Shown: piece after piece, positions 1 to 64,000 of the stretch
Numbering within the stretch: position 1 is the first letter of the stretch
How the letters are laid out: each line of letters begins with the position of its first letter
Source of the DNA: Pedobacter planticolens
GTDB taxonomy: Bacteria; Bacteroidota; Bacteroidia; Sphingobacteriales; Sphingobacteriaceae
Length of the DNA: 64,000 nucleotides
Reading direction: 5' to 3'
NCBI RefSeq assembly: GCF_014172375.1
Contig: NZ_WNXD01000002.1
Coordinates: 1,798,001 to 1,862,000 of the forward strand
Made by a program: the position numbers and the translations under genes
The notes under the pieces: generated by a model
Databases searched by the model: none
Told to the model about the DNA's origin: nothing
The model's input: only the letters and a program-made list of their open reading frames with translations

Positions 1-2310
1 GTAGAGAAACATACTTTATTGGCACAAGCAGCAGGTGAAGTTGAAGAGGTAAGAAACAACTATAACATGGGTTTCATTACCAACAACGAACGTTATAACC
101 AAATTATCGATATCTGGACACGTATCAACAACCGTTTAACTACGTTTGTAATGAACCAATTGTCTAGCGATAACCAAGGTTTCAACTCTGTTTATATGAT
201 GCTTGACTCTGGAGCCCGTGGTTCGAAAGAGCAAATTCGTCAGTTAGCAGGTATGCGTGGTTTGATGGCTAAGCCTCAAAAATCAGGTTCTGGTGGTGAG
301 ATTATCGAAAACCCGATTTTATCTAACTTTAAAGAAGGATTATCGGTATTAGAATACTTTATCTCTACTCACGGTGCTCGTAAAGGTTTGGCGGATACAG
401 CGTTAAAAACTGCTGATGCTGGTTACTTAACTCGTCGTTTACATGACGTTGCACAAGACATGATCGTTAACGCGGTTGATTGTGGTACGTTAAGAGGTAT
501 GTACACTACTGCATTAAAAGATCAAGAAGATATTGTTGAGCCATTATATGACAGAATTTTAGGTCGTATTTCTCTACATGATGTATTCAATCCATTAGAC
601 GGTAAATTGTTAGTGGGTGCTGGATTAGACATCACGGAAGAAATTGCTAAAACAATTGAAGAATCTCCATTAGAAGGTATTGAAATTCGTTCGGTATTAA
701 CTTGCGAAAATAAAAGAGGTGTTTGTTCATTATGTTATGGACGTAACTTAGCATCTGGTAAACGTGTTCAAAGAGGTGAAGCTGTTGGTGTAATTGCTGC
801 ACAGTCAATCGGAGAGCCGGGTACACAGTTAACGTTACGTACATTCCACGTGGGTGGTACTGCATCAAACATTGCTGCAGAATCTCAAATCAACGCTAAA
901 TTTGATGGTGTTATCGAGTTTGAAAACTTACGTACTGTACCAACAACAACGGAAGACGGTGTAGTTGAGATTGTATTAGGTCGTTCGGGCGAGTTTAAAA
1001 TTACTGAACCAGGTACTGGAAAAGTAATTGTAACTAACAATGTTCCTTATGGTGCATTCTTATTCGTTAAAGAAGGTCAAAAAATCTCTAAAGGCGATAA
1101 GATTTGTTCATGGGATCCATACAACGCGGTTATTATCTCAGAGTTTGCAGGTAAAATTCATTTCGATGCTATCGTAGAAGGTGTTACTTTCCGTGAAGAA
1201 TCAGATGAACAAACTGGTCACCGTGAGAAAGTAATTATCGATACACGTGATAAAACTAAAAACCCTGCTATTCAGGTAGTAGATAAAAAAGGTGAGTTAA
1301 TCAGAAACTATAACATCCCAGTTGGTGCTCACATCGCTATTGAAGAAGGCGAAGCAGTTCAAACAGGTCAAATCTTAGTTAAAATACCTCGTGCAACAGG
1401 AAAAACAAGAGATATTACGGGTGGTTTACCACGTGTAACTGAGTTATTCGAAGCACGTAACCCATCTAACCCAGCTGTAGTAACTGAGATTGATGGTGTG
1501 GTAACTTTAGGTGGTGTTAAACGTGGTAATCGCGAAATGACTATCGAAAGTAAAGATGGAGAAGTTAAAAAATATCTAGTTCCATTGTCTAAACACATTT
1601 TGGTACAGGATAATGACTTTGTGAAAGCAGGTATGCCATTATCTGATGGATCAATTTCTCCAGCTGATATTTTAGCTATTAAAGGCCCTGCGGCTGTACA
1701 AGAATACTTAGTTAATGGTATCCAAGAGGTTTACCGTTTACAAGGTGTGAAAATTAACGATAAGCACTTTGAAGTAATTGTACACCAAATGATGCAGAAA
1801 GTTCATATCGAAGATCCGGGTGATACTCGTTTCTTAGAAAATGACTCTGTTGATAGATGGGACTTTATGGTTGAGAACGATGACATCTATGACAAAAAAG
1901 TTGTAGTAGAAGCTGGTGACTCAAACACTGTAAAACCAGGTCAAATCTTGTCATTACGTAAATTAAGAGATGAAAATTCTCAATTGAAACGTAAAGATTT
2001 GAAACAAATTGAAGTACGTGATGCACAACCTGCAACAGCGAGTTCAATTTTACAAGGTATTACACGTGCATCATTGGGAACTAAATCGTTCATCTCTGCA
2101 GCATCATTCCAGGAAACTACTAAAGTACTGAATGAAGCAGCTATCGCAGGTAAACGTGATCATATGTTAGGCTTAAAAGAAAACGTAATCGTTGGTCACT
2201 TGATTCCTTCAGGTACTGGTGTTCGTGGATATGAGCGTATCATTGTTGGTTCTCAAGAAGAATACGATAAATTATTAGCATCTAAAGCTGAAGAAGAGGT
2301 AGAAGCATAA
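1..2310 (+). CDS. rpoC: RNA polymerase beta' subunit, C-terminal part
   Basis: This is the C-terminal ~769 residues of the beta' subunit. The frame is open from base 1, so the start lies upstream of the window. RpoC forms the catalytic core of RNA polymerase together with beta. Cys161, Cys235, Cys242 and Cys245 of the fragment form the C-terminal zinc site (spacing CX6CX2C at the end). They are followed by the highly conserved [20 protein letters not shown] segment of the trigger-loop region. The repeated barrel-like segments between about residues 290 and 600 belong to the variable insert region of beta'. The gene ends in an acidic tail and is followed by a strong terminator. rpoB is expected just upstream, outside the window. 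Identification is certain; only the 5' end is missing. Confidence 0.98.
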
Positions 2311-2346
2311 TTCATCATACTAATTCCTGAAAAGGAGTTGTAATTA

Positions 2347-2379
2347 AAATCCCTAGCGTTCATTCGCTAGGGATTTTTT
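2347..2379 (+). terminator. Intrinsic terminator of rpoC
   Basis: A 12-bp perfect stem (AAATCCCTAGCG paired with CGCTAGGGATTT) with the 6-nt loop TTCATT is followed by a T run. It lies 36 bases after the rpoC stop codon and should end the rpoBC transcript. Confidence 0.93.
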
Positions 2380-2413
2380 GTTGCGTATTGTACCAATTAA
2401 CAAACGCTTTTTA

Positions 2414-2421
2414 TATTTTTG
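2414..2421 (+). promoter_or_regulatory. -7 promoter element before the DUF3467 gene
   Basis: TATTTTTG matches the Bacteroidota TAnnTTTG element. A TTG at 2388-2390 lies 23 nt upstream and could be the -33 element. The ATG at 2428 follows only 6 nt after the box, so the transcript would be nearly leaderless. Confidence 0.55.
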
Positions 2422-2427
2422 ATTATT

Positions 2428-2742
2428 ATGGAAGAACAACAGAACGAAAACCAACTTAATATAGAGTTATCTGAAGAAATTGCTGAAGGTGTATTTTCAA
2501 ACTTAGCAATCATAACTCATTCGAATACTGAGTTTGTATTGGATTTTATACGAGTAATGCCAGGAGTGCCAAAGGCGAAGGTGAAATCTAGAATTATTTT
2601 AACGCCAGAACATGCAAAAAGGTTAGTTCATGCAATGTTAGATAATGTTGAGAAATTTGAAGCTATTAATGGAAGGATAAAAACTCAAGAAGAGCCTCCA
2701 GGTTTCCCAATGAATTTTGGCGGACCAACTGCGCAAGCTTAA
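2428..2742 (+). CDS. DUF3467 family protein
   Basis: This small acidic protein of 104 residues matches the DUF3467 family, whose function is not established. It is found widely in Bacteroidota and often near rpoBC. The recognisable core runs from about residue 20 to 80 and includes the stretch NTEFVLDFIRVMPGVPKAKV and a following segment ILTPEHAKRLVHAM. It has no signal peptide or membrane segment, so it should be cytoplasmic. The ATG at 2428 is chosen because an in-frame TTG at 2419 falls inside the -7 promoter element. It sits after the rpoC terminator and has its own promoter. Family assignment is by pattern recognition only. Confidence 0.85.
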   Translation: MEEQQNENQLNIELSEEIAEGVFSNLAIITHSNTEFVLDFIRVMPGVPKAKVKSRIILTPEHAKRLVHAMLDNVEKFEAINGRIKTQEEPPGFPMNFGGPTAQA

Positions 2743-2750
2743 AAGGTTTT

Positions 2751-2823
2751 TGTCATTCAGAGCGAAGCGAAGAATCTCTTTTGTTTATCTTCTCTATTAG
2801 AATCCTCGTACCTCGGAATGACA
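2751..2823. repeat. Dispersed palindromic repeat, GTCATTC family, overlapping the end of miaA
   Basis: An imperfect inverted repeat. The left arm starts TGTCATTCAGAGCGAAGCGA; the right arm, read on the minus strand, starts TGTCATTCCGAGGTACGAGG. The right arm runs into the 3' end of miaA and encodes its last residues and stop codon. Relatives occur at 6436, 40216, 40234 and 41495. Confidence 0.8.
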
Positions 2824-3720
2824 AAATTTGGTTAGATATTGAATAATATCTTCAATTTGATTTGGCTCAAACCAAACTGTGTTTTCATCTCGTCTAAACC
2901 AAGTAAGTTGCCTTTTGGCAAAGCGACGGGTGTTTTGTTTAATCATTGCAACTGCCGAAGCTAAATCAGTTTTTCCATCTAGATAATCGAACAATTCTGA
3001 ATAGCCAACAGTATTTAGTGCATTGTATTGACGGTAAGGAAGCAAACTTTCTGCTTCTTCAAGTTGACCAGCTTCCATCATTAAATCTACGCGATGATTA
3101 ATGCGCTCGTAAAGTAAAGCTCTATCTGTGTTTAGACCAATTTTGATGATGTTGAAAGGTCTTTCTTTTTTATTGGAAGTTAAAAAAGAGCTTAATTTCT
3201 TGCCTGTAGAAAGTACAACTTCTAATCCTCTAATCATGCGCTGAGGATTAGATTGATCTACTTTAGCAAAATATTCAGGGTCTAATTCTTGTAATTGTGT
3301 TCGGATAGCTTCGATACCTTCATTCGCCAGCTGTTGATTTAATTTTTCACGAATTGCAAAATCAATTTCAGGTAAATCATCCAATCCTTTGCAAATGGCA
3401 TCAATATATAAACCAGAGCCGCCAACCACAATTAAAATGTTGTGCTTTTTAAAAAGATCTTCCATTAATTGAAGTGCTTGAACTTCAAAATCGCCTGTGC
3501 TAAATAATGTTTGTACGCTATGAGAATTAATAAAATGATGTGGTGCAGCTGCTAATTCCTCTTTTGAAGGTTTAGCAGTACCAATATTCATTTCCTTAAA
3601 AAATTGACGGGAATCTGCAGAAATAACTTCGCTATGGTAAAATTGAGCAAGCTCAATAGCTAGAGCAGTTTTACCGATGGCGGTTGGCCCAACTACTACA
3701 ATTAAAGTTTTTTGTGGCAT
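2797..3720 (-). CDS. miaA: tRNA dimethylallyltransferase MiaA
   Basis: MiaA transfers a dimethylallyl group to the N6 of A37 in tRNAs that read UNN codons. The 307-residue protein has the P-loop GPTAIGKT at residues 11-18, the DSRQ motif with the following GTAKPS, and GGSGLYIDAI near residue 100. Length is normal for the family. The ATG at 3720 fits the usual start, a few residues before the P-loop. The last eight residues (CHSEVRGF) and the stop are encoded by one arm of a dispersed palindromic repeat, so the native C-terminus appears to have been replaced. An unrecognised gene ends 8 nt upstream and is probably co-transcribed. Enzyme assignment is secure. Confidence 0.97.
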   Translation of the reverse strand: MPQKTLIVVVGPTAIGKTALAIELAQFYHSEVISADSRQFFKEMNIGTAKPSKEELAAAPHHFINSHSVQTLFSTGDFEVQALQLMEDLFKKHNILIVVGGSGLYIDAICKGLDDLPEIDFAIREKLNQQLANEGIEAIRTQLQELDPEYFAKVDQSNPQRMIRGLEVVLSTGKKLSSFLTSNKKERPFNIIKIGLNTDRALLYERINHRVDLMMEAGQLEEAESLLPYRQYNALNTVGYSELFDYLDGKTDLASAVAMIKQNTRRFAKRQLTWFRRDENTVWFEPNQIEDIIQYLTKFCHSEVRGF

Positions 3721-3728
3721 AGAGGGCT

Positions 3729-4256
3729 TTAAATATATTTTTCTTTTTGAAATCCTGTCTTATCTAAAATGAAATTTTCGTTAATCAAATTAGTTCTTAC
3801 ATAAAAGTAATAGCCATTATATTTGAAAGCTGTTCTATCATCAAAAGGTATAATTCGCTCTTCTAAATCTTTGTAATTAACGGGGATTAGATAAGCTCCA
3901 ATAGGTTTTTTATCCGATGGATTTGTATGTACCCAAAATTTCTCCCCAACGTAAATTTTTGCTTTCCCGCCACCAGAGTAAGGAGCAGACCAATCTGTAA
4001 TATAATCGATTTCTTGATCAAACTTAGCCTGATATAAATCTCCTTTTCGAGGAAAACGGTAATTTTCAGGAATTAAACTTCTTTCATATTCTCTTGCCCA
4101 AGTCAATTCGCTTTCTCCAAATTGTATCCTTTTACCGCTTCTCAATTCTTCATGCAAATCGGAAACAGTTAAATACCAACCTGCTGGAATTTTATGGTTT
4201 GAAAGGTCATTAGTGTTCTTTCGATTAAATAAATTTTTTAAAAAATCTTTTATCAT
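3729..4256 (-). CDS. Hypothetical protein upstream of miaA
   Basis: I do not recognise this 175-residue protein. It has no signal peptide and no membrane helix, so it is probably cytoplasmic. It is rich in aromatic residues and charged pairs. The first ~15 residues are basic and Asn-rich, and the rest looks like one compact alpha/beta domain with motifs such as IPAGWYLTVSDLHEEL and a GGGKAKIYVGEKFWV strand. Its stop lies 8 nt before the miaA start on the same strand, which suggests co-transcription. The next upstream gene (pRiA4b ORF-3 type) is 51 nt away. Codon use looks like that of its neighbours. It could be related to immunity or DUF proteins of Bacteroidota, but I cannot support any function. 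Confidence 0.7.
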   Translation of the reverse strand: MIKDFLKNLFNRKNTNDLSNHKIPAGWYLTVSDLHEELRSGKRIQFGESELTWAREYERSLIPENYRFPRKGDLYQAKFDQEIDYITDWSAPYSGGGKAKIYVGEKFWVHTNPSDKKPIGAYLIPVNYKDLEERIIPFDDRTAFKYNGYYFYVRTNLINENFILDKTGFQKEKYI

Positions 4257-4280
4257 CTATTTAAGCAAGTTAGACCTAGA

Positions 4281-4298
4281 AATAAATTCAGGGTGACG
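4281..4298. repeat. Half-copy of a CTGAATTTATTTCAG repeat
   Basis: AATAAATTCAGGGTGACG is identical to the right end of the complete palindrome at 21727-21793. Only one arm is present here, in the gap between two minus-strand genes. Confidence 0.6.
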
Positions 4299-4307
4299 GA
4301 TTAATTA

Positions 4308-4955
4308 CTAATAGTCTTCTTTTTCTGAACCGAAATCTTCTTCGAAATCATCGCCATCAGCAAATTCATCTTTTTCTTCCTCTTCTTCACTTTCTTCATC
4401 AATTTCTGGAGCATTTATCCCTCTACCACCCATTGCTTCTAATTCTTCGGTATCTTCAGGAACAAAATCCATTTCATTTAAGAAATCAAAATCACTTGAT
4501 GCAGCGGCAGCACTAGTTACCGCAAAACCACCTGTGTTTTGATCAATAATTTTAGGTGCTTCGCCAGTACTTTTTACTAAGAATGGATATTCGATGTTTG
4601 GATCGTTTTCTAGAATAATTTTAATCAGCTCTACATGAAAATCAAAAGGACGTTCAAAATTGTAGATATAATAAAATTTTTGATGTGGATCTTCAATAAA
4701 GTTGCTCAGTTTAGCATTCTCCATCAAAGTAACTCCATTATCTATTTTGCGTTGGTTTGGTAAAATAGAAATTTCATCACCTTTAATCCAGTTATCTGTA
4801 CTTACATAAAATGACGATGATTTATCTGCATTGTAGCCAGTAGAGCGATGAATTGCTCTGTGTAAATCTTCAAAAGTTTGATTAGTTTTAATATCGATTT
4901 CTCTTACTACGTCGTCAAAATCTTCGAAAGAAATTTTAAATCTATAAATTGCCAT
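4308..4955 (-). CDS. pRiA4b ORF-3-like protein with acidic tail
   Basis: The N-terminal ~140 residues resemble the plasmid pRiA4b ORF-3 family (sometimes labelled IS1096 passenger TnpR-like), seen in MAIYRFKISFEDFDDVVREI and the YIYNFERPFDFHVELIKI region. The biochemical function of the family is unknown. The C-terminal ~45 residues are extremely acidic (long Glu/Asp runs) and probably disordered, which suggests a charge-mediated partner. There is no signal peptide. Despite the family name, no transposase or terminal repeats are nearby, so this is a resident chromosomal gene. It lies between cca and the miaA-linked hypothetical gene on the same strand. Confidence 0.75.
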   Translation of the reverse strand: MAIYRFKISFEDFDDVVREIDIKTNQTFEDLHRAIHRSTGYNADKSSSFYVSTDNWIKGDEISILPNQRKIDNGVTLMENAKLSNFIEDPHQKFYYIYNFERPFDFHVELIKIILENDPNIEYPFLVKSTGEAPKIIDQNTGGFAVTSAAAASSDFDFLNEMDFVPEDTEELEAMGGRGINAPEIDEESEEEEEKDEFADGDDFEEDFGSEKEDY

Positions 4956-5017
4956 TTTCAGTGTACTGTTTCTAACTGTAAAATTAAGAAATAAAAAATA
5001 ATTTTTAGGTGTTAAGC

Positions 5018-6424
5018 CTATCTAGTAATTGGTTTTAAACCTAATTCGTTAGCTTTCTTTAACATAAAGTTAAAAGCTTCTTCGTAATTGTTTGTTATTT
5101 CGCCCTCTAAAATAGCTTCTCGAATTGCATTTTTTAGTATGCCGACTTCTTTGCCTGCGTTTAAACCAAATGTTTGCATAATGTCGTTGCCAGAAATAGG
5201 TGGTTGCCAGTTGCGCAATTGATCACGCTCTTCAACATCTTTTAATTTCTGTTTCACTAACTCGAAATTATTACGGTATTTCTTGATTTTATACTCGTTT
5301 TTGGTTGTAATATCAGCATTGCATAACAACATTAAACTTTCTATTTCCTCTCCAGCTTCAAAAAGTAATCGCCTTACGGCAGAATCAGTCACTTTTTCTT
5401 GTGCTAAAACAATTGGGCGTAAATGAAGTTGAACTAATTTTTGAACGAACTTCATTTTTTCATTTAATGGAAGTTTTAACTGAGCAAAAATTTGAGGTAC
5501 CATTCTCGCTCCTTTATCTTCATGGCCATGAAAAGTCCAACCATGACCTTCTTCAAATCTTTTGGTTGGAGGTTTAGCAATGTCGTGTAAAATAGCAGCC
5601 CAACGTAACCAAAGGTCATCCGTTGTTGTGCAAATGTTATCTAAAACTTGTAAGGTGTGATAAAAATTATCTTTATGACCTTTTCCTTTTATAATTTCCA
5701 CTCCATATAAAGTCGCCATTTGCGGAAAAATAAGGTGCAGTAAGCCAGTATCAAATAAATAGTTGAAGCCTATTGAGGGAGTTTTAGCTAAAATAATTTT
5801 ATTCAGCTCGTCTGTAATTCGCTCTTTTGACACAATGCTAATCCGTTCTTTCTGTGCTTTAATCGCCTCGATTGCACTTTCATCAATATTGAAATTTAAT
5901 TGAGTAGCAAAACGGATAGCTCTCATCATGCGAAGCGGATCATCTGAAAAAGTAATGGTTGGATCTAATGGGGTTCGAATTAATTTCTGTTCTAAATCTG
6001 TCAATCCTTTAAATGGATCAATTAAATCACCGTAATTTGTTACATTAAGAGATATTGCTAATGCATTAATCGTAAAATCTCTTCGCAACTGATCATCTTC
6101 TACAGTACCATTTTCTACAATTGGTTTGCGGGAGTTAGAGCGATATGATTCCTTTCTAGCGCCTACAAATTCGATTTCCAAATCATTGTATTTTAACATG
6201 GCAGTGCCGAAGTTTTTGAATACCGCAACCTTAGTTTTTAATTGCTGACCAACTTTTTCTGCAAACTCAATTCCATTACCTACCACTACAATATCAATAT
6301 CTTTTGATGGACGATTTAAAAATAAATCACGTACAAATCCTCCAATAACATAAATTTCTGTCTTGGTTTGATCAGCAATGTTGGCTAAAACTTTAAATAT
6401 TGGATTTTGTAGATGTTGCTGCAT
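5018..6424 (-). CDS. cca: CCA tRNA nucleotidyltransferase (HD-domain class)
   Basis: The enzyme adds or repairs the 3' CCA end of tRNA. The 468-residue protein has the class II nucleotidyltransferase signature [20 protein letters not shown] at about residues 28-47, with the DxD metal site. A flexible-loop [10 protein letters not shown] motif and the head-neck [12 protein letters not shown] follow. From about residue 255 there is an HD phosphohydrolase-like domain with [12 protein letters not shown] and a downstream HGHED. It could in principle be a poly(A) polymerase of the same superfamily, but it is the only such gene seen here and the HD form fits CCA-adding enzymes of Bacteroidota. It lies near miaA and tsaC, which also act on tRNA. 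Confidence 0.93.
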
Positions 6425-6435
6425 AATTTTAGACT

Positions 6436-6495
6436 TGTCATGCTGACAAAGGAAGTATCTTTTTTTAGAGATTCTTCGCTACGCTCTGAATGACA
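6436..6495. repeat. Dispersed palindromic repeat, GTCATTC family
   Basis: The left arm starts TGTCATGCTGACAAAGGAAG. The right arm, read on the minus strand, starts TGTCATTCAGAGCGTAGCGA and continues GAATCTC. It lies just upstream of the cca start on the minus strand. Confidence 0.75.
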
Positions 6496-6572
6496 AAGGA
6501 AATGCGAAATTAATAAAAACTATTGGTGCTTCTTTAATTTATGCAGAATAAAGCCCCTTTAGGGGTTGGGGT

Positions 6573-7139
6573 TTACTTACGTATAAACTCAAATTGCCCA
6601 GATGGACCCAACTTAATAATGGTTGAAGGCTTTTTTGCAGTGCGATTTTCTTGTTCAAGATCTACAATGTAATCAACAGCGTCTTTAATTTCATCGCTAA
6701 TTTCATCGAAAAATTTTGGTGTTGGCTGACCACTTATATTAGCAGAAGTAGAAACTACTGGTTTGCGAAAACGCTGAATTAATTGCTCACAGAAATCGTG
6801 TTTTACAACTCTAATTCCAACACTACCATCACTATTAATCACGCCTTTAGCTAAATTTTTTGCGCCAGAAAAAATAATTGTTAATGGGTTCTCAGCATAT
6901 TCAATTAACTCATATGCAACATCTGGAATTTCGGTAACATAGCTCTGCAGTTTATTATCGTTTTCTAAAAGAACAATTAAACTTTTATCAGCAGCACGAC
7001 CTTTAATCGCATTTACTTTTGCTACAGCTTCTTCGTTTGTAGCATCGCAGCCTAAACCCCAAACAGTATCAGTAGGGTAGAGAATTACTCCTCCATTTTT
7101 TAAAATCTCTAAAGCTTTATTAACTTCTTCTCTAAGCAT
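6573..7139 (-). CDS. tsaC: L-threonylcarbamoyladenylate synthase (TsaC/Sua5/YrdC)
   Basis: It makes threonylcarbamoyl-AMP from threonine, bicarbonate and ATP, the first step of t6A37 modification of ANN-decoding tRNAs. The 188-residue protein consists of the YrdC domain only and lacks the extra Sua5 C-terminal domain. Visible signatures are GGVILYPTDTVWGLGCDA near residue 15, KGRAADKSLIVLL near 46, and PVVSTSANISGQPTP near 128. The start overlaps the end of the upstream glycosyltransferase gene by 8 bases, so the two should be translationally coupled. It is the last gene of the dapD-GT-GT-tsaC operon. The function is firm; TsaC is used as the symbol because of the short form. Confidence 0.93.
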   Translation of the reverse strand: MLREEVNKALEILKNGGVILYPTDTVWGLGCDATNEEAVAKVNAIKGRAADKSLIVLLENDNKLQSYVTEIPDVAYELIEYAENPLTIIFSGAKNLAKGVINSDGSVGIRVVKHDFCEQLIQRFRKPVVSTSANISGQPTPKFFDEISDEIKDAVDYIVDLEQENRTAKKPSTIIKLGPSGQFEFIRK

Positions 7140-7935
7140 CTAAATATTGATTTAAACCTTTTGGTGTGAAAATTATTCCTGATTTAACTGTGTTTTCTAA
7201 TAACTCTTTATTTTGTTGGTCGTGTTTTTTGGAAGCTTCTTCTTTATGGTAAATATGATAAGCTATACCTCCAAATTTAAGCTGGAGTTTCTGTTTGCCA
7301 GCATTCATTAATCGAATGGTGAGTTCGCTATCCTCATGACCCCATCCGGAAAAATCTTCATTGTAACCATTTGTTAAGAGTAAATCTTCTCTCCAAAAAG
7401 ACATATTTGCGCCTCTTGCAAAATATTTTGGATGTCTATTTCTATATCCGGCAGCAATAAAATTTGAAAGTGCTAAAAACCTAATACCATCTTTTTTTCT
7501 TTTGATGTCACCATCGAAAATGCTAATATTTATATTTTTATTTGATAAGATTTTACTTGAAATTTCAGGACCTAATAATACTCTACCACCTTGGATAAAT
7601 GCATTCTTTTTGGCTAAGCCTAAGTGATCCTTAATAAAATGATGATGAAGAATAATATCTCCATCTATTTGAATAATATAATCTCCTGTACTTTTTGCAA
7701 AAGCTTTATTTAGAATTGATGTTTTTTGAAAACCATTATCTTCTTGCCAAAGATGAATGATTAGTATTTTACTTTTCTCGGCGAGTTTATTAATTTCTAA
7801 TCGAGTATCATCGGTCGAGCCATCATCAGCAATAATTATTTCATCAGGCAATCTGCTTTGCTTAAATGCACTTAAAATGGCAAGTTCTAATGCTTGCGGC
7901 CAATTATAGGTTGCAATGATTAAGGATACCTTCAT
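7132..7935 (-). CDS. Family 2 glycosyltransferase
   Basis: A 267-residue GT-A fold glycosyltransferase of family GT2, with no signal peptide or membrane helix. The start shows VSLIIATYNWPQALELAI, then the nucleotide-sugar region DEIIIADDGSTDDT and the metal-binding IQIDGDIILHHHF. The segment FARGANMSFWREDLLLTNGY followed by WGHEDSELTIRLMNAG is typical of the C-terminal half (galactosyltransferase-like acceptor region). It probably acts at the cytoplasmic face in surface glycan synthesis, but neither donor nor acceptor can be read from sequence. It overlaps its upstream GT2 neighbour by 4 bases and tsaC by 8 bases. Confidence 0.9.
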   Translation of the reverse strand: MKVSLIIATYNWPQALELAILSAFKQSRLPDEIIIADDGSTDDTRLEINKLAEKSKILIIHLWQEDNGFQKTSILNKAFAKSTGDYIIQIDGDIILHHHFIKDHLGLAKKNAFIQGGRVLLGPEISSKILSNKNINISIFDGDIKRKKDGIRFLALSNFIAAGYRNRHPKYFARGANMSFWREDLLLTNGYNEDFSGWGHEDSELTIRLMNAGKQKLQLKFGGIAYHIYHKEEASKKHDQQNKELLENTVKSGIIFTPKGLNQYLDA

Positions 7936-8855
7936 TTTGCAAATTTAATGGAGTTCGTTAAAAAGGTAAACGCTGGGAAAATCCTTTTTTTATGACCGAA
8001 AATAATTTTACTGTACTTCATTAAAAATTTAAAAAACTGCCAATCAATTTTTGATTCGGTAGCTTGTTCATGCTGTTTTGCATGGGCTATAAATTCATCA
8101 AGAAATAGGTGGCTTTTTGAACTTAGATTTTGGATCTGCTTAAATAACAATAATCTTGATAGCAATGTTAATGGATTTTTTATCCTTTTCTTGCTGAAGA
8201 ATGCATTGTCTCCGTGCTTTCTGTGATGAACTAGGTATTTTTTAATCGCCTTAATTTCGCCCAGCACAGTTGCATTTAATGCTAACCACCAATCGTAAGG
8301 CATAAAATCGGGTATAGGAATGGCCTGATTTAAAATTGATTTTCTGAACATTATATTATGTCCACTCAGTTGATTTAAAAGAAATAATTTTCGACTATCA
8401 TTTCCTTCAAAAAGTTTATAACGCTTCAACTGACCAGAGAAGTGGTGTAAACTTCCATTTTTAAGGGTAATTGAAGCGCCGTGTGCTAACATTACATTTT
8501 CATTTGAAAATAATTCAGCTAAAGAACTTAATTTGTCATTCATCCAAATATCATCCTGGTCTGCAATTGCAATTAAATCTCCAGTACAAAGAGAAATGGC
8601 TTTTTCGAAATTTTTGTCGAAACCTAAATTCTTCTCATTTAAACAAAGCTTAAATAATGTAGGATATTTCGCCTGCCATTCTTCTAAAATTTTAAAAGTA
8701 TCGTCGGATGAACGGTCATCAACTACAATAATTTCATGTAAAGGATAATCTTGCGCTATAATTGTTTCCAATTGCTCATCGATGTATTTTGCGCCGTTAT
8801 AAGTGCACATCGCAATTGATACTGACACAATTTCTGATCCTTTACGAGAAATCAT
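7932..8855 (-). CDS. Family 2 glycosyltransferase
   Basis: A second GT2 enzyme of 307 residues. It begins with VSVSIAMCTYNGAKYIDEQL, then EIIVVDDRSSDDTFKIL and the DxD-like LIAIADQDDIWMNDKL, which is characteristic of rhamnosyl- or galactosyl-type GT2 enzymes of O-antigen pathways. The remainder contains an AHGAS segment and a basic C-terminus. There is no transmembrane anchor. The start codon overlaps the dapD stop by one base and the end overlaps the next GT2 gene by four bases, so expression is probably tied to dapD. The substrate is unknown; a role in lipopolysaccharide or other glycan assembly is inferred. Confidence 0.9.
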   Translation of the reverse strand: MISRKGSEIVSVSIAMCTYNGAKYIDEQLETIIAQDYPLHEIIVVDDRSSDDTFKILEEWQAKYPTLFKLCLNEKNLGFDKNFEKAISLCTGDLIAIADQDDIWMNDKLSSLAELFSNENVMLAHGASITLKNGSLHHFSGQLKRYKLFEGNDSRKLFLLNQLSGHNIMFRKSILNQAIPIPDFMPYDWWLALNATVLGEIKAIKKYLVHHRKHGDNAFFSKKRIKNPLTLLSRLLLFKQIQNLSSKSHLFLDEFIAHAKQHEQATESKIDWQFFKFLMKYSKIIFGHKKRIFPAFTFLTNSIKFAK

Positions 8856-9673
8856 TAAACAGCTACATTATTTTCTCTTAATGCATCATTAAGTGAAGTT
8901 TTTTTATCGGTTGATTCTTTACGTTTTCCAATAATTAATGCACAAGGAACTTGAAAATCTCCAGCAGGGAATTTTTTAGTATAAGAACCAGGAATTACTA
9001 CCGAACGAGCAGGAACATATCCTTTATATTCGACTGGTTTTTCGCCTGTTACATCAATAATTTTGGTCGATGCAGTTAAAACAACATTTGCACCTAAAAC
9101 AACTTCCTTTTCTAATTTAACGCCTTCAACTACAATAGCTCTTGAACCCAGGAAACAATCATCTTCTATAATTACTGGAGCAGCTTGAACAGGTTCTAAC
9201 ACCCCGCCAATACCAACGCCACCACTTAAATGCACACGTTTACCAATTTGTGCACATGAGCCTACAGTTGCCCAAGTATCCACCATTGTACCTTCATCTA
9301 CATATGCGCCAATATTCACATAGGATGGCATCATGATTACTCCTTTGGCCAAATAAGCGCCATAACGAGCACTAGCCATAGGTACAACACGCACACCTTG
9401 TTCTTTATAATTGGTTTTCAAATCCATTTTATCATGGTATACGAAAGGACCAACTTTAATTTCTTTCATTTCGTTAATCGGGAAATACAAAATCACAGCT
9501 TTCTTGATCCATTCATTAATTCCCCAACTATTTAAAACAGGCTCTGCAACACGCAATTTACCTTTATCTAATCTTGAAATTACCTCTTCAATTGCTTCAC
9601 AATAGTTATTATAGGCTAATAAAGATCTGTCTTCCCAGGCGGCTTCTATTAATTTCTTTAAATCTTCAATCAT
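8855..9673 (-). CDS. dapD: 2,3,4,5-tetrahydropyridine-2,6-dicarboxylate N-succinyltransferase
   Basis: DapD succinylates tetrahydrodipicolinate in the lysine and meso-diaminopimelate pathway, which supplies peptidoglycan cross-links. The 272-residue protein has the family's N-terminal helical region and then a left-handed beta-helix of hexapeptide repeats from about residue 105, seen in NIGAYVDEGTMVDTWATVGS, GVGIGGVLEPVQAAPVIIED and the following GSRAIVVEGV. The C-terminal VPCALIIGKRKESTD is typical. The length is normal. It heads an operon with two glycosyltransferases and tsaC, joined by overlapping stop and start codons. The divergent S4-domain gene begins 66 nt away. Confidence 0.97.
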   Translation of the reverse strand: MIEDLKKLIEAAWEDRSLLAYNNYCEAIEEVISRLDKGKLRVAEPVLNSWGINEWIKKAVILYFPINEMKEIKVGPFVYHDKMDLKTNYKEQGVRVVPMASARYGAYLAKGVIMMPSYVNIGAYVDEGTMVDTWATVGSCAQIGKRVHLSGGVGIGGVLEPVQAAPVIIEDDCFLGSRAIVVEGVKLEKEVVLGANVVLTASTKIIDVTGEKPVEYKGYVPARSVVIPGSYTKKFPAGDFQVPCALIIGKRKESTDKKTSLNDALRENNVAV

Positions 9674-9724
9674 TGTATTTTTTATTTTTTTACAAAATAA
9701 GTCAATTTTATGTATTGAGCATTG

Positions 9725-9732
9725 TATTTTTG
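9725..9732 (+). promoter_or_regulatory. -7 promoter element before the S4-domain gene
   Basis: TATTTTTG matches TAnnTTTG. The ATG follows 7 nt later, so the leader would be almost absent. No TTG sits at the expected 17-23 nt upstream distance. Confidence 0.5.
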
Positions 9733-9739
9733 ATTTTTT

Positions 9740-10138
9740 ATGACGGAGAAAGAGAAATTAAGGATTGATAAATACCTATGGGCAATACGATTGTTTAAAA
9801 CCCGTAGTCTAGCAACTGATGCGTGTAAAGCGGGTCGTGTGAAATTTAATGGTCAAAATCTTAAGCCATCGGCCATTGTAAAAGTTGGCGAAGTTTATCA
9901 GGTATCAAAAGGAATAGAGAAAAAAATAATCGAAGTGGTAGAACTTTTATACAACAGGGTTGAAGCAAAAATTGCAGTAACGAAGTATAAAGATCTCACA
10001 CCTGTGGAAGAAACTCATGCTTTCAAATCGATGTTTCATGCGCCAACTTTGAAAAGAGATCGTGGTGCCGGACGGCCGACTAAAAAAGATAGACGCGAAA
10101 CGGATGATTTAATAGGAGGGATGTTTGAGGAAGAATAG
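9740..10138 (+). CDS. S4-domain RNA-binding protein (Hsp15/HslR-like)
   Basis: A 132-residue protein with an N-terminal S4 RNA-binding domain: LRIDKYLWAIRLFKTRSLAT, then AGRVKFNGQNLKPSAIVKVG. It matches Hsp15 (HslR), which in E. coli binds 50S subunits carrying a stalled nascent chain and aids recycling. The C-terminal third is basic and charged (KRDRGAGRPTKKDRRETDDL), as in the family. The protein is cytoplasmic. It is transcribed divergently from dapD, with a -7 element very close to the ATG. The S4 assignment is secure; the specific Hsp15 role is by similarity. Confidence 0.88.
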   Translation: MTEKEKLRIDKYLWAIRLFKTRSLATDACKAGRVKFNGQNLKPSAIVKVGEVYQVSKGIEKKIIEVVELLYNRVEAKIAVTKYKDLTPVEETHAFKSMFHAPTLKRDRGAGRPTKKDRRETDDLIGGMFEEE

Positions 10139-10181
10139 TTTATTGGTGTCATTGGTTCATTAGGGGAACTTAAACCTTAAA

Positions 10182-10922
10182 CTACCGATCTTCTATTGAT
10201 AATTGATTTAAAATCCTTAATCGATAGGCCATCATTGCTGTTTTGCCTAATTTTTGTATTAATTTATAATTTGCAACTGCGCCAACTGCCGCACCAACAA
10301 CTGGAAGTAATTGCGCCATTTTAGCCAAATCTATATAATCTCTGTATTCTTGTTGGAATGTTTGCCAATCAAATTGCTCTGCGCTTTCTGGCAACACAAT
10401 TAATTTTTCATCCCAGTTTTGCATTTGTTTAAATATATTTTGAGTGCCTACTTTACTAGAAAATGCCAACTGAAAAATATGTAAAATGTAAAGTCTTTCA
10501 CGATAATCTTTTACATCAAAACCATACAATGAAGCAATTTCAAAAAGCATTTTAATTTTAATGCCAATTAGGATTGGGAAATCTGCCATGCTCATTAAAA
10601 ATCCGCCAGCACCAGTTATGCCGCCTTCGGCTGCGCCAGTTTTGCTATAATTGTCAATTTTTGCTTTTACTAAGGCTTCGCGATGCAGTAAACTCATATC
10701 AACATCTGGCGTAGCCGATGTAGTGTGCGTAGAACCAAATAAAACAGCTTTAACCATTTGTTTAATGGTTGTAGTAATCGCTTTGTGAACTTTTGTTGGA
10801 ATGTAGCTATTGATTTTAGCTTGAACTTTGGTCGCTAAATTCCCAAGCAATGACGGCTTTTTCATTAACTCCATTTCCCAAAACTGAAGTTCGTAATTGA
10901 TCTGTTCTTCGTAATTGCCCAT
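10182..10922 (-). CDS. EcsC family protein
   Basis: A 246-residue protein that resembles the EcsC family, named after a gene of the Bacillus ecs ABC-transporter operon; its function is unknown. The distinctive Gly-rich stretch GAAEGGITGAGGFLMSMADFP at about residues 97-117 could be a short membrane-associated hairpin, and a second Ala/Gly-rich helix (LLPVVGAAVGAVANYKLI) lies near the C-terminus. No ABC transporter genes are adjacent. The gene starts 21 bases beyond the terminator of the upstream OmpH-like gene, so it may have its own promoter or depend on read-through. Confidence 0.82.
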   Translation of the reverse strand: MGNYEEQINYELQFWEMELMKKPSLLGNLATKVQAKINSYIPTKVHKAITTTIKQMVKAVLFGSTHTTSATPDVDMSLLHREALVKAKIDNYSKTGAAEGGITGAGGFLMSMADFPILIGIKIKMLFEIASLYGFDVKDYRERLYILHIFQLAFSSKVGTQNIFKQMQNWDEKLIVLPESAEQFDWQTFQQEYRDYIDLAKMAQLLPVVGAAVGAVANYKLIQKLGKTAMMAYRLRILNQLSIEDR

Positions 10923-10943
10923 CTTTTTTATATTTTCTTGTAC

Positions 10944-10974
10944 AAAAAAAATGCCCCGATTACTCGGAGCATTT
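10944..10974 (-). terminator. Intrinsic terminator of the OmpH-like lipoprotein gene
   Basis: On the minus strand, AAATGCTCCGA pairs with TCGGGGCATTT (one T-G wobble) around a 4-nt loop and is followed by a run of eight T. On the plus strand the same position would be a C-A mismatch, which supports the minus direction. Confidence 0.85.
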
Positions 10975-11012
10975 TAATTTCTAAAATTCTAAGCTAAACT
11001 CAGAATGATATC

Positions 11013-11615
11013 TTATTTTTTATCTTTTGTGTACGCTTCGTTTAAGCCAACAATTACAGCGCTAGTTACATCAAGGCTTTCGTCAGCAAATAAAATAGCA
11101 CTATTGCCTTTAGAGTAAGTTAAAACCATTTTATATCCTTTAGTTTTAGCATAACCTTTTAAGTATTCTGCAACTTTGTTATATAAAGCTTCTTGTTCTT
11201 TAGCTTGCTCGTTTTGTAAAGCAGCACCAGCATTTTGTTGGTAAGCTTGTAATTCTTGTTGTTTACGTTGTAATCTTTGTTCAGTAGCAGCTCTTTGATC
11301 AGCAGGCAACGTATTTTGCGTTTGTTGATATTGTTGTACTTCACGTTGGAAAGCTTGTTGTTTAGCAGCTAAATCACCTTCAGCAGCTTTACCTTTCACT
11401 TCCATTTTGGCTTTAAGGTCTTTAAAATATTCGTATTTAGTTAACAATGAATCAGAGTTAACATAAACAATCTTCTCATCCGCGGCTACTGTTGCAGTTG
11501 TTGCTTTTGTAGCTGCTGCATCAGTTTTACCATCCTTATTTCCACAAGCAGTTAGTACCGAAACTATTGCTATTGCAGTAGCTAAACTGCTTACTTTTAA
11601 TGTAGTTACTTTCAT
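11013..11615 (-). CDS. OmpH/Skp-family lipoprotein
   Basis: A 200-residue periplasmic chaperone-like protein. It has a lipoprotein signal peptide ending in a lipobox (VLTAC, Cys24), so it should be membrane-tethered, unlike typical soluble Skp. After a short Ala/Thr linker, IVYVNSDSLLTKYEYFKDLK begins the OmpH fold, with a long Gln-rich coiled coil at about residues 85-145 that forms the tentacle helices. The C-terminal strand region is YKMVLTYSKGNSAILFADES. Skp family proteins hold unfolded outer-membrane proteins. Two more members follow bamA at 59-60 kb; this copy is unlinked to them. It has a terminator after it and a good -7 element before it. Confidence 0.88.
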   Translation of the reverse strand: MKVTTLKVSSLATAIAIVSVLTACGNKDGKTDAAATKATTATVAADEKIVYVNSDSLLTKYEYFKDLKAKMEVKGKAAEGDLAAKQQAFQREVQQYQQTQNTLPADQRAATEQRLQRKQQELQAYQQNAGAALQNEQAKEQEALYNKVAEYLKGYAKTKGYKMVLTYSKGNSAILFADESLDVTSAVIVGLNEAYTKDKK

Positions 11616-11635
11616 TCTATTTTAATAAATTTTAG

Positions 11636-11643
11636 CAAATATA
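11636..11643 (-). promoter_or_regulatory. -7 promoter element of the OmpH-like lipoprotein gene
   Basis: Read on the minus strand the sequence is TATATTTG, a full TAnnTTTG match, 20 nt before the start codon at 11615. Confidence 0.5.
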
Positions 11644-11715
11644 AAAATCAAAACGGACTATCCTAAAAACATACGTTTTTTAATCAATTTTAATCCGATT
11701 TTAACACCCAAATAG

Positions 11716-11724
11716 TTATCCACA
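11716..11724 (+). other. DnaA box in the gyrB upstream region
   Basis: TTATCCACA is a perfect match to the strong DnaA box consensus TTATNCACA. It lies in the divergent gap between an OmpH-like gene and gyrB, 26 nt upstream of the gyrB -7 element. A 10-bp palindrome, CCTAATTAGG (11730-11739), lies between them. Only one box is visible, so this could mark DnaA control of gyrB or be chance. Confidence 0.45.
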
Positions 11725-11734
11725 TCTGCCCTAA

Positions 11735-13741
<2,007 letters not shown>

Positions 13742-13772
13742 TAAGCTAAAAGACTAAAGCTGAAAACCAAAT

Positions 13773-13809
13773 AAAAGCCCTTCAAATTTAATATTTGAAG
13801 GGCTTTTTT
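13773..13809. terminator. Bidirectional terminator between gyrB and the SRPBCC gene
   Basis: A perfect 15-bp stem (AAAAGCCCTTCAAAT paired with ATTTGAAGGGCTTTT) has a 5-nt loop. Six T follow on the plus strand, and a T run is also read on the minus strand, so it can serve both converging genes. Confidence 0.93.
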
Positions 13810-13824
13810 GTCTTATCAAGAAAA

Positions 13825-14358
13825 TTATTCTCCTTTTTCAGATTTTTCTTTCAAAGATTTTAAGCCATCTTCAAAGTCTTTGCCCATCATTTTATCCATA
13901 AATAAACCCATCCATTTGTTCATAGCGCCTACGCTTTCGCCGCTGATGGTCCAAGTTACTTTGTTGCCATCGCCTTCTTTAGCAATATCAAAACGAACTG
14001 TTGATGAACTTTCCATCGGTTTAATAAATTTCATTTCTTCTACAATTGACTGATTTGGCATAGCCTCAGTTAATTTCATCTGGCCGGTGCCAACTTTATC
14101 GCCCACCCATTCGTATAAATGACCTGGTTGAGCAACAGTACCAGTAATGGTAACTTTAGCAGTTGGTTCCATTTTAGTCCACGGATTCCATTTTAAAAAC
14201 TCATTAAAATCTGCAACATTCTTATAAATTACACTATCAGGTGCATTTATGGTTGTTGTGCGACTTACAGAATAGGTTTTAGGCAAAAACATTCCGCCTA
14301 CGAAGAAAATGATTACTAATACGACAATTATGCCTAGTAAAACTTTTAAAACTTTCAT
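13825..14358 (-). CDS. SRPBCC (START-like) family protein, membrane-anchored
   Basis: A 177-residue protein with one N-terminal hydrophobic helix (residues about 4-26, VLLGIIVVLVIIFFVGGMF), probably a membrane anchor, and then a SRPBCC/polyketide-cyclase-type ligand-binding domain. Typical segments are TTTINAPDSVIYKNVADFNEFLKWNPW and GTGQMKLTEAMPNQSIVEEM. Members of this family bind small hydrophobic molecules, but most bacterial copies are uncharacterised. It shares a terminator with gyrB and has no obvious operon partner. No specific function can be given. Confidence 0.82.
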   Translation of the reverse strand: MKVLKVLLGIIVVLVIIFFVGGMFLPKTYSVSRTTTINAPDSVIYKNVADFNEFLKWNPWTKMEPTAKVTITGTVAQPGHLYEWVGDKVGTGQMKLTEAMPNQSIVEEMKFIKPMESSSTVRFDIAKEGDGNKVTWTISGESVGAMNKWMGLFMDKMMGKDFEDGLKSLKEKSEKGE

Positions 14359-14415
14359 ATTTTATTTGTTTTGGTTTACTTAAAGTTAGCAATAAACCAA
14401 GTGAAAATGCAAGTC

Positions 14416-15084
14416 TTATTTTTTAGGAGGAGCACCCTTTAAATTTAGATCTTGCAATTCTTCTCTAATTCTTCTCATAAATGATATTCCCGGATCGATT
14501 TTTTGAGAAAAATAATAAGGATTTGTTTCTCTCCATAAAGAGGTGTTTTTAAACCAAGTATGTTCATAATGCCCAATCAAATACTCGATATTATACTTTC
14601 TTGTTAGATAACGAACTAATTTTTCGTTGGCAAAAAGTTGAGCTTGAGTTAGTGGATAAGTATCGCTTCCCACATTTTCAATTCCAATGGCGCAATAATT
14701 TAAACCAATTACATGGCGAGCAAAAACGGTATCGGGTAATAACTGATAAATGGAACCATCGCGATCCACTAAATAATGCGAAGAGACATTTAAGCTACTA
14801 GCATTCACTAATGCCTTGCGTGAACTCGGCAAAATGGATTTGTTAAATGTATTATAAGTTCCCATCAAACTTCTAGAAGCTGTCCAATGTAGAACAATCA
14901 TTTTTGGAATAATTATTGGTGTTTTTTGGATGAGATTATGCCTTCTTTTCAAATAATCTAAAGAGAGTTGAGCTCTTATTTCATCAAAAACTATTGGTTT
15001 ATTGATAATCTGAATTTGTTGAGCAAAACTTGTTGTGAAGCTAAAAAGTAAAAGAAGTGGAAGGAGTTTAAAAATGCGTATCAA
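14416..15084 (-). CDS. N-acetylmuramoyl-L-alanine amidase (Amidase_2 type)
   Basis: A 222-residue exported amidase that should cleave the bond between MurNAc and the stem peptide of peptidoglycan. It has a cleavable signal peptide (residues 1-21, ending SFAQ). In the catalytic domain the zinc-binding region begins at LHWTASR (His66); SSHYLVDRDGSIYQLLPD is the second conserved block, GIENVG the third, and IGHYEHTWF holds the later ligand positions. It could act in wall recycling or daughter-cell separation. The neighbour 11 bp upstream on the same strand is a small aspartic-protease-like gene, so the two may be co-transcribed. Confidence 0.88.
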   Translation of the reverse strand: MIRIFKLLPLLLLFSFTTSFAQQIQIINKPIVFDEIRAQLSLDYLKRRHNLIQKTPIIIPKMIVLHWTASRSLMGTYNTFNKSILPSSRKALVNASSLNVSSHYLVDRDGSIYQLLPDTVFARHVIGLNYCAIGIENVGSDTYPLTQAQLFANEKLVRYLTRKYNIEYLIGHYEHTWFKNTSLWRETNPYYFSQKIDPGISFMRRIREELQDLNLKGAPPKK

Positions 15085-15095
15085 CTAATTAGAAA

Positions 15096-15518
15096 TTATT
15101 TGTAAAACCTTAATACTTTTTTCTGGTAATCTATTTTGGCGTGAAATTTGGTTAAAATATCACCACCAATAATGCCTGCAATTGGCGGATGCCCCATCAA
15201 TAAATATGTATCGGTTACACCTTGTAAATCTAAAGCAACAGCATGGTATTGTTTTAAAGTCAAGCCTCCAATTTTAAGTTTTGGGATAAAACCTTGCAAA
15301 GTCGTTGCGGTACTAAAAATGGTTGCCGCTTGCGTTTCATCACTTATGGTGAGTTCTTGAATGTGCTTTTCCATTAAGCCTTTATCAAATACAGATCTCG
15401 AAGCACCAGTATCTAATACGGCAAATAATTTTTCGCCAAAAACAACAATTTCCACCAAAAGATGGAAACCGTTGTCTTGTAAATTAATTAGAGTTAAGGG
15501 AACAGTGATTGTTCTCAT
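15096..15518 (-). CDS. Retropepsin-like aspartic protease domain protein
   Basis: A 140-residue single-domain protein of the retroviral-type aspartyl protease fold. The catalytic motif is FAVLDTGASRSVFD with Asp36 in DTGAS, and the C-terminal IIGGDILTKFHAKIDYQ matches the second conserved segment (flap and psi-loop end). Such enzymes work as homodimers. There is no signal peptide, so it is probably cytoplasmic. The substrate is unknown. It lies 11 nt before the amidase gene on the same strand. Confidence 0.85.
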   Translation of the reverse strand: MRTITVPLTLINLQDNGFHLLVEIVVFGEKLFAVLDTGASRSVFDKGLMEKHIQELTISDETQAATIFSTATTLQGFIPKLKIGGLTLKQYHAVALDLQGVTDTYLLMGHPPIAGIIGGDILTKFHAKIDYQKKVLRFYK

Positions 15519-15598
15519 TTTATGTTTTTACCATTAAGAAGTTAAGGCTAATTAAGAGTAGCCTTGTTGTTCTTAATTCCTTAATGTTAAAATTTGAA

Positions 15599-16537
15599 TT
15601 ATATCAATTTCATTTCAGCCAATACATTATTCATATTACGCACTGCATCAGCACTTTTATTGAACGTAGCTTGTTCTGTTTCGTTTAATTTATAGTCGAT
15701 GATTTTTTCCCAACCATTACGACCAATAATTACTGGAACACCTAGGCAAATATCCTTCTGACCATATTCGCCATCTAAAGCAACGCAGCAAGTGAATAAT
15801 TTTTTCTCATCACGTACAATTGCTTCTACTAAAGCCGCACCTGCAGCACCAGGAGCATACCAAGCAGATGTGCCCAATAAACCTGTTAACGTTGCACCAC
15901 CAACCATTGTATCTGCAGCAACTTTTGCTAAAGTAGCTTCATCTAATAAATTGCTAACTGGCAAACTTTGGTAAGTTGCATAACGGGTTAAAGGAATCAT
16001 AGTTGTATCGCCATGACCGCCAATTACAAAACCTTGTAAATCGTTTGAATTACAATTTAATGCAACACTTAAATAATATTTGAAGCGGGCGCTATCTAAT
16101 GTTCCACCCATTCCAATAATGCGGTTTTTAGGTAATCCTAAAGATTTTAATGCTAAATAAGTCATTGTATCCATTGGATTACTAATTACAACGATAATTG
16201 CATCCGGAGAATATTTTAAAATGTTTTCGGCTACGCCTTTTACAATACCAGCATTAATACCAATTAACTCTTCACGAGTCATTCCAGGTTTACGTGGTAG
16301 GCCCGATGTAATTACAGCAACAGCAGAACCTGCAGTTTGACTATAATCATTTGTTACCCCTTTAATTTTTGTGTCGAAGCCTAACAAAGTAGCAGTTTGC
16401 ATCATGTCAATTGCTTTACCTTCGGCAAAACCCTCTTTAATGTCAAGCAATACTAATTCTTCAGCTAATTCTCTTCTTGCGATGTTGTCTGCACAGGTGG
16501 CACCAACAGCGCCAGCACCTACTACCGTTATCTTCAT
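15599..16537 (-). CDS. mdh: Malate dehydrogenase
   Basis: Interconverts malate and oxaloacetate with NAD in the TCA cycle. The 312-residue protein is of the LDH-like MDH type. The Rossmann motif is VVGAGAVGATCADNIA at residues 4-19. LLDIKEGFAEGKAIDM provides the NAD ribose Asp. The substrate loop SGLPRKPGMTREEL carries the two arginines typical of malate specificity, and VIGGHGDTTMIPLTRYA holds the catalytic His. Length is normal. It is flanked by its own gaps on both sides and is probably monocistronic. Confidence 0.97.
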   Translation of the reverse strand: MKITVVGAGAVGATCADNIARRELAEELVLLDIKEGFAEGKAIDMMQTATLLGFDTKIKGVTNDYSQTAGSAVAVITSGLPRKPGMTREELIGINAGIVKGVAENILKYSPDAIIVVISNPMDTMTYLALKSLGLPKNRIIGMGGTLDSARFKYYLSVALNCNSNDLQGFVIGGHGDTTMIPLTRYATYQSLPVSNLLDEATLAKVAADTMVGGATLTGLLGTSAWYAPGAAGAALVEAIVRDEKKLFTCCVALDGEYGQKDICLGVPVIIGRNGWEKIIDYKLNETEQATFNKSADAVRNMNNVLAEMKLI

Positions 16538-16660
16538 TTTTGTTTTATTATAGATTTTTGGATAGAAATTGTTTACTTGCCTAAGGTATAGAATTGCATT
16601 AGTTTAAAAAAGTGGTTTTGTCATTTTAATGTTAAGCCTAGGAAAATTAAGAACTCTTAG

Positions 16661-17131
16661 TTATCTAATTGGAATAAAAACCTCTTCCTCAGAACTAGGA
16701 TCATTGTTCTTATATTTTTCTCCTAAAATCTCAAAATGGGGTCTGTTATCTAACTCGTAGCCAGAATTTGGTAGCCAGACTCCAAAAATATACTGGAAAG
16801 TTTTGTAGCCTTCATTTGCAGAGCCTTTATGCAAAAACACAGCGTATTTTCCGGCAGGTAAAATGAAAGACACCATATCTGTTGGAACATCTTCAAAACC
16901 AGTTACTTCAATTGCTGCCCATTTTTCGAATATTGATTGAGGATCGAATTGGTTATAGTTGTTATCGAATACTTGTATAGAATACAAATCACTCCCAACT
17001 GTATTTTCAATTTCCTTTCTTTGTGGCATAAACTTGCTCCAAAGCTCAAAAGTTTTGTTATTGGCCAATGACATTTTTAAACTAAAACCGATTAGCTTTT
17101 TGGAAGAAATAGTTTCGGTGCGTAAGAACAT
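16661..17131 (-). CDS. GyrI-like small-molecule-binding domain protein
   Basis: A 156-residue stand-alone domain that resembles the effector-binding domain of AraC-type regulators (GyrI-like/AraC_E_bind). Supporting segments are WAAIEVTGFEDVPTDMVSFILPAGKYAVFLHKG and the end NRPHFEILGEKY followed by EEEVFIPIR. No DNA-binding domain is fused. Such proteins bind hydrophobic or cationic ligands and a few act as hydrolases. It is cytoplasmic, with no signal peptide. It lies between mdh and the divergent dnaE. Family assignment is fairly sure; the function is unknown. Confidence 0.83.
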   Translation of the reverse strand: MFLRTETISSKKLIGFSLKMSLANNKTFELWSKFMPQRKEIENTVGSDLYSIQVFDNNYNQFDPQSIFEKWAAIEVTGFEDVPTDMVSFILPAGKYAVFLHKGSANEGYKTFQYIFGVWLPNSGYELDNRPHFEILGEKYKNNDPSSEEEVFIPIR

Positions 17132-17261
17132 ATGATTATAATTTATGGATTAATAAGATTTATCTTTCTTTTTCAAAATTGCCAATAATTTAACAATCTA
17201 TCAATTCAACAATTTCTCTTATTGTTGATAATTTGCTGACAACTTCCACCTCAAATTTCTC

Positions 17262-17269
17262 TATTTTTG
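17262..17269 (+). promoter_or_regulatory. -7 promoter element of dnaE
   Basis: TATTTTTG matches TAnnTTTG, 20 nt before the ATG at 17290. Confidence 0.5.
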
Positions 17270-17289
17270 ATTTCCATCAATTCCCAACT

Positions 17290-20200
17290 ATGTACCTGAT
17301 TTTTGATACTGAAACGACTGGTTTGCCACGTAATTACAATGCACCTATTACCGATACCGATAATTGGCCGCGTTGTATTCAAATTGCTTGGCAGTTGCAT
17401 GATGAAATGGGGAAACTGATTGAGCATCACGACTATTTGGTAAAGCCAGAGGGATTTAATATTCCGTACGATGCAGAGCGAATTCATGGGATTTCTACAG
17501 AATTGGCACAAGATCAAGGAATTGAATTAGCTGAAGTTTTAGATAAATTTAACATCGCCCTTGGTAAAGCAAAATTTGTAGTTGGCCAAAATGTAGGGTT
17601 CGATGTAAATATTATGGGTTGCGAATTTCACCGTTTAGGTGTAGCAAGTCAGATGGCAGATATGCCTGTTTTGGATACGTGTACAGAAATTACAGCTAAT
17701 TTGTTAAAACTACCTGGAGGTAGAAACGGTCGATTTAAATTGCCGACTTTAACGGAATTACACCAATACCTTTTTGGTGTTCCATTTTCTGAAGCACACA
17801 ACGCAACTGCCGATGTGGAAGCGACTACGCGTTGCTTTTTAGAATTGATTAAAAAAGAAGTCTTCAAAAAAGAAGAATTATTAGTTGATACCGATTATTA
17901 TCTTCGTTTTAGAGAACGTAATCCAATAATTGAAGCTGTTGGCATACAGCATGTAAACTTAAAATCAGCATCTGCTGAATTAAGAAAACGCCAGCAAAGT
18001 ACAGAAACTGGCGGCATTTCTAAACAAACTTTAGCTGGAAATAAGGAAGAATTAGCGAACGCAAACTTTGTGCATTTGCATAATCACACTCAATTTTCGG
18101 TTTTACAAAGTACCATTAGTGTACCTGATTTGGTAAAAGCTGCGGCTGCACAAAAAATGCCTGCAGTAGCGCTAACTGATCATGCGAATATGATGGGCGC
18201 TTTCCACTTTGTGAGTGCAGTAAGTAAACATAATAAAGAAGCCAAAACTAAAAACGAAGAGGCTTTAGCCAAAGGCGAAGAACCAATTGTTCAAGTTGTA
18301 AAACCAATTATTGGGGTTGAGTTTTTTGTTTGCGAAAACCATTTGGATAAAACGCGACAAGATAATGGTTATCAAGTGGTGTTATTGGCAAAGAACAAAA
18401 CGGGCTATCACAACCTCGCCAAAATGTCATCAATTGCCTATACCAAAGGTTTTTATTACGTACCTCGTATTGATAGAAAAGTAATTGAGCAGTATAAAAG
18501 TGATATTATTGTGCTGTCTGGAAACTTGTTTGGTGAAGTTGCTAGTAAATTGTTAAACTTAGGTGAAAAACAAGCTGAAGAAGCATTAGTTTATTGGAAA
18601 GAGCAATTTGCTGATGATTTTTATATCGAGTTGATGCGTCATGGTCAGGAAAATGAAGACCGTGTAAATAAAGATTTAATTGCTTTAGCTAATAAGCATT
18701 CTGTTAAATTAGTAGCTACCAACAATACGTATTACATCAATAAAAAAGACGCTAATGCACACGATATTTTGTTGTGTGTAAAAGATGCCGAAAAACAAGC
18801 AACGCCAATTGGTCGTGGTCGTGGGTATCGTTACGGTTTGCCAAATCAAGAATATTATTTTAAATCTGCTGATGAAATGAAATCGCTTTTTGCAGATTTA
18901 CCAGAGGCGATTTTGAGTACGCAAGAAATTGCAGATAAGATTGAAGCTTACGAATTAGCTCGTGAAGTTTTACTTCCAAAATTTGATATTCCAGCAGAAT
19001 TTTTAGTTGATGAAGATAAAACAGACAGTGGTAAACGCGGTGAGAATAAATATTTAAGGCATTTAAGTTATGAAGGCGCCAAGAAAAGATACGGTGAACT
19101 CACCGAAGAAATAATTGAGCGTTTAGATTTTGAATTAGCTACGATTGAGAAAACTGGTTACCCAGGATATTTCTTAATTGTACAAGATTTTATCGCGGAA
19201 GCTCGTCGTCGTGATGTTTCTGTGGGTCCTGGTCGTGGTTCGGCGGCGGGTTCTGTTGTTGCGTATTGTTTGTGGATTACTAACATCGATCCTTTGCAAT
19301 ACGATTTGCTATTTGAGCGTTTCCTTAATCCAGATCGTGTTTCCATGCCCGATATTGATATTGACTTTGACGATGAGGGTCGTGGTCGTGTAATGGATTA
19401 CGTAATTAATAAATATGGTTCGAGCCAAGTAGCACAGATTATTACGTATGGAACAATGGCTGCAAAATCATCCATCCGTGATACGGCTAGAGTTTTAGAT
19501 TTGCCACTTTTTGAAGCAGATAAAATAGCGAAGCTGATACCGAATATGAAGCTAGCCAAGATTTTCACCTTGGATGAAAAGGCTTTAAAATCCGCTTTGC
19601 GACCAGATGAATATGAAAAAATTATAGAGTTAAAAGCTTTAGCAGCGGCCAAAAATTTAAGCGCAGAAACGATTGAACAAGCTATAATTTTAGAGGGTTC
19701 ATTGAGAAATACAGGTATTCACGCATGTGGAGTAATTATTACACCAGATGACATTACCAATTTCGTTCCGGTTGCTACTGCAAAAGATTCGGATTTATAT
19801 GTTACTCAATTTGATAACTCGGTTGTAGAAAGCGCTGGTTTGTTAAAAATGGACTTCTTGGGGTTAAAAACTTTAACGCTAATTAAGGATACCGTAAAAT
19901 TGGTGAAGAAAAGACATGATGTTGATTTAGATCCAGACACTTTCCCGATAGATGATGTAAAAACTTATGAACTCTTTCAACGTGGCGAAACAGTCGGCAT
20001 TTTCCAATATGAGAGTGCGGGTATGCAAAAGTACATGAAAGAGCTGAAACCAACGGTTTTTGGAGATTTAATTGCCATGAATGCGTTGTATCGACCAGGT
20101 CCAATAGCGTATATTCCGAGTTTCGTAAAACGAAAAAACGGTGAGGAAGAAATTAAATACGATTTAGAAGCCTGCGAAGAATTACTAAAGGAAACGTACG

Positions 20201-21720
20201 GAATTACAGTTTACCAAGAGCAGGTAATGCTTTTATCGCAAAAATTAGCGGACTTTACCAAAGGTGAAGCCGATGTTTTGCGTAAAGCGATGGGTAAAAA
20301 ACAACGTGATGTGTTGGATAAAATGAAGCCCAAATTCATTAAACAAGCGGCAGCAAAAGGTCACGATGACAAAGTTTTAGAAAAGATTTGGAAAGATTGG
20401 GAAGCTTTCGCAGAATATGCATTTAATAAATCTCACTCTACTTGTTATGCTTGGATTGCGTATCAGACTGCTTATTTAAAGGCAAATTATCCAGCAGAAT
20501 ATATGGCTGCGGTACTTTCCAATAACATGAGTGATATTAAGCAGGTGGCATTTTTTATGGAAGAATGTCGACAAATGGGCGTTACGGTTTTGGGCCCTGA
20601 TGTAAATGAATCTGATTTAAAATTCTCTGTAAATGCCAAAGGCGAAGTGCGTTTCGGCATGTCGGCGGTAAAAGGAGTAGGAGAAAAAGCGGTAGAAAGT
20701 ATTATTGAAGAACGTGTAGAAAATGGGCCTTATACTTCAGTTTTCGATTTTTCTAAACGTTCAAATACACGTATCGTAAACAAAAAAGCGTACGAAAGTT
20801 TTGTGTACAGCGGAGCTTTTGACGCCTATGGATTTCATAGAGCGCAGTATTTTTATATCGGTGCTAACGATAAAATGAATGGAATTGAGAAGTTAATTAA
20901 ATATGCTAACGATTTCCAGAATAATGAAAGCTCATCTCAAGCTTCCCTTTTTGGTGGTTCAAAAGCCGATTTAATTTTAGAACCAACTTTCCCTGTTTCT
21001 CCAGAATGGGGATTAATTGATCGTTTGAAATATGAAAAGGATGCGATTGGAATTTTCTTATCAGGACATCCGTTAGATGATTATCGTTTTGAGCTGAACC
21101 ATTTTTGCCAACATTCGGTTAAACATTTATCAGTTGTAAATAAAATTCGTAGTGGCGATACAAACGAAGAAATTTTAACAGAGTTTGAAGCCTTAAAAAA
21201 TAGAGATTTAGTAGTTGGCGGGTTAGTTGTTCTCGCCTCACAACGCATTACTAAAACAGGTAAGCCATTTGGTACTTTTGTTTTTGAAGATTATGACGAT
21301 AGTTGCGAAATTGCTTTGTTTGGAGATGATTTCTTGAAATTTAAACAGTTTTTAACGGAAGGATATTTCTTGCAAATTAGAGGTAGAGTAGGAGAACGTT
21401 TTAGAAAAGAAGGCGATTGGGAGTTTAAAGTTACATCGATAGATTTACTGTCAGAATTACGTGATAAACTGACGAAATGTATTACTATTCAGGTACCTAT
21501 TGAAGAAATTAACGATGAGTTAATGCAGAAAATAGATGTGATTTTACAAGAAAATAAAGAGGGTAGTGAGCGCCACAATTGTAAGCTAAATTTTGAAGTT
21601 TACGATAGGGAACAGAATTTGAAATTAGAACTTCCTTCAAAATCATTAAAAATAAATCCTAACAATCAGTTTTTAGAACAATTAACGAAATTGAATGTTG
21701 TAAACTATAAACTGAATTAA
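17290..21720 (+). CDS. dnaE: DNA polymerase III alpha subunit with fused DEDDh exonuclease
   Basis: The replicative polymerase, 1476 residues, much longer than the ~1160 of E. coli DnaE. Residues 1-190 are a DnaQ-like proofreading exonuclease with all five DEDDh residues (Asp6, Glu8, Asp105, His170, Asp175). A linker leads to a PHP domain (HLHNH at 262-266), then the polymerase palm (GPGRGSAAGS near 646 and PDIDIDF near 687), fingers, a helix-hairpin-helix region and an OB fold at about 1305-1375. The PHP domain lacks several usual metal ligands (Gln273, Asn412, Asn479 and Tyr481 at ligand positions). The ATG at 17290 starts exactly at the exonuclease and follows a -7 element; an upstream in-frame TTG is rejected. 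The gene stands alone. Confidence 0.97.
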   Translation: MYLIFDTETTGLPRNYNAPITDTDNWPRCIQIAWQLHDEMGKLIEHHDYLVKPEGFNIPYDAERIHGISTELAQDQGIELAEVLDKFNIALGKAKFVVGQNVGFDVNIMGCEFHRLGVASQMADMPVLDTCTEITANLLKLPGGRNGRFKLPTLTELHQYLFGVPFSEAHNATADVEATTRCFLELIKKEVFKKEELLVDTDYYLRFRERNPIIEAVGIQHVNLKSASAELRKRQQSTETGGISKQTLAGNKEELANANFVHLHNHTQFSVLQSTISVPDLVKAAAAQKMPAVALTDHANMMGAFHFVSAVSKHNKEAKTKNEEALAKGEEPIVQVVKPIIGVEFFVCENHLDKTRQDNGYQVVLLAKNKTGYHNLAKMSSIAYTKGFYYVPRIDRKVIEQYKSDIIVLSGNLFGEVASKLLNLGEKQAEEALVYWKEQFADDFYIELMRHGQENEDRVNKDLIALANKHSVKLVATNNTYYINKKDANAHDILLCVKDAEKQATPIGRGRGYRYGLPNQEYYFKSADEMKSLFADLPEAILSTQEIADKIEAYELAREVLLPKFDIPAEFLVDEDKTDSGKRGENKYLRHLSYEGAKKRYGELTEEIIERLDFELATIEKTGYPGYFLIVQDFIAEARRRDVSVGPGRGSAAGSVVAYCLWITNIDPLQYDLLFERFLNPDRVSMPDIDIDFDDEGRGRVMDYVINKYGSSQVAQIITYGTMAAKSSIRDTARVLDLPLFEADKIAKLIPNMKLAKIFTLDEKALKSALRPDEYEKIIELKALAAAKNLSAETIEQAIILEGSLRNTGIHACGVIITPDDITNFVPVATAKDSDLYVTQFDNSVVESAGLLKMDFLGLKTLTLIKDTVKLVKKRHDVDLDPDTFPIDDVKTYELFQRGETVGIFQYESAGMQKYMKELKPTVFGDLIAMNALYRPGPIAYIPSFVKRKNGEEEIKYDLEACEELLKETYGITVYQEQVMLLSQKLADFTKGEADVLRKAMGKKQRDVLDKMKPKFIKQAAAKGHDDKVLEKIWKDWEAFAEYAFNKSHSTCYAWIAYQTAYLKANYPAEYMAAVLSNNMSDIKQVAFFMEECRQMGVTVLGPDVNESDLKFSVNAKGEVRFGMSAVKGVGEKAVESIIEERVENGPYTSVFDFSKRSNTRIVNKKAYESFVYSGAFDAYGFHRAQYFYIGANDKMNGIEKLIKYANDFQNNESSSQASLFGGSKADLILEPTFPVSPEWGLIDRLKYEKDAIGIFLSGHPLDDYRFELNHFCQHSVKHLSVVNKIRSGDTNEEILTEFEALKNRDLVVGGLVVLASQRITKTGKPFGTFVFEDYDDSCEIALFGDDFLKFKQFLTEGYFLQIRGRVGERFRKEGDWEFKVTSIDLLSELRDKLTKCITIQVPIEEINDELMQKIDVILQENKEGSERHNCKLNFEVYDREQNLKLELPSKSLKINPNNQFLEQLTKLNVVNYKLN

Positions 21721-21726
21721 CATAAT

Positions 21727-21793
21727 CGTCATGCTGAATTTATTTCAGCATCTATTTAGCATGGAAAGACCCTGAAATAAATTCAGGGTGACG
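21727..21793. repeat. Dispersed palindrome with CTGAATTTATTTCAG arms
   Basis: The left arm CGTCATGCTGAATTTATTTC and the right arm (minus strand) CGTCACCCTGAATTTATTTC are near-identical inverted copies around a short centre. It lies directly after the dnaE stop and before the trxA promoter. A half-copy is present at 4281-4298. Confidence 0.8.
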
Positions 21794-21836
21794 GTGCAAA
21801 AATAAGTTGTAAAATTGTCAAATTGACAGCAACCTA

Positions 21837-21866
21837 TTGATGGCATTACAATTGATAATATATTTG
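21837..21866 (+). promoter_or_regulatory. trxA promoter (TTG-N19-TATATTTG)
   Basis: TTG at 21837-21839 and TATATTTG at 21859-21866 are separated by 19 nt, which fits both halves of the Bacteroidota consensus. The start codon lies 22 nt after the -7 element. This is the best-formed promoter in the window. Confidence 0.75.
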
Positions 21867-21888
21867 TATATAAATTTAAAAATAAGTT

Positions 21889-22206
21889 ATGGCTTTAGAA
21901 ATAACAGATGCGAACTTCGAGGAAGTTGTATTAAAATCAGATAAACCTGTATTGGTAGATTTTTGGGCAGAGTGGTGCGGTCCTTGTCGTATGGTAGGCC
22001 CAATTGTTGATGAAATTGGAAAAGAATACGAAGGAAAAGCAATAGTAGGAAAAGTGAACGTAGATAACAATCCTCAAATTTCAACTCAATTTGGTATCCG
22101 CAATATTCCTGCTTTATTGTTCTTTAAAAATGGTGAAGTTGTTGATAAACAAGTTGGCGCAGTTCCAAAATCAGTATTAGCTGGTAAATTAGACAAGCAA
22201 TTATAA
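21889..22206 (+). CDS. trxA: Thioredoxin
   Basis: A 105-residue classical thioredoxin that reduces protein disulfides in the cytoplasm using electrons from thioredoxin reductase. The active site is [13 protein letters not shown] with Cys30 and Cys33. The cis-Pro region ([12 protein letters not shown]) and the buried Asp of VDFWAEW are present. Length is normal and there is no signal peptide. It has a well-formed promoter and a terminator, so it is a single-gene unit. It can supply electrons to the Bcp peroxidase at 34.6 kb; that link is family knowledge. Confidence 0.97.
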
Positions 22207-22264
22207 GCCCTCTCGTTTTGCGAGGCACAATCTTAAAGAGTAATTTTTAAGAGAATATATATTT

Positions 22265-22294
22265 AAATCCGATCTCCTTGAGCTCGGATTTTTT
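22265..22294 (+). terminator. Intrinsic terminator of trxA
   Basis: AAATCCGA pairs with TCGGATTT, extended by CTC/GAG across one mismatch, with a 3-nt loop and a run of T. It lies 58 nt after the trxA stop. Confidence 0.82.
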
Positions 22295-22335
22295 ATTACA
22301 ACTAATTTTTTGTTCTTTTAAGTAAATCCCAGTTT

Positions 22336-23541
22336 ATGAAAACATTTAAATTATTAAGTCTGCTTTCAGTAAGCATTTTATTTAGCTGCGTAAATGAAAC
22401 GAATGTTTCAGCACAAAATTCAGTTGAAAAAGGAAAACCTTCTGCAGATTATAAGCCCGCATTTGAAGGTCAGACCAGAATAAAAGCAGTAAAAACGACA
22501 ACACCACTTGCAATATCAGTCATTAACAAGAAATTAGAAAACCCTTGGGCAATTTCTGTAATGCCAGATGGAAGATTTTTTATCACTCAGAAAAGTGGCA
22601 CAATGGTTATTTTATTGGCCAATGGAACATTGTCTAAAACAATTACTGCGCTTCCTAAAGTAGATGATTCTGGACAAGGTGGACTTTTAGACGTAACATT
22701 AGCTCCAGATTTTGCAAAAAGTAGAATGGTGTATTGGGCATATTCTGAACCGCTAAGCAAAGGTGTTGTGTTGGCTATCGCGAAAGGAAAGTTATCGGCA
22801 AACGAAACTACGTTAGAAAATCAAGTTATCATATATAGAGCTACTCCGGCACATACTGGCAAATTGCAATACGGCTCAAGAATAGTTTTTGATAAAAATG
22901 GAAACCTATTTGTAAGTACAGGAGAACGCTCTGATAAAGAAATTAGAGTGCAAGCGCAATACTTAAATTCTTCTTTAGGGAAAATCCTTCACCTTACCCC
23001 AGCAGGAAAAGCTGTTGCTGGTGGACCATTTGCTGATAAAGCTGATGCCAGACCAGAAATTTATTCTTATGGACATCGTAATCCAGATGGTTTGGCAATT
23101 AACCCACAAACTGGCGATTTATGGGAAGCCGAATTTGGTCCAAAAGGAGGCGATGAAATTAATTTAATTAAACCCGGCAAAAATTATGGTTGGCCAATTA
23201 TAACTTACGGTGTAGAATATAGCGGAGCGAAAGTAGGCGATGGTATTCAGCAAAAAGCTGGCATGGAACAACCTGTTTATTATTGGAATCCGGTTATTTC
23301 TCCTGGAAGTATTGCGTTTTATAATAGCAACCACATTGCCGAGTGGAAAGGGAATTTATTTGTAGGTGCTTTAAGTGGTTCCCATATTATTCGTTTAGTA
23401 CTTAAAAACAATAAAGTAGTCGGCGAAGAAAGATTACTAGAAGATAAAGGTGAGCGTTTTAGAGATTTGGTAGAAGGTAAAGATGGTGCTTTATATGCGG
23501 TAACAGATGGCGGTAATTTGTATAGAATAAATAAAAAGTAA
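22336..23541 (+). CDS. PQQ-dependent sugar dehydrogenase (soluble aldose dehydrogenase type)
   Basis: A 401-residue exported six-bladed beta-propeller enzyme of the YliI/Asd soluble aldose dehydrogenase family, which oxidises sugars using PQQ. The N-terminus is a lipoprotein signal peptide with the lipobox LFSC (Cys18). Conserved blocks are NPWAISVMPDGRFFITQKSG, DSGQGGLLDVTLAPDF, YGSRIVFDKNGNLFVSTGER, YSYGHRNPDGLAINPQTG followed by LWEAEFGPKGGDEIN, and NYGWPIITYG. No PQQ synthesis genes are present here, so PQQ may come from outside or from another locus. The substrate is unknown. It follows the trxA terminator and is probably a single gene. Confidence 0.9.
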   Translation: MKTFKLLSLLSVSILFSCVNETNVSAQNSVEKGKPSADYKPAFEGQTRIKAVKTTTPLAISVINKKLENPWAISVMPDGRFFITQKSGTMVILLANGTLSKTITALPKVDDSGQGGLLDVTLAPDFAKSRMVYWAYSEPLSKGVVLAIAKGKLSANETTLENQVIIYRATPAHTGKLQYGSRIVFDKNGNLFVSTGERSDKEIRVQAQYLNSSLGKILHLTPAGKAVAGGPFADKADARPEIYSYGHRNPDGLAINPQTGDLWEAEFGPKGGDEINLIKPGKNYGWPIITYGVEYSGAKVGDGIQQKAGMEQPVYYWNPVISPGSIAFYNSNHIAEWKGNLFVGALSGSHIIRLVLKNNKVVGEERLLEDKGERFRDLVEGKDGALYAVTDGGNLYRINKK

Positions 23542-23669
23542 TCGATCTTTTTTAACTTGAAAAGCAAGAATAGTGCTTTTAGGTTAATTCAGTACTGTCC
23601 CATGGGACTCCGATGGAGCTAAACGCTTTACTAACATATCAGGTTTATAAAACTTTGGCGAGTGCTTAA

Positions 23670-23706
23670 CAAAAAAAAACTATCAAGAGCTTTGATAGGT
23701 TTTTTA
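23670..23706 (-). terminator. Terminator of the VOC gene, possibly bidirectional
   Basis: CTATCAA and TTGATAG form a 7-bp stem around GAGCT, with nine A on one side and six T on the other. In the minus direction the T run is longer, matching the VOC gene that ends 19 nt away. It can also stop the sugar dehydrogenase transcript. Confidence 0.75.
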
Positions 23707-23724
23707 GCATATGCTGTTAGTCAT

Positions 23725-24198
23725 TTAATTCTTAGGTTCCCATAATTCAACTTTGTTTCCTTCGGCATCTAGTATGTGTACAAATTTACCGTAATCGTAA
23801 GTTTCGATGGTATCTACTAAGGTTACGCCTTCTTTTTTTAGTTCTTCAACAAGTGCTTCTAAGTTTTCAACTCTGTAATTAATCATAAATTCTCTGGTTG
23901 ATGGTTCAAAGTATTTTGTCTTTTCAGCAAATGGAGTCCATTGAGTTTGAGCTTTCTTTGTGCTGTCTGCACCTTCAAACCACTCGAAAGTTGCGCCGTA
24001 AGGATTTGTATTTAAACCTAAATGTTTTTGATACCATTCTGTCATTGCTTTTGGATCCTTGCATTTGAAAAAAATGCCGCCAATACCTGTTACTTTTTTC
24101 ATTTTTGTATTTTTATTTTGTGATAGTATGGTTTTAAATGCGAAGCCAGAGCAAAATGCTGTAGCAGTTAGTAGAGTTATAAAGATTGCTTTTTTCAT
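23725..24198 (-). CDS. VOC (glyoxalase/bleomycin-resistance fold) family protein
   Basis: A 157-residue protein. From residue ~33 it is a VOC domain of two beta-alpha-beta-beta-beta modules: VTGIGGIFFKCKDPKAMTEW begins module one, MINYRVENLEALVEELKKEG module two, ending KFVHILDAEGNKVELWEPKN. The final Glu of ELWEP is the usual metal ligand. The first ~30 residues look like a signal peptide or a membrane helix (IFITLLTATAFCSGFAF), which is unusual for VOC proteins. An alternative start at Met33 (24102) would give a plain cytoplasmic domain. A small inverted repeat lies just upstream. The substrate is not known. Confidence 0.85.
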   Translation of the reverse strand: MKKAIFITLLTATAFCSGFAFKTILSQNKNTKMKKVTGIGGIFFKCKDPKAMTEWYQKHLGLNTNPYGATFEWFEGADSTKKAQTQWTPFAEKTKYFEPSTREFMINYRVENLEALVEELKKEGVTLVDTIETYDYGKFVHILDAEGNKVELWEPKN

Positions 24199-24212
24199 TG
24201 GTTATAGCATAT

Positions 24213-24227
24213 ATGTCTGACTGACAT
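24213..24227. promoter_or_regulatory. Operator-like inverted repeat upstream of the VOC gene
   Basis: ATGTC-tgact-GACAT is a 15-bp palindrome 14 nt before the VOC start codon. Its TGAC content resembles TetR-family operators. No regulator gene is adjacent. Confidence 0.35.
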
Positions 24228-24281
24228 GATAAATTTAGTAAAATTTTAGCTGGTGGAGGTGTTTGTTGAGGAAAGCAAGGT

Positions 24282-24491
24282 TAGGTTTCTACTGGCGGGT
24301 GGTAGGTTTCTCTTGGCGGGTGCTAGGTTCTTGCTTGTGTTTGCTAGGTTTCTATTTGCGCTTACTGGGTTTCTACTTGCGTTTGCTAGGTTCTTGCTTG
24401 CGTTTGCTAGGTTTCTACTTGCGCATGTTAGGTTTCTTCTTGCGTTTGCTAGGTTTCTTTCTGGTGGTGCTAGCTTTCTACTTGCTGGATG
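24282..24491. repeat. Tandem array of ten 21-bp units
   Basis: Ten contiguous units of exactly 21 bp; a representative unit is TAGGTTTCTACTTGCGTTTG plus C. Units start at 24282, 24303, 24324, 24345, 24366, 24387, 24408, 24429, 24450 and 24471. They differ by substitutions only, with no indels. Because 21 is a multiple of three, open frames run through the array on both strands; on the minus strand the heptad reads like ASRNLAN. No start site or partner supports translation. It occupies most of the gap between the VOC gene and an unrecognised gene. Confidence 0.93.
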
Positions 24492-24575
24492 AAGAAACCT
24501 ATTGGTGGGGATGCCAACAAACGGCAAGTGCTTATTAGTACGGGCTAAAAGCTTGCACTAGCAAGTGAAGGTATT

Positions 24576-25307
24576 TCAGTTAAGTTGAATTCCACTTGTG
24601 TTTAAATAAGTTTCAAAGCTGTCATATTTGTTTTTGGTTGCAACATACAATGTCCAATGCTTTGAAATTAATTCCCATTCAGTTAAAGTAGCTTCCCAGA
24701 TATTCTTTGTGTTTGATTGTTGCCAGTATTGTCGAAAGATTATCAATTCTTCGGCTAAAACGTCTGGGTTAACAAGAACACCCATTGGAACTTCGTGTGT
24801 GTAAAAATTGATGGTCTTAGCCATTCTATTTAACAGTAGTGTAAGTGTATTTTGACTATTGTTAATGGCAAAAGATTTTTCGAAAAAATATCTTGCTTCA
24901 AAATATTCGGTAATATTTAGTTCTCTTAAAAAGGTAATAGTTGTGGTATAGTCAGAATAGAAAAATTGCTCCAGTTGTCCAATCCATTTGATATGTTTTG
25001 CACTGTCTTTTTTATATTGGTCTTTGAGTATTGGTAGAATAATTTCTTTAAAAAGTGGATGTTGAATTCTTGTATCTTTTTCTGATACTTCTGTTCCGTT
25101 ATTGGAAATTATTTTGTCGTCAGTATCCAAAGTCAAACTGCAGATGTTGTCAACGAATATTTTGATATCCTTTTGGTCTTCCTGTTTTAATAAGCCAATG
25201 TAGTCTGCTAAAAGTTTATTGGCAGTTTTTTTGTCACCAGCTAATCTTACTTGGTTGTATTTGTTCCAAATGTCAGTCAATTTGTTAAGCGCTGTAGTGT
25301 TGTTCAT
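24576..25307 (-). CDS. Hypothetical protein
   Basis: I do not recognise this 243-residue protein. It has no signal peptide or transmembrane helix. It appears largely alpha-helical, with amphipathic segments such as KLTDIWNKYNQVRLAGDKKT, an acidic middle, and aromatic helices (FLRELNITEYFEARYFFEKS). It resembles helical-repeat cytoplasmic proteins of unknown role in Bacteroidota, sometimes linked to immunity or toxin-antidote loci, but I see no partner toxin here. Its start is a normal ATG after an A-rich stretch. It is isolated, with the 21-bp tandem array downstream and a ~490-nt gap upstream. Confidence 0.7.
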   Translation of the reverse strand: MNNTTALNKLTDIWNKYNQVRLAGDKKTANKLLADYIGLLKQEDQKDIKIFVDNICSLTLDTDDKIISNNGTEVSEKDTRIQHPLFKEIILPILKDQYKKDSAKHIKWIGQLEQFFYSDYTTTITFLRELNITEYFEARYFFEKSFAINNSQNTLTLLLNRMAKTINFYTHEVPMGVLVNPDVLAEELIIFRQYWQQSNTKNIWEATLTEWELISKHWTLYVATKNKYDSFETYLNTSGIQLN

Positions 25308-25517
25308 TTTATTGCTTGTTTCTCGTTTTTAAAGAAGAATTTTTGTTCGGTCTTCTTGTTTACGAAGTTTATTTTTAAGCATTTATAAACGAATATAACC
25401 GTTTAATATCCGATTATTAAATTTTTACTTATAACAAGTACTTAGGTTTTGAGCGAATAATTATGAAGGTTTACAGGAGCTGCACAATCCCAAAAGCTAC
25501 TAGCTTTGTTAATTAAA

Positions 25518-25605
25518 CCCGATTGTAGTGGAAATACTTTTTTGTTGCAGTGCTTCGACAAGCTCAGCATGACAAATGCAAAAAAGATTGTAACGGAAAG
25601 CGGGG
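25518..25605. repeat. Imperfect terminator-like inverted repeat in the 25308-25800 gap
   Basis: The outer arms begin CCCGATTGTAGTGG and, on the minus strand, CCCCGCTTTCCG, and both run into CTTTTTTG near the centre. The centre holds a GTCAT-family palindrome piece (GCTTCGACAAGCTCAGCATG). I see no gene in the ~490-nt gap around it. It looks like a dispersed element that could also act as a terminator. Confidence 0.6.
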
Positions 25606-25800
25606 CTGAACTAACCGATGAGTACAGGAAGTGATTTTCAACTAACTTTTTAAGCTAAAAGGATGGGGATTAAAATAGCTTTTAATGCTGTAGAAAGATT
25701 AATTAGCTAGTTTTTGCTTTACGCTTCGTGTTTTACGCGAATGACGGGGTGGGTAGTAAAATGGTATGGACTAAACGCAATAATTTATTAGTTTTACGTA

Positions 25801-26718
25801 ATGCAGCAAATCAATTATCAGAACGAGGGAAGTTTGGGCAATTTGGAACTTTTGGCCCGACAAGTGGTTGAGGGGTTTATTACGGGTTTGCATAAAAGTC
25901 CTTTCCATGGGTTTTCGGTTGAGTTTGCTGAACATCGGTTGTATAATACGGGAGATAGCGTAAAAAACATAGATTGGAAGTTGTTTGCGAAGACGGATAA
26001 GCTGTTTAGTAAGCGTTATGAGGAAGAAACGAATTTGCGTTGTCAGTTTGTGATTGATACTTCTTCGTCTATGTATTTTCCGGATAAGGAGTACAATAAA
26101 TTGACTTTTTCAGTGCAAAGTACGGCAGCATTAATTTATTTATTGAAGAAACAGCGTGATGCTTTTGGGTTGAGTTTATTTACGGATCAATTGAGTTTAA
26201 ATACGCAGGCTAAATCGACTGGCACGCATCAAAAGTATTTGTATTCGCAATTGGAGCAGGTTTTGCAAGCGCCAAAAATGAATGTGCAGACTAATTTGGC
26301 TTTGGCATTGCATCAAATAGCCGAGTTAATTCATAAACGTTCGTTGGTAATTGTGTTTAGCGATATGCTGCATACGGTGCATGATGAAGATAAAATTTCG
26401 GCTTTGTTTTCTTCTTTGCAACACTTGAAATTTAATAAGCATGAGGTTGTTATTTTTAATGTTACGGATAAAAATAAGGAAGTGGATTTCGATTTTGCTA
26501 ATAGACCGCATCAGTTTATTGATATGGAAACTGGTGCAACTTTAAAAGCGCATACTTCTAAAGTTGCAGCTGCTTATATAGAACAAATGAGTAATTATCG
26601 TAAAGAGTTGGCTTTAAAATGTGCGCAATATAAAATTGATATGATTGATGCTGATATTAATGCGGGGTTTAATCAGGTATTGCAAGGGTATTTGATTAAG
26701 CGGCAGAAAATGGGGTAG
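25801..26718 (+). CDS. DUF58 domain protein (von Willebrand A-like)
   Basis: A 305-residue protein of the DUF58 family. The N-terminal signature is HKSPFHGFSVEFAEHRLYNTG followed by DWKLFAKTDKLFSKRYEEET. A vWA-type fold follows with the metal-site motif FVIDTSSSMYF (Asp86, Ser88, Ser90). DUF58 proteins normally pair with a MoxR AAA ATPase and act as chaperone-like adaptors in maturation or envelope functions. No MoxR gene is within the window, so this copy appears detached. It has no membrane segments. Codon choice is richer in TTG and GGG than in nearby genes, which hints at a different history. It has repeat-rich gaps on both sides. Confidence 0.87.
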   Translation: MQQINYQNEGSLGNLELLARQVVEGFITGLHKSPFHGFSVEFAEHRLYNTGDSVKNIDWKLFAKTDKLFSKRYEEETNLRCQFVIDTSSSMYFPDKEYNKLTFSVQSTAALIYLLKKQRDAFGLSLFTDQLSLNTQAKSTGTHQKYLYSQLEQVLQAPKMNVQTNLALALHQIAELIHKRSLVIVFSDMLHTVHDEDKISALFSSLQHLKFNKHEVVIFNVTDKNKEVDFDFANRPHQFIDMETGATLKAHTSKVAAAYIEQMSNYRKELALKCAQYKIDMIDADINAGFNQVLQGYLIKRQKMG

Positions 26719-26722
26719 GGTG

Positions 26723-26855
26723 GTTCATTTGTTCATTTGTTCACTGTTTCAATGGTTCACTTGTCATCCTGAGCTTGTCGAAGGATAATTAAAATGACAA
26801 TCTATCTAGCTGGAAAGATTGCTTCTCCCGATGGAAAATCGGTATCGCAATGACG
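26723..26855. repeat. Repeat cluster: 8-bp tandem repeat plus GTCAT palindromes
   Basis: Five 8-bp units (GTTCATTT and variants) at 26723-26762 run into a GTCATCC/AATGAC palindrome (26763-26800) and then a half-element starting AGATTGCTTCTCCCGATGG and ending CGCAATGACGG (26816-26855). The cluster lies directly after the DUF58 stop. Confidence 0.7.
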
Positions 26856-26867
26856 GATGCAAAAGAC

Positions 26868-26904
26868 AAAAAAACCTTCCTATATTTTTCAATACAGGAA
26901 GGTT
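26868..26904 (-). terminator. Intrinsic terminator of the candidate small RNA
   Basis: On the minus strand, AACCTTCCT pairs perfectly with AGGAAGGTT across a 14-nt AT-rich loop, followed by five more T. No annotated minus-strand gene ends close by: the histidine kinase stops ~330 nt upstream. Confidence 0.75.
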
Positions 26905-26986
26905 CAGATAAGGGTAACCGGAAAACTAAAAAACTATTGATGAGTTTTATTAGATAACAAAACGGAAATCGCTTCTGATGTTTTGT
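26868..26986 (-). ncRNA. Candidate small RNA (~120 nt)
   Basis: The 5' part has a perfect 9-bp hairpin (TAACAAAAC paired with GTTTTGTTA, 26955-26988) and the 3' end is an intrinsic terminator. Just upstream are a near-consensus -7 element (CATCTTTG, 26991-26998) and an 11-bp direct repeat. No protein-coding frame with a sensible start lies inside. It lies near a sensor kinase/response regulator pair. Expression is unproven. Confidence 0.35.
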
Positions 26987-26990
26987 TACT

Positions 26991-26998
26991 CAAAGATG
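26991..26998 (-). promoter_or_regulatory. Possible -7 element of the candidate small RNA
   Basis: CATCTTTG on the minus strand differs from TAnnTTTG at one position. It lies 8 nt downstream of the 11-bp direct repeat at 27007-27028. Confidence 0.3.
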
Positions 26999-27006
26999 CC
27001 GTTCAA

Positions 27007-27028
27007 TTATGAAGATTTTATGAAGTTT
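27007..27028. promoter_or_regulatory. 11-bp direct repeat typical of OmpR-family regulator sites
   Basis: TTATGAAGATT and TTATGAAGTTT are adjacent 11-bp direct repeats; on the minus strand they read as two TTCATAA cores. This spacing is the common binding layout of OmpR/PhoB-type response regulators. An OmpR-type regulator is encoded 1.5 kb away. A plus-strand TATTTTTG (27059-27066) also lies nearby, so direction is ambiguous. Confidence 0.4.
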
Positions 27029-27107
27029 GTGGCGTGAGTTCAATTAATAAAAGACATTTATTTTTGTTTTGTTATTGGGAGGTAGGAGCAGTCTTTTTTT
27101 GCATGAA

Positions 27108-27213
27108 AGATTGCTTCGTCCCGATGAAAAATTGGAGACTCGCAATGACGAAGGTGTTAATTAGGGTTAGGAAACCCATCGCATTACGATGCCCAGTCGA
27201 GCTGAGCATGACG
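27108..27213. repeat. Repeat remnants before the histidine kinase 3' end
   Basis: An AGATTGCTTCGTCCCGATG...CGCAATGACG element (27108-27152) and a second piece, AGTCGAGCTGAGCATGACG (27195-27213). Both belong to the dispersed palindrome families seen elsewhere in the window. Nothing else is evident between 27067 and 27231. Confidence 0.6.
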
Positions 27214-27231
27214 AGCGTTTTAAGTTAGAGA

Positions 27232-28551
27232 TTAACTAATTGGGAATTCTATGGTAACGGTGGTTCCTTTGTCTTTTTCGGACTGAATAAAGATGTTTAA
27301 TTGGTGAAATTTTGCAATGCTATTTACAATTGCCAAGCCTAATCCAAATCCTTCTTCATTATCGCTATTTTCGCGTTCAAATCTATTAAAAGCATTGGCT
27401 ACGCTCTCTTTTTCCATCCCTATTCCGCTGTCTTTAATAGTTAGAATATATTTTGTGAGCGTTAGTTCATCGTGTATAGTGATTGAACCGTTATTTACAT
27501 TATATTTTGTGGCATTGTTAATAATGTTAATTAATAAAGTATGAATTAACGCTTTATTTCCTGTGAAGGTAAAATGCTCTTTAACTGCGTTTTTATATAC
27601 GATTTCTTTATCGGTAATGCGATCTTCTAAATCTTCGTAAATATCTATTAACTCTTGTTGGATTGAAACTTGATCTTTTTTAATGTATTGTTCGTTTTCT
27701 ACTTTAGAAATTAATAACAAACTATTGATAATTACTTTTAAGCGATTTAAGGTTTTTAAGGAGGCTAAAATTTTGTTTTCGTGTTCGATAGGTAGGTTTT
27801 CGGCAGTCAAAATGTTTTCTAAACGACCACTTAAAATAGAAATAGGGGTAAGTAATTCGTGAGAAACATTGGCAATAAACTGTTTTTCTAACAAAAATAA
27901 ATTTGCAATTTTTCGCATGAGCGAATTAATACTATTGTCTAATATCTTAAAATCTGTAGTATTAGTAGGAATGTTTTCGTAATTATACGAAGTGGGGTCG
28001 TTTACTTTGTTTAGCTTTTGATCGATTATTTTGTAAAATGGTTTTAAAATAAGATTGGTAAAAGCGTAATCTGTAATGAGCGTAACTAATAAAGAGCCAA
28101 TTAGTACGATTAACATGTAAAAGCGAATGGTGGTTTTTACAGATTCCATAGCTGTCATGGTTTCGCCTAACTCCAATTTATACCGTTTGTTATTGTACTC
28201 GAATTGATCGTTAAGGATTCGGTAAATTTCTATATCGCCCTCAATTTCCCTTCGCTCGGTTGTAAAAGTAATACTCGTATCAATTTTACCCACATTTGGA
28301 ATTGCATTTAAGACGATAAATTCATCTTTTAAAATATTGTAATCTGTAAATGAATGTTGATTGCTTAATAAACTGTCTATTTCATTATCACTTAAGTTTT
28401 CAATTACTGTTAATCTTTTTTTAGTTAATCGACCATCTAAATGATGCGATGAAATGGTTTCTAAGGAAAGCAAAATGATAGCTCCCAACACTAAAATGAT
28501 GGCTATTTTAGTGATGGCATTGTATAAAGCAAATTTTGCCTGGAGGTTCAT
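27232..28551 (-). CDS. Sensor histidine kinase
   Basis: A 439-residue membrane sensor kinase. Two transmembrane helices (about residues 12-30 and 143-163) bracket a ~110-residue periplasmic sensor domain with no recognised ligand motif. Then come a HAMP-like region and the dimerisation/phosphoacceptor box NVSHELLTPISILSGRLENI with His near residue 231. The catalytic domain has NIINNATKYN, DSGIGMEKE and FGLGLAIVNSI. It autophosphorylates and passes phosphate to the response regulator encoded 3 nt upstream. The pair forms an operon. The stimulus is unknown. Confidence 0.95.
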   Translation of the reverse strand: MNLQAKFALYNAITKIAIILVLGAIILLSLETISSHHLDGRLTKKRLTVIENLSDNEIDSLLSNQHSFTDYNILKDEFIVLNAIPNVGKIDTSITFTTERREIEGDIEIYRILNDQFEYNNKRYKLELGETMTAMESVKTTIRFYMLIVLIGSLLVTLITDYAFTNLILKPFYKIIDQKLNKVNDPTSYNYENIPTNTTDFKILDNSINSLMRKIANLFLLEKQFIANVSHELLTPISILSGRLENILTAENLPIEHENKILASLKTLNRLKVIINSLLLISKVENEQYIKKDQVSIQQELIDIYEDLEDRITDKEIVYKNAVKEHFTFTGNKALIHTLLINIINNATKYNVNNGSITIHDELTLTKYILTIKDSGIGMEKESVANAFNRFERENSDNEEGFGLGLAIVNSIAKFHQLNIFIQSEKDKGTTVTIEFPIS

Positions 28552-28554
28552 TGG

Positions 28555-29232
28555 TTAATAGTTAATTCGATAACCAATGCTACGAACGGTTTCAAACCAA
28601 TCGGTTTTGGTGCATTGTGTTAGTTTTTTGCGAAGATTTTTTACATGCACATCTACAAAGTTAGAATCAGAGTTTACTTCTAAAATATCTCCCCAAACGT
28701 GTTCTGTTAAACTCATTCTAGAAACTACTCTATTTTTATTCAAAACTAGATAATTAAAAATCTCATATTCTTTTTTTGTTAAAGGAACTCTTTCGTCTTG
28801 AAATGAAACAGTATGGTTTTGAATATCTAATACGAAATCGTGTATTTTAACTTCGTTTTTCTCTAATTTATGTTTGCGACGAATAATGGCATGCATCCTA
28901 GCCAATAATTCATTTAATGAAAAAGGTTTTGCTAAATAATCATCCGCTCCGCTATCTAAACCTTTAATTCGGTCATCAACCGCACTTCGAGCTGTTAAGA
29001 TAATTACAGCATCATCGCGATCTTTTAGATTTTTTAACTGTTTAAGTACTTCAAATCCATCGCCATCTGGCAAACCTAAATCTAGGAGAATGAAATCGTA
29101 ATTATTAACGAAAATCTTTTCTTCGGCAGATGATTTTTTCCAAGCATGCTCAACAATATATCCTTCTCTACTTAAAAATTCATCCATTTCTAGTGCTAAG
29201 CCTTTTTCATCTTCAACTATTAATACGTTCAT
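28555..29232 (-). CDS. OmpR-family response regulator
   Basis: A 225-residue transcription regulator. The receiver domain has the acidic pocket VEDEK, phosphoacceptor Asp51 in LLDLGLPDGDG, Thr/Ala switch VIILTARS and Lys in YLAKPFS. The C-terminal winged helix (from about residue 125) shows VPLTKKEYEIFNYLVLNKN and VDVHVKNLRKKL. It is followed 3 nt later by its cognate kinase gene. Its targets are unknown; an OmpR-type 11-bp direct repeat lies beyond the kinase gene at 27007-27028. Upstream is a GTTCATTAG-rich short repeat instead of a clear promoter. Confidence 0.95.
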   Translation of the reverse strand: MNVLIVEDEKGLALEMDEFLSREGYIVEHAWKKSSAEEKIFVNNYDFILLDLGLPDGDGFEVLKQLKNLKDRDDAVIILTARSAVDDRIKGLDSGADDYLAKPFSLNELLARMHAIIRRKHKLEKNEVKIHDFVLDIQNHTVSFQDERVPLTKKEYEIFNYLVLNKNRVVSRMSLTEHVWGDILEVNSDSNFVDVHVKNLRKKLTQCTKTDWFETVRSIGYRINY

Positions 29233-29281
29233 TTAATTTAGGGTTCATTAGTTCAATTGTTCATTAGGATTATGCAAATAG

Positions 29282-30472
29282 TTAATTGCAAACTGAATTT
29301 ACATTTTTTAATATGATGTTGCAAGCTTCCCTAATTTCATCTTCGGTGATAATTAGGGGTGGAGCAATACGCATGGAATTACTGCAATGTAAGAACCAAT
29401 CGGTAATTATGCCATCTTCAATACAGCCATCGATAATTTTTTTATTGGTTTCGTAACTGTCAAATTCAACGGCTAACATTAATCCTTTTCCTCTAATTTC
29501 TGCAATTGCAGGATGTTTTAACAGTGATTTAAATAATTCTCCTTTTTGTTCCACTTCAGTAATTAAATCTTCAGCTAGTATGGTTTCTAAGGTGGCTAAT
29601 CCGGCTGCACAACTAACAGGATGCCCACCAAAAGTAGTGATGTGACCTAAAATTGGATTATTTGTAAATACCGACATTATTTGTGAAGAAGAGATGAAGG
29701 CGCCGATGGGCATTCCCCCGCCAATGCCTTTTGCCAATAATAAAACATCAGGAACAATATCAAAATGTTCAAAACCAAACATCTTTCCAGTACGACCAAA
29801 TCCACACTGAATTTCATCAAAAACTAAAAGTGTTCCAGTTGCTGTACATTTCTTTCGTAAGGCTTTTATGTAATTTGCATCTGGAATTCTAATGCCTGCT
29901 TCGCCCTGCATGGTTTCTATAAAAATCGCGGCAGTTTTAGTGGTTATTTTTTCTAAATCGGGTAAATAATTAAACTCTATAAACTTAATATCTGGCAATA
30001 ACGGACGATAAGCTTGCTTAAATTCTTCATTCCCCATTAAACTCAAAGCACCTTGTGTACTGCCGTGATAGCTATTTTTACAGGCTATTAATTCGGTACG
30101 ATTGGTATATCTTTTCGCCAATTTCATTGCTCCTTCAACGGCTTCTGCTCCAGAATTTACAAAGTAAGTGCAATTTAAATTTTCTGGCAAAACCGATGCT
30201 AAGGCTTTTGCAAAATCAACTTGAGGGCTTTGTACAAACTCGCCATACACCATTAAATGCATGTATGTTTCTGCTTGTTTTTTTACTGCTTCCACAACTG
30301 AGGGATGACAATGTCCAACATTACTAACGCCAATGCCTGCAATTAAATCCATGTATTTTTTACCAGATTGATCATACATGTAAATGCCTTTTGCTTTTAC
30401 AAACTCTAATAGAAGTGGGGTTTCAGAGGTTTGAGCGTTATGTTTTAAAAATAACTGACGTTGTGTTTGCAT
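29282..30472 (-). CDS. Class III PLP-dependent aminotransferase (acetylornithine/4-aminobutyrate type)
   Basis: A 396-residue fold-type I aminotransferase of subgroup III. It shows YMDLIAGIGVSNVGHCHPSV, the cofactor-binding FVNSGAEAVEGAMKLAKRYT, YHGSTQGALS, the PLP Asp in LLVFDEIQCGFGRTG, and the Schiff-base Lys in LLLAKGIGGGMPIGAF. Possible activities include acetylornithine, 4-aminobutyrate, ornithine or beta-alanine transamination; arginine pathway genes are not nearby, so specificity stays open. It is cytoplasmic and of normal length. It stands upstream of the two-component genes on the same strand, with a 49-nt gap. Confidence 0.92.
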   Translation of the reverse strand: MQTQRQLFLKHNAQTSETPLLLEFVKAKGIYMYDQSGKKYMDLIAGIGVSNVGHCHPSVVEAVKKQAETYMHLMVYGEFVQSPQVDFAKALASVLPENLNCTYFVNSGAEAVEGAMKLAKRYTNRTELIACKNSYHGSTQGALSLMGNEEFKQAYRPLLPDIKFIEFNYLPDLEKITTKTAAIFIETMQGEAGIRIPDANYIKALRKKCTATGTLLVFDEIQCGFGRTGKMFGFEHFDIVPDVLLLAKGIGGGMPIGAFISSSQIMSVFTNNPILGHITTFGGHPVSCAAGLATLETILAEDLITEVEQKGELFKSLLKHPAIAEIRGKGLMLAVEFDSYETNKKIIDGCIEDGIITDWFLHCSNSMRIAPPLIITEDEIREACNIILKNVNSVCN

Positions 30473-30641
30473 AGTGCAAATTAAGCTTTTTTGAAATCTT
30501 AATTATTTTATCCGAGCAGAATAATGTAAAATAACATAAGTTCGGGATAAATAATAGTCTTTAAATAGCAAATACAATGATTGCGGTTTAAAAGGCATTG
30601 ATTTCTGAGATATATTTATGATTCTGTCGCTTCGCGGACAA

Positions 30642-30667
30642 ACTTTTTTCCTGTAGATGAAAAAAGT
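30642..30667. repeat. Hairpin within the 30473-30884 gap
   Basis: ACTTTTTTC and GAAAAAAGT are perfect 9-bp arms around CTGTAGAT. The surrounding ~200 nt (GCGGACAAAC before, CACGACTGCGCCCAGCGC after) are GC-richer than other gaps and look like a degenerate dispersed element, but no second copy is in this window. No gene is supported in the 412-nt gap. Confidence 0.45.
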
Positions 30668-30832
30668 ATGCAAAGAAATCCACGACTGCGCCCAGCGCTA
30701 TTAAAGTTTCTGCTAAGGATAATTGGTGCATTCCGCACTGGACAAGGTCGATTTTCGGTTTACGAAGAGATAGTGCTTAGGCTTGAGTTAGTTAAAAATA
30801 GCGAAATGCTCAATCCGAATTCACGTTAAAAT

Positions 30833-30866
30833 AAAAAATCCCATACGTTTGTACATACAGGATTTT
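30833..30866 (-). terminator. Intrinsic terminator after the sigma-factor operon
   Basis: The minus-strand RNA would form a 13-bp stem (AAAATCCTGTATG with CGTATGGGATTTT) that is fully paired only if G-U wobbles are allowed, followed by six T. It lies 18 nt after the Spy-like gene. The wobble pattern supports the minus direction. Confidence 0.8.
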
Positions 30867-30884
30867 CTAAAAAATAATTAATTA

Positions 30885-31331
30885 TTATTGTTTTGGTTGA
30901 CCGCCTCTATAACGGTTAAGTAATTCTTTTTTAAATGCCTCTTGTGCTCTATAAAATTTCCCTACAATTTTAATAGGCAAATTTGATTTAAACTTATTGT
31001 AGTATTTCTTCTCTATGTTAAGTTCTCTTTGTTTAAAGTCAAAATCATTAACAATTAGCGCTTGAATTTGAACATCTGTTAAATCATCAATCTCTTTAAT
31101 TTTTCTAAAACTTATCATTTTCTGCATACGTTCTTTTCGCAATGCGTTTTGTTCTCTAGTAAAATCGTTATAAATAGGCCAAAATGTTTTGGCTTCATCT
31201 GCAGAAAGATCAAGTTTTGTAGTTAGCCATGTTACTTTGTAAGCTTCCATTTTTTCATCATCCATTCTTGGCCCTTGTGCAAAAGCTAAACCTGGTAATA
31301 AAATAAATAGTGCAATAATTAAGTTTTTCAT
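30885..31331 (-). CDS. Periplasmic Spy/CpxP-like helical protein
   Basis: A 148-residue secreted protein with a clear signal peptide (residues 1-18, ending AFAQ). The mature part is all-helical and charged, with KVTWLTTKLDLSADEAKTFWPIYNDF. The LSxxEAxxFWPIYN pattern is shared with Bacteroidota proteins related to Spy/CpxP or heavy-metal sensors. It probably has a periplasmic stress or chaperone role. It is the third gene of a sigma factor/anti-sigma-like/Spy-like operon, 9 nt after the membrane protein, which suggests it takes part in or is an output of that signalling. The function is inferred from context only. Confidence 0.75.
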   Translation of the reverse strand: MKNLIIALFILLPGLAFAQGPRMDDEKMEAYKVTWLTTKLDLSADEAKTFWPIYNDFTREQNALRKERMQKMISFRKIKEIDDLTDVQIQALIVNDFDFKQRELNIEKKYYNKFKSNLPIKIVGKFYRAQEAFKKELLNRYRGGQPKQ

Positions 31332-31340
31332 CTCTAAATT

Positions 31341-31967
31341 TTATAAGTTATTCGATAAATCACTTGATGAGAAATGATTTAAAATGTAGTTTTCCATTTC
31401 TGTATCTGAGGCAGAAGTTGTGGTAGCCGCTTGGCTTTCTTGTATATGATCAATAATTACACTTTCGTCAATATCATATAACATTTGCTCGCTTGCTAAT
31501 TCGGCAGTACGAGTTTCTTTTAGTGTGTTTTGCTGGTTAAAGTATAAACCTGATGCAGTTAGCAAAATAAAGCAAGCAGCAGAAGCATATTTCATAAAAT
31601 CTGTATGCCACAGGCGAACAACTTTTGTTTTTTGAACTGTGCCTGAAGTTTTGCTTAAAATATCGGATTGTAATTTATCAAAATAGTTTGCTGGAGTTTT
31701 AAATCCATCGTTTTGAACCAAAGTTTTAAGTTGATCTAAAGCAATACGATTTTCTATTTGCGTACCTAAATCTTCAAAATAGTTTTGAGGAATAGTAAAA
31801 CCTTGATTTTCCTTTTGCATCAATCCATCTACAAAAACAGACTGATTAATACGTGTTGTTAAATCGTTGAAATAGTTATCTGGTACACAATATGGCGTAG
31901 TTCTTGGCAAGCTCGCTAAGTGCGGTGCTTCCATTTCCCATTCCATATTTTCGTCTCTCTTATTCAT
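31341..31967 (-). CDS. Probable membrane anti-sigma factor with three PxNYF repeats
   Basis: A 208-residue protein with one transmembrane helix at about residues 127-143. The N-terminal, presumably cytoplasmic, part carries three copies of the motif P-x-N-Y-F-x-x-L (VPDNYFNDL at 28-36, IPQNYFEDL at 59-67, TPANYFDKL at 91-99) spaced 31-32 residues apart. The C-terminal ~60 residues are acidic and presumably periplasmic. It is encoded 41 nt after an ECF sigma factor, the classical place for an anti-sigma factor, though it lacks a visible ZAS zinc motif. The role is inferred from gene order and topology. Confidence 0.65.
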   Translation of the reverse strand: MNKRDENMEWEMEAPHLASLPRTTPYCVPDNYFNDLTTRINQSVFVDGLMQKENQGFTIPQNYFEDLGTQIENRIALDQLKTLVQNDGFKTPANYFDKLQSDILSKTSGTVQKTKVVRLWHTDFMKYASAACFILLTASGLYFNQQNTLKETRTAELASEQMLYDIDESVIIDHIQESQAATTTSASDTEMENYILNHFSSSDLSNNL

Positions 31968-32008
31968 TATGTAACTATTGATAGATTTTAATGTAAAAGG
32001 TTTAATAC

Positions 32009-32560
32009 TTAATCCTCATTTAGTAAAATACTTTCTATTTTTTTTACTGCGATATGAAATGAGGCTTTTAACGCACCTACGCTTGTACCTAAAACCTCTG
32101 AAATTTCATCGTATTTCATATCATCGAAGTACTTCATGTTAAAAATAATTCGTTGCTTTTCTGGTAAGGTTAAAACCGCCTCTTGAAGTTTTCGCTGTGC
32201 TCTATCTCCATCAAAATAAGACGAAGCGGTAAGGCTTTCGGCCAATTCTCCACTTACATCATCTAATGAAATATTGTTCTTCAGTTTTTTCTTATTCAAG
32301 AATGTGATGGATTCGTTAGTGGCAATTCTATAAATCCAAGTGTAAAGCTGCGAGTCGCTTCTGAAATTGGCTAGATTTTTCCAAACCTTAACAAAGGTTT
32401 CTTGCACTAAATCATCCGTATCATCGTGATCAATAACTAATCTACGGATGTGCCAATATATTTTTTGTTGATATTTAGTTAAAAGCAAGTTGAAGGCTTC
32501 ATTTCGTGTTTTTTCTACACTAAATTTTTGCAATATTTCAGCATCTTCAACTTGTTTCAT
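32009..32560 (-). CDS. ECF-type RNA polymerase sigma factor
   Basis: A 183-residue alternative sigma factor of the extracytoplasmic-function class. Region 2 is visible as LLTKYQQKIYWHIRRLVIDH, DDLVQETFVKVWKNLANFR and YTWIYRIATNESITFLNKKK. Region 4 is LPEKQRIIFNMKYFDDMKYD with a helix-turn-helix EISEVLGTSVGALKASFHIA. It directs RNA polymerase to stress-specific promoters and is probably held inactive by the membrane protein encoded just downstream. The promoter region is occupied by an AGATATGAG-type inverted repeat. Confidence 0.95.
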   Translation of the reverse strand: MKQVEDAEILQKFSVEKTRNEAFNLLLTKYQQKIYWHIRRLVIDHDDTDDLVQETFVKVWKNLANFRSDSQLYTWIYRIATNESITFLNKKKLKNNISLDDVSGELAESLTASSYFDGDRAQRKLQEAVLTLPEKQRIIFNMKYFDDMKYDEISEVLGTSVGALKASFHIAVKKIESILLNED

Positions 32561-32570
32561 TTATTTTTTA

Positions 32571-32646
32571 GATGTGAGATGTGAGAATTTAGATATGAGA
32601 TTTACATAGACACCATGCCTCAAATCTCATATCTAATGTCTCAAAT
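32571..32646. repeat. AGATATGAG-type inverted repeat
   Basis: TTAGATATGAGATTT (32589-32603) and AAATCTCATATCTAA (32622-32636) are perfect 15-bp inverted copies, flanked by further GATGTGAGA and CTAATGTCTC variants. A related block lies at 33606-33687, on the other side of the transketolase C-terminal gene. Confidence 0.8.
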
Positions 32647-33603
32647 TTATTTTTTTCTTTTCATTACTTTTTGAACTGCAGCAACAATATCAGATGGATC
32701 TAATTTGTATTTAGTCATTAACTGATCTGGAGTAGCGCTTTCGCCGAAGCTATCATTTACTGCCACAAATTCTTGTGGTGCCAAATATTCTGTAGTTAAC
32801 AAACGAGCAACGCTTTCACCTAGTCCGCCAAATTTATTGTGCTCTTCGCAGGTTACAATACAGCCTGTTTTTTTAACAGATTTAAGTATTGCCTCATCAT
32901 CTAAAGGTTTAATCGTATGGATATTTATAATCTCCGCATCAATTCCTAGTTCTGCTAATTTTTCGCCAGCTTCAATTGCTCTCCAAACCATGTGGCCAGT
33001 TGCTACGATGGTTACATCTTTTCCTTCGTTTACCATCCAAGCTTTACCAATTTCAAATTTTTGATCTTCTGGTGTAAACACAGGAATAACCGGACGACCA
33101 AAACGTAAATAAACTGGTCCTTCATAATCCATAATAGCCAATGTTGCTGCTTTTGTTTGGTTATAATCGCAAGGATTAATTACCACCATGCCTGGCAACA
33201 TTTTCATCAAACCTATATCTTCTAAAATTTGGTGAGTTGCTCCGTCTTCTCCTAATGTTAAACCTGCGTGTGATGCACAAATTTTTACATTTTTACCTGA
33301 ATAAGCTATTGATTGACGAATTTGATCGTAAACACGACCAGTAGAGAAGTTAGCAAAAGTACCTGTAAAAGGAATTTTTCCATTAATGGTTAAACCTGCA
33401 GCAATACCCATCATGTTTGCTTCTGCAATACCAACTTGCACAAATCTTTCTGGAAAATCTTTAATGAAAGCATCCATTTTTAAAGAGCCAACTAAATCAG
33501 CACAAAGGGCCACCACATTTTCATTGCGTTTACCTGCTTCATGTAATCCAGCTCCAAAACCCGAACGTGTATCTTTCTTTTCTGTATATGTATATTTTTT
33601 CAT
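32647..33603 (-). CDS. Transketolase, C-terminal subunit
   Basis: A 318-residue polypeptide that covers the pyrimidine-binding and C-terminal domains of transketolase. It begins DTRSGFGAGLHEAGKRN, then LCADLVGSLKM, FVQVGIAEANMMGIAAGL (with the TPP-activating Glu) and HAGLTLGEDGATHQ. It must assemble with the N-terminal subunit encoded just upstream at 33690-34535; together they transfer two-carbon units in the pentose phosphate pathway. The genes are in the same order and strand, separated by an 86-nt repeat-rich gap. Split transketolases are known in many bacteria and archaea. It could serve another TPP-linked sugar pathway. Confidence 0.93.
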   Translation of the reverse strand: MKKYTYTEKKDTRSGFGAGLHEAGKRNENVVALCADLVGSLKMDAFIKDFPERFVQVGIAEANMMGIAAGLTINGKIPFTGTFANFSTGRVYDQIRQSIAYSGKNVKICASHAGLTLGEDGATHQILEDIGLMKMLPGMVVINPCDYNQTKAATLAIMDYEGPVYLRFGRPVIPVFTPEDQKFEIGKAWMVNEGKDVTIVATGHMVWRAIEAGEKLAELGIDAEIINIHTIKPLDDEAILKSVKKTGCIVTCEEHNKFGGLGESVARLLTTEYLAPQEFVAVNDSFGESATPDQLMTKYKLDPSDIVAAVQKVMKRKK

Positions 33604-33605
33604 TC

Positions 33606-33687
33606 TAATTTAGATATGAGAAGTGAGATTTGAGATAGGAGATTGTGAGAGGAAAACTCAAATCTAATATCTAATGTCTCAAATCTA
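33606..33687. repeat. AGATATGAG-type inverted repeat between transketolase genes
   Basis: Variants TAGATATGAGAAGTGAGATT and TTGAGATAGGAG on the left oppose CTCAAATCTAATATCTAATG and TCTCAAATCTAG on the right. It fills the gap between the two transketolase subunit genes. Confidence 0.75.
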
Positions 33688-33689
33688 GT

Positions 33690-34535
33690 TTAATAATCCC
33701 CAGCTGTTTCTTTAAGTTGACCTAATGCTACTTCTAATTGCGCATCACTTGGTGCTGAACCATGCCATTTGTGGGTTCCAACCATAAAATCAACGCCATA
33801 ACCCATTTGAGTGCTCATTAAGTTTAAAATTGGTTTCCCTTTTCCAGTTAATGATTTTGCATAATGCAATGATTTTACAATTCCATCCATATCATTACCG
33901 TCTGAAGTAATTACATGCCAACCAAAAGCCTCAAATTTTGCTTGAAGATTTTCTAATGAAAGTACTTTTTCAGTTGGACCATCAATTTGTTGCCCGTTGT
34001 AATCTACACTCGCAATTAAATTATCCACCTTGTGAAAAGGAGCAAACATTAATGCTTCCCAATTTTGACCTTCTTGCAACTCGCCATCGCCCATTAAGGT
34101 ATAAACTAATCCTTTATCGCCATCAAGTTTTTTGCCTAAAGCAGCACCAATAGCAACAGATAAACCTTGTCCTAATGATCCAGATGCAATACGAATTCCT
34201 GGCAAACCTTCATGAGTAGTAGGGTGACCTTGTAATCTTGAATCTAATTTTCTGAAAGTAGCTAATTCACTAACTTTAAAGTAACCAGATCTTGCTAAAA
34301 CGCTATACCAAACCGGCGAAATATGCCCGTTTGAAAGGAAAAATAAATCTTCCCCAACTCCAGCCATTGAAAACTTAGGATTGTGGTTTAATACTTCAAA
34401 ATATAAAGCCGTAAAGAAATCTGCGCAACCTAAAGATGCACCAGGGTGACCCGATTGAACGGCATGAACCATTCTCAAACAATCTCTTCTAACTTGTGAG
34501 GCAATGTCTTCTAATTCACTAATTGTATGTTTCAT
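33690..34535 (-). CDS. Transketolase, N-terminal subunit
   Basis: A 281-residue polypeptide with the TPP-diphosphate-binding domain of transketolase. It shows SGHPGASLGCADFFTALYFE, GHISPVWYSVLARSGYF, GSLGQGLSVAIGAALGKKLD, and the magnesium/TPP motif MGDGELQEGQNWEALM ending in DYNGQQIDG. It pairs with the C-terminal subunit encoded downstream to give the complete enzyme. A TACCTTTG -7 element lies 26 nt before the start, so the pair probably shares this promoter. The assignment is secure; physiological sugar specificity is not proven. Confidence 0.94.
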   Translation of the reverse strand: MKHTISELEDIASQVRRDCLRMVHAVQSGHPGASLGCADFFTALYFEVLNHNPKFSMAGVGEDLFFLSNGHISPVWYSVLARSGYFKVSELATFRKLDSRLQGHPTTHEGLPGIRIASGSLGQGLSVAIGAALGKKLDGDKGLVYTLMGDGELQEGQNWEALMFAPFHKVDNLIASVDYNGQQIDGPTEKVLSLENLQAKFEAFGWHVITSDGNDMDGIVKSLHYAKSLTGKGKPILNLMSTQMGYGVDFMVGTHKWHGSAPSDAQLEVALGQLKETAGDY

Positions 34536-34561
34536 TAAAATAAAGTGTTGTTGTTACCTTC

Positions 34562-34569
34562 CAAAGGTA
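34562..34569 (-). promoter_or_regulatory. -7 promoter element of the transketolase operon
   Basis: TACCTTTG on the minus strand is a full TAnnTTTG match, 26 nt before the start at 34535. No clear -33 TTG. Confidence 0.5.
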
Positions 34570-34622
34570 ATGTATTTATGAATAAGGTTTAAGCGAAAAT
34601 AAACTGTTTATATACTAAAATT

Positions 34623-35084
34623 CTATTTAAGTAAATCTAAAACTTGTGCTGTTGGACTTTTGGTGTCTACTTTAGAAATAATATGAGCAATTTTTCCTTC
34701 TTCATCTATAATAAAAGTAGTGCGAATGGTACCCATATATTTTTTGCCATACATGTTTTTTTCGCCCCAAACGCCGTAGGCCTCTACAATTGCTTTATCA
34801 GTATCTGCCAAAAGTGTGAAGGGTAAACTATGTTTAGTAATGAATTTTTGATGTGATTTTTCATCATCTATACTTACACCCAAAACTTCAATTCCTTTAG
34901 CTTTTAAACCTTGGTAATTGTCGCGAAAATTGCAAGCTTCGGTGGTGCAACCTGGGGTATCATCCTTTGGATAAAAATATAAAACCACTTTTTTGCCTTT
35001 AAACTGATCTAAAGAAACAGTATTTCCATTTTGATCTTTTGAAGTGAATGTTGGCGCTTTATCGCCTGCCTTAAGTGTGCTCAT
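34623..35084 (-). CDS. bcp: Thioredoxin-dependent thiol peroxidase (Bcp/PrxQ)
   Basis: A 153-residue peroxiredoxin that reduces hydrogen peroxide and organic peroxides with electrons from thioredoxin. The peroxidatic Cys46 and resolving Cys51 are in [15 protein letters not shown], the five-residue spacing typical of alpha-type PrxQ. Further signatures are [11 protein letters not shown] and the Arg of [13 protein letters not shown]. It is cytoplasmic and of normal length. It lies 11 nt after the M23 peptidase gene, so it may be the last gene of that transcription unit, though the functions differ. Confidence 0.96.
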
Positions 35085-35095
35085 AATTATTTTAT

Positions 35096-36841
35096 TTATC
35101 TATAAAAATCGATGGCATATCGTTTAACATTTTCTTTCATGTCAACAACAATTAACTCAAATGTATGTTTTCCTGTTGAAGTTCGCTCATCAAAATTATG
35201 CCATAAGTTTGCTGTTTTTGCATCAAACTCCATTAAAATCCATTTGCCATCAATGTAGCCATTAAAACTCTTAATTCCAGAAAGTCCATCGCTAATTCTA
35301 AAACTCATTTTACTTATCCCCGCCATATTTTTACCATTGGCGATGTTTACAGGAACTATAGTTGGCGCAATTGTATCAATAGCGATGAAAAAACTGCCGA
35401 AATTTCTTGGCATTGCTTTCACATAACCGTTTTCGAAATATCCACCTTGCGATGAACGATTGGTATTTACTAGTAACGCCTTGTTTTGATATTTTGCTAA
35501 ACTGCTATCTGCTTTAATCCAAAGTTCGAAACCAATGTGTAACGGCGTTAAATTATTTTGAATTTGATGAATTGCCGAAAATGCATTATGCTGAGGCTTT
35601 GGTAATTTTTTGTAAGTGAAATTAAGATCATTGTATAAAGTTCCCTTTGGTAAAATTACTTTGATGTCATCGCTATTATATTCATTTACTTTTGCATAAC
35701 TAAACGGAATGCCAGCAGACGGAGTAGGCGTATTGATGATTGCTTTTGCATCGGCTTTTACATTAAATAAAAGTGTGCTTTTGTTGCCTTTAGAATCGGT
35801 AATGATGTAGTTTACTTCGTGTAATTTATCATCATTAAAGGTAATACGACCACGATTAACCAAATTGCTGTAAATCTGCAAGGGATTGCCTGGATCTACA
35901 AAACTTTTTTGAATGCTACGTTTAAGTGTGATAAATGCAGGATAATCTATATGAGAATTGATGGCCTTGCTGTTTTCAAAACTAAATTTTTCTAAAGCTG
36001 ATGTAAAAATAGTTTTTCCATCTACTTCCAATTCTATAGAATAAACGCCGTTTGTACCCGAAAGTCCATTATGTTTATCAGTAGTTATGATACCAAAACC
36101 AACTTCCCCACTTAAATTAATAGTTTTTACCTTATTTAAGTTGTATTTTCCGTTAGCACCAACAACTTGAAAGTATTGTTTAGGCGTAAATTCATTAAAA
36201 GGTTTGCTATTTAGGCGATAAACATACATCGAATAAATAACTGGCGGAATATTATCAGGAATTTCAATGCCCAATAATTGAGGATTTATGGTTAATTCGG
36301 TTTTAGTATCTCTCAACTCAAAATGTAAATGCGGACCACCAGAACTTCCAGTATTGCCCGAATAAGCAATCACTTCTCCCTTGCGCACAGGAATTAAATC
36401 GGCATTAGGAAACTCGTCTATTTCGTAGGATTTATTTTTGTATTGGATACTTTTTACTTGTTGTGCAATTTTAGGGCTAAACCGAGATAAATGCCCATAA
36501 ACAGAAGTGAAACCATTAGGATGATTAATATATAAAGCCAATCCAAATCCACTATTTTGTACACGTAAACGTGAAATATAGCCATCCGCAGTTGCGTAAA
36601 CCGGATAACCAATTCTTTGATTTGTTCTAAAATCAGTTCCAGAGTGAAAGTGATTTGCTCTTAACTCGCCAAAAGAACCTGCCAATGCTGGTGGCGCAAT
36701 ATCTAAAGGCTGTCTAAAATCTGTAAGCGGATAAATAGTATTGCTAAAAATTTGTTGGGCATCCGCCTTGATGGCTAAAAAGAGTAAAAAAAATAAAGAT
36801 GAGTATTTTAATGTATATGAATAGTTTTTCGGTCGATACAT
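35096..36841 (-). CDS. Secreted M23 family metallopeptidase
   Basis: A 581-residue exported protein with a signal peptide (about residues 12-29, ending ADAQ). Near the N-terminus is a LytM/M23 peptidoglycan endopeptidase domain: the zinc ligands are His66 and Asp70 in HFHSGTDF and His173 in [10 protein letters not shown] (with His171). A 30-residue insertion sits between the catalytic motifs. The remaining ~390 residues are beta-rich and contain no motif I know, perhaps Ig-like or adhesion modules. It probably cleaves peptide cross-links in the periplasm. It is encoded 5 nt after a FAH-family hydrolase gene on the same strand. Confidence 0.9.
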
Positions 36842-36846
36842 GTTGA

Positions 36847-37458
36847 TTATTTTATGTTGAAATTGAGCAATTGTTTGCCTTCTAACCAGGCTTCTAATTG
36901 ATCACCTTGCTTTACTTGGCCAACACCTTCTGGCGTACCAGTAAAAATTAAATCGCCTTTTTTTAAGGTGATATATTGAGAAACAAAAGCTATTATTTCT
37001 TCAAACGAAAATAGGAGGTTGGAAGTATGCCCATTTTGACGAGTTTCTTTATTTATTTGCAATTCAAATTGCAATTGATACATGTCCGAAAACTCTGCTT
37101 TTGGTAAGAAATTGCTTATCGCAGCAGAATTATCGAAAGATTTAGCCAGTTCCCAAGGTAAACCTTTTGCTTTATGTTCGCTTTGAATATCTCTAGCTGT
37201 AAAATCTATACCTAGTCCAACTTCATCATAATAATTGGATGCGAATTTTTCGGAAATATGCTTTCCTTCTTTACAAATTTTTAAAACTACTTCTAGTTCG
37301 TAATGAATATCTGATGAGAAATCGGGAATGTAAAAAGGTTTATTGTCTTTTAAAACAGCGGTATCTGGTTTTAAAAATATAATAGGTTTTGTTGGAACAG
37401 CATTGTTCAATTCTTTAGCATGCGCAGCATAGTTGCGACCAATTGCAATTATCTTCAT
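36847..37458 (-). CDS. Fumarylacetoacetate hydrolase family protein
   Basis: A 203-residue protein of the FAH fold, small form. Conserved parts are IIAIGRNYAAHAKELNN, PIIFLKPDTAVL, the metal-binding HYELEVVLKI with downstream GIDFTARDIQ, and the C-terminal LIFTGTPEGVGQVKQGD. Small FAH proteins include acylpyruvases and oxaloacetate tautomerases or decarboxylases; the specific activity here cannot be assigned. It is cytoplasmic. It lies between the T9SS-tail gene (30 nt upstream) and the M23 peptidase gene (5 nt downstream), so it is likely part of one transcript. Confidence 0.92.
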   Translation of the reverse strand: MKIIAIGRNYAAHAKELNNAVPTKPIIFLKPDTAVLKDNKPFYIPDFSSDIHYELEVVLKICKEGKHISEKFASNYYDEVGLGIDFTARDIQSEHKAKGLPWELAKSFDNSAAISNFLPKAEFSDMYQLQFELQINKETRQNGHTSNLLFSFEEIIAFVSQYITLKKGDLIFTGTPEGVGQVKQGDQLEAWLEGKQLLNFNIK

Positions 37459-37488
37459 ATAGCAAAAATAGAAAAGAAATGGGGGAAT

Positions 37489-37998
37489 TTATAATACAGA
37501 AATCTTCTTTACAATCGATTCGCCGTTTGCCAATATCCTTAAAAAATAAATACCAGGATTTAATTTATTTGGAATAGTATAGGTTTTGGTTTGCTCACCA
37601 GCTGGCGTACGTTCGTTGGCTAAGGTAACCACATCATTACTCAATAAATCTGTTATTTTTATAGAAAGTGTGGTTTCTCTATCTAGGCGTAGGCTGATAT
37701 TAATTTGCTCGTTTACAGGATTAGGATAAACTTTTAAAACCGTTAAAACTTTCCCGCGTTTTGTAAGCGTAGGGCTAGATAATGTAGTGCTAGATGAGTT
37801 GTAGCCTATTGTATTAGGTTTGTAAGGCTGGATGTTTGCTTTTATTTGAGGAACTCGACTAACTACTTTTGCCTTAGGTTTAATAGAGATTTTAGAAGTG
37901 TCAATTTTTTGCGCAAAAACAGAAGAACCCATCAAAACCACCATGCAAATTGTGCATAGTAAACTCCATGAGAACGTTATTTTTGGCTTTGAAATCAT
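37489..37998 (-). CDS. Small protein with a type IX secretion C-terminal sorting domain
   Basis: A 169-residue exported protein with a signal peptide (residues about 12-29, ending VFAQ). A ~60-residue Lys/Ser/Thr-rich segment without a recognised domain follows, then a C-terminal Por-secretion tail from about residue 88: VLKVYPNPVNEQINISLRLD, later PGIYFLRILANGESIVKKIS. The tail routes proteins through the type IX secretion system to the cell surface. The passenger is only ~60 residues and looks disordered, so it may be a surface peptide or a degraded cargo. It has its own -7 element and probably heads the FAH-M23-Bcp unit. Confidence 0.88.
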   Translation of the reverse strand: MISKPKITFSWSLLCTICMVVLMGSSVFAQKIDTSKISIKPKAKVVSRVPQIKANIQPYKPNTIGYNSSSTTLSSPTLTKRGKVLTVLKVYPNPVNEQINISLRLDRETTLSIKITDLLSNDVVTLANERTPAGEQTKTYTIPNKLNPGIYFLRILANGESIVKKISVL

Positions 37999-38011
37999 CC
38001 TTTACTCTTGG

Positions 38012-38019
38012 CAAAAATA
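38012..38019 (-). promoter_or_regulatory. -7 promoter element of the T9SS-tail gene
   Basis: TATTTTTG on the minus strand, 13 nt before the start codon at 37998. Confidence 0.5.
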
Positions 38020-38166
38020 TAAATAATAAAGCAAAGAAATCAAACATTTTGCGTATTAAAACAATATTTAACACTATTTAACAACAGTTGTTTTTGGTTG
38101 AATTTTACTTATTTCGGCTTCATGTGATGATGTAAATATTAATGACTTTAATATTATTTATTTAAG

Positions 38167-38174
38167 TAATTTTG
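38167..38174 (+). promoter_or_regulatory. -7 promoter element of kup
   Basis: TAATTTTG matches TAnnTTTG and lies 18 nt before the GTG at 38193. Its presence argues against the overlapping in-frame TTG (38172) as start codon. Confidence 0.5.
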
Positions 38175-38192
38175 CAGTCAAATTTTATAGCA

Positions 38193-40154
38193 GTGTCAAA
38201 TCATAAAAACGTTAATGCGCTCACAGCCGGTGGGGTTCTAATCAGTTTAGGGATTGTTTTTGGAGATATTGGTACATCGCCTTTGTATACCTTAAATGCA
38301 ATATTCAAGACAATTTTAGGAGATAAGCAACTAGTTACAGCAGATATTGTATTAGGAGTACTTTCTTGTATCATTTGGACTTTAACCTTACAAACTACTA
38401 TTAAGTATGTAATTATTACGCTAAGAGCCGATAATAAGGGTGAAGGTGGTATATTTTCACTTTTCTCGCTGGTGCGTAAAAAGGCTAAATGGCTAGTTAT
38501 TCCTGCCATTGTTGGTGGTTGTGCGTTATTGGCCGATGGTATTATTACCCCAAGTATTACTGTAACATCTGCTATTGAGGGATTAACGAATAAGTTTTCC
38601 CATATTCCGGTGGTATATGTAGTAATTGCCATTTTGAGTATCCTTTTTATCATCCAACAGTTTGGCACTAACCTAGTGGGTAAGCTTTTTGGTCCCGTAA
38701 TGTTTGTGTGGTTTGCAGTTTTGGGTATTGTTGGTATTTCATTTATCATTAAAGACTTCAGTATTCTGAAAGCCTTAAATCCTTATTATGCTATTCATCT
38801 ATTAATTAACAATAATATTGCGTTTATTATACTTGGTGGTGTTTTTCTATGTACTACTGGGGCCGAGGCTTTATATTCTGATTTGGGACATTGCGGTCGA
38901 AATAACATTAGAATTAGTTGGATTTTTGTTAAACTTACCCTAATTCTTAATTATTTGGGACAAGGTGTATGGATATTGCAAAACGCAAATAATTATATTC
39001 CTGGCGCAAAAATGAACCCGTTTTTTCAAATTGTACCTGAGCAGTATCAAATTGCAATGGTTATTTTGGCTACTATGGCGGCGGTTATTGCTAGTCAGGC
39101 ATTAATTAGCGGTTCGTTTACCTTAATTGCCGAGGCAGTTAGACTTAACCTTTGGCCAAAAATCCGTATCGTTTATCCAACTACTTCAAAGGGGCAATTA
39201 TATGTGCCATCTATCAATTTGATGTTATGGATTGGATGTTGCAGTATTGTATGGTTTTGGGAAAAATCAGAAAAGATGGATGCAGCCTATGGTTTATCTA
39301 TTACTATTGCAATGTTAATGACTACTATTTTGGTAAGTTATTATTTAAAAATCAAGCGGTTTCCCAAATACATTATCGCCATATTTATTACGGTTTATGT
39401 GATTATTGAAGGCACCTTTTTAGTAAGTAATCTTCATAAATTTATGGAAGGCGGTTGGTTAACTGTATTAATCGGTTCCTGCTTATTTACAGTAATGTGG
39501 AGTTGGTATGTGGCCAGAAAAATTAAAAATCGGTTTGTTAAATATGTAGAGATTGAAGACTATTTTCAAATTATTAGCGAGTTAAGTGATGATATTTCTG
39601 TGCCTAAATATTCATCGCAATTGGTGTATTTAACCAGTGCTAACTTTAAAACAGAGATCGAATCGAAAATTATATATTCGATTATACAAAAGGAACCTAA
39701 ACGTGCCGATGTGTATTGGTTGGTACACGTTGATGTAGTAGACGAGCCCTATACGAGAGATTACAAGGTAGAATTTTTAATTCCTGGTAAATTGATACGT
39801 ATAGATTTTAAGTTAGGTTTTAGGGTAGAGCAAAGAGTAAATCTTTTATATCGTAAAGTAGTTGAAGAATTGGTGAAAAATGGGGAAGTAGATATTACAA
39901 GTCAATATTCGTCTTTAAATAAACATAAAATAGCTGGAGATTTTCGTTTCGTACTATTAGAAAAACAACTTTCTAAATTTGCAAAATTAAGTTTCTATGA
40001 ACGTTCAATAATGGATTATTACTTTCTTTTAAAGCACTTTAGTTTATCAGAAGTGAGTGGTTTTGGTTTAGATTCAAGTTATGTAGATGTTGAAACCGTT
40101 CCGTTAATTTTTGTTACACCTGATGATATAGAATTGAATAGATTGGCTGTTTAG
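38193..40154 (+). CDS. kup: Kup-family potassium uptake transporter
   Basis: A ~653-residue K+/H+ symporter of the KUP/HAK/KT family. The start of the first helix, GGVLISLGIVFGDIGTSPLYTL, is the family signature; about twelve hydrophobic helices follow to residue ~430, and the last ~200 residues are a soluble cytoplasmic domain. Other typical parts are LRADNKGEGGIFSLFSLVR and GALLADGIITPSIT-like CALLADGIITPSITV. GTG at 38193 is chosen as start: it lies just after a -7 promoter box and directly before SNHKNVNALTAGG. It imports potassium for turgor and pH control. No operon partner. Confidence 0.95.
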   Translation: MSNHKNVNALTAGGVLISLGIVFGDIGTSPLYTLNAIFKTILGDKQLVTADIVLGVLSCIIWTLTLQTTIKYVIITLRADNKGEGGIFSLFSLVRKKAKWLVIPAIVGGCALLADGIITPSITVTSAIEGLTNKFSHIPVVYVVIAILSILFIIQQFGTNLVGKLFGPVMFVWFAVLGIVGISFIIKDFSILKALNPYYAIHLLINNNIAFIILGGVFLCTTGAEALYSDLGHCGRNNIRISWIFVKLTLILNYLGQGVWILQNANNYIPGAKMNPFFQIVPEQYQIAMVILATMAAVIASQALISGSFTLIAEAVRLNLWPKIRIVYPTTSKGQLYVPSINLMLWIGCCSIVWFWEKSEKMDAAYGLSITIAMLMTTILVSYYLKIKRFPKYIIAIFITVYVIIEGTFLVSNLHKFMEGGWLTVLIGSCLFTVMWSWYVARKIKNRFVKYVEIEDYFQIISELSDDISVPKYSSQLVYLTSANFKTEIESKIIYSIIQKEPKRADVYWLVHVDVVDEPYTRDYKVEFLIPGKLIRIDFKLGFRVEQRVNLLYRKVVEELVKNGEVDITSQYSSLNKHKIAGDFRFVLLEKQLSKFAKLSFYERSIMDYYFLLKHFSLSEVSGFGLDSSYVDVETVPLIFVTPDDIELNRLAV

Positions 40155-40215
40155 GTTAACACGGTTTTTAACATTAAGGAATTAAGAAAATTAAGTCTTT
40201 AGGTAGGCGAAAATC

Positions 40216-40342
40216 TTGTCATTCAGAGCGCACTTGTCATTCAGAGCGCAGCGAAGAATCTCTATTAATCTTTATAAAGAAAGCCGCAGATATGCAGATT
40301 GTCATCCTGAGCGTAGTCGAAGGAAATCTGCGTATCTGTGGC
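40216..40342. repeat. Composite repeat A plus hairpin, left copy
   Basis: A partial TTGTCATTCAGAGCGCA (40216-40232) is followed by a full 35-bp module (40234-40268), a 14-nt spacer, and a hairpin with 16-bp arms (GCCGCAGATATGCAGA, 40283-40298; TCTGCGTATCTGTGGC, 40327-40342) around a 28-bp loop reading TTGTCATCCTGAGCGTAGTC and on. The same arrangement recurs at 41495-41603 with the loop inverted. Confidence 0.88.
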
Positions 40343-40356
40343 TTAATAATTTAAAG

Positions 40357-41400
40357 CTAACCAACCACTTTTTCTAATCCCAGTTTCTTTAAAAGAAAAA
40401 TAAGTAGACTAGAAATAGCAAGGCAAGCTATAGTGGTAATCGGAATGCCGAATACTGGGCCAAAAACAGCACCATTTAAACCATATTTATTTAAGTAGTA
40501 AAGCACTAGCATATGGATAAAATAGATGCCGAAGCTATGCTTATTAAGAAATTTTCTAATTGCTTTTAATGTCGAATTTGTACTATTTGTATGCTTAATA
40601 AATAGAAACAAACCTACAGCTGCAAGTATTACATTTGGCGAAAAATAGGTATATAGATCTATTCTAAAATGACCATTGTATGTTGATAGAAAATAGGTGC
40701 CAAATATGGTTAATAAGACACCGGATGCAAAAATGAGAAGAGAAATGGTTTTGATATGTTTTACATTTTCGAAATTTCTCACTGATAAATAATAGCCTAA
40801 AACGATGTAACCAATAAAACCTCCGAAATACTTTAAATTAAAATCGGGGATATAATTTGAAAAAATAGGTAATGCGATTAGTACTGCTATCAGCCATATT
40901 ACAAGAAAATAAACTAGCTCATTTTCTTTTGCATTTTTAATCCATTTTGAAATGATGGGAATGAATAAATAAATACCAATAATCATGTAGATATACCAAA
41001 AATGGTAGGTTATTTTATAACCAAAAGCACTAGATGATATGGTTAGCATTTTGAAAATTGGTAATTCAAATCCTTTTTTAAGGATGAATAAAATATGAAT
41101 GGAATAAACTGCAATCCAAAAAAGAAATGGGAAGATTATTCTTGCTACTCGTTTCTTTAAATAATCATTTAACTGGTAATCTTTAGGCAGTAATAAAGCT
41201 CCAGTAATCATTACAAATACGGGAACACAAAATCTCACCAAACTATCATAAACATTGGCAGTCCACCAATTAAAGCCAGAAATTTTAGTGAATTTGTATA
41301 GAAATGGGGCCGCGACATGCAGGAATATTACACCTATTGTGGCAATAACTCTTAAATTGTCTAGCCATGAAGTGTCATCTTTTACTTTAAAGTCGCTCAT
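40357..41400 (-). CDS. Membrane acyltransferase (acyltransferase 3 family)
   Basis: A ~347-residue polytopic membrane protein of the acyltransferase 3 (OafA/WecH-like) family, which transfers acetyl or other acyl groups to sugars of surface glycans. The signature is near the N-terminus: SWLDNLRVIATIGVIFLHVA, containing the conserved His. About ten transmembrane helices follow. The ATG at 41400 is chosen because the upstream in-frame TTG lies in a -7 promoter box (TATCTTTG). No sugar-pathway genes are adjacent. The gene is bracketed by two copies of a ~120-bp repeat, which suggests duplication or transfer of the segment. The acceptor is unknown. Confidence 0.88.
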   Translation of the reverse strand: MSDFKVKDDTSWLDNLRVIATIGVIFLHVAAPFLYKFTKISGFNWWTANVYDSLVRFCVPVFVMITGALLLPKDYQLNDYLKKRVARIIFPFLFWIAVYSIHILFILKKGFELPIFKMLTISSSAFGYKITYHFWYIYMIIGIYLFIPIISKWIKNAKENELVYFLVIWLIAVLIALPIFSNYIPDFNLKYFGGFIGYIVLGYYLSVRNFENVKHIKTISLLIFASGVLLTIFGTYFLSTYNGHFRIDLYTYFSPNVILAAVGLFLFIKHTNSTNSTLKAIRKFLNKHSFGIYFIHMLVLYYLNKYGLNGAVFGPVFGIPITTIACLAISSLLIFLLKKLGLEKVVG

Positions 41401-41409
41401 TCTTGCCAG

Positions 41410-41417
41410 CAAAGATA
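41410..41417 (-). promoter_or_regulatory. -7 promoter element of the acyltransferase gene
   Basis: TATCTTTG on the minus strand, 9 nt before the ATG at 41400, so the mRNA leader would be only a few bases long. Confidence 0.5.
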
Positions 41418-41494
41418 CTTATTTGAAGATTAAACCACATAGATACATAGTTCTTAGGCCTATCTGTCGGCATCTAATCGATCAAAATTAAGCT

Positions 41495-41603
41495 TTGTCA
41501 TTCAGAGCGAAGCGAAGAATCTCTATTAACTAATATAATAAAAGCCACAGATGCGCAGATTTCCTTCGACTACGCTCAGGATGACAGTCTGCGCATCTGT
41601 GGC
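41495..41603. repeat. Composite repeat A plus hairpin, right copy
   Basis: A 35-bp module (41495-41529) in the same orientation as the left copy, a 14-nt spacer, then perfect 16-bp arms (GCCACAGATGCGCAGA, 41544-41559; TCTGCGCATCTGTGGC, 41588-41603). The 28-bp loop between them (41560-41587) is the reverse complement of the loop at 40299-40326 except for its final base. Confidence 0.88.
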
Positions 41604-41650
41604 ATAATAATTTTAAACCTATTGGTTAGGTCTCAGCGACCGAAATTAAA

Positions 41651-43600
41651 CTATCCTTCAGCCTGTTGCTGCCCTAATTTACTATTGTGAAAACCATAGG
41701 CGAAGTAAACCACCAAACCAACTACCAACCAAATTCCAAAACCTATCCAATTAGAAATACCTAGCTCACACATCATGTATAAGCAGCTCAATAAGCCCAA
41801 TACAGGTATTAATGATAAGTTTTTAGTAACGCAATAATACGTAATGACTAAACAGATAACTAAGAAAATCCACATTGGAATTTTGTGCTTAAATAAGCCC
41901 CAGCCACTTTCGTATTTCTTATCGAATGAGATGGTTGATTTGGTCATGAATTCATCGTACTGCGCAGGTGTTAGGCTATTTAAATAAGCCTCAGCATCAA
42001 TCTGTTTTCCTTGTAATACCACAGGGCTTGCACTGATTTCCTTTTTAACAGTTTCTAATTCTGGAGCAGATAACGAAGTGATAAACGGAACAGCGCTATT
42101 TACTTTTGTTTTGTTAATGATAAAATCAGTTGTTTCTTCTTTATATTTTGTGAATGCTACTGCTAGTACTACAATAAATGCAACAGGAATAATGAATTTT
42201 GAATTTGCGTAAGGTATTTTGAACTTCCCTCTTTGTACACCTGGTCTATTTTGTAACACCAATACACCAGCGCAAACCAATACGAAGGCGAATAAAGTAC
42301 CGATAGAGCATAAATCTGTTACGATAGTTAAATTCATAAATAACGATGGAACCGCTACTACAAAACCTACCACGATAGTTGCAAAAGATGGAGTTTTATA
42401 CTTTGGATGTATTTTAGAGAATTTTTTAGGTAATAAACCATCGCGGCTCATGCTCATCCAAATACGTGGCTGACCCATTTGAAAAACCAATAACACACTC
42501 GCCATGGCAAATACTGCGCTCACCGCAATAATACCGCTCATTAATTTGAGGTCGATAGCATCAAACACGAATGCCAATGGATCACCTACGGCCAACGTAT
42601 CCGATTTTACAATGCCCGTTAATACCAAAGCAATGGCAACATATAAAACCGTACAGATAATAATTGCCCACATCATCCCTCTGGGTAAATCTCGCTGTGG
42701 ATTTTTACATTCTTCGGCAGTAGTAGAAATCGCATCGAAACCTATGTAAGCAAAAAACACAGCCGAAACTCCTTTTAGTACACCTGAAACTCCGTTTGGT
42801 GCAAAAGGATTCCAATTTTTAGTATCAATATAAAAAACACCGACTGCTAAAACCAATAAAATAACGGCCAATTTTACCACTACCATCGCATTACTAGCAT
42901 TTCTAGATTCTTTCATTCCGCGATAAACTAACCACGTAATAAAGATGATAATGCCTAATGCTGGTAAATCTGCCACTAGGTGGAAGTTTCCAATTTTAGG
43001 AGCGGAAGTCCAAGCATGATTTGCAATACGAGTTGCATCATCTAAATTAGCCATGCTTTTACCCGCATTTAATAAGGCGTCAGCATGTTTATGGCCATTA
43101 AAAGCGGTTAAATAGTCCATTGTAGCCCAATCGGGGATATTTATACCGTCTATACCTAATGCCGGTATTCGGATGGAGGAGAGTAATCCTGTAAAGTAAT
43201 CGGACCATGAAATAGCTACTGTGATATTACCAATGGCATATTCCATAATTAACGACCAACCAATAATCCACGCCACTAACTCGCCAAAAGCTACATAAGA
43301 ATACGTGTACGCACTACCAGAAACTGGAACCATTGAGGCAAATTCTGCATAGGCAAAAGCGGCAAAACTACAGGCTACTGCAGTAAAAATAAATAAGAAA
43401 ATAACTGCCGGACCGCCATCTGCACTTGCTTTACCTATGGTACTAAAAATACCAGCACCAATAATGGCAGCAATACCAAATGCTGTTAAATCTCTTACTC
43501 CTAAGGTTTTATGTAATGAATCTCCGTGGTCTCCATATCCTTTTGCAGCATCTTCTAAAATTTTGCTAATGGATTTCTTTCTAAATAGTTTGTCGAACAT
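41651..43600 (-). CDS. APC-superfamily amino acid permease
   Basis: A 649-residue membrane transporter of the amino acid-polyamine-organocation superfamily, closest in pattern to cationic amino acid transporters. The N-terminal helix TAFGIAAIIGAGIFSTIGKA has the GAGIF unwound motif, and EFASMVPVSGSAYTYSYVAF and VFFAYIGFDAISTTAEECKN are family signatures. About fourteen helices are likely. It is longer than the usual ~470-500 residues because of a ~60-residue loop after helix 4 (around residue 150-205) and a ~90-residue hydrophilic loop (about 490-580) before the last helices. The substrate is unknown. It stands alone on the minus strand. Confidence 0.93.
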   Translation of the reverse strand: MFDKLFRKKSISKILEDAAKGYGDHGDSLHKTLGVRDLTAFGIAAIIGAGIFSTIGKASADGGPAVIFLFIFTAVACSFAAFAYAEFASMVPVSGSAYTYSYVAFGELVAWIIGWSLIMEYAIGNITVAISWSDYFTGLLSSIRIPALGIDGINIPDWATMDYLTAFNGHKHADALLNAGKSMANLDDATRIANHAWTSAPKIGNFHLVADLPALGIIIFITWLVYRGMKESRNASNAMVVVKLAVILLVLAVGVFYIDTKNWNPFAPNGVSGVLKGVSAVFFAYIGFDAISTTAEECKNPQRDLPRGMMWAIIICTVLYVAIALVLTGIVKSDTLAVGDPLAFVFDAIDLKLMSGIIAVSAVFAMASVLLVFQMGQPRIWMSMSRDGLLPKKFSKIHPKYKTPSFATIVVGFVVAVPSLFMNLTIVTDLCSIGTLFAFVLVCAGVLVLQNRPGVQRGKFKIPYANSKFIIPVAFIVVLAVAFTKYKEETTDFIINKTKVNSAVPFITSLSAPELETVKKEISASPVVLQGKQIDAEAYLNSLTPAQYDEFMTKSTISFDKKYESGWGLFKHKIPMWIFLVICLVITYYCVTKNLSLIPVLGLLSCLYMMCELGISNWIGFGIWLVVGLVVYFAYGFHNSKLGQQQAEG

Positions 43601-43723
43601 ATTTGGGTTTTTGGCTTATTATGGTTTTTAGCGGAATCAAAGAGCACTCCGTGTTTAGTTTGCTCAAACTTAAAAAATTAAGTTTAAATCTACTCTCCCA
43701 AAAATTGTTTTGTTAGGTATTCG

Positions 43724-45646
43724 TTACTTTTTAAATTGATAAAGTCGGTGATGTAATAAATAACTTGCCGATTGATAATAAGAAATAGCTTCTTTTTCTA
43801 ACGCAGGAAGAGATTTTATCGGTGTGGTTGTAAAGTTTGTAGAGTCTACATTAAATGCTTCTACTTTTTGCTGTGGCGATAAAATAATTAATTGATTTCC
43901 TTTATAATAGCCCAAATTTTGATACGTACTTATAAATGCTCTACGCAGATTTGCTGGTGTATTAAAAATATCAAACCCGAAAAATTTAGAAGTGTAACTT
44001 ACATTTAACATCCCTAATAAAGTTGGCGGAATATCAATTTGAGAAGTTAATCCATTAAAAGTACTTGGTTTTATAATGGATGGCGCATACACAATCATGG
44101 GTATGCGATAATTTTTAATGGGTAATTCTGTTTTGCCAGCGCTAGATGCACAATGATCGGCTACGATTACAAATATGGTATTGTTAAACCAAGGTTTACT
44201 TCTGCAATCGTTAATGAATTTCCCAATAGCATAATCAGTATATTTTACTGCGCCAGAACGCCCAGTATGTGATGGAATATCTATTCTTCCCTCTGGGTAA
44301 GTATACGGACGATGATTAGAAGTCGTCATTATTTGACTAAAGAAAGGCTTTTTTAACTTGTAATTCGCGTCAAAAGTTTTAACAGCTAACGTGAATAGAT
44401 CTTCATCGGCCACGCCCCAAATATTTTCGTAATGGATGTCTTTTTCATTTGTAATGGCCGAACGGTCAATCACTTCATACCCATTATTGCTAAAAAAGTA
44501 ATTCATATTATCGAAATACCCATAACCACCATATAAATATTGAGTGGTATAACCTTTGCTTTTCAACACATTTCCTAGTGAAAATCTGCCCTCATTATTT
44601 GGTCTTTTCACTTCAGATTGACCAGGAGTAGGAGGAAGACTTAATGACAAAGCTTCCAATCCGCGAACGGTTCTTGTGCCAGTGGCGAAAAGATTAGAAA
44701 AGAATAATCCCTGATTTGCTAAACTATCTAAATTTGGAGTAATGTGTTCGGTATTGCCAAATCTGGAAAGGAAATCGCCACTTAAACTCTCCACGCTAAT
44801 CATAATTAGGTTATAGTTTTTTTGATCTCCAGGATACGTTATTGTTCTAGTAATTGAGGTTGATGAATCGCTTTGAAACTGACTATTATTGGCGATGAAA
44901 TCTTTTTTAACGGTAGTGAAAATAGCATTCACAGAATTAGTTTTATAAAATTTATCGTAATCTAATTGGTTGTTAATAAAGGCTGCTCCAAAATCATACA
45001 TTCCGTTACCAGAAAGTTCTGATGCATATTGATTTTTACTAAATTGTTTTGCACCATTACTTCCAAATAGAAAAACTAATACGGGTAAAAGCAATAAAAT
45101 AAGTGTAATTAAAGTTCTGTATTTGAATGATATCCTATTAGTTACTTCTGCTTTAATGTATTTTTTGGTGAATAATAACACTAAAATACTCAGCACAACA
45201 ATGCCAATTATCAACTTCACAATTGGGTAAGATTGCCAGATATTGCCAATAACTTCGGTGGTGTAAATAAGATAATCTACCGCGATAAAATTATAGCGAG
45301 TTGAAAATTCGTCCCAAAAAAACCATTCTGAAACCGCATTAAAAACGAGTATAGTAAATGCCAAAAGGCATAAACCGTATAAAATAAACCGATGCCATTT
45401 TTTAAAATAGATTTTATTTGGCACCAACCATAAGTACAATACAAAAGGAATAAGGAAAAATGTACTCATCAATGTATCATTTAACAAACCAATTAAAAAG
45501 ATGCCAATAATTTGAAGTGGATTTGGATCTATTTGGCTAAACGATTTGATGAAAAGAACAAGTCTTGTTAAAAATGAAACGGAAATAATAAATAGATATA
45601 CAATTGCCAGTAGTTTAAAACGAGTGGCGAATATTTTTTTAAGCAT
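43724..45646 (-). CDS. LTA synthase-like sulfatase-family membrane protein
   Basis: A 640-residue protein with five N-terminal transmembrane helices and a large periplasmic domain of the alkaline phosphatase/sulfatase superfamily. It resembles lipoteichoic acid synthase and phosphoglycerol transferases: LIMISVESLSGDFLSRFGN (metal-binding Glu), GTRTVRGLEALSLSLPPTPG (nucleophile Thr), FVIVADHCA and a later AGKTELP segment. In Gram-negative bacteria such enzymes decorate lipids or periplasmic glycans with phosphoglycerol or phosphoethanolamine, since LTA itself is absent. A TAATTTTG box lies 34 nt upstream. The exact substrate cannot be told. Confidence 0.92.
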   Translation of the reverse strand: MLKKIFATRFKLLAIVYLFIISVSFLTRLVLFIKSFSQIDPNPLQIIGIFLIGLLNDTLMSTFFLIPFVLYLWLVPNKIYFKKWHRFILYGLCLLAFTILVFNAVSEWFFWDEFSTRYNFIAVDYLIYTTEVIGNIWQSYPIVKLIIGIVVLSILVLLFTKKYIKAEVTNRISFKYRTLITLILLLLPVLVFLFGSNGAKQFSKNQYASELSGNGMYDFGAAFINNQLDYDKFYKTNSVNAIFTTVKKDFIANNSQFQSDSSTSITRTITYPGDQKNYNLIMISVESLSGDFLSRFGNTEHITPNLDSLANQGLFFSNLFATGTRTVRGLEALSLSLPPTPGQSEVKRPNNEGRFSLGNVLKSKGYTTQYLYGGYGYFDNMNYFFSNNGYEVIDRSAITNEKDIHYENIWGVADEDLFTLAVKTFDANYKLKKPFFSQIMTTSNHRPYTYPEGRIDIPSHTGRSGAVKYTDYAIGKFINDCRSKPWFNNTIFVIVADHCASSAGKTELPIKNYRIPMIVYAPSIIKPSTFNGLTSQIDIPPTLLGMLNVSYTSKFFGFDIFNTPANLRRAFISTYQNLGYYKGNQLIILSPQQKVEAFNVDSTNFTTTPIKSLPALEKEAISYYQSASYLLHHRLYQFKK

Positions 45647-45680
45647 GAGATGTAAATTTCGATTTGGTTGTACGAATGTG

Positions 45681-45688
45681 CAAAATTA
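45681..45688 (-). promoter_or_regulatory. -7 promoter element of the LTA synthase-like gene
   Basis: TAATTTTG on the minus strand, 34 nt before the start at 45646. Confidence 0.45.
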
Positions 45689-45821
45689 GATTTTAATTCT
45701 GAAGAAATTCTGAATGAAGCAAAATCAGCTAAGTTTCTTTAAAGTTAAGCTTTAAAACTATTCAATTTTTGAGCCCTCATCATTGAATTTTAGGTGTAAA
45801 ATCATTGTAAAATGATGCCTG

Positions 45822-45918
45822 TTAAAACGGACTTTAGACGGAGTTAGTTCGGGGTTGGTTCGGACTTGTGACAATTGAACCCGACCAAAGTGCGACTGAA
45901 GCCCGAGTTAAGTTCGAG
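45822..45918. repeat. Degenerate 11-bp-period tandem repeat
   Basis: Nine consecutive units, eight of 11 bp and one of 9 bp (45866-45874). Examples are TTAAAACGGAC, TTTAGACGGAG, TTAGTTCGGGG, TTGGTTCGGAC, TTGAACCCGAC and TTAAGTTCGAG. CG occurs at the same position in all the 11-mers. It lies in the 405-nt gap between two minus-strand genes; the rest of that gap holds only the terminator at its left-strand end and AT-rich sequence. Confidence 0.8.
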
Positions 45919-46007
45919 CTAATAAATATAATGGCATAATTCTTTTAGCAATGTAAAACGAACACATCCAAAAAAATAACTATTAGTTAAATTATACTCC
46001 ATAAAAA

Positions 46008-46030
46008 AAGCCAAGCGAATAGCTTGGCTT
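46008..46030 (-). terminator. Intrinsic terminator of the M3 peptidase gene
   Basis: AAGCCAAGC pairs perfectly with GCTTGGCTT over a 5-nt loop; in the minus direction it is followed by a T run (seven A on the plus strand at 46003-46009). It lies 22 nt after the M3 stop codon. Confidence 0.88.
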
Positions 46031-46051
46031 CTTAAAAATATGGTTGGATGA

Positions 46052-47767
46052 CTATCCTAATTTATTCAATTCTTCTTTTACAAATGTGGCTAGTTCTTTG
46101 ACGTAAGCAGCACTGAAATCAAATTTAATACCTGCGGTTTCGTAAATTTCATTCATTGGTTTGGTATAGCCTAAAGCCAACGCAGCCAAATATTGTTCTA
46201 ATGCTTTCTCCGGATTTTCTTTGTAATTTTTCCAAACAGCAATAGCACCTAATTGTGCAATTGCATATTCGATATAATAGAAAGGAACTTCGAACAAGTG
46301 CAATTGTTTTTGCCACAAATTGCCAAATTGTTGTTCAAAGCTTGTCCAATCTGCAAAACCAGCGCCAAAACGAGTATAGATTTGTTTAAAAGCAGTTTCT
46401 CTGTCGGCTGCATTATGTTCTGGGTTAGTGTAAATCCAATGTTGAAATTGATCTATTACTGCAACCCATGGCAACGTTTTTAAAACATCTGCTAACTGTT
46501 CTTTTTTAGCACGATTAAGTTCTTCTTCGTTATCAAAATAAACATCCCAATTATCCATAGAAATTAATTCCATGCTCATAGATGCTAATTCCGCAACTTC
46601 TGATGGGCAATGTTTAAAATCATTTAATTCTAAATCAGCTGTTAAAAAAGTATGTATCGCATGCCCACCTTCGTGAACCATTGTAGTTAAATCACGTAAA
46701 GAATTTGCCGAATTCATAAAAATGAATGGAGCGCCAGTTTCAGCTAAAGGATAATTGTAACCGCCAGGTGCTTTGCCCATTCTACTTTCTACATCAAAAA
46801 GCCCATTCGCTTTCATAATGGTCAATTTTTCTCCTAATGATGGATTTATTGCTGCAAAACACGCAATGCTTTTATCAATTAGTTCTTGTCCATTATTAAA
46901 CGGTTTTAACATTGGTTTTCCAGTCGTACTTACTTCCATATCCCAAGGTTTCAATGCATCTAAACCTAAAGCTGTTTGTCTCTTTTCGGCTTGTTCCTTT
47001 AAAACTGGAACAATTTCTTTTTCAATCGCTTCTGCAAAATCGTAACAGTCTTTTGGCGTATAATCAAAACGACCTAAAGCTTGAAACATATAATCGCGAT
47101 AATTCTCAAAACCTGCGTTTAAAGCAACTTTGTGACGCATTGCAACTAATTCATCAAACAAAATGTTTAACTCATCTTTATCTGCTAAACGGCGTTGTTG
47201 AATGGTTTCCCAAGCATTTTGTCTAACACTTCTATCGGTATCTTTTAAAAAGTTGGCAGCTTGTTCTAAAGTAAATTCTTGATCGTTTATATTGACGCTC
47301 ATGGCACCTGTAATGCCTTGATATTTTTGCTGAGTTACTTGTAATTGTGTAAAAAGCTCAATGTTTTCTTCGCGGTATAATTCTAATGCTTTTTTGACAG
47401 CTCGGATATAAACAAAATATTTCTCTTGGTCTAGTTTGTCTATAAATAGACTTTCGCTAAACTTCTTATTTAACTCATTTGCTACTGGCGAAATTTTAGG
47501 TTCAATTTCTGTTGCGAAATACTGAAAATCTTTCACTAAATTTTCATTAGCAGTATCGCAAGTCATTTTAATATAGCGCCAAGCAAAATCTTCCTCAAGC
47601 GCAGCTTCTAATTCGCTTTTATCTTTTAACCATTTTTCCAGTTCTTCCACACTGTTGATTTCTCTTTTTAGCAATTCATCTAAAATTGGAGATAGACTTT
47701 CCCATTCCATTTTTAAATCTTGAGGAATGTAGGTTCTGGTTTTCTTAGGTATGATTAAGTTATTCAT
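46052..47767 (-). CDS. M3 family oligoendopeptidase
   Basis: A 571-residue cytoplasmic zinc metallopeptidase of the oligoendopeptidase F/thimet group. The zinc motif is MVHEGGHAIHTFL (HEGGH near residue 365), and the third ligand Glu is expected in the following SEVAELASMSMELIS. The helical N-terminal part (residues 1-200) forms the lid of the substrate channel. Such enzymes degrade short peptides. It has no signal peptide and normal length. It has a terminator after it, and an 18-bp perfect palindrome lies upstream of its start. No operon partner is evident. Confidence 0.95.
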   Translation of the reverse strand: MNNLIIPKKTRTYIPQDLKMEWESLSPILDELLKREINSVEELEKWLKDKSELEAALEEDFAWRYIKMTCDTANENLVKDFQYFATEIEPKISPVANELNKKFSESLFIDKLDQEKYFVYIRAVKKALELYREENIELFTQLQVTQQKYQGITGAMSVNINDQEFTLEQAANFLKDTDRSVRQNAWETIQQRRLADKDELNILFDELVAMRHKVALNAGFENYRDYMFQALGRFDYTPKDCYDFAEAIEKEIVPVLKEQAEKRQTALGLDALKPWDMEVSTTGKPMLKPFNNGQELIDKSIACFAAINPSLGEKLTIMKANGLFDVESRMGKAPGGYNYPLAETGAPFIFMNSANSLRDLTTMVHEGGHAIHTFLTADLELNDFKHCPSEVAELASMSMELISMDNWDVYFDNEEELNRAKKEQLADVLKTLPWVAVIDQFQHWIYTNPEHNAADRETAFKQIYTRFGAGFADWTSFEQQFGNLWQKQLHLFEVPFYYIEYAIAQLGAIAVWKNYKENPEKALEQYLAALALGYTKPMNEIYETAGIKFDFSAAYVKELATFVKEELNKLG

Positions 47768-47790
47768 AGTGTTGTAATTTGTAATGTTGA

Positions 47791-47808
47791 TCCCGATAGC
47801 TATCGGGA
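47791..47808. repeat. 18-bp perfect palindrome
   Basis: TCCCGATAGCTATCGGGA is perfectly self-complementary and lies 23 nt upstream of the M3 peptidase start. It could be a dispersed palindrome or a regulator site; no second copy is seen in this window. Confidence 0.6.
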
Positions 47809-47832
47809 GTTGTAAAGTTTAGGGCTATTATC

Positions 47833-48702
47833 CTAAAATCCTTTAAATCCTGACCTTAAAAAGGCATCAATTAAAAAGCAAAGTGCAAAAATGACAGATG
47901 CAAATCCATTTGTGGTTGCAAAAGCTCTATCAACTTTGCTAATATCCGTTGGTTTAACTAGCAAATGCTGATAGGTTAGCATGGCACAGAAAAATAAAAT
48001 ACCGATATAATAAACCCAACTAAATTCTGTAAAAAATAAAGGTAATATCACGCATAATGCGGAAAAAATATGTAGTACAACGGATAAACGTAAAGCATTT
48101 TTTATGCCAAGTGTTGCAGGTATGGAATGTAGATTTTCTTTGCGATCAAAACTTTCATCTTGCAACGCATAAATAATATCGAACCCGCTTACCCAAAATA
48201 AAACGGCAAAAGAATAAAATAATGGAACGATATTAAATGCTCCAGTTACCGCAATGTAGGCTCCAATTGGAGCTAAAGAAAGTCCTAAACCTAAAACTAA
48301 ATGGCATAATGCGGTAAAACGTTTAGTGTAACTGTAAAAAAGCACCACAAATAAGGCTACTGGCGATAAATAAAGGCATAAAGGATTGATGAATGCCGTT
48401 GCAATGACAAACAAAATGCAGTTTACAATTACAAAAGTGAGTGCTTCGCTTGCAGAAACTTTGCCAGCAGGAATATCTCGCATTACCGTACGTGGGTTTT
48501 TCGCATCAATATTACGATCTAAATAGCGATTAAATGCCATTGCCGCATTACGGGCAAATACCATACATAAAATTACCAATGCTAATAAATACCAATTAAA
48601 TGGGTTTTCGGTGGTAGTTACGCCCAAAAAGAAACCAATTAAGGCAAAAGGCATTGCGAATATGGAGTGTGCAAATAATACGAGTGAAAAGTATTTTTTC
48701 AT
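47833..48702 (-). CDS. UbiA-family prenyltransferase, probably of menaquinone synthesis
   Basis: A 289-residue integral membrane prenyltransferase. The first Asp-rich site is NRYLDRNIDAKNPRTVMRDI and the second is YALQDESFDRKENLHSIPAT. Eight or nine hydrophobic helices are visible. It resembles the 4-hydroxybenzoate polyprenyltransferase-like proteins (MqnP/UbiA) of Bacteroidota. Since these bacteria make menaquinone, it probably prenylates a quinone head-group precursor. The methylase UbiE/MenE-type gene for the last step lies 0.9 kb away on the other strand, with engB between them. Exact pathway (futalosine or classical) is not shown by the window. Confidence 0.88.
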   Translation of the reverse strand: MKKYFSLVLFAHSIFAMPFALIGFFLGVTTTENPFNWYLLALVILCMVFARNAAMAFNRYLDRNIDAKNPRTVMRDIPAGKVSASEALTFVIVNCILFVIATAFINPLCLYLSPVALFVVLFYSYTKRFTALCHLVLGLGLSLAPIGAYIAVTGAFNIVPLFYSFAVLFWVSGFDIIYALQDESFDRKENLHSIPATLGIKNALRLSVVLHIFSALCVILPLFFTEFSWVYYIGILFFCAMLTYQHLLVKPTDISKVDRAFATTNGFASVIFALCFLIDAFLRSGFKGF

Positions 48703-48716
48703 TTTAGTATAATGTT

Positions 48717-48792
48717 GTCATTGCGAGGAAGAATGACGAAGCAATCTATCCTGCAAAAAAGATTGCTTTGTCGCTTCGCTTCTCGCAATGAC
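48717..48792. repeat. Dispersed palindrome with GTCATTGCGAG ends
   Basis: The left end is GTCATTGCGAGGAAGAATGA and the right end, on the minus strand, is GTCATTGCGAGAAGCGAAGC; internal GAAGCAATC and GATTGCTTTG also pair. Fragments of the same family lie at 26816-26855 and 27108-27152. Confidence 0.8.
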
Positions 48793-48815
48793 GAAGCTAG
48801 TTAAACTTTGATAAA

Positions 48816-49460
48816 TTATTCTTTATTGTTAGCCGTATAAAACTGCGGATCGATAATTGGTTTTACAAAATCTTCATTTACTTCGCCAATAAAGCCTAAA
48901 ACTTTATCTCTGCCTTGTGCTTTTTCTGCAGAGGTTACAAAAAATGGAGGGACTTCTTCAAACCAACCCAATAAAGCTTTATTAAATTTCGCAACATTTT
49001 GGTCAGTTTTTGGTGCCGATTGCTTATCTGCTTTTGTATAAACTAATGCAAATGGAATTTGGCATTCGCCTAACCAAGAACAAAATTCTAAATCAATTTT
49101 TTGAGGATCTAAACGGCTGTCTATCAATACGAAAACGCATTGTAGATTTTCTCTTTTAGTTAAATAGTTACGGATAAATTTCTCCCATTTTTCTCTACTA
49201 CTTTTACTCACTTTAGCATAACCATAACCAGGTAAATCTACAATGTACCATTTTTCGTTTATGAGAAAATGATTAATTAATTGCGTTTTTCCAGGTCTTT
49301 GTGATGTTTTTGCTAAACCTTGCACATTAACCAACATATTAATAAGCGATGATTTGCCCACATTAGAACGGCCAATAAAAGCATATTCGGGCATTTCTGG
49401 TAGTGGTAAAGCCGAAACTTTAGTATTACTCACAACAAACGTGGCAGATTTTATAATCAT
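48816..49460 (-). CDS. engB: Ribosome biogenesis GTP-binding protein EngB (YsxC/YihA)
   Basis: A 214-residue essential GTPase that assists assembly of the 50S ribosomal subunit. The G1 P-loop is FIGRSNVGKSSLINML, G2 lies in TSQRPGKTQLINHF, G3 is VDLPGYGYAKVSK, G4 is VYTKADKQS, and G5 is the FVTSAEKAQG region. The ATG at 49460 is used. A longer frame begins ~70 bases upstream, but its extra residues are translated from a CAGTTGACAGTT-type repeat and match no EngB. A TACCTTTG -7 box only 4 nt upstream supports the chosen start and a leaderless mRNA. Confidence 0.95.
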   Translation of the reverse strand: MIIKSATFVVSNTKVSALPLPEMPEYAFIGRSNVGKSSLINMLVNVQGLAKTSQRPGKTQLINHFLINEKWYIVDLPGYGYAKVSKSSREKWEKFIRNYLTKRENLQCVFVLIDSRLDPQKIDLEFCSWLGECQIPFALVYTKADKQSAPKTDQNVAKFNKALLGWFEEVPPFFVTSAEKAQGRDKVLGFIGEVNEDFVKPIIDPQFYTANNKE

Positions 49461-49464
49461 AGCA

Positions 49465-49472
49465 CAAAGGTA
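49465..49472 (-). promoter_or_regulatory. -7 promoter element of engB
   Basis: TACCTTTG on the minus strand, only 4 nt before the ATG at 49460. With the usual distance to the start point, transcription would begin at or next to the start codon. Confidence 0.55.
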
Positions 49473-49539
49473 ATAATAAAGTTTGCAGTTGATAGTTTTC
49501 AGTTGACAGTTCAAATCGCACATCTTCAATTACAATTTA

Positions 49540-49547
49540 TATCTTTG
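49540..49547 (+). promoter_or_regulatory. -7 promoter element of ubiE
   Basis: TATCTTTG matches TAnnTTTG, 10 nt before the ATG at 49558. Confidence 0.55.
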
Positions 49548-49557
49548 ACACATAATT

Positions 49558-50286
49558 ATGAATCAAGAAGTAACTCCATACTCAGGCACAGCGACTAAAA
49601 AAGAACAAGTAGCTACAATGTTCAATAACATTTCTGGCACTTACGATTTCCTAAATCACTTTTTATCATTAGGTATAGATATTATTTGGCGTCGCAAGGC
49701 GATAAGAGAATTATCTGCCATACAACCCCGAATGATTTTAGATGTAGCAACGGGAACTGGAGATTTTGCTTTCGAATCGATTAGTATTTTACATCCTGAT
49801 AAGATAATTGGTGTAGATATTTCGGAAGGAATGTTAGAAGTAGCTAAAAGGAAAATCAAAGAACGTAATCTTGGTCATATTTTCTCGGTGCAATTAGGAG
49901 ATTCGGAAGGCTTACATTTTGAAGATAATACGTTTGATGCGATAACGGTAGCATTTGGCGTGAGAAATTACGAAAATTTGGAAAAAGGCTTATCAGATAT
50001 GCTTCGTGTTTTAAAACCAGAGGGGAAAATTGTAATTCTAGAATTTTCTAAGCCGAAAGCTTTTCCTGTAAAACAAGGTTATAATTTCTATTTTAAATAC
50101 GTTACCCCATTTTTCGGAAAGTTGTTTTCTAAGGATGACAGAGCATATACTTATTTGCCAGAATCGGTTGCTGCTTTTCCAGATGGACAATCATTTACAA
50201 CCTTAATGGAGAAAGTTGGTTATAAAAATACCAAACATCGCCCTTTAACGTTTGGTATAAGTGCTATTTATACCGGTATTAAATGA
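49558..50286 (+). CDS. ubiE: Demethylmenaquinone methyltransferase UbiE/MenG
   Basis: A 242-residue SAM-dependent class I methyltransferase that converts demethylmenaquinone to menaquinone. Family signatures are VATMFNNISGTYDFLNHFLS, the SAM motif ILDVATGTGDFAFE near residue 60, VGVDISEGMLEVAKRK-like IIGVDISEGMLEVAKRK, and FGVRNYENLEKGLSDMLRVL. The end FGISAIYTGIK is typical. Its stop overlaps the start of the PorT-like gene by 4 bases, so the two are translationally coupled. With the UbiA-type gene nearby it suggests a menaquinone-linked neighbourhood. Confidence 0.96.
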   Translation: MNQEVTPYSGTATKKEQVATMFNNISGTYDFLNHFLSLGIDIIWRRKAIRELSAIQPRMILDVATGTGDFAFESISILHPDKIIGVDISEGMLEVAKRKIKERNLGHIFSVQLGDSEGLHFEDNTFDAITVAFGVRNYENLEKGLSDMLRVLKPEGKIVILEFSKPKAFPVKQGYNFYFKYVTPFFGKLFSKDDRAYTYLPESVAAFPDGQSFTTLMEKVGYKNTKHRPLTFGISAIYTGIK

Positions 50287-51032
50287 GGAAAAAATCAACG
50301 CTCTTAATTTTAGTCTTTCTAGTAATAAGCAACTTTGCTAAGGCTCAAAATTGGGGTGGAGGTATTGATGATGAGAATTTTAATTGGGGATTTAGTTTTC
50401 AATATATCTCATCAGAGTACAAAATTCTTAAAAAGGTAGATTGGAGGAAACCTTATTTTGATACAGAGCTAGGTGCTAATGTTACCGATTCATTATCTGC
50501 TGTTTCTTCTCCAACATCTGTTGGATTTGGGATTGGGTTTATCGTGAATACTAGGCTTACCAATAATTTAGATGTTCGTTTTACACCGACTTTGGTTTTT
50601 AACGACCGATTAGTTAATTATTACTACGTTGAGCCAGGTATATATAATCCTGGAAATCCATTAATTCAAAAAAAGTTACAGGCAACAATGATTGATCTTC
50701 CCCTAGGTTTAAAAGTTAAATCAGATCGGATGATGAATTTTAGAGCCTATATGTTAGGCGGATTAAAATATTCAATGGATTTGGCATCGGGCAAAAAAAA
50801 TAATGATGCTTCATCTGCGCCAATAGATAAATTAATAAAGAACAGCAAAAACTTTTTGTCTTATGAAGCAGGCTTAGGTTTCGATATTTATTTTGAATGG
50901 TTTAAAATGTCGCCCGAAGTAAAAATGTCGTATTCGTTTAAAGATATTTTAAAACACGATAATACCCCATACGCTAATCCAATAGATAAAGCCAAACTCA
51001 GACATTTTACTTTCAGCTTATTTTTCGAGTAG
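50283..51032 (+). CDS. porT: PorT-like outer-membrane beta-barrel protein (type IX secretion)
   Basis: A 249-residue exported protein with a signal peptide (residues 1-21, ending AKAQ) and an eight-stranded-barrel-like pattern. Segments such as SVGFGIGFIVNTRLTNNLDV, TPTLVFNDRLVNYYYVEPG and IDLPLGLKVKSDRMMNFRAY fit the PorT/SprT family, required for type IX secretion and gliding. The ubiE-porT order is a known Bacteroidota arrangement and supports the call. The reading frame overlaps ubiE by ATGA. The final residue is Phe followed by Glu, not the strict C-terminal Phe of classical barrels. A general porin-family label is the safer alternative. Confidence 0.82.
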   Translation: MRKKSTLLILVFLVISNFAKAQNWGGGIDDENFNWGFSFQYISSEYKILKKVDWRKPYFDTELGANVTDSLSAVSSPTSVGFGIGFIVNTRLTNNLDVRFTPTLVFNDRLVNYYYVEPGIYNPGNPLIQKKLQATMIDLPLGLKVKSDRMMNFRAYMLGGLKYSMDLASGKKNNDASSAPIDKLIKNSKNFLSYEAGLGFDIYFEWFKMSPEVKMSYSFKDILKHDNTPYANPIDKAKLRHFTFSLFFE

Positions 51033-51052
51033 CTGTCCGTACAAAAAAATTA

Positions 51053-51060
51053 TACCTTTG
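51053..51060 (+). promoter_or_regulatory. -7 promoter element of the SDR gene
   Basis: TACCTTTG matches TAnnTTTG, 22 nt before the ATG at 51083 and 20 nt after the PorT-like stop codon. Confidence 0.5.
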
Positions 51061-51082
51061 TTCATCATTGAATAAATAACAC

Positions 51083-51841
51083 ATGGCTAAAATTGCATTA
51101 ATTACTGGTGCAAGCTCAGGTATTGGCGAGGCTTGCGCACACCTTTTCGCTCAACAAGGTTATCACCTTATCCTACTAGGAAGAAGAGAACATTTGCTGG
51201 AAAAAATAGCACATCATTTGGCGGATAAATACGCTATAGAAGTGAAAAAAATTCAAGCTGATGTGAGAGATAAGGAAAATATCAACTATGTGTTAGAAAC
51301 ATTACCAGCGAACTGGAAAAATGTTGATGTACTGATAAATAACGCAGGTTTAAGTCAAGGTTTAGATCCAATTGATAAAGGCAATACTGACGATTGGGAT
51401 ACGATGATAGACACAAACATAAAGGGTTTATTATATGTTTCTAAAGTGGTAAGTAGTTGGATGGTAGCACAAAAGAAAGGACACATTATTAATATTGGAT
51501 CTATTGCTGGTAAAGAAGTGTATGCCAATGGTAATGTGTATTGTGCCACAAAACATGCAGTAGAAGCTTTAAATCAAGGGATGCGCATTGATCTTTTACC
51601 TCACGGGATAAAAGTAACGGCAATTCATCCAGGTATGGTAGAAACTGAGTTTTCGATAGTGCGTTTTAAAGGTGATGAAAGTAGAGCCAAAAAAGTATAC
51701 GATGGTTTTGAACCCTTACTAGCACAAGATATTGCAGAAGCCATTTGGTTTGCCGTAAGTAGACCAGCACATGTAAACATTAACGATATGTTAATTATGC
51801 CAACTGCACAAGCAACCGCAACAACTGTAAAGAGAGATTAA
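51083..51841 (+). CDS. SDR-family NADP-dependent oxidoreductase (YdfG-like)
   Basis: A 252-residue classical short-chain dehydrogenase. The coenzyme motif is LITGASSGIGEACAHLFAQQ, followed by NNAG (LINNAGLSQG), the catalytic Ser region IINIGSIAGK and the YxxxK motif in NVYCATKHAVEALNQG. The Arg-rich LGRREHLLEK after strand 2 favours NADP. It resembles the YdfG group, which oxidises serine, 3-hydroxy acids or related compounds, but specificity is not certain. It is cytoplasmic, single gene with its own -7 box. Confidence 0.92.
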   Translation: MAKIALITGASSGIGEACAHLFAQQGYHLILLGRREHLLEKIAHHLADKYAIEVKKIQADVRDKENINYVLETLPANWKNVDVLINNAGLSQGLDPIDKGNTDDWDTMIDTNIKGLLYVSKVVSSWMVAQKKGHIINIGSIAGKEVYANGNVYCATKHAVEALNQGMRIDLLPHGIKVTAIHPGMVETEFSIVRFKGDESRAKKVYDGFEPLLAQDIAEAIWFAVSRPAHVNINDMLIMPTAQATATTVKRD

Positions 51842-51844
51842 CTA

Positions 51845-51966
51845 GGTTGTGGGTTGCATGTTACGAGTAACATGTTTGGATTCAGAATAATAGTTAAAAA
51901 ATAAATTAATAAGGATGTAAGTTAGGCATCAAGACCTGTAGCTCGCAACCCATAACATACAACACG
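51845..51966. repeat. Imperfect inverted repeat with GGGTTGC arms
   Basis: The left arm TTGTGGGTTGCATGTTACGA is matched on the minus strand by TTGTATGTTATGGGTTGCGA on the right, separated by ~60 AT-rich bases. It fills the gap between the SDR and YqeY-like genes. Confidence 0.65.
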
Positions 51967-51969
51967 ATT

Positions 51970-52416
51970 ATGATATCAACAACAATAGATCAAGAAATAA
52001 AACAAGCCATGTTGGCTAAAGATCAAGCGAAGCTTAGAGGTTTAAGAGCAATTAAAGCAGCTTTGTTATTAGCAAAAACAGAAAAGGGACATGCAGAAGA
52101 AATTTCTGAAGATGCAGAAATGAAGATTTTACAAAAACTAGTGAAACAACGTAAGGAATCTGCAACTATTTACAAAGAACAAGGCCGCGAAGATTTATAC
52201 ATTGTTGAACAAGAAGAAATTGATGTGATTAGTCAATTTTTGCCACAACAATTAGCACAAGCTGATATTGAGAAAATAATTGCAAGAATTATCTCAGAAT
52301 CAGGCGCATCATCTATTAAAGAAATGGGTAAAGTAATGGGCCTAGCCAATAAAGAATTAGCTGGCAAAGCCGATGGAAAATTAATTGGAGAAATTGTAAA
52401 AACACAATTGGGATAA
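51970..52416 (+). CDS. GatB/YqeY domain protein
   Basis: A 148-residue stand-alone YqeY protein. It corresponds to the tRNA-interacting tail domain of the GatB/GatE amidotransferase subunits. Typical are LRGLRAIKAALLLAKTEKGH, ILQKLVKQRKESATIYKEQG, EIDVISQFLPQQLAQADIEK and SIKEMGKVMGLANKELAGKA followed by DGKLIGEIVK. The stand-alone form is common but uncharacterised; a tRNA-related role is inferred. It is cytoplasmic. A repeat-filled gap separates it from the SDR gene. Confidence 0.93.
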   Translation: MISTTIDQEIKQAMLAKDQAKLRGLRAIKAALLLAKTEKGHAEEISEDAEMKILQKLVKQRKESATIYKEQGREDLYIVEQEEIDVISQFLPQQLAQADIEKIIARIISESGASSIKEMGKVMGLANKELAGKADGKLIGEIVKTQLG

Positions 52417-52529
52417 TCAGTTTCTGATCTGTTTTTAAATTCTTTTCTTAAAAATATTTAGATTAATTGCCATAATTTAATTTTACTCTATTAACTTAGT
52501 AGCACATACCAAACATCAGAAGACTATAT

Positions 52530-53294
52530 ATGAAATACGAAGTAATTGAAGAAGACGGGTTTAAGTACATTGAGGCAGGCGAAGGAGAAACGTTGGTATT
52601 ACTTCATGGGCTAATGGGCGAGTTGAGTAATTGGGAGCCTGCGATAGATCACTTTAAAAAAAGCTATCGTGTAATAGTGCCAATTTTACCAATTTATGAT
52701 TTGCCTTTACTTACCCTTGGCGTAAAAAGTTTATCTAAATATGTACACCGCTTTCTTAAATTTAAAAAATTAAGTCAGGTTGTATTAATCGGGAATTCTT
52801 TAGGTGGTCATGTTGGCTTGGTTTTTACAGCTGCTCATCAAGAATTTGTAAAAGCATTGGTATTAACGGGAAGTTCTGGCTTATATGAAAATGCTTTTGG
52901 GGGTTCATTTCCACGTAGGGGAAGTCGTGATTATGTAAAAGAAAAAGTAGAATATACGTTTTATGATCCTGCAACTGCTACAGATGAATTAGTTGATGAA
53001 GTTTTTAAATCTGTAAATGACCGCTCTAGAGTAATTCGTATTTTAGCATTGGCTAAATCGGCCATACGCCACAATATGAGTAAGGAATTATCGAGAATAA
53101 CCATTCCTGTATCTCTAATTTGGGGTAAACAAGATAAAATAACTCCACCAGATGTGGCAGTAGAGTTTCATGAACTTTTACCTAATTCAGAATTAAACTG
53201 GATTGATAAATGTGGGCATGCACCAATGATGGAAAGACCAACAGAATTTAATGAATATTTAGATACATTTTTAAATAGGATTTTACTAAAATAA
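52530..53294 (+). CDS. Alpha/beta hydrolase
   Basis: A 254-residue alpha/beta-hydrolase fold protein. The oxyanion-hole motif is LVLLHGLMGELSNWEPAIDH, the nucleophile elbow is VLIGNSLGGHVGLVF (Ser in GNSLG), the acid is in SLIWGKQDKITPP and the catalytic His in DKCGHAPMMERP. The triad is complete, so it should be active. No signal peptide, so cytoplasmic. The substrate is unknown. Its stop overlaps the start of a CBS-domain gene by one base, and nadK and DUF6089 follow closely, so it heads a five-gene or larger unit. Confidence 0.93.
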   Translation: MKYEVIEEDGFKYIEAGEGETLVLLHGLMGELSNWEPAIDHFKKSYRVIVPILPIYDLPLLTLGVKSLSKYVHRFLKFKKLSQVVLIGNSLGGHVGLVFTAAHQEFVKALVLTGSSGLYENAFGGSFPRRGSRDYVKEKVEYTFYDPATATDELVDEVFKSVNDRSRVIRILALAKSAIRHNMSKELSRITIPVSLIWGKQDKITPPDVAVEFHELLPNSELNWIDKCGHAPMMERPTEFNEYLDTFLNRILLK

Positions 53295-53956
53295 TGTTTG
53301 CAGCAGAACTCATATCAAATGTAATACCGCCGCTAAAAACTTCCGATAGTGTTCGGAAAGCTTTGGAGCGGATGAGTGAGTTTAAATTGTACCATTTACC
53401 AATCGTTAATGAAGCTCAATTTTTAGGGCTTGTTTCTGAAGATGAGCTCATAGAAATTAGAGATCAGGATACACCAATTGGCAGTTTACCTTTAACAATT
53501 ATAAATCCATTTGTTTTTGACGATTCTCATATTTATGATGTAATACGATTGTTTAATCAGTTACAACTTTCATTAGTGCCGGTGTTAGATCATCTTAAAA
53601 ACTATTTGGGTGTGGTTTCTATCAATAATTTGTTAGAATATACGGCCGATACCTATTCTGTAAAAGAACCAGGGGGGATTATTGTTTTATCTATTAGTAA
53701 TAGAAATAATTCATTGGCTCACATGGCTCAAATTGTTGAGGCAGATAATGCACAAATTTTATCATCATATGTAAGCTCTTTCCCTGATTCTACGCGATTA
53801 GAAATTACCTTAAAAATAAATAAAACAGAACTTTCGGGTATTATTTCATCTTTTGAAAGATATAACTATGAAGTTAAAGCTGTTTTTAATAATACGCAAA
53901 ACGACGATGGTTCGGCAGATAGATTTAATTCTTTCATGAACTATTTAAACGTATAA
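53294..53956 (+). CDS. CBS-pair protein with C-terminal ACT-like region
   Basis: A 220-residue cytoplasmic protein. Two CBS repeats occupy residues 1-130 (VIPPLKTSDSVRKALERMSE, HLPIVNEAQFLGLVSEDELI; then FDDSHIYDVIRLFNQLQLSL, VPVLDHLKNYLGVVSINNLL). The remaining ~75 residues look like an ACT-type regulatory domain (IVLSISNRNNSLAHMAQIVE). CBS pairs bind adenosine nucleotides and ACT domains bind small metabolites, so this is probably a sensor or allosteric regulator. It sits between the hydrolase (1-base overlap) and nadK (7 nt gap). The partner is unknown. Confidence 0.88.
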   Translation: MFAAELISNVIPPLKTSDSVRKALERMSEFKLYHLPIVNEAQFLGLVSEDELIEIRDQDTPIGSLPLTIINPFVFDDSHIYDVIRLFNQLQLSLVPVLDHLKNYLGVVSINNLLEYTADTYSVKEPGGIIVLSISNRNNSLAHMAQIVEADNAQILSSYVSSFPDSTRLEITLKINKTELSGIISSFERYNYEVKAVFNNTQNDDGSADRFNSFMNYLNV

Positions 53957-53963
53957 AACTTAC

Positions 53964-54845
53964 ATGAAGATAGCGATTTACGGTAGAGACTTTAATGATA
54001 GTGTTTTACCTTTTGTGCAAGAAGTATTTGATGCTTTAGCGAGTTATGAAGTTGAAGTCTTAGTTTACTTGAAATTTAACAATTTTATAAAAAATAAGGT
54101 AAATCTTCCCTCAAACATCCATACTTTTTCTAGCCACAAAGAATTACTAAATGAAGCAGATGTACTATTAAGTTTAGGTGGTGATGGTACATTACTAGAT
54201 ACTTTGGCTTTAGTTCGCGATTCTCAAATCCCAGTAATTGGGATAAACTTTGGGCGTTTAGGCTTTTTAGCGAGTATCAATAAAAATGAAATAAAAAATG
54301 CAATTAGTGCGCTTGTAAAAGGAGAATATTCTTTAGATAAACGGAGTATTTTAAATTTACAATCTCAAAATGATTTATTTGGAGATGAAAATTTCGCATT
54401 AAATGACATGACCATCCATAGAAGAGATAATTCTGCAATGATGATTATTCATGCTTTTATGAATGGCGAATTTATCAACTCTTATTGGGCAGATGGTTTA
54501 ATTATAGCTACACCAACTGGTTCTACGGCATATTCTTTAAGCTGCGGCGGACCAATTATATTACCAAATGCACAAAATTTTGTAATTACACCAGTTGCAC
54601 CACATAATTTAAATGTTAGACCGTTAATTATTCCTGATGATGTTGAACTAACCTTCGAAATCGAGGCTAGAAGTACTAAATTTCTACTTTCATGCGATTC
54701 GAGGACAGAAACTGTAGATAGATCCGTTAAAATTACCATCAATAAAGCCAAGTTTAACATCAATCTTATTCGCCTTAACAATGAAAGTTACCTTACTACG
54801 TTAAGGAATAAATTACTTTGGGGTATAGATACCCGTAATTACTAA
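53964..54845 (+). CDS. nadK: NAD kinase
   Basis: A 293-residue enzyme that phosphorylates NAD to NADP. The catalytic GGDGT motif is at residues 72-76 (LLSLGGDGTLLDTLALVRD), and GINFGRLGFLASI follows. The NE/D motif region is NDMTIHRRD, and GLIIATPTGSTAYSLSCGGP is the conserved glycine-rich segment. Length is normal. It is cytoplasmic. It starts 7 nt after the CBS gene and is followed 1 nt later by the DUF6089 gene, consistent with one operon. Confidence 0.96.
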   Translation: MKIAIYGRDFNDSVLPFVQEVFDALASYEVEVLVYLKFNNFIKNKVNLPSNIHTFSSHKELLNEADVLLSLGGDGTLLDTLALVRDSQIPVIGINFGRLGFLASINKNEIKNAISALVKGEYSLDKRSILNLQSQNDLFGDENFALNDMTIHRRDNSAMMIIHAFMNGEFINSYWADGLIIATPTGSTAYSLSCGGPIILPNAQNFVITPVAPHNLNVRPLIIPDDVELTFEIEARSTKFLLSCDSRTETVDRSVKITINKAKFNINLIRLNNESYLTTLRNKLLWGIDTRNY

Positions 54846-54846
54846 A

Positions 54847-55656
54847 ATGCGGTATATAAAGGCAATCTTAATTTTCGTGATCTCATTAGCTTTTAGCAGT
54901 TCAGTTTTTGCTCAGCGAGCAGAAATTGGCATAAATGCTGGTGGTGCAGGATATTTAGGAGATCTTAATCAGAATAACCCCTTAAAAATCAGTGGTATTT
55001 CTGCAGGAGCTTTTGCCAGAATAAATTTCAATCCATATTTAGGACTAGGTTTACATTATACCTATGGCGAAATAAAAGGAGATGATTTAAAATCTTCAAA
55101 CGATCAGTTTAAAGAACGTGCTTTAAATTTTAATACCTCAATTCACGAAGTGAGCCTATTGGCAAACCTTAACTTTTTTGATATTTACTCGCCTATTTCT
55201 AAACGTAAATTTACACCTTATGTTTTTGCTGGTGTTGGTGGCTTTTATTTTAATCCAACGGCAACTTATGATAATACAAAGTATACACTATCAGATTATG
55301 CCACTAATGCAAAGAAGGATGGTACACCCGTAACCTACAAACAATATGCTATTTCAATTCCCTATGGTGTGGGAGTTAAATATAAATTGACAGATTATTT
55401 AACTTTATTTTCTGAAATAGGCTATAGAACTACATTTACCGACTTTATTGATGATGTTGGAGATTATTATTATTTAAATACTATGCCTAGTTCGCCTAGC
55501 GCTTCAAGATATTTTCCGCCATACAATGCTTCAACAGCTGCAGGTGTTGGTGTTCCAGGTACTCAAAGAGGAGATTTAAGAAAAAGAGATACGTACATGT
55601 TTGTAAGTATTGGGATATCTTATACCTTTGTGAGCCAAAAATGCTTTACTTTTTAG
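54847..55656 (+). CDS. DUF6089-type outer-membrane barrel protein
   Basis: A 269-residue exported protein with a signal peptide (residues 1-22, ending VFAQ). It has a beta-barrel pattern with alternating hydrophobic strands: AEIGINAGGAGYLGDLNQNN, GISAGAFARINFNPYLGLGL, RKFTPYVFAGVGGFYFNPTA, YAISIPYGVGVKYKLTDYLT, and the terminal FVSIGISYTFVSQ. The same gene order (nadK, DUF6089, uppS, bamA) is common in Bacteroidota. Its function is unknown; a part in envelope assembly is inferred from the neighbours. It is separated from nadK by one base. Confidence 0.85.
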   Translation: MRYIKAILIFVISLAFSSSVFAQRAEIGINAGGAGYLGDLNQNNPLKISGISAGAFARINFNPYLGLGLHYTYGEIKGDDLKSSNDQFKERALNFNTSIHEVSLLANLNFFDIYSPISKRKFTPYVFAGVGGFYFNPTATYDNTKYTLSDYATNAKKDGTPVTYKQYAISIPYGVGVKYKLTDYLTLFSEIGYRTTFTDFIDDVGDYYYLNTMPSSPSASRYFPPYNASTAAGVGVPGTQRGDLRKRDTYMFVSIGISYTFVSQKCFTF

Positions 55657-55675
55657 GGCACCGATTAAAACATTG

Positions 55676-56416
55676 ATGGGATTTAAAGAACAAATAGATA
55701 TTAAACGCTTGCCAGAGCATATTGCCATCATTATGGATGGTAATGGAAGATGGGCAAAAAATCAAGGGAAATTTCGCGTTTTTGGTCATGAAAGTGGCGT
55801 ATTATCTGTAAAAGATATCGTTGAGGGTTGCGTAGATATTGGTGTGAAATACTTAACAGTATATGCTTTTTCTACAGAAAACTGGAACCGTCCGATAGAT
55901 GAAGTAAATGCGTTAATGGAATTGTTAATCTCAACCATTAATGAACAAGCAGAAACTTTAAACAAAAATAATGTAAGGTTAAATGCCATTGGCGATTTAA
56001 AATCATTACCGCAAAAATGTATTGATGATTTAGCTAACGTAATGGAAATAACTAGTAAAAACACCAAATGTACGTTAACATTAGCCCTAAGTTATAGCGC
56101 AAAATGGGAAATAATTGAGGCTGCTAAAAAATTGACACAACAAGTGCTAGAGCAAAAAATAGCTTTAGACGATATAAATGAACAAACCTTTGCCGCTCAG
56201 TTAACTACTGCTCAAATACCCGACCCAGAGTTAATGATTCGCACCAGCGGAGAGCATAGAGTAAGTAATTTTTTATTATGGCAAATTGCTTACACCGAAT
56301 TATATTTTACCGAAACTTTATGGCCAGACTTTAGAAGAGAAGATCTTTTTGAAGCCATTGTAGATTACCAAAAACGCGAACGTCGCTTCGGGAAAATTAG
56401 TGAACAATTGAACTAA
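55676..56416 (+). CDS. uppS: Undecaprenyl diphosphate synthase (isoprenyl transferase)
   Basis: A 246-residue cis-prenyltransferase that extends farnesyl diphosphate to undecaprenyl diphosphate, the lipid carrier for peptidoglycan and O-antigen. The active-site P-loop-like motif IAIIMDGNGRWAKNQGK has Asp21 and Arg25. LTVYAFSTENWNRP and the C-terminal PDPELMIRTSGEHRVSNFLL and WQIAYTELYFTETLWPDFR are diagnostic. The ATG at 55676 is preferred over the adjacent upstream TTG. It lies 19 nt after the DUF6089 gene and before bamA, as in other Bacteroidota. Confidence 0.97.
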   Translation: MGFKEQIDIKRLPEHIAIIMDGNGRWAKNQGKFRVFGHESGVLSVKDIVEGCVDIGVKYLTVYAFSTENWNRPIDEVNALMELLISTINEQAETLNKNNVRLNAIGDLKSLPQKCIDDLANVMEITSKNTKCTLTLALSYSAKWEIIEAAKKLTQQVLEQKIALDDINEQTFAAQLTTAQIPDPELMIRTSGEHRVSNFLLWQIAYTELYFTETLWPDFRREDLFEAIVDYQKRERRFGKISEQLN

Positions 56417-56479
56417 TTTTACTTTTAACACTTTTTAACATGTGTTTAAATTAACTTAGCAACGTTTTTTAGATTGTAA

Positions 56480-59026
56480 ATGAAAAGAATATACCAACTC
56501 ATATTTTTGTTATTGATTGGCTTGCCAACACTAGCTCAGATCCGTACACAAACTGCACCTGCAGCACCTTCCTTAAAAGTTCAAGGCTTAAATATTGATT
56601 ATTTTAGTCCGAAAGAATATGTAATTGGTGGCACAACCTTAACTGGAACTCAATACCTAGATAAAGAAGTAATCATTACACTTTCTAAATTAACCAAAGG
56701 TGAACGAGTTGTTTTGCCAGGAGAAGCAACTTCAAATGCGATTAAAAACTTATGGGCACAAGGCTTGTTTGATGATGTGCAACTATTTGTAACTAAAATA
56801 AATGTAGATACTGTTTATTTTGATATCGAAGTAGTAGAACGTCCTCGTTTAAGTTCATTTGAGTTTATTGGAATTAGCAAATCTCAAAAAACAGATATTG
56901 GTGAGAAATTAGCTGACAAAGCTGGTAAAACCATCATTAACGATAACTTATACAACACCACAAAATCAATCATCAATAAATACCTTTTAGATAAAGGATA
57001 TTTTTATACTACGATAGATTTTAAATCTAAACCAGATCCGAACCAAGAGAATAGCGTTGTTTTACAAGTGTTAATTAATAAGGGTAAAAGGGTAAAGGTT
57101 CACGAAATTAAGTTTACTGGTAATAAAGATTTTAAATCGGCCAAGCTTAGAAAATTCCTTAAAAAGACTAAACAACAAGCTTTTTATAAAGTGTTTGGTA
57201 GTGGTAAATTTAATAAAGAAAAATACGAAGAAGATAAAATAAAATTGGTTGCTAAAATGCAAGAAAAGGGTTACAGAGATGCAGCCATTTTAAAAGATAG
57301 CATTTATAAATACAATGATAAATCTATTGGTATTAAGCTAGATATGTACGAAGGGCCGAAATATTATTTCGGTAATATCACTTGGGTTGGTAATGCAAAA
57401 TATGTTACTCCTTATCTAGAAAAAGTTTTAGGAATAGAAAAAGGAGAATTATTTAGTGAAGAAAAATTAGAGAAGAAATTGCGTGGTAGTGCCAATGGCG
57501 ATGACGTTTCTAGTGTTTATTTGAACGATGGTTACTTAACTTTTAACATTGATCCGGTACAAACTAAAATACACAACGATACTGTAGATGTTGAAATGCG
57601 TATTTATGAAGGTCCGCAGTATACCAACAACAAAATTACTATTGAAGGAAATACCATCACTAATGATAGAGTTGTGTTACGTGAAATTCGTACCAAGCCA
57701 GGAGAAAAATTCTCTAAAGAACAATTGGTAAGAACTGTACGTGAAATTGGTGCATTAGGTAACTTTGATGAAGCTAAAACTAATCCAGTTCCAAAACCTA
57801 ATCCTTCAGATGGTACAGTAGATATTGTTTACCATGTAGAAGAAAAACCTTCAGATCAAATTGAATTATCAGGTGGTTTTGGTGGTGGCCGTGTAATTGG
57901 TACATTAGGTTTAACATTTAACAACTTCTCTTTAAGAAATCTATTTAATGGTGAAGCCTACAAACCGCTACCAAAAGGTGATGGTCAGAAATTAAGCTTA
58001 CGTGGACAAACAAATGGTAAATACTACCAATCATATAGCTTCTCATTTTCTGAACCTTGGTTTGGAGGTAAAAAACCAATCAGTTTCGGATTGAGTGCAT
58101 TTACATCATTACAGTCTAATGGTTTAGCGGCGGGAGATGCTACCTACCAAAAAATTCGTTTAAATGGTGTATCTATTAGCTTAGGTAGAAAATTAAAATG
58201 GCCAGATAACTGGTTCTCTTTAGTTCACAGTGTGAACTTAAATCAATACATTTTAAATAACTACCCAGGTTACTTATTTAGCACAGGTACTTCATACAAC
58301 TTGAATTTAACACAAGAAATTGCAAGAGATTCAAGAAATGGAAGTCAGATTTTCCCTACAGGAGGTTCTTATATTAAATTTACAATACAAGCTACACCAC
58401 CTTATTCATTATTAAATAATGTGAACTACAAAATAGCTTCAGATAAATTACGTTACAAGTTTACCGAATATCACAAATGGAAGTTTGAAGCACAATGGTT
58501 TGAAACAGTTATTGGTAAATTAGTATTTAAAGGACAAGCACAATTTGGTTTCTTAGGTACGTACAATAGCGCAGTTGGTGAATCGGCATTTGAACGTTTT
58601 AAATTAGGTGGAGATGGTATGCAAGGATTTGATTTCTTACAAGGTTCTGAGTTAATCGCAATGCGTGGTTATTCAAATAACTCGGTTATCCCGGTAGGTT
58701 CTAATCCAACTATTGCACAAAGCTCTGGTAGTCCGATTTTTAACAAATATGTAATGGAATTAAGATATCCAGTGATAGCATCTCAACAAGCAACAGCGTT
58801 TATGACGGTATTTGCAGAAGGTGGTAATACATGGAATAAGTTTAGCGATTTTAATCCGTTTAACGTGAGACGCTCAGTTGGTGTTGGTGCGAAAATATTC
58901 TTACCTATATTTGGTTTATTAGGTATTGATTATGGATATGGATTTGATAAAATTCCTGGTATTCCAGACGCAAATAAAGGTCAATTCCACTTTAGTATTG
59001 CCCAACAACTTGGAGGATTTAATTAA
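56480..59026 (+). CDS. bamA: Outer membrane protein assembly factor BamA
   Basis: An 848-residue outer-membrane protein, the core of the BAM complex that folds and inserts beta-barrel proteins. It has a signal peptide (residues 1-19, ending TLAQ), a series of POTRA domains in the first ~430 residues (repeated GxxxF/Y segments such as VHEIKFTGNKDFKSAKLRKF, YFGNITWVGNAKYVTPYLEK, TNNKITIEGNTITNDRVVLR), and a 16-stranded barrel with the conserved GGFGGGRVIGTLGLTFNNFS and the later FKLGGDGMQGFDFLQGSEL. The barrel ends in QLGGFN. It is followed by two ompH/skp genes, its chaperone partners. Confidence 0.97.
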   Translation: MKRIYQLIFLLLIGLPTLAQIRTQTAPAAPSLKVQGLNIDYFSPKEYVIGGTTLTGTQYLDKEVIITLSKLTKGERVVLPGEATSNAIKNLWAQGLFDDVQLFVTKINVDTVYFDIEVVERPRLSSFEFIGISKSQKTDIGEKLADKAGKTIINDNLYNTTKSIINKYLLDKGYFYTTIDFKSKPDPNQENSVVLQVLINKGKRVKVHEIKFTGNKDFKSAKLRKFLKKTKQQAFYKVFGSGKFNKEKYEEDKIKLVAKMQEKGYRDAAILKDSIYKYNDKSIGIKLDMYEGPKYYFGNITWVGNAKYVTPYLEKVLGIEKGELFSEEKLEKKLRGSANGDDVSSVYLNDGYLTFNIDPVQTKIHNDTVDVEMRIYEGPQYTNNKITIEGNTITNDRVVLREIRTKPGEKFSKEQLVRTVREIGALGNFDEAKTNPVPKPNPSDGTVDIVYHVEEKPSDQIELSGGFGGGRVIGTLGLTFNNFSLRNLFNGEAYKPLPKGDGQKLSLRGQTNGKYYQSYSFSFSEPWFGGKKPISFGLSAFTSLQSNGLAAGDATYQKIRLNGVSISLGRKLKWPDNWFSLVHSVNLNQYILNNYPGYLFSTGTSYNLNLTQEIARDSRNGSQIFPTGGSYIKFTIQATPPYSLLNNVNYKIASDKLRYKFTEYHKWKFEAQWFETVIGKLVFKGQAQFGFLGTYNSAVGESAFERFKLGGDGMQGFDFLQGSELIAMRGYSNNSVIPVGSNPTIAQSSGSPIFNKYVMELRYPVIASQQATAFMTVFAEGGNTWNKFSDFNPFNVRRSVGVGAKIFLPIFGLLGIDYGYGFDKIPGIPDANKGQFHFSIAQQLGGFN

Positions 59027-59043
59027 GTTTGTATCTATCAACT

Positions 59044-59574
59044 ATGAAAAAATATATATTAGCTAGCTTTTTACTTCTAATTGGATTAGGAGCATCAGCA
59101 CAAAAGTTTGCTTATGTGGATACAGAATATATCCTTAAGCATTTGCCAGAATACAAATCTGCCTTAAATCAATTAGACGGATTATCTCAACAATACCAAA
59201 AACAAGTTGACGATAGTTTTTCAGAAATTGATAAAATGTACAAAGCGTACCAAGCAGATCAGGTATTACTAACGGATGATATGCGTAAGCGCAGAGAGAA
59301 TGATATTATTGAAAAAGAAAAGAAAGCTAAAGAACTGCAACGCCAAAAATTTGGACCAGAAGGAGAGCTTTTTCAAACGCGTACTAAATTGCTAAAACCG
59401 ATTCAAGATAAAGTATCAACCGTAATTGGCGAAACGGCGAAGAACAAAATTATTGACTTTGTATTTGATAAAAGCAGTGAATCTACAATGATGATTTATG
59501 CAAGTAGCAATTATGATATTAGTAATGACGTTATTACTAGATTAGGTTATAAACCTGGTACACTTGTAAAATAA
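59044..59574 (+). CDS. OmpH/Skp-family periplasmic chaperone
   Basis: A 176-residue exported protein with a signal peptide (residues 1-19, ending GASAQ). The mature start KFAYVDTEYILKHLPEYKSA matches the OmpH head. A long charged coiled coil follows (residues ~50-110), then QRQKFGPEGELFQTRTKLLK and the C-terminal strand region IIDFVFDKSSESTMMIYASS. It should keep unfolded outer-membrane proteins soluble and deliver them to BamA, encoded immediately upstream (17 nt). The ATG at 59044 is preferred to an upstream in-frame TTG because the signal peptide starts MKKYILASF. Confidence 0.94.
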   Translation: MKKYILASFLLLIGLGASAQKFAYVDTEYILKHLPEYKSALNQLDGLSQQYQKQVDDSFSEIDKMYKAYQADQVLLTDDMRKRRENDIIEKEKKAKELQRQKFGPEGELFQTRTKLLKPIQDKVSTVIGETAKNKIIDFVFDKSSESTMMIYASSNYDISNDVITRLGYKPGTLVK

Positions 59575-59621
59575 AAATAGAACACATAAATTATAAAACA
59601 ATTATTAAGTAAAATAGAAAA

Positions 59622-60215
59622 ATGAGAAAGTTAATTAACGTATTTTTTGTTGCAGCTGGATTATTGCTTACTGCAAACGTTGCGAATGCTCAACAAAAAT
59701 TGGGTCACCTAAGTTCAGATGAAATTTATGCTAACATGCCTGAAGCTAAAGCCGCACAAGCTACTTTAGAAACATTAGCAAAAACTAAACAAGCAGAAAT
59801 TGATAAAATGATAGCCGAATATCAGGTTAAATACAAAGCGGCACAAGACAAAGAAAAAACTTTAAGCGAAGCTAACAAAGAAGTTGTAGGTAAAGAATTA
59901 CAAATTGCTGGTCAAGAAATTCAAGACCTAGGTAAAAGAATTGAAGATGCTCGTACAAAAGCAACTACAGATGTACAAACTAAACAAGGCGAATTATTCC
60001 CGCCAATAAACCAAAAATTAGCTACCGCGATGAGCGCAGTTGCTAAAGAAAAAGGTTTAGCGTATGTTTTTGATACATCAGTATCTCAAGGATTTAATAG
60101 CTTAGTTTATTTTGATGGTGGTGAAGATATTACTGCTGCGGTTAAAACTAAATTAGGTATTTCTAATACTCCTGCTGCTACAAAACCAGCAACAACACCT
60201 GCAAAAAAGAACTAA
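59622..60215 (+). CDS. OmpH/Skp-family periplasmic chaperone, second copy
   Basis: A 197-residue paralogue of the preceding gene. It has a signal peptide (residues 1-23, ending ANAQ), the KLGHLSSDEIYANMPEAKAA head segment, a long Lys/Glu/Gln coiled coil, and EKGLAYVFDTSVSQGFNSLV near the end. Unlike its neighbour it carries a C-terminal Ala/Pro/Thr/Lys-rich tail (TPAATKPATTPAKKN) that is probably disordered. Two tandem Skp-like genes after bamA are usual in Bacteroidota and may have different clients. It ends the operon: a strong terminator follows 23 nt later. Confidence 0.94.
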   Translation: MRKLINVFFVAAGLLLTANVANAQQKLGHLSSDEIYANMPEAKAAQATLETLAKTKQAEIDKMIAEYQVKYKAAQDKEKTLSEANKEVVGKELQIAGQEIQDLGKRIEDARTKATTDVQTKQGELFPPINQKLATAMSAVAKEKGLAYVFDTSVSQGFNSLVYFDGGEDITAAVKTKLGISNTPAATKPATTPAKKN

Positions 60216-60238
60216 TTAGATATAATTTAATATCTTTA

Positions 60239-60275
60239 GCGGAACTGAGATTAATACTCAGTTCCGCTTTTTTTT
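60239..60275 (+). terminator. Strong intrinsic terminator immediately upstream of murI
   Basis: GCGGAACTGAG and CTCAGTTCCGC form a perfect 11-bp GC-rich stem with a 7-nt loop, followed by eight T. The T run ends only 3 nt before the murI start codon, so it closes the bamA-ompH unit and lies inside the murI leader. Confidence 0.93.
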
Positions 60276-60278
60276 GTA

Positions 60279-61118
60279 ATGAATAATAAGGTTTCATCAA
60301 TTGGGGTTTTCGATTCGGGTTTTGGCGGATTAACCGTATTCAAATCTATTGCCCAAAAACTACCGCAATACAATTACATTTATCTTGGCGATAATGCCCG
60401 TTCTCCTTATGGCGATCACTCTTTTGAAACCGTTTACCAATATACATTAGAATGTGTAGAATGGCTTTTCGCACAAGGGTGTCCATTAGTTATTTTAGCC
60501 TGTAACACCGCTTCAGCAAAAGCATTAAGAAGTATTCAGCAATTAGATTTACCTAAAAAATACCCAAATAATAGAGTTTTAGGAGTTATCAGACCAACTG
60601 CAGAAGTGATAGGGAATTTCACTAAAACCCAAAACATTGGCGTTATGGGAACTCGTGGAACCATTAACTCCAACTCTTATCCAATAGAAATTAGTCGCTT
60701 CTTTCCAACATTAAAAGTACACCAACAAAGCTGTCCAATGTGGGTGCCAATTATAGAAAACGGAGAGCATTTAGGCGATGGAGCAGATTTCTTTGTGAAA
60801 GAATACGTTCAGGAATTACTGCAAAAATCAGCCGATATAGATTGTATTTTATTAGCTTGTACGCATTATCCACTACTCATTCCTAAAATTGAACAACAAC
60901 TCCCAGAAAATATTCAAGTACTTTCACAGGGTGAAATCGTTGCAAATAGTCTAGCCAATTATCTACAAAGACATACAGAAATAGAAAGCAAATTAGCCAA
61001 ACATTCCAAAAAGACATTTTACACATCTGGAGATATTGCCACCTTCAATGCCCATGCCTCTGTATTTCTTGGTGAAGAAATTAAAACGCAGAAAATGAAT
61101 AGCGCACTTTTGCCGTAA
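60279..61118 (+). CDS. murI: Glutamate racemase
   Basis: A 279-residue racemase that makes D-glutamate for peptidoglycan. Catalytic features are IGVFDSGFGGLTVFKSI (Asp12), YLGDNARSPYG, VILACNTASAKALR (Cys75) and CILLACTHYPLLIPK (Cys194, His196), giving the two-cysteine mechanism. Length is normal. The ATG at 60279 follows 3 nt after the T run of a strong terminator. No other in-frame start fits, so murI must be expressed from an internal promoter or by terminator read-through. The cytoplasmic product supports the cell-wall theme of the region. Confidence 0.97.
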   Translation: MNNKVSSIGVFDSGFGGLTVFKSIAQKLPQYNYIYLGDNARSPYGDHSFETVYQYTLECVEWLFAQGCPLVILACNTASAKALRSIQQLDLPKKYPNNRVLGVIRPTAEVIGNFTKTQNIGVMGTRGTINSNSYPIEISRFFPTLKVHQQSCPMWVPIIENGEHLGDGADFFVKEYVQELLQKSADIDCILLACTHYPLLIPKIEQQLPENIQVLSQGEIVANSLANYLQRHTEIESKLAKHSKKTFYTSGDIATFNAHASVFLGEEIKTQKMNSALLP

Positions 61119-61126
61119 CCTATAAA

Positions 61127-61153
61127 TTAACATTCAGATGATCAGAATGTTAA
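61127..61153. promoter_or_regulatory. Operator-like inverted repeat upstream of the PurF-like gene
   Basis: TTAACATTC and GAATGTTAA are perfect 9-bp arms around AGATGATCA. No T run follows, so it is not a typical terminator on the plus strand. It lies 42 nt upstream of the -7 element of the next gene. Confidence 0.45.
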
Positions 61154-61195
61154 AAATCACTACATTTCTTGTTAGGTTTTAAAATTTTAAAGCGG

Positions 61196-61203
61196 TAAAT
61201 TTG
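61196..61203 (+). promoter_or_regulatory. -7 promoter element of the PurF-like gene
   Basis: TAAATTTG matches TAnnTTTG. A TTG at 61169-61171 lies 24 nt upstream, close to the normal -33 distance. The ATG follows 17 nt later. Confidence 0.6.
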
Positions 61204-61220
61204 CGGCTCAATTACAATCA

Positions 61221-63122
61221 ATGAGCGATCAGATCAAACACGAATGCGGAATAGCCTTTATCCGTCTGTTAAAACCTCTCTCATACTACCAAGAAAAATA
61301 CGGTACTGCACTTTACGGCCTCAATAAATTGTATTTATTGATGGAAAAGCAGCACAATCGTGGTCAGGACGGAGCAGGTATTGCAACCATTAAATTAGAC
61401 ATGAAACCTGGTAGTCGCTACATTAGTCGCTACCGTTCTATGGCTCAAAATGCAGTTGCTGATATTTTTGGATACGTACAAAACAAATTTGTAGATATTC
61501 AGAATGAAACGCCAGAGTTGATGAAAGATACCGAGTTCCTAAAACAAAACGTAAGCTTTATAGGCGAAGTTTTATTAGGCCACTTACGCTACGGTACACA
61601 TGGTAAAAACAGTATCGAAAATTGCCATCCTTTCTTACGTCAAAATAATTGGATGACCAGAAACTTGGTGATCGCTGGTAATTTTAACATGACCAATGTT
61701 GATGAATTATTCGAACAATTATACGAGTTAGGTCAACATCCAAAAGAAAAAGTAGAATCAGTTACAATACTCGAAAAAATAGGCCACTTTTTAGATGACG
61801 AAAATCAAGAGCTTTTCGATACCTATAAAAAAGAAGGACTAAACAATATTGACATCACCCATAAAATCTCTGATAATTTAAATATCGCTAACATTCTTCG
61901 TCGCTCATCAAAAACTTGGGATGGTGGTTACACCATTTCTGGTATTGTTGGTAATGGTGATGCGTTTGTAATGAGAGATCCAGCAGGTATCCGCCCTGCG
62001 TTTTATTATGCAGATGATGAAGTGGTAGTGGCTGCATCAGAACGTCCGGCAATTCAAACAGCATTTAATGTTCAGATCAAACAAGTTAAAGAAATTGAAC
62101 CTGGACATGCGTTAATCGTTAAAAAAGACGGTACAGTAACGCAAGAAATGTATCGCGAACCTGTAGAAAAAAGAGCCTGCTCATTTGAGCGTATTTATTT
62201 CTCAAGAGGAAGTGATGCAGATATCTATAAAGAACGCAAAAAATTGGGCGATTTATTAATTCCTCAAGTTTTATCTGCAGTAAATAGAGATTTAAAAAAC
62301 ACTGTATTCTCGTTCATCCCTAATACTGCCGAAGTTTCGTTTTACGGTATGGTAGAGGGTTTGCATAATCACGTAAGAGAAATTCAGAAAGACACCCTGT
62401 TAAATCGCAAAGAAAAACTGAACGATGCAGAGCTAGATGAATTATTATCTATGTCGCCACGAGTAGAGAAATTGGCGATTAAGGATGTGAAACTCCGCAC
62501 TTTTATTACGCAAGATGCTGATAGAGGAGAAATGGTTGCTCACGTTTATGATACCACATATGGCGTCATAAAAAATCATACTGATACCTTAGTGGCTGTT
62601 GATGATTCGATTGTTCGTGGTACAACTTTAAAGCAAAGTATCATCAAGATTATTGATAGACTACACCCTAAAAAAATCATTATTGTTTCTTCTGCTCCGC
62701 AAATTCGTTATCCAGATTGCTACGGAATTGACATGTCTAAAATGGGACAATTTGTTGCCTTTGATGCCGCAATTCAATTGCTTAAACAACGCGGCATGGA
62801 GCATATTATAGAAGAAGTTTACGAGAAATGTAAGGCTTCGTTATTGCTGCCTAAAGAAGAAATTGTAAACCATGTAAAGGAAATTTACAGACCATTTGAA
62901 CAACAAGAAATTTCAGATCAGATTGCTAAAATTATCACACCAGAAGGAACAGTTGCAGAAGTAGAAGTGATTTATCAAACTTTAGATAATTTACATATTG
63001 CCTGCCCAAATCATACGGGCGATTGGTATTTCTCAGGCAATTACCCTACACCAGGCGGTAATAAAGTAGTAAACAAAGCATTTGTAAACTGGAAAGAAGG
63101 AAATAACCAGAGGGCTTATTAA
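61221..63122 (+). CDS. Amidophosphoribosyltransferase-like (PurF family), long form
   Basis: A 633-residue class II glutamine amidotransferase fused to a phosphoribosyltransferase. The N-terminal nucleophile is Cys9 in IKHECGIAFIRLL, followed by HNRGQDGAGIAT and LGHLRYGTHGKNS. A NIANILRRSSKTWDGGYTIS region and GMRDPAGIRPAFYY-like FVMRDPAGIRPAFYYADDE follow. The PRPP loop is LVAVDDSIVRGTTLKQSI near residue 460. It is ~130 residues longer than E. coli PurF, with inserts in both halves. It could be the main PurF or a paralogue found in Bacteroidota; purine genes are not adjacent. The short segment before Cys9 would have to be removed. Confidence 0.9.
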   Translation: MSDQIKHECGIAFIRLLKPLSYYQEKYGTALYGLNKLYLLMEKQHNRGQDGAGIATIKLDMKPGSRYISRYRSMAQNAVADIFGYVQNKFVDIQNETPELMKDTEFLKQNVSFIGEVLLGHLRYGTHGKNSIENCHPFLRQNNWMTRNLVIAGNFNMTNVDELFEQLYELGQHPKEKVESVTILEKIGHFLDDENQELFDTYKKEGLNNIDITHKISDNLNIANILRRSSKTWDGGYTISGIVGNGDAFVMRDPAGIRPAFYYADDEVVVAASERPAIQTAFNVQIKQVKEIEPGHALIVKKDGTVTQEMYREPVEKRACSFERIYFSRGSDADIYKERKKLGDLLIPQVLSAVNRDLKNTVFSFIPNTAEVSFYGMVEGLHNHVREIQKDTLLNRKEKLNDAELDELLSMSPRVEKLAIKDVKLRTFITQDADRGEMVAHVYDTTYGVIKNHTDTLVAVDDSIVRGTTLKQSIIKIIDRLHPKKIIIVSSAPQIRYPDCYGIDMSKMGQFVAFDAAIQLLKQRGMEHIIEEVYEKCKASLLLPKEEIVNHVKEIYRPFEQQEISDQIAKIITPEGTVAEVEVIYQTLDNLHIACPNHTGDWYFSGNYPTPGGNKVVNKAFVNWKEGNNQRAY

Positions 63123-63163
63123 AACTTTTAAAGTATTCTATCTGTTAACAATTAAAATAATTG

Positions 63164-63718
63164 ATGATGAAAAGGATAGTTATATGCATTTTGGTTTTAT
63201 TGAACTTTTCTTGTTCAGATTCCAGTCAAAAGAAAGTTGATGACGCGATATCTAAAACAAGTGATAGCTTAGTTGCTAAACTTGATAAGGTAAATGATAG
63301 TTTAAAGGGCGTAAAAGAGAATATCGAGAAAAACATTCCAAAGGTTAAAATAGAGAAGTATCAAGAAATTCCGATTAGTTTACAGTGGATAAGTTTTGAT
63401 AAAACAGGGTCTGCTAAATTGGTTAAGACCGAAAACAATTGGTATACTTTTAAAGGTGAACAGACTAACGACAGCAACGAATACCTAAAAATTGATGGTA
63501 AAATTAGTAGAGTCGATAAAAATCATATAAAGTTCATTGGCACTATTATCACCTATATAAAACACAATAACGGCGGTAAGCCATGTGAGAAAACTGGGGA
63601 ACAAATTTTCTTGAAAAAGGATGGTCGTACCTATTACAGGTTACAAAATATGGAAAATTGTGGGGGAGGAAGAGTGGTTGATTATATTGATTTATATACT
63701 GTCGATACGTATTTATAA
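63164..63718 (+). CDS. Hypothetical lipoprotein
   Basis: A protein of about 184 residues with a short lipoprotein signal peptide ending at the lipobox NFSC (Cys near residue 17). A predicted coiled-coil stretch with Asp/Ser/Lys repeats (about residues 25-60, DDAISKTSDSLVAKLDKVND) follows. The rest is a beta-rich domain (QEIPISLQWISFDKTGSAKL, TYIKHNNGGKPCEKTGEQIF) containing two cysteines that could form a disulfide. I recognise no family. It is probably anchored in the periplasm or outer membrane. Two adjacent ATG codons could serve as start. It lies 41 nt after the PurF-like gene. Confidence 0.78.
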   Translation: MMKRIVICILVLLNFSCSDSSQKKVDDAISKTSDSLVAKLDKVNDSLKGVKENIEKNIPKVKIEKYQEIPISLQWISFDKTGSAKLVKTENNWYTFKGEQTNDSNEYLKIDGKISRVDKNHIKFIGTIITYIKHNNGGKPCEKTGEQIFLKKDGRTYYRLQNMENCGGGRVVDYIDLYTVDTYL

Positions 63719-63722
63719 ATGA

Positions 63723-64000
63723 CTAATAAAACTGATGATAAGTTTTATACATCAGCCAGAAAGCGAAAGCAATTATGATAACCCCAGCAATCTTATTTAA
63801 TTTCTTTAGTGCATCTTCTTTTATTCTATAACGTAATTTACTAGAATAATAGCTTTTTAATCCGTCTATGGTTAATTGGGTAGCCATGGCAATAAAAAAG
63901 CAGAATAGCTTCTCGTCTAGTGAGTTTAACTTGGCAGAGATAATTCCACTCACAATAATCCAAAACATGAGGGTAGATGGTGTTAGGATGCACATCAAAA
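63723..64000 (-). CDS. LysE-family transporter, C-terminal part
   Basis: The last ~92 residues of a membrane protein, open to the right edge of the window. ILTPSTLMFWIIVSGIISAK resembles the NPxxxxFW helix of LysE-type amino acid exporters, followed by a second helix (LFCFFIAMATQLTIDGLKSY) and a C-terminal one (IAGVIIIAFAFWLMYKTYHQ). The region upstream of Met-like positions is not visible, so the start lies outside. Family assignment rests on this short segment, so it is tentative. It converges on the lipoprotein gene with only 4 nt between stops. Confidence 0.65.
   Translation of the reverse strand, partial: LMCILTPSTLMFWIIVSGIISAKLNSLDEKLFCFFIAMATQLTIDGLKSYYSSKLRYRIKEDALKKLNKIAGVIIIAFAFWLMYKTYHQFY

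Follow-up and report, generated by a model that had tools for sequence, protein, structure and literature searches.

Two repeats of about 120 bp flank an acyltransferase gene of Pedobacter planticolens in the same orientation, and they differ in one conspicuous respect: the segment between the arms of an inverted repeat points one way in the left copy and the other way in the right copy. This raises the question of how one loop came to be turned, and of whether such a pair of direct repeats serves to move the gene that lies between them. The window, i.e., the whole stretch of 64,000 nt that was analysed, which spans positions 1798001-1862000 of contig C2 in a 4.06-Mb genome (G000), was therefore assessed together with the rest of that genome and other genomes of the genus. 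The structure is real, non-random and mostly explicable: small repeats of known kinds are nested in a composite, and one loop is turned. Each copy consists of three dispersed repeats, namely, a REP tagged with TGTC (REP_B), the host palindrome, whose arms are 18 nt long, and a second REP (REP_A), which fills the palindrome loop flush in both copies. The features are, in window coordinates:

38172 to 40154, + strand: K+ transporter gene (Pfam K_trans, K_trans_C), converging on the left repeat
40215 to 40232, + strand: truncated extra start of REP_B directly beside the left copy, an 18-nt direct repeat at 100% identity
40234 to 40268, + strand: left REP_B module (core 40236-40262, tail CTCTATTAA), member of a genome repeat family, 34/35 identical to the right module
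40269 to 40282, + strand: left AT-rich spacer of 14 nt, 8/14 identical to the right spacer
40283 to 40298, + strand: left 5' arm of the host palindrome, belonging to the arm family AGCCRCAGATNNRCAGAT
40299 to 40326, + strand: left loop of 28 nt with REP_A on the + strand (exact core 40301-40324)
40327 to 40342, - strand: left 3' arm of the host palindrome, an inverted repeat with the left 5' arm
40343 to 40355, + strand: right-hand end of the left unit, 11/13 identical to 41604-41616
40357 to 41412, - strand: acyltransferase gene (Pfam Acyl_transf_3), between both repeats and outside the element
41495 to 41529, + strand: right REP_B module
41530 to 41543, + strand: right AT-rich spacer of 14 nt
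41544 to 41559, + strand: right 5' arm of the host palindrome
41560 to 41587, - strand: right loop, i.e., the flipped loop, with REP_A on the - strand (exact core 41562-41585)
41588 to 41603, - strand: right 3' arm, a perfect 16-bp inverted repeat with 41544-41559
41604 to 41616, + strand: right-hand end of the right unit
41651 to 43600, - strand: amino acid permease gene (Pfam AA_permease_2), with the right repeat 3' of the gene

Both copies share one unit of 122 nt, which was aligned without gaps (40234-40355 with 41495-41616). As they stand, the copies are identical at 92 positions, and this number rises to 108 when only the right loop is reverse-complemented; the loop itself matches at 11/28 positions as it stands and at 27/28 when turned. 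The twin repeats, their coordinates and the inverted loop, all of which had been reported in a sequence-only reading of the window, thus hold. The repeat length of about 120 bp given there was nearly right, the similar stretch being slightly longer than 40234-40342 and 41495-41603, and it has sharp ends, with only 1/10 and 2/10 positions identical immediately beyond. The likeness of the loops is not a matter of chance, because the best other match to the 28-nt loop in the window, on either strand, reaches only 19/28. That both copies have the same 16-bp arms is only approximate: between copies, the 5' arms are identical at 13/16 and the 3' arms at 15/16 positions, and the right arms pair perfectly while the left arms mismatch each other at two positions. 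A T-G mismatch is found in the right stem, immediately inside the 16 bp. When folded as single-stranded DNA, both hairpins score far better than shuffles (z -7.2 and -6.7). The loop had been described as a piece of a GTCATCC family, and this was confirmed by the exact 24-nt REP_A core GTCATCCTGAGCGTAGTCGAAGGA inside both loops.

The left copy is situated between the convergent transporter and acyltransferase genes, and the right copy downstream of the permease gene. We take the transporter to be of the Kup type. It had been proposed that direct repeats around one gene could support its excision or duplication, and two observations would suit a cassette that mobilises the acyltransferase gene: the gene sits between direct repeats that are 1261 nt apart, and its occurrence is patchy, with a match in 23 of 99 genus genomes, seven of which (its own included) reach at least 55% identity. 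The loci of relatives argue otherwise. An acyltransferase homologue adjoins the same transporter gene without these repeats in one genome (G016), and a different REP-bearing stem occupies the corresponding place in another (G085), where REP_A, with another small palindrome inside it, lies within an unrelated AT-rich stem between the transporter and the acyltransferase homologue. Relatives lacking the gene at that place carry no scar either: no arm or REP match was found within 500 nt downstream of the transporter (423 nt, up to the contig end, for one of them) in 27/27 relatives without an adjacent acyltransferase, these being taken from the best 30 loci among 144 genomes matched with the transporter. 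Moreover, the same kind of composite stands singly at C1:2040954 and C2:753701. A cassette is therefore very unlikely, and this reading was rejected after the order of the three genes (transporter, acyltransferase, permease) had been compared in relatives. No support was found for repeats that move or excise the gene, which corrects the idea that a gene is carried by twin repeats of this kind; those seen here are intergenic and dispersed.

Each of the three components has a distribution of its own. The host palindrome consists of AGCCRCAGATNNRCAGAT, a loop and the inverse arm, with 106 arm matches in the genome at up to 3 mismatches, and its strict form occurs in 27/145 genus genomes. Within the stretches sampled, 48 palindromes were curated (loops up to 60 nt, arms with up to 3 mismatches; a few three-mismatch places fall outside the sample), and their loops measure 3-56 nt. 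A 107-nt loop with REP-like pieces (L044) exceeds this loop limit. Two identical host palindromes with the same loop stand 179 bp apart at G000:C1:1928176-1928403, perhaps as a tandem duplication. By crude ORF calls at the 21 loci with 1.5-kb flanks, the gene context is tandem in 15, convergent in five and divergent in one, and the 3' end of a gene adjoins the palindrome in 20/21. TTTT is present within 9 nt of the stem at 23/48 palindromes. Taken together, gene context and T-runs suggest that the host palindromes are probably transcription terminators or RNA 3'-end hairpins. A consensus terminator scan, whose 8-nt loop limit leaves out full hairpins, gave one weak match in the left repeat (40284-40297, - strand, within the 5' arm) and none in the right, and a search for known RNA families returned sub-threshold matches only. 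The variable dinucleotide of the arms is the same in both arms at 27/48 loci vs 567/2256 between-locus comparisons, and none of 10000 permutations was as high; selection on the stem and template switching would both do this, and the concerted arms and T-runs cannot separate the two.

REP_B, with a consensus of about TTGTCATTCAGAGCGNAGCGAAGAATCTCTA, is a repeat family of this genome. A 118-nt query has at least 53 genome matches, at least 48 of which include the REP_B module and 44 the module alone, all of these counts being lower bounds since 40/148 candidates were scored. Several copies are arranged as inverted pairs. The window holds four full copies, at 2752, 6468 (- strand), 40236 and 41497, next to the truncated one at 40215. 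The tag reads TTGTC at the start of 22 rows (as does the query itself), the module is mostly followed by CTCTA and so has no CCA tail, and crude ORF calling places it inside an ORF at 1/19 loci.

REP_A has 22 matches in its own genome (up to 2 mismatches to a degenerate form of the core), and the exact core is present in 45/145 genus genomes. It starts with GTC (GCC in 1/22), preceded by T, C or another base, and is followed by TCTTT, other sequence or a host arm, i.e., not by a CCA tail. None of 17 loci places it inside an ORF according to crude ORF calling. The genome matches divide 17 to 5 by contig strand, and the GC skew of the sampled loci gives no clear replichore boundary. When the genome was scored for arms and loop orientation, REP_A was found in the loops of 6/48 palindromes and on either strand (four on the listed strand, two on the other; one with an inserted stretch). 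Five of the 22 genome matches lie in palindrome loops vs about 0.005 expected for uniform placement (48 loops making up 959 nt of 4.06 Mb), a value that serves as a yardstick only, as placement in the genome is not uniform. Four of the six REP_A-filled palindromes are linked to REP_B, namely, both window copies and the composites at C1:2040954 and C2:753701, and REP_A runs in the same direction as REP_B in three of these four; only the right window copy is flipped.

The remaining 42 of the 48 palindromes have loops without REP_A, which are mostly AT-rich to the eye. Two genomes with the same order of transporter and convergent acyltransferase genes (G037 and G087) carry the host palindrome right after the transporter, where its loop is plain, AT-rich, 12 nt long and free of any REP, and a third (G036) has a related stem, not the same palindrome, at the matching place. 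A strict arm-plus-REP_A junction was found only in G000 among 145 genomes; a looser composite pattern was found in P. polaris alone, in a contig scan that may omit the own genome or very near ones. A widespread stem that rarely contains REP_A suggests, without proving it, that REP_A came second, and judging from the matching loci the stem is probably older than the REP_A within it.

The association of REP_A with hairpin loops extends beyond this palindrome. Among 138 sampled exact cores, 45 lie flush in an inverted repeat (score at least 8, arms starting 0-3 nt from the core), vs 0/138 when the flanks were shifted outward by 20 nt and 43/1380 (about 3%) when they were shuffled in 10-nt blocks. 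The sample comprised 26/26 cores of G037, 11/11 of G087, 27/30 of G085, 14/16 of G011, 11/11 of G093 and 11/15 of G031, together with those of G000 and one locus per genome elsewhere, and similar paralogues were kept within the 45. Earlier controls gave 7/22 for REP_A vs 12/4537 random positions and 19/462 swapped flanks, and, in a larger set, 39/123 vs 0.33% for random positions (n = 4487) and 3.2% for flanks swapped between sites (n = 4000). REP_B, used as comparator in the own genome, is flush in 0/32 cases. The 45 flush sites fall into 11 host-stem clusters, some evidently of one family. The hosts include the window palindrome, AT-rich stems, and an asymmetric hairpin whose inner arms read CTTTTT/AAAAAG. 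Of the 22 rows caught for this last host, a reading by eye gave 18 with REP_A forward, 3 with it reversed and 1 unclear, a count that covers only sites whose arms fit the marker; composite copying plus occasional flips or independent entries would give this.

Some further arrangements of REP_A were seen. A second repeat family of approximately CCCGATTGNAGYGRAAATCCTTTTT - loop - AAAAAGATTGTARCGGAAAGCGGG (L187-L213 in G000; relatives e.g. L290 and L235) has outer arms that appear to covary (CGGG/CCCG, CCTG/CAGG) and a loop that often holds REP_A or other REP variants, in either direction. Tandem REP_A-type cores with periods of 52 and 45 bp are present at G048:C1:102124-102303 and 321902-322060, respectively. 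Four REP_A copies occur within about 1 kb at G085:C27:272742-273782 (L301-L304), each between CATCAAAAAA and TTTTTTGA stems. The G085 locus between the transporter and acyltransferase genes (L130) is a nest of three levels, with a CCTGCCTGC/GCAGG-type palindrome in REP_A, which in turn lies in long AT-rich arms.

How, then, was the loop turned? The sequence-only reading had considered two routes: either the arms recombine and invert the loop, or a small element inserts independently into a hairpin that is itself conserved. A small element in a conserved hairpin proved to be the correct anatomy, and both accounts of the loop survive in part. The preferred account, to which a probability of about one half is given, is that one composite was duplicated and that an event at the hairpin, or a template switch, then inverted one loop at the arms. 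We infer that both window copies would descend from one composite in which REP_A and REP_B ran the same way, as they do in three of the four linked composites. Of the two routes, inversion at the arms explains more economically why the copies differ. It is favoured by the gain in identities upon turning the loop alone and by the arms, perfect over 16 bp on the right and with two mismatches on the left, as a template switch would leave them. Against this account stand the low spacer identity (only 8/14) and the T-G mismatch just inside the 16 bp of the right stem. The two composites may also have been assembled separately, because REP_B-like modules also adjoin palindromes without REP_A (e.g., L027 and L116).

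The main rival is that no inversion took place and REP_A entered both palindromes independently and in opposite directions, through an activity that places it at hairpin tips, for which a single-strand transposase of the Y1/HUH type would be one candidate and copying from a different REP another. This is possible at best. The excess of flush REP_A cores over all controls and over REP_B, their spread over 11 clusters, the two orientations in the CTTTTT/AAAAAG host, and a REP_A-filled loop of the same palindrome family in P. polaris all speak for it; however, two separate events would be required, REP_B and the spacer length would have to match independently, the CTTTTT/AAAAAG host is mostly filled one way, which suits composite copying with rare flips, and 0/3 Y1-type matches have REP_A, REP_B or arms within 1.5 kb. 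A broader form of loop entry, which we regard as doubtful, would make REP_A a miniature mobile element whose target is the tip of a DNA hairpin, reached via single-stranded DNA at the replication fork through a putative activity. It would enter the loops of unrelated palindromes or terminator-like stems in either direction and leave no loop remnants, and the flipped window loop would be one trace of loops being repeatedly entered or turned. Against such homing stand the 93/138 sampled copies that lack such arms, and the flush count includes retained paralogues and AT-rich flanks that raise the background (3% in shuffles).

These 93 copies also weigh against REP_A being a conserved apical cap, i.e., a protein- or RNA-binding loop whose flush arms are ancestral, whose stems drift quickly, and whose flips are tolerated because it works on either strand. 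The sampled cores were chosen for an exact core and yet have widely differing arms, as a cap would predict, but the stem exists without REP_A at the 42 palindrome sites mentioned above and the core alone folds no better than shuffles, so that this account is improbable. Least probable of all is phase variation, with inversion of the loop acting as a regulated on/off switch. It would suit a short sequence that is enclosed by inverted repeats and faces opposite ways at the two sites, and the flipped loop is overlapped at its end by a promoter-like match (41581-41608); nevertheless, the region holds 6 promoter-like matches vs a mean of 8.2 in shuffles, no recombinase is apparent among the 11 ORFs of this stretch (three proteins run against Pfam), and the enclosed sequence forms the core of a REP that is dispersed.

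For the preferred account, i.e., duplication followed by inversion at the arms, the following sequence of events may be envisaged. An ancestral composite with REP_A parallel to REP_B would have been copied to both sides of the acyltransferase gene, and the sequence enclosed by the arms of the right copy would later have been inverted in place. The likeliest mechanism would be template switching at the hairpin during replication, in which the polymerase pairs the two arms with each other, uses the wrong strand as template for the loop and then returns to the original one. Such a switch would invert the loop and leave the arms perfectly complementary, like the right arms; recombination at the arms or at a cruciform would give the same product. 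The flip is expected to be neutral, because a turned loop leaves the stem intact, and its most likely origin is a neutral accident of copying at a hairpin, not a device that moves genes. We infer the flip since no locus was found in both loop states among the genomes compared (one per species), the nearest relative found reaching only 81% DNA identity over the transporter query. Among the flank comparisons listed, there was no clear pair of orthologous REP_A loci in opposite orientation between genomes, and the inverted pairs seen there looked like paralogous composites or shared neighbouring repeats.

A search for a cognate transposase of REP_A or REP_B, which covered the Y1 family only, was negative. 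G000 contains three PF01797 (Y1-type) matches, one of them below the Pfam cut-off, and when every position was scanned no REP_A, REP_B or arm was found within 1.5 kb of any of them. The arrangement by which a REP/REPIN mobilised by a RAYT is recognised, i.e., the same REP flanking a Y1 gene in the genome, was thus absent for REP_A and REP_B. Both of the two matches that were examined for flanking hairpins have different ones on either side. A RAYT-like gene of the Y1 type, encoding 175 aa (L032, 1329-1991), is flanked on both sides by GTTCGAGATG...CATCTCGAAC hairpins, one arm pair having a mismatch; a 207-aa Y1-type gene (L033) lies between hairpins at 1096-1126 and 1769-1799 with identical 13-bp arms ACTTTGTCAATCT...AGATTGACAAAGT. 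The loop of one L032 hairpin holds AGCGAAGCG, a motif that is also present in REP_B.

The closest known relatives of these repeats appear to be the CGTC-tagged REPs, which Di Nocera et al. 2013 (PMC3733652), in the parts of that work drawn on here, describe as a superfamily of short intergenic palindromic repeats that start with CGTC, often TGTC, have A-T at the first two stem positions, occur in Bacteroidetes and Chlorobi among other phyla, and seem to be without a dedicated transposase. The Y1-type genes without flanking REP_A or REP_B agree with this last point. REP_A and REP_B resemble the superfamily in beginning with (T)GTC-AT, in line with its tags (CGTC, TGTC/CCTC), and in having many intergenic copies. 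Unlike CGTC-tagged REPs, which have stems of 8-9 bp whose first two pairs are A-T, their stems are interrupted by mismatches, although outer AT pairs are possible; the CCA that forms the unpaired tail is lacking, and REP_A lies flush inside other inverted repeats in a third of the sampled copies. Kinship rather than membership is claimed, because the stems hold mismatches and the isolated window cores fold no better than shuffles (z 0.13 and 1.22). Atypical structures beside Y1 genes of Bacteroidetes are mentioned in the part of PMC6006769 drawn on here, and the corresponding part of PMC12306157 does not mention Pedobacter. As far as the accessible text goes, no description of a REP flush in the loops of other palindromes in Bacteroidetes was found in the open-access PubMed Central literature. 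If REP_A does target hairpin tips, this would bear on the spread of CGTC-type REPs.

A precedent for insertion at such a position is offered by REP-targeting insertion sequences, e.g., ISPsy8, which, according to the section of Tobes and Pareja 2006 (PMC1525189) used here, inserts at the symmetry axis of the predicted REP hairpin. There, however, full insertion sequences enter REPs, whereas here a 24-nt REP is located inside other palindromes and an enzyme is hypothetical.

For inversion at the arms, the nearest parallels are hairpin loop inversions, some of them in bacterial rRNA, which are attributed to template switching in PMC8794818. As far as the portion of that study used here goes, template switching also keeps the arms complementary, loop-altering events are called rare, loop inversion alone is enriched over simulation but not enriched when combined with a compensatory change, and inverted rRNA loops are typically 4 nt and up to 7-8 nt long, a microRNA case also being given. 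The window pair is like these inversions in that one loop is the reverse complement of the other state (27/28) and the right arms are complementary at 16/16 positions. It differs from the rRNA cases in having a 28-nt loop and a 16-bp stem, and in that the comparison is between diverged paralogues, not between the branches of a tree. Chloroplast spacers, e.g., trnH-psbA, likewise show small inversions at stem-loops, which are tied to palindromic sequences and occur also within species, judging from the parts of PMC2903610 and other reports used here; they belong to plant organelle DNA, and these parts make no mention of a REP in the loop. If the loop was turned at the arms, the window would preserve a natural and still legible record of how a hairpin loop is inverted, the loop being longer than in the rRNA cases of PMC8794818, and about 48 comparable hairpins in this genome could be scored by strain sequencing.
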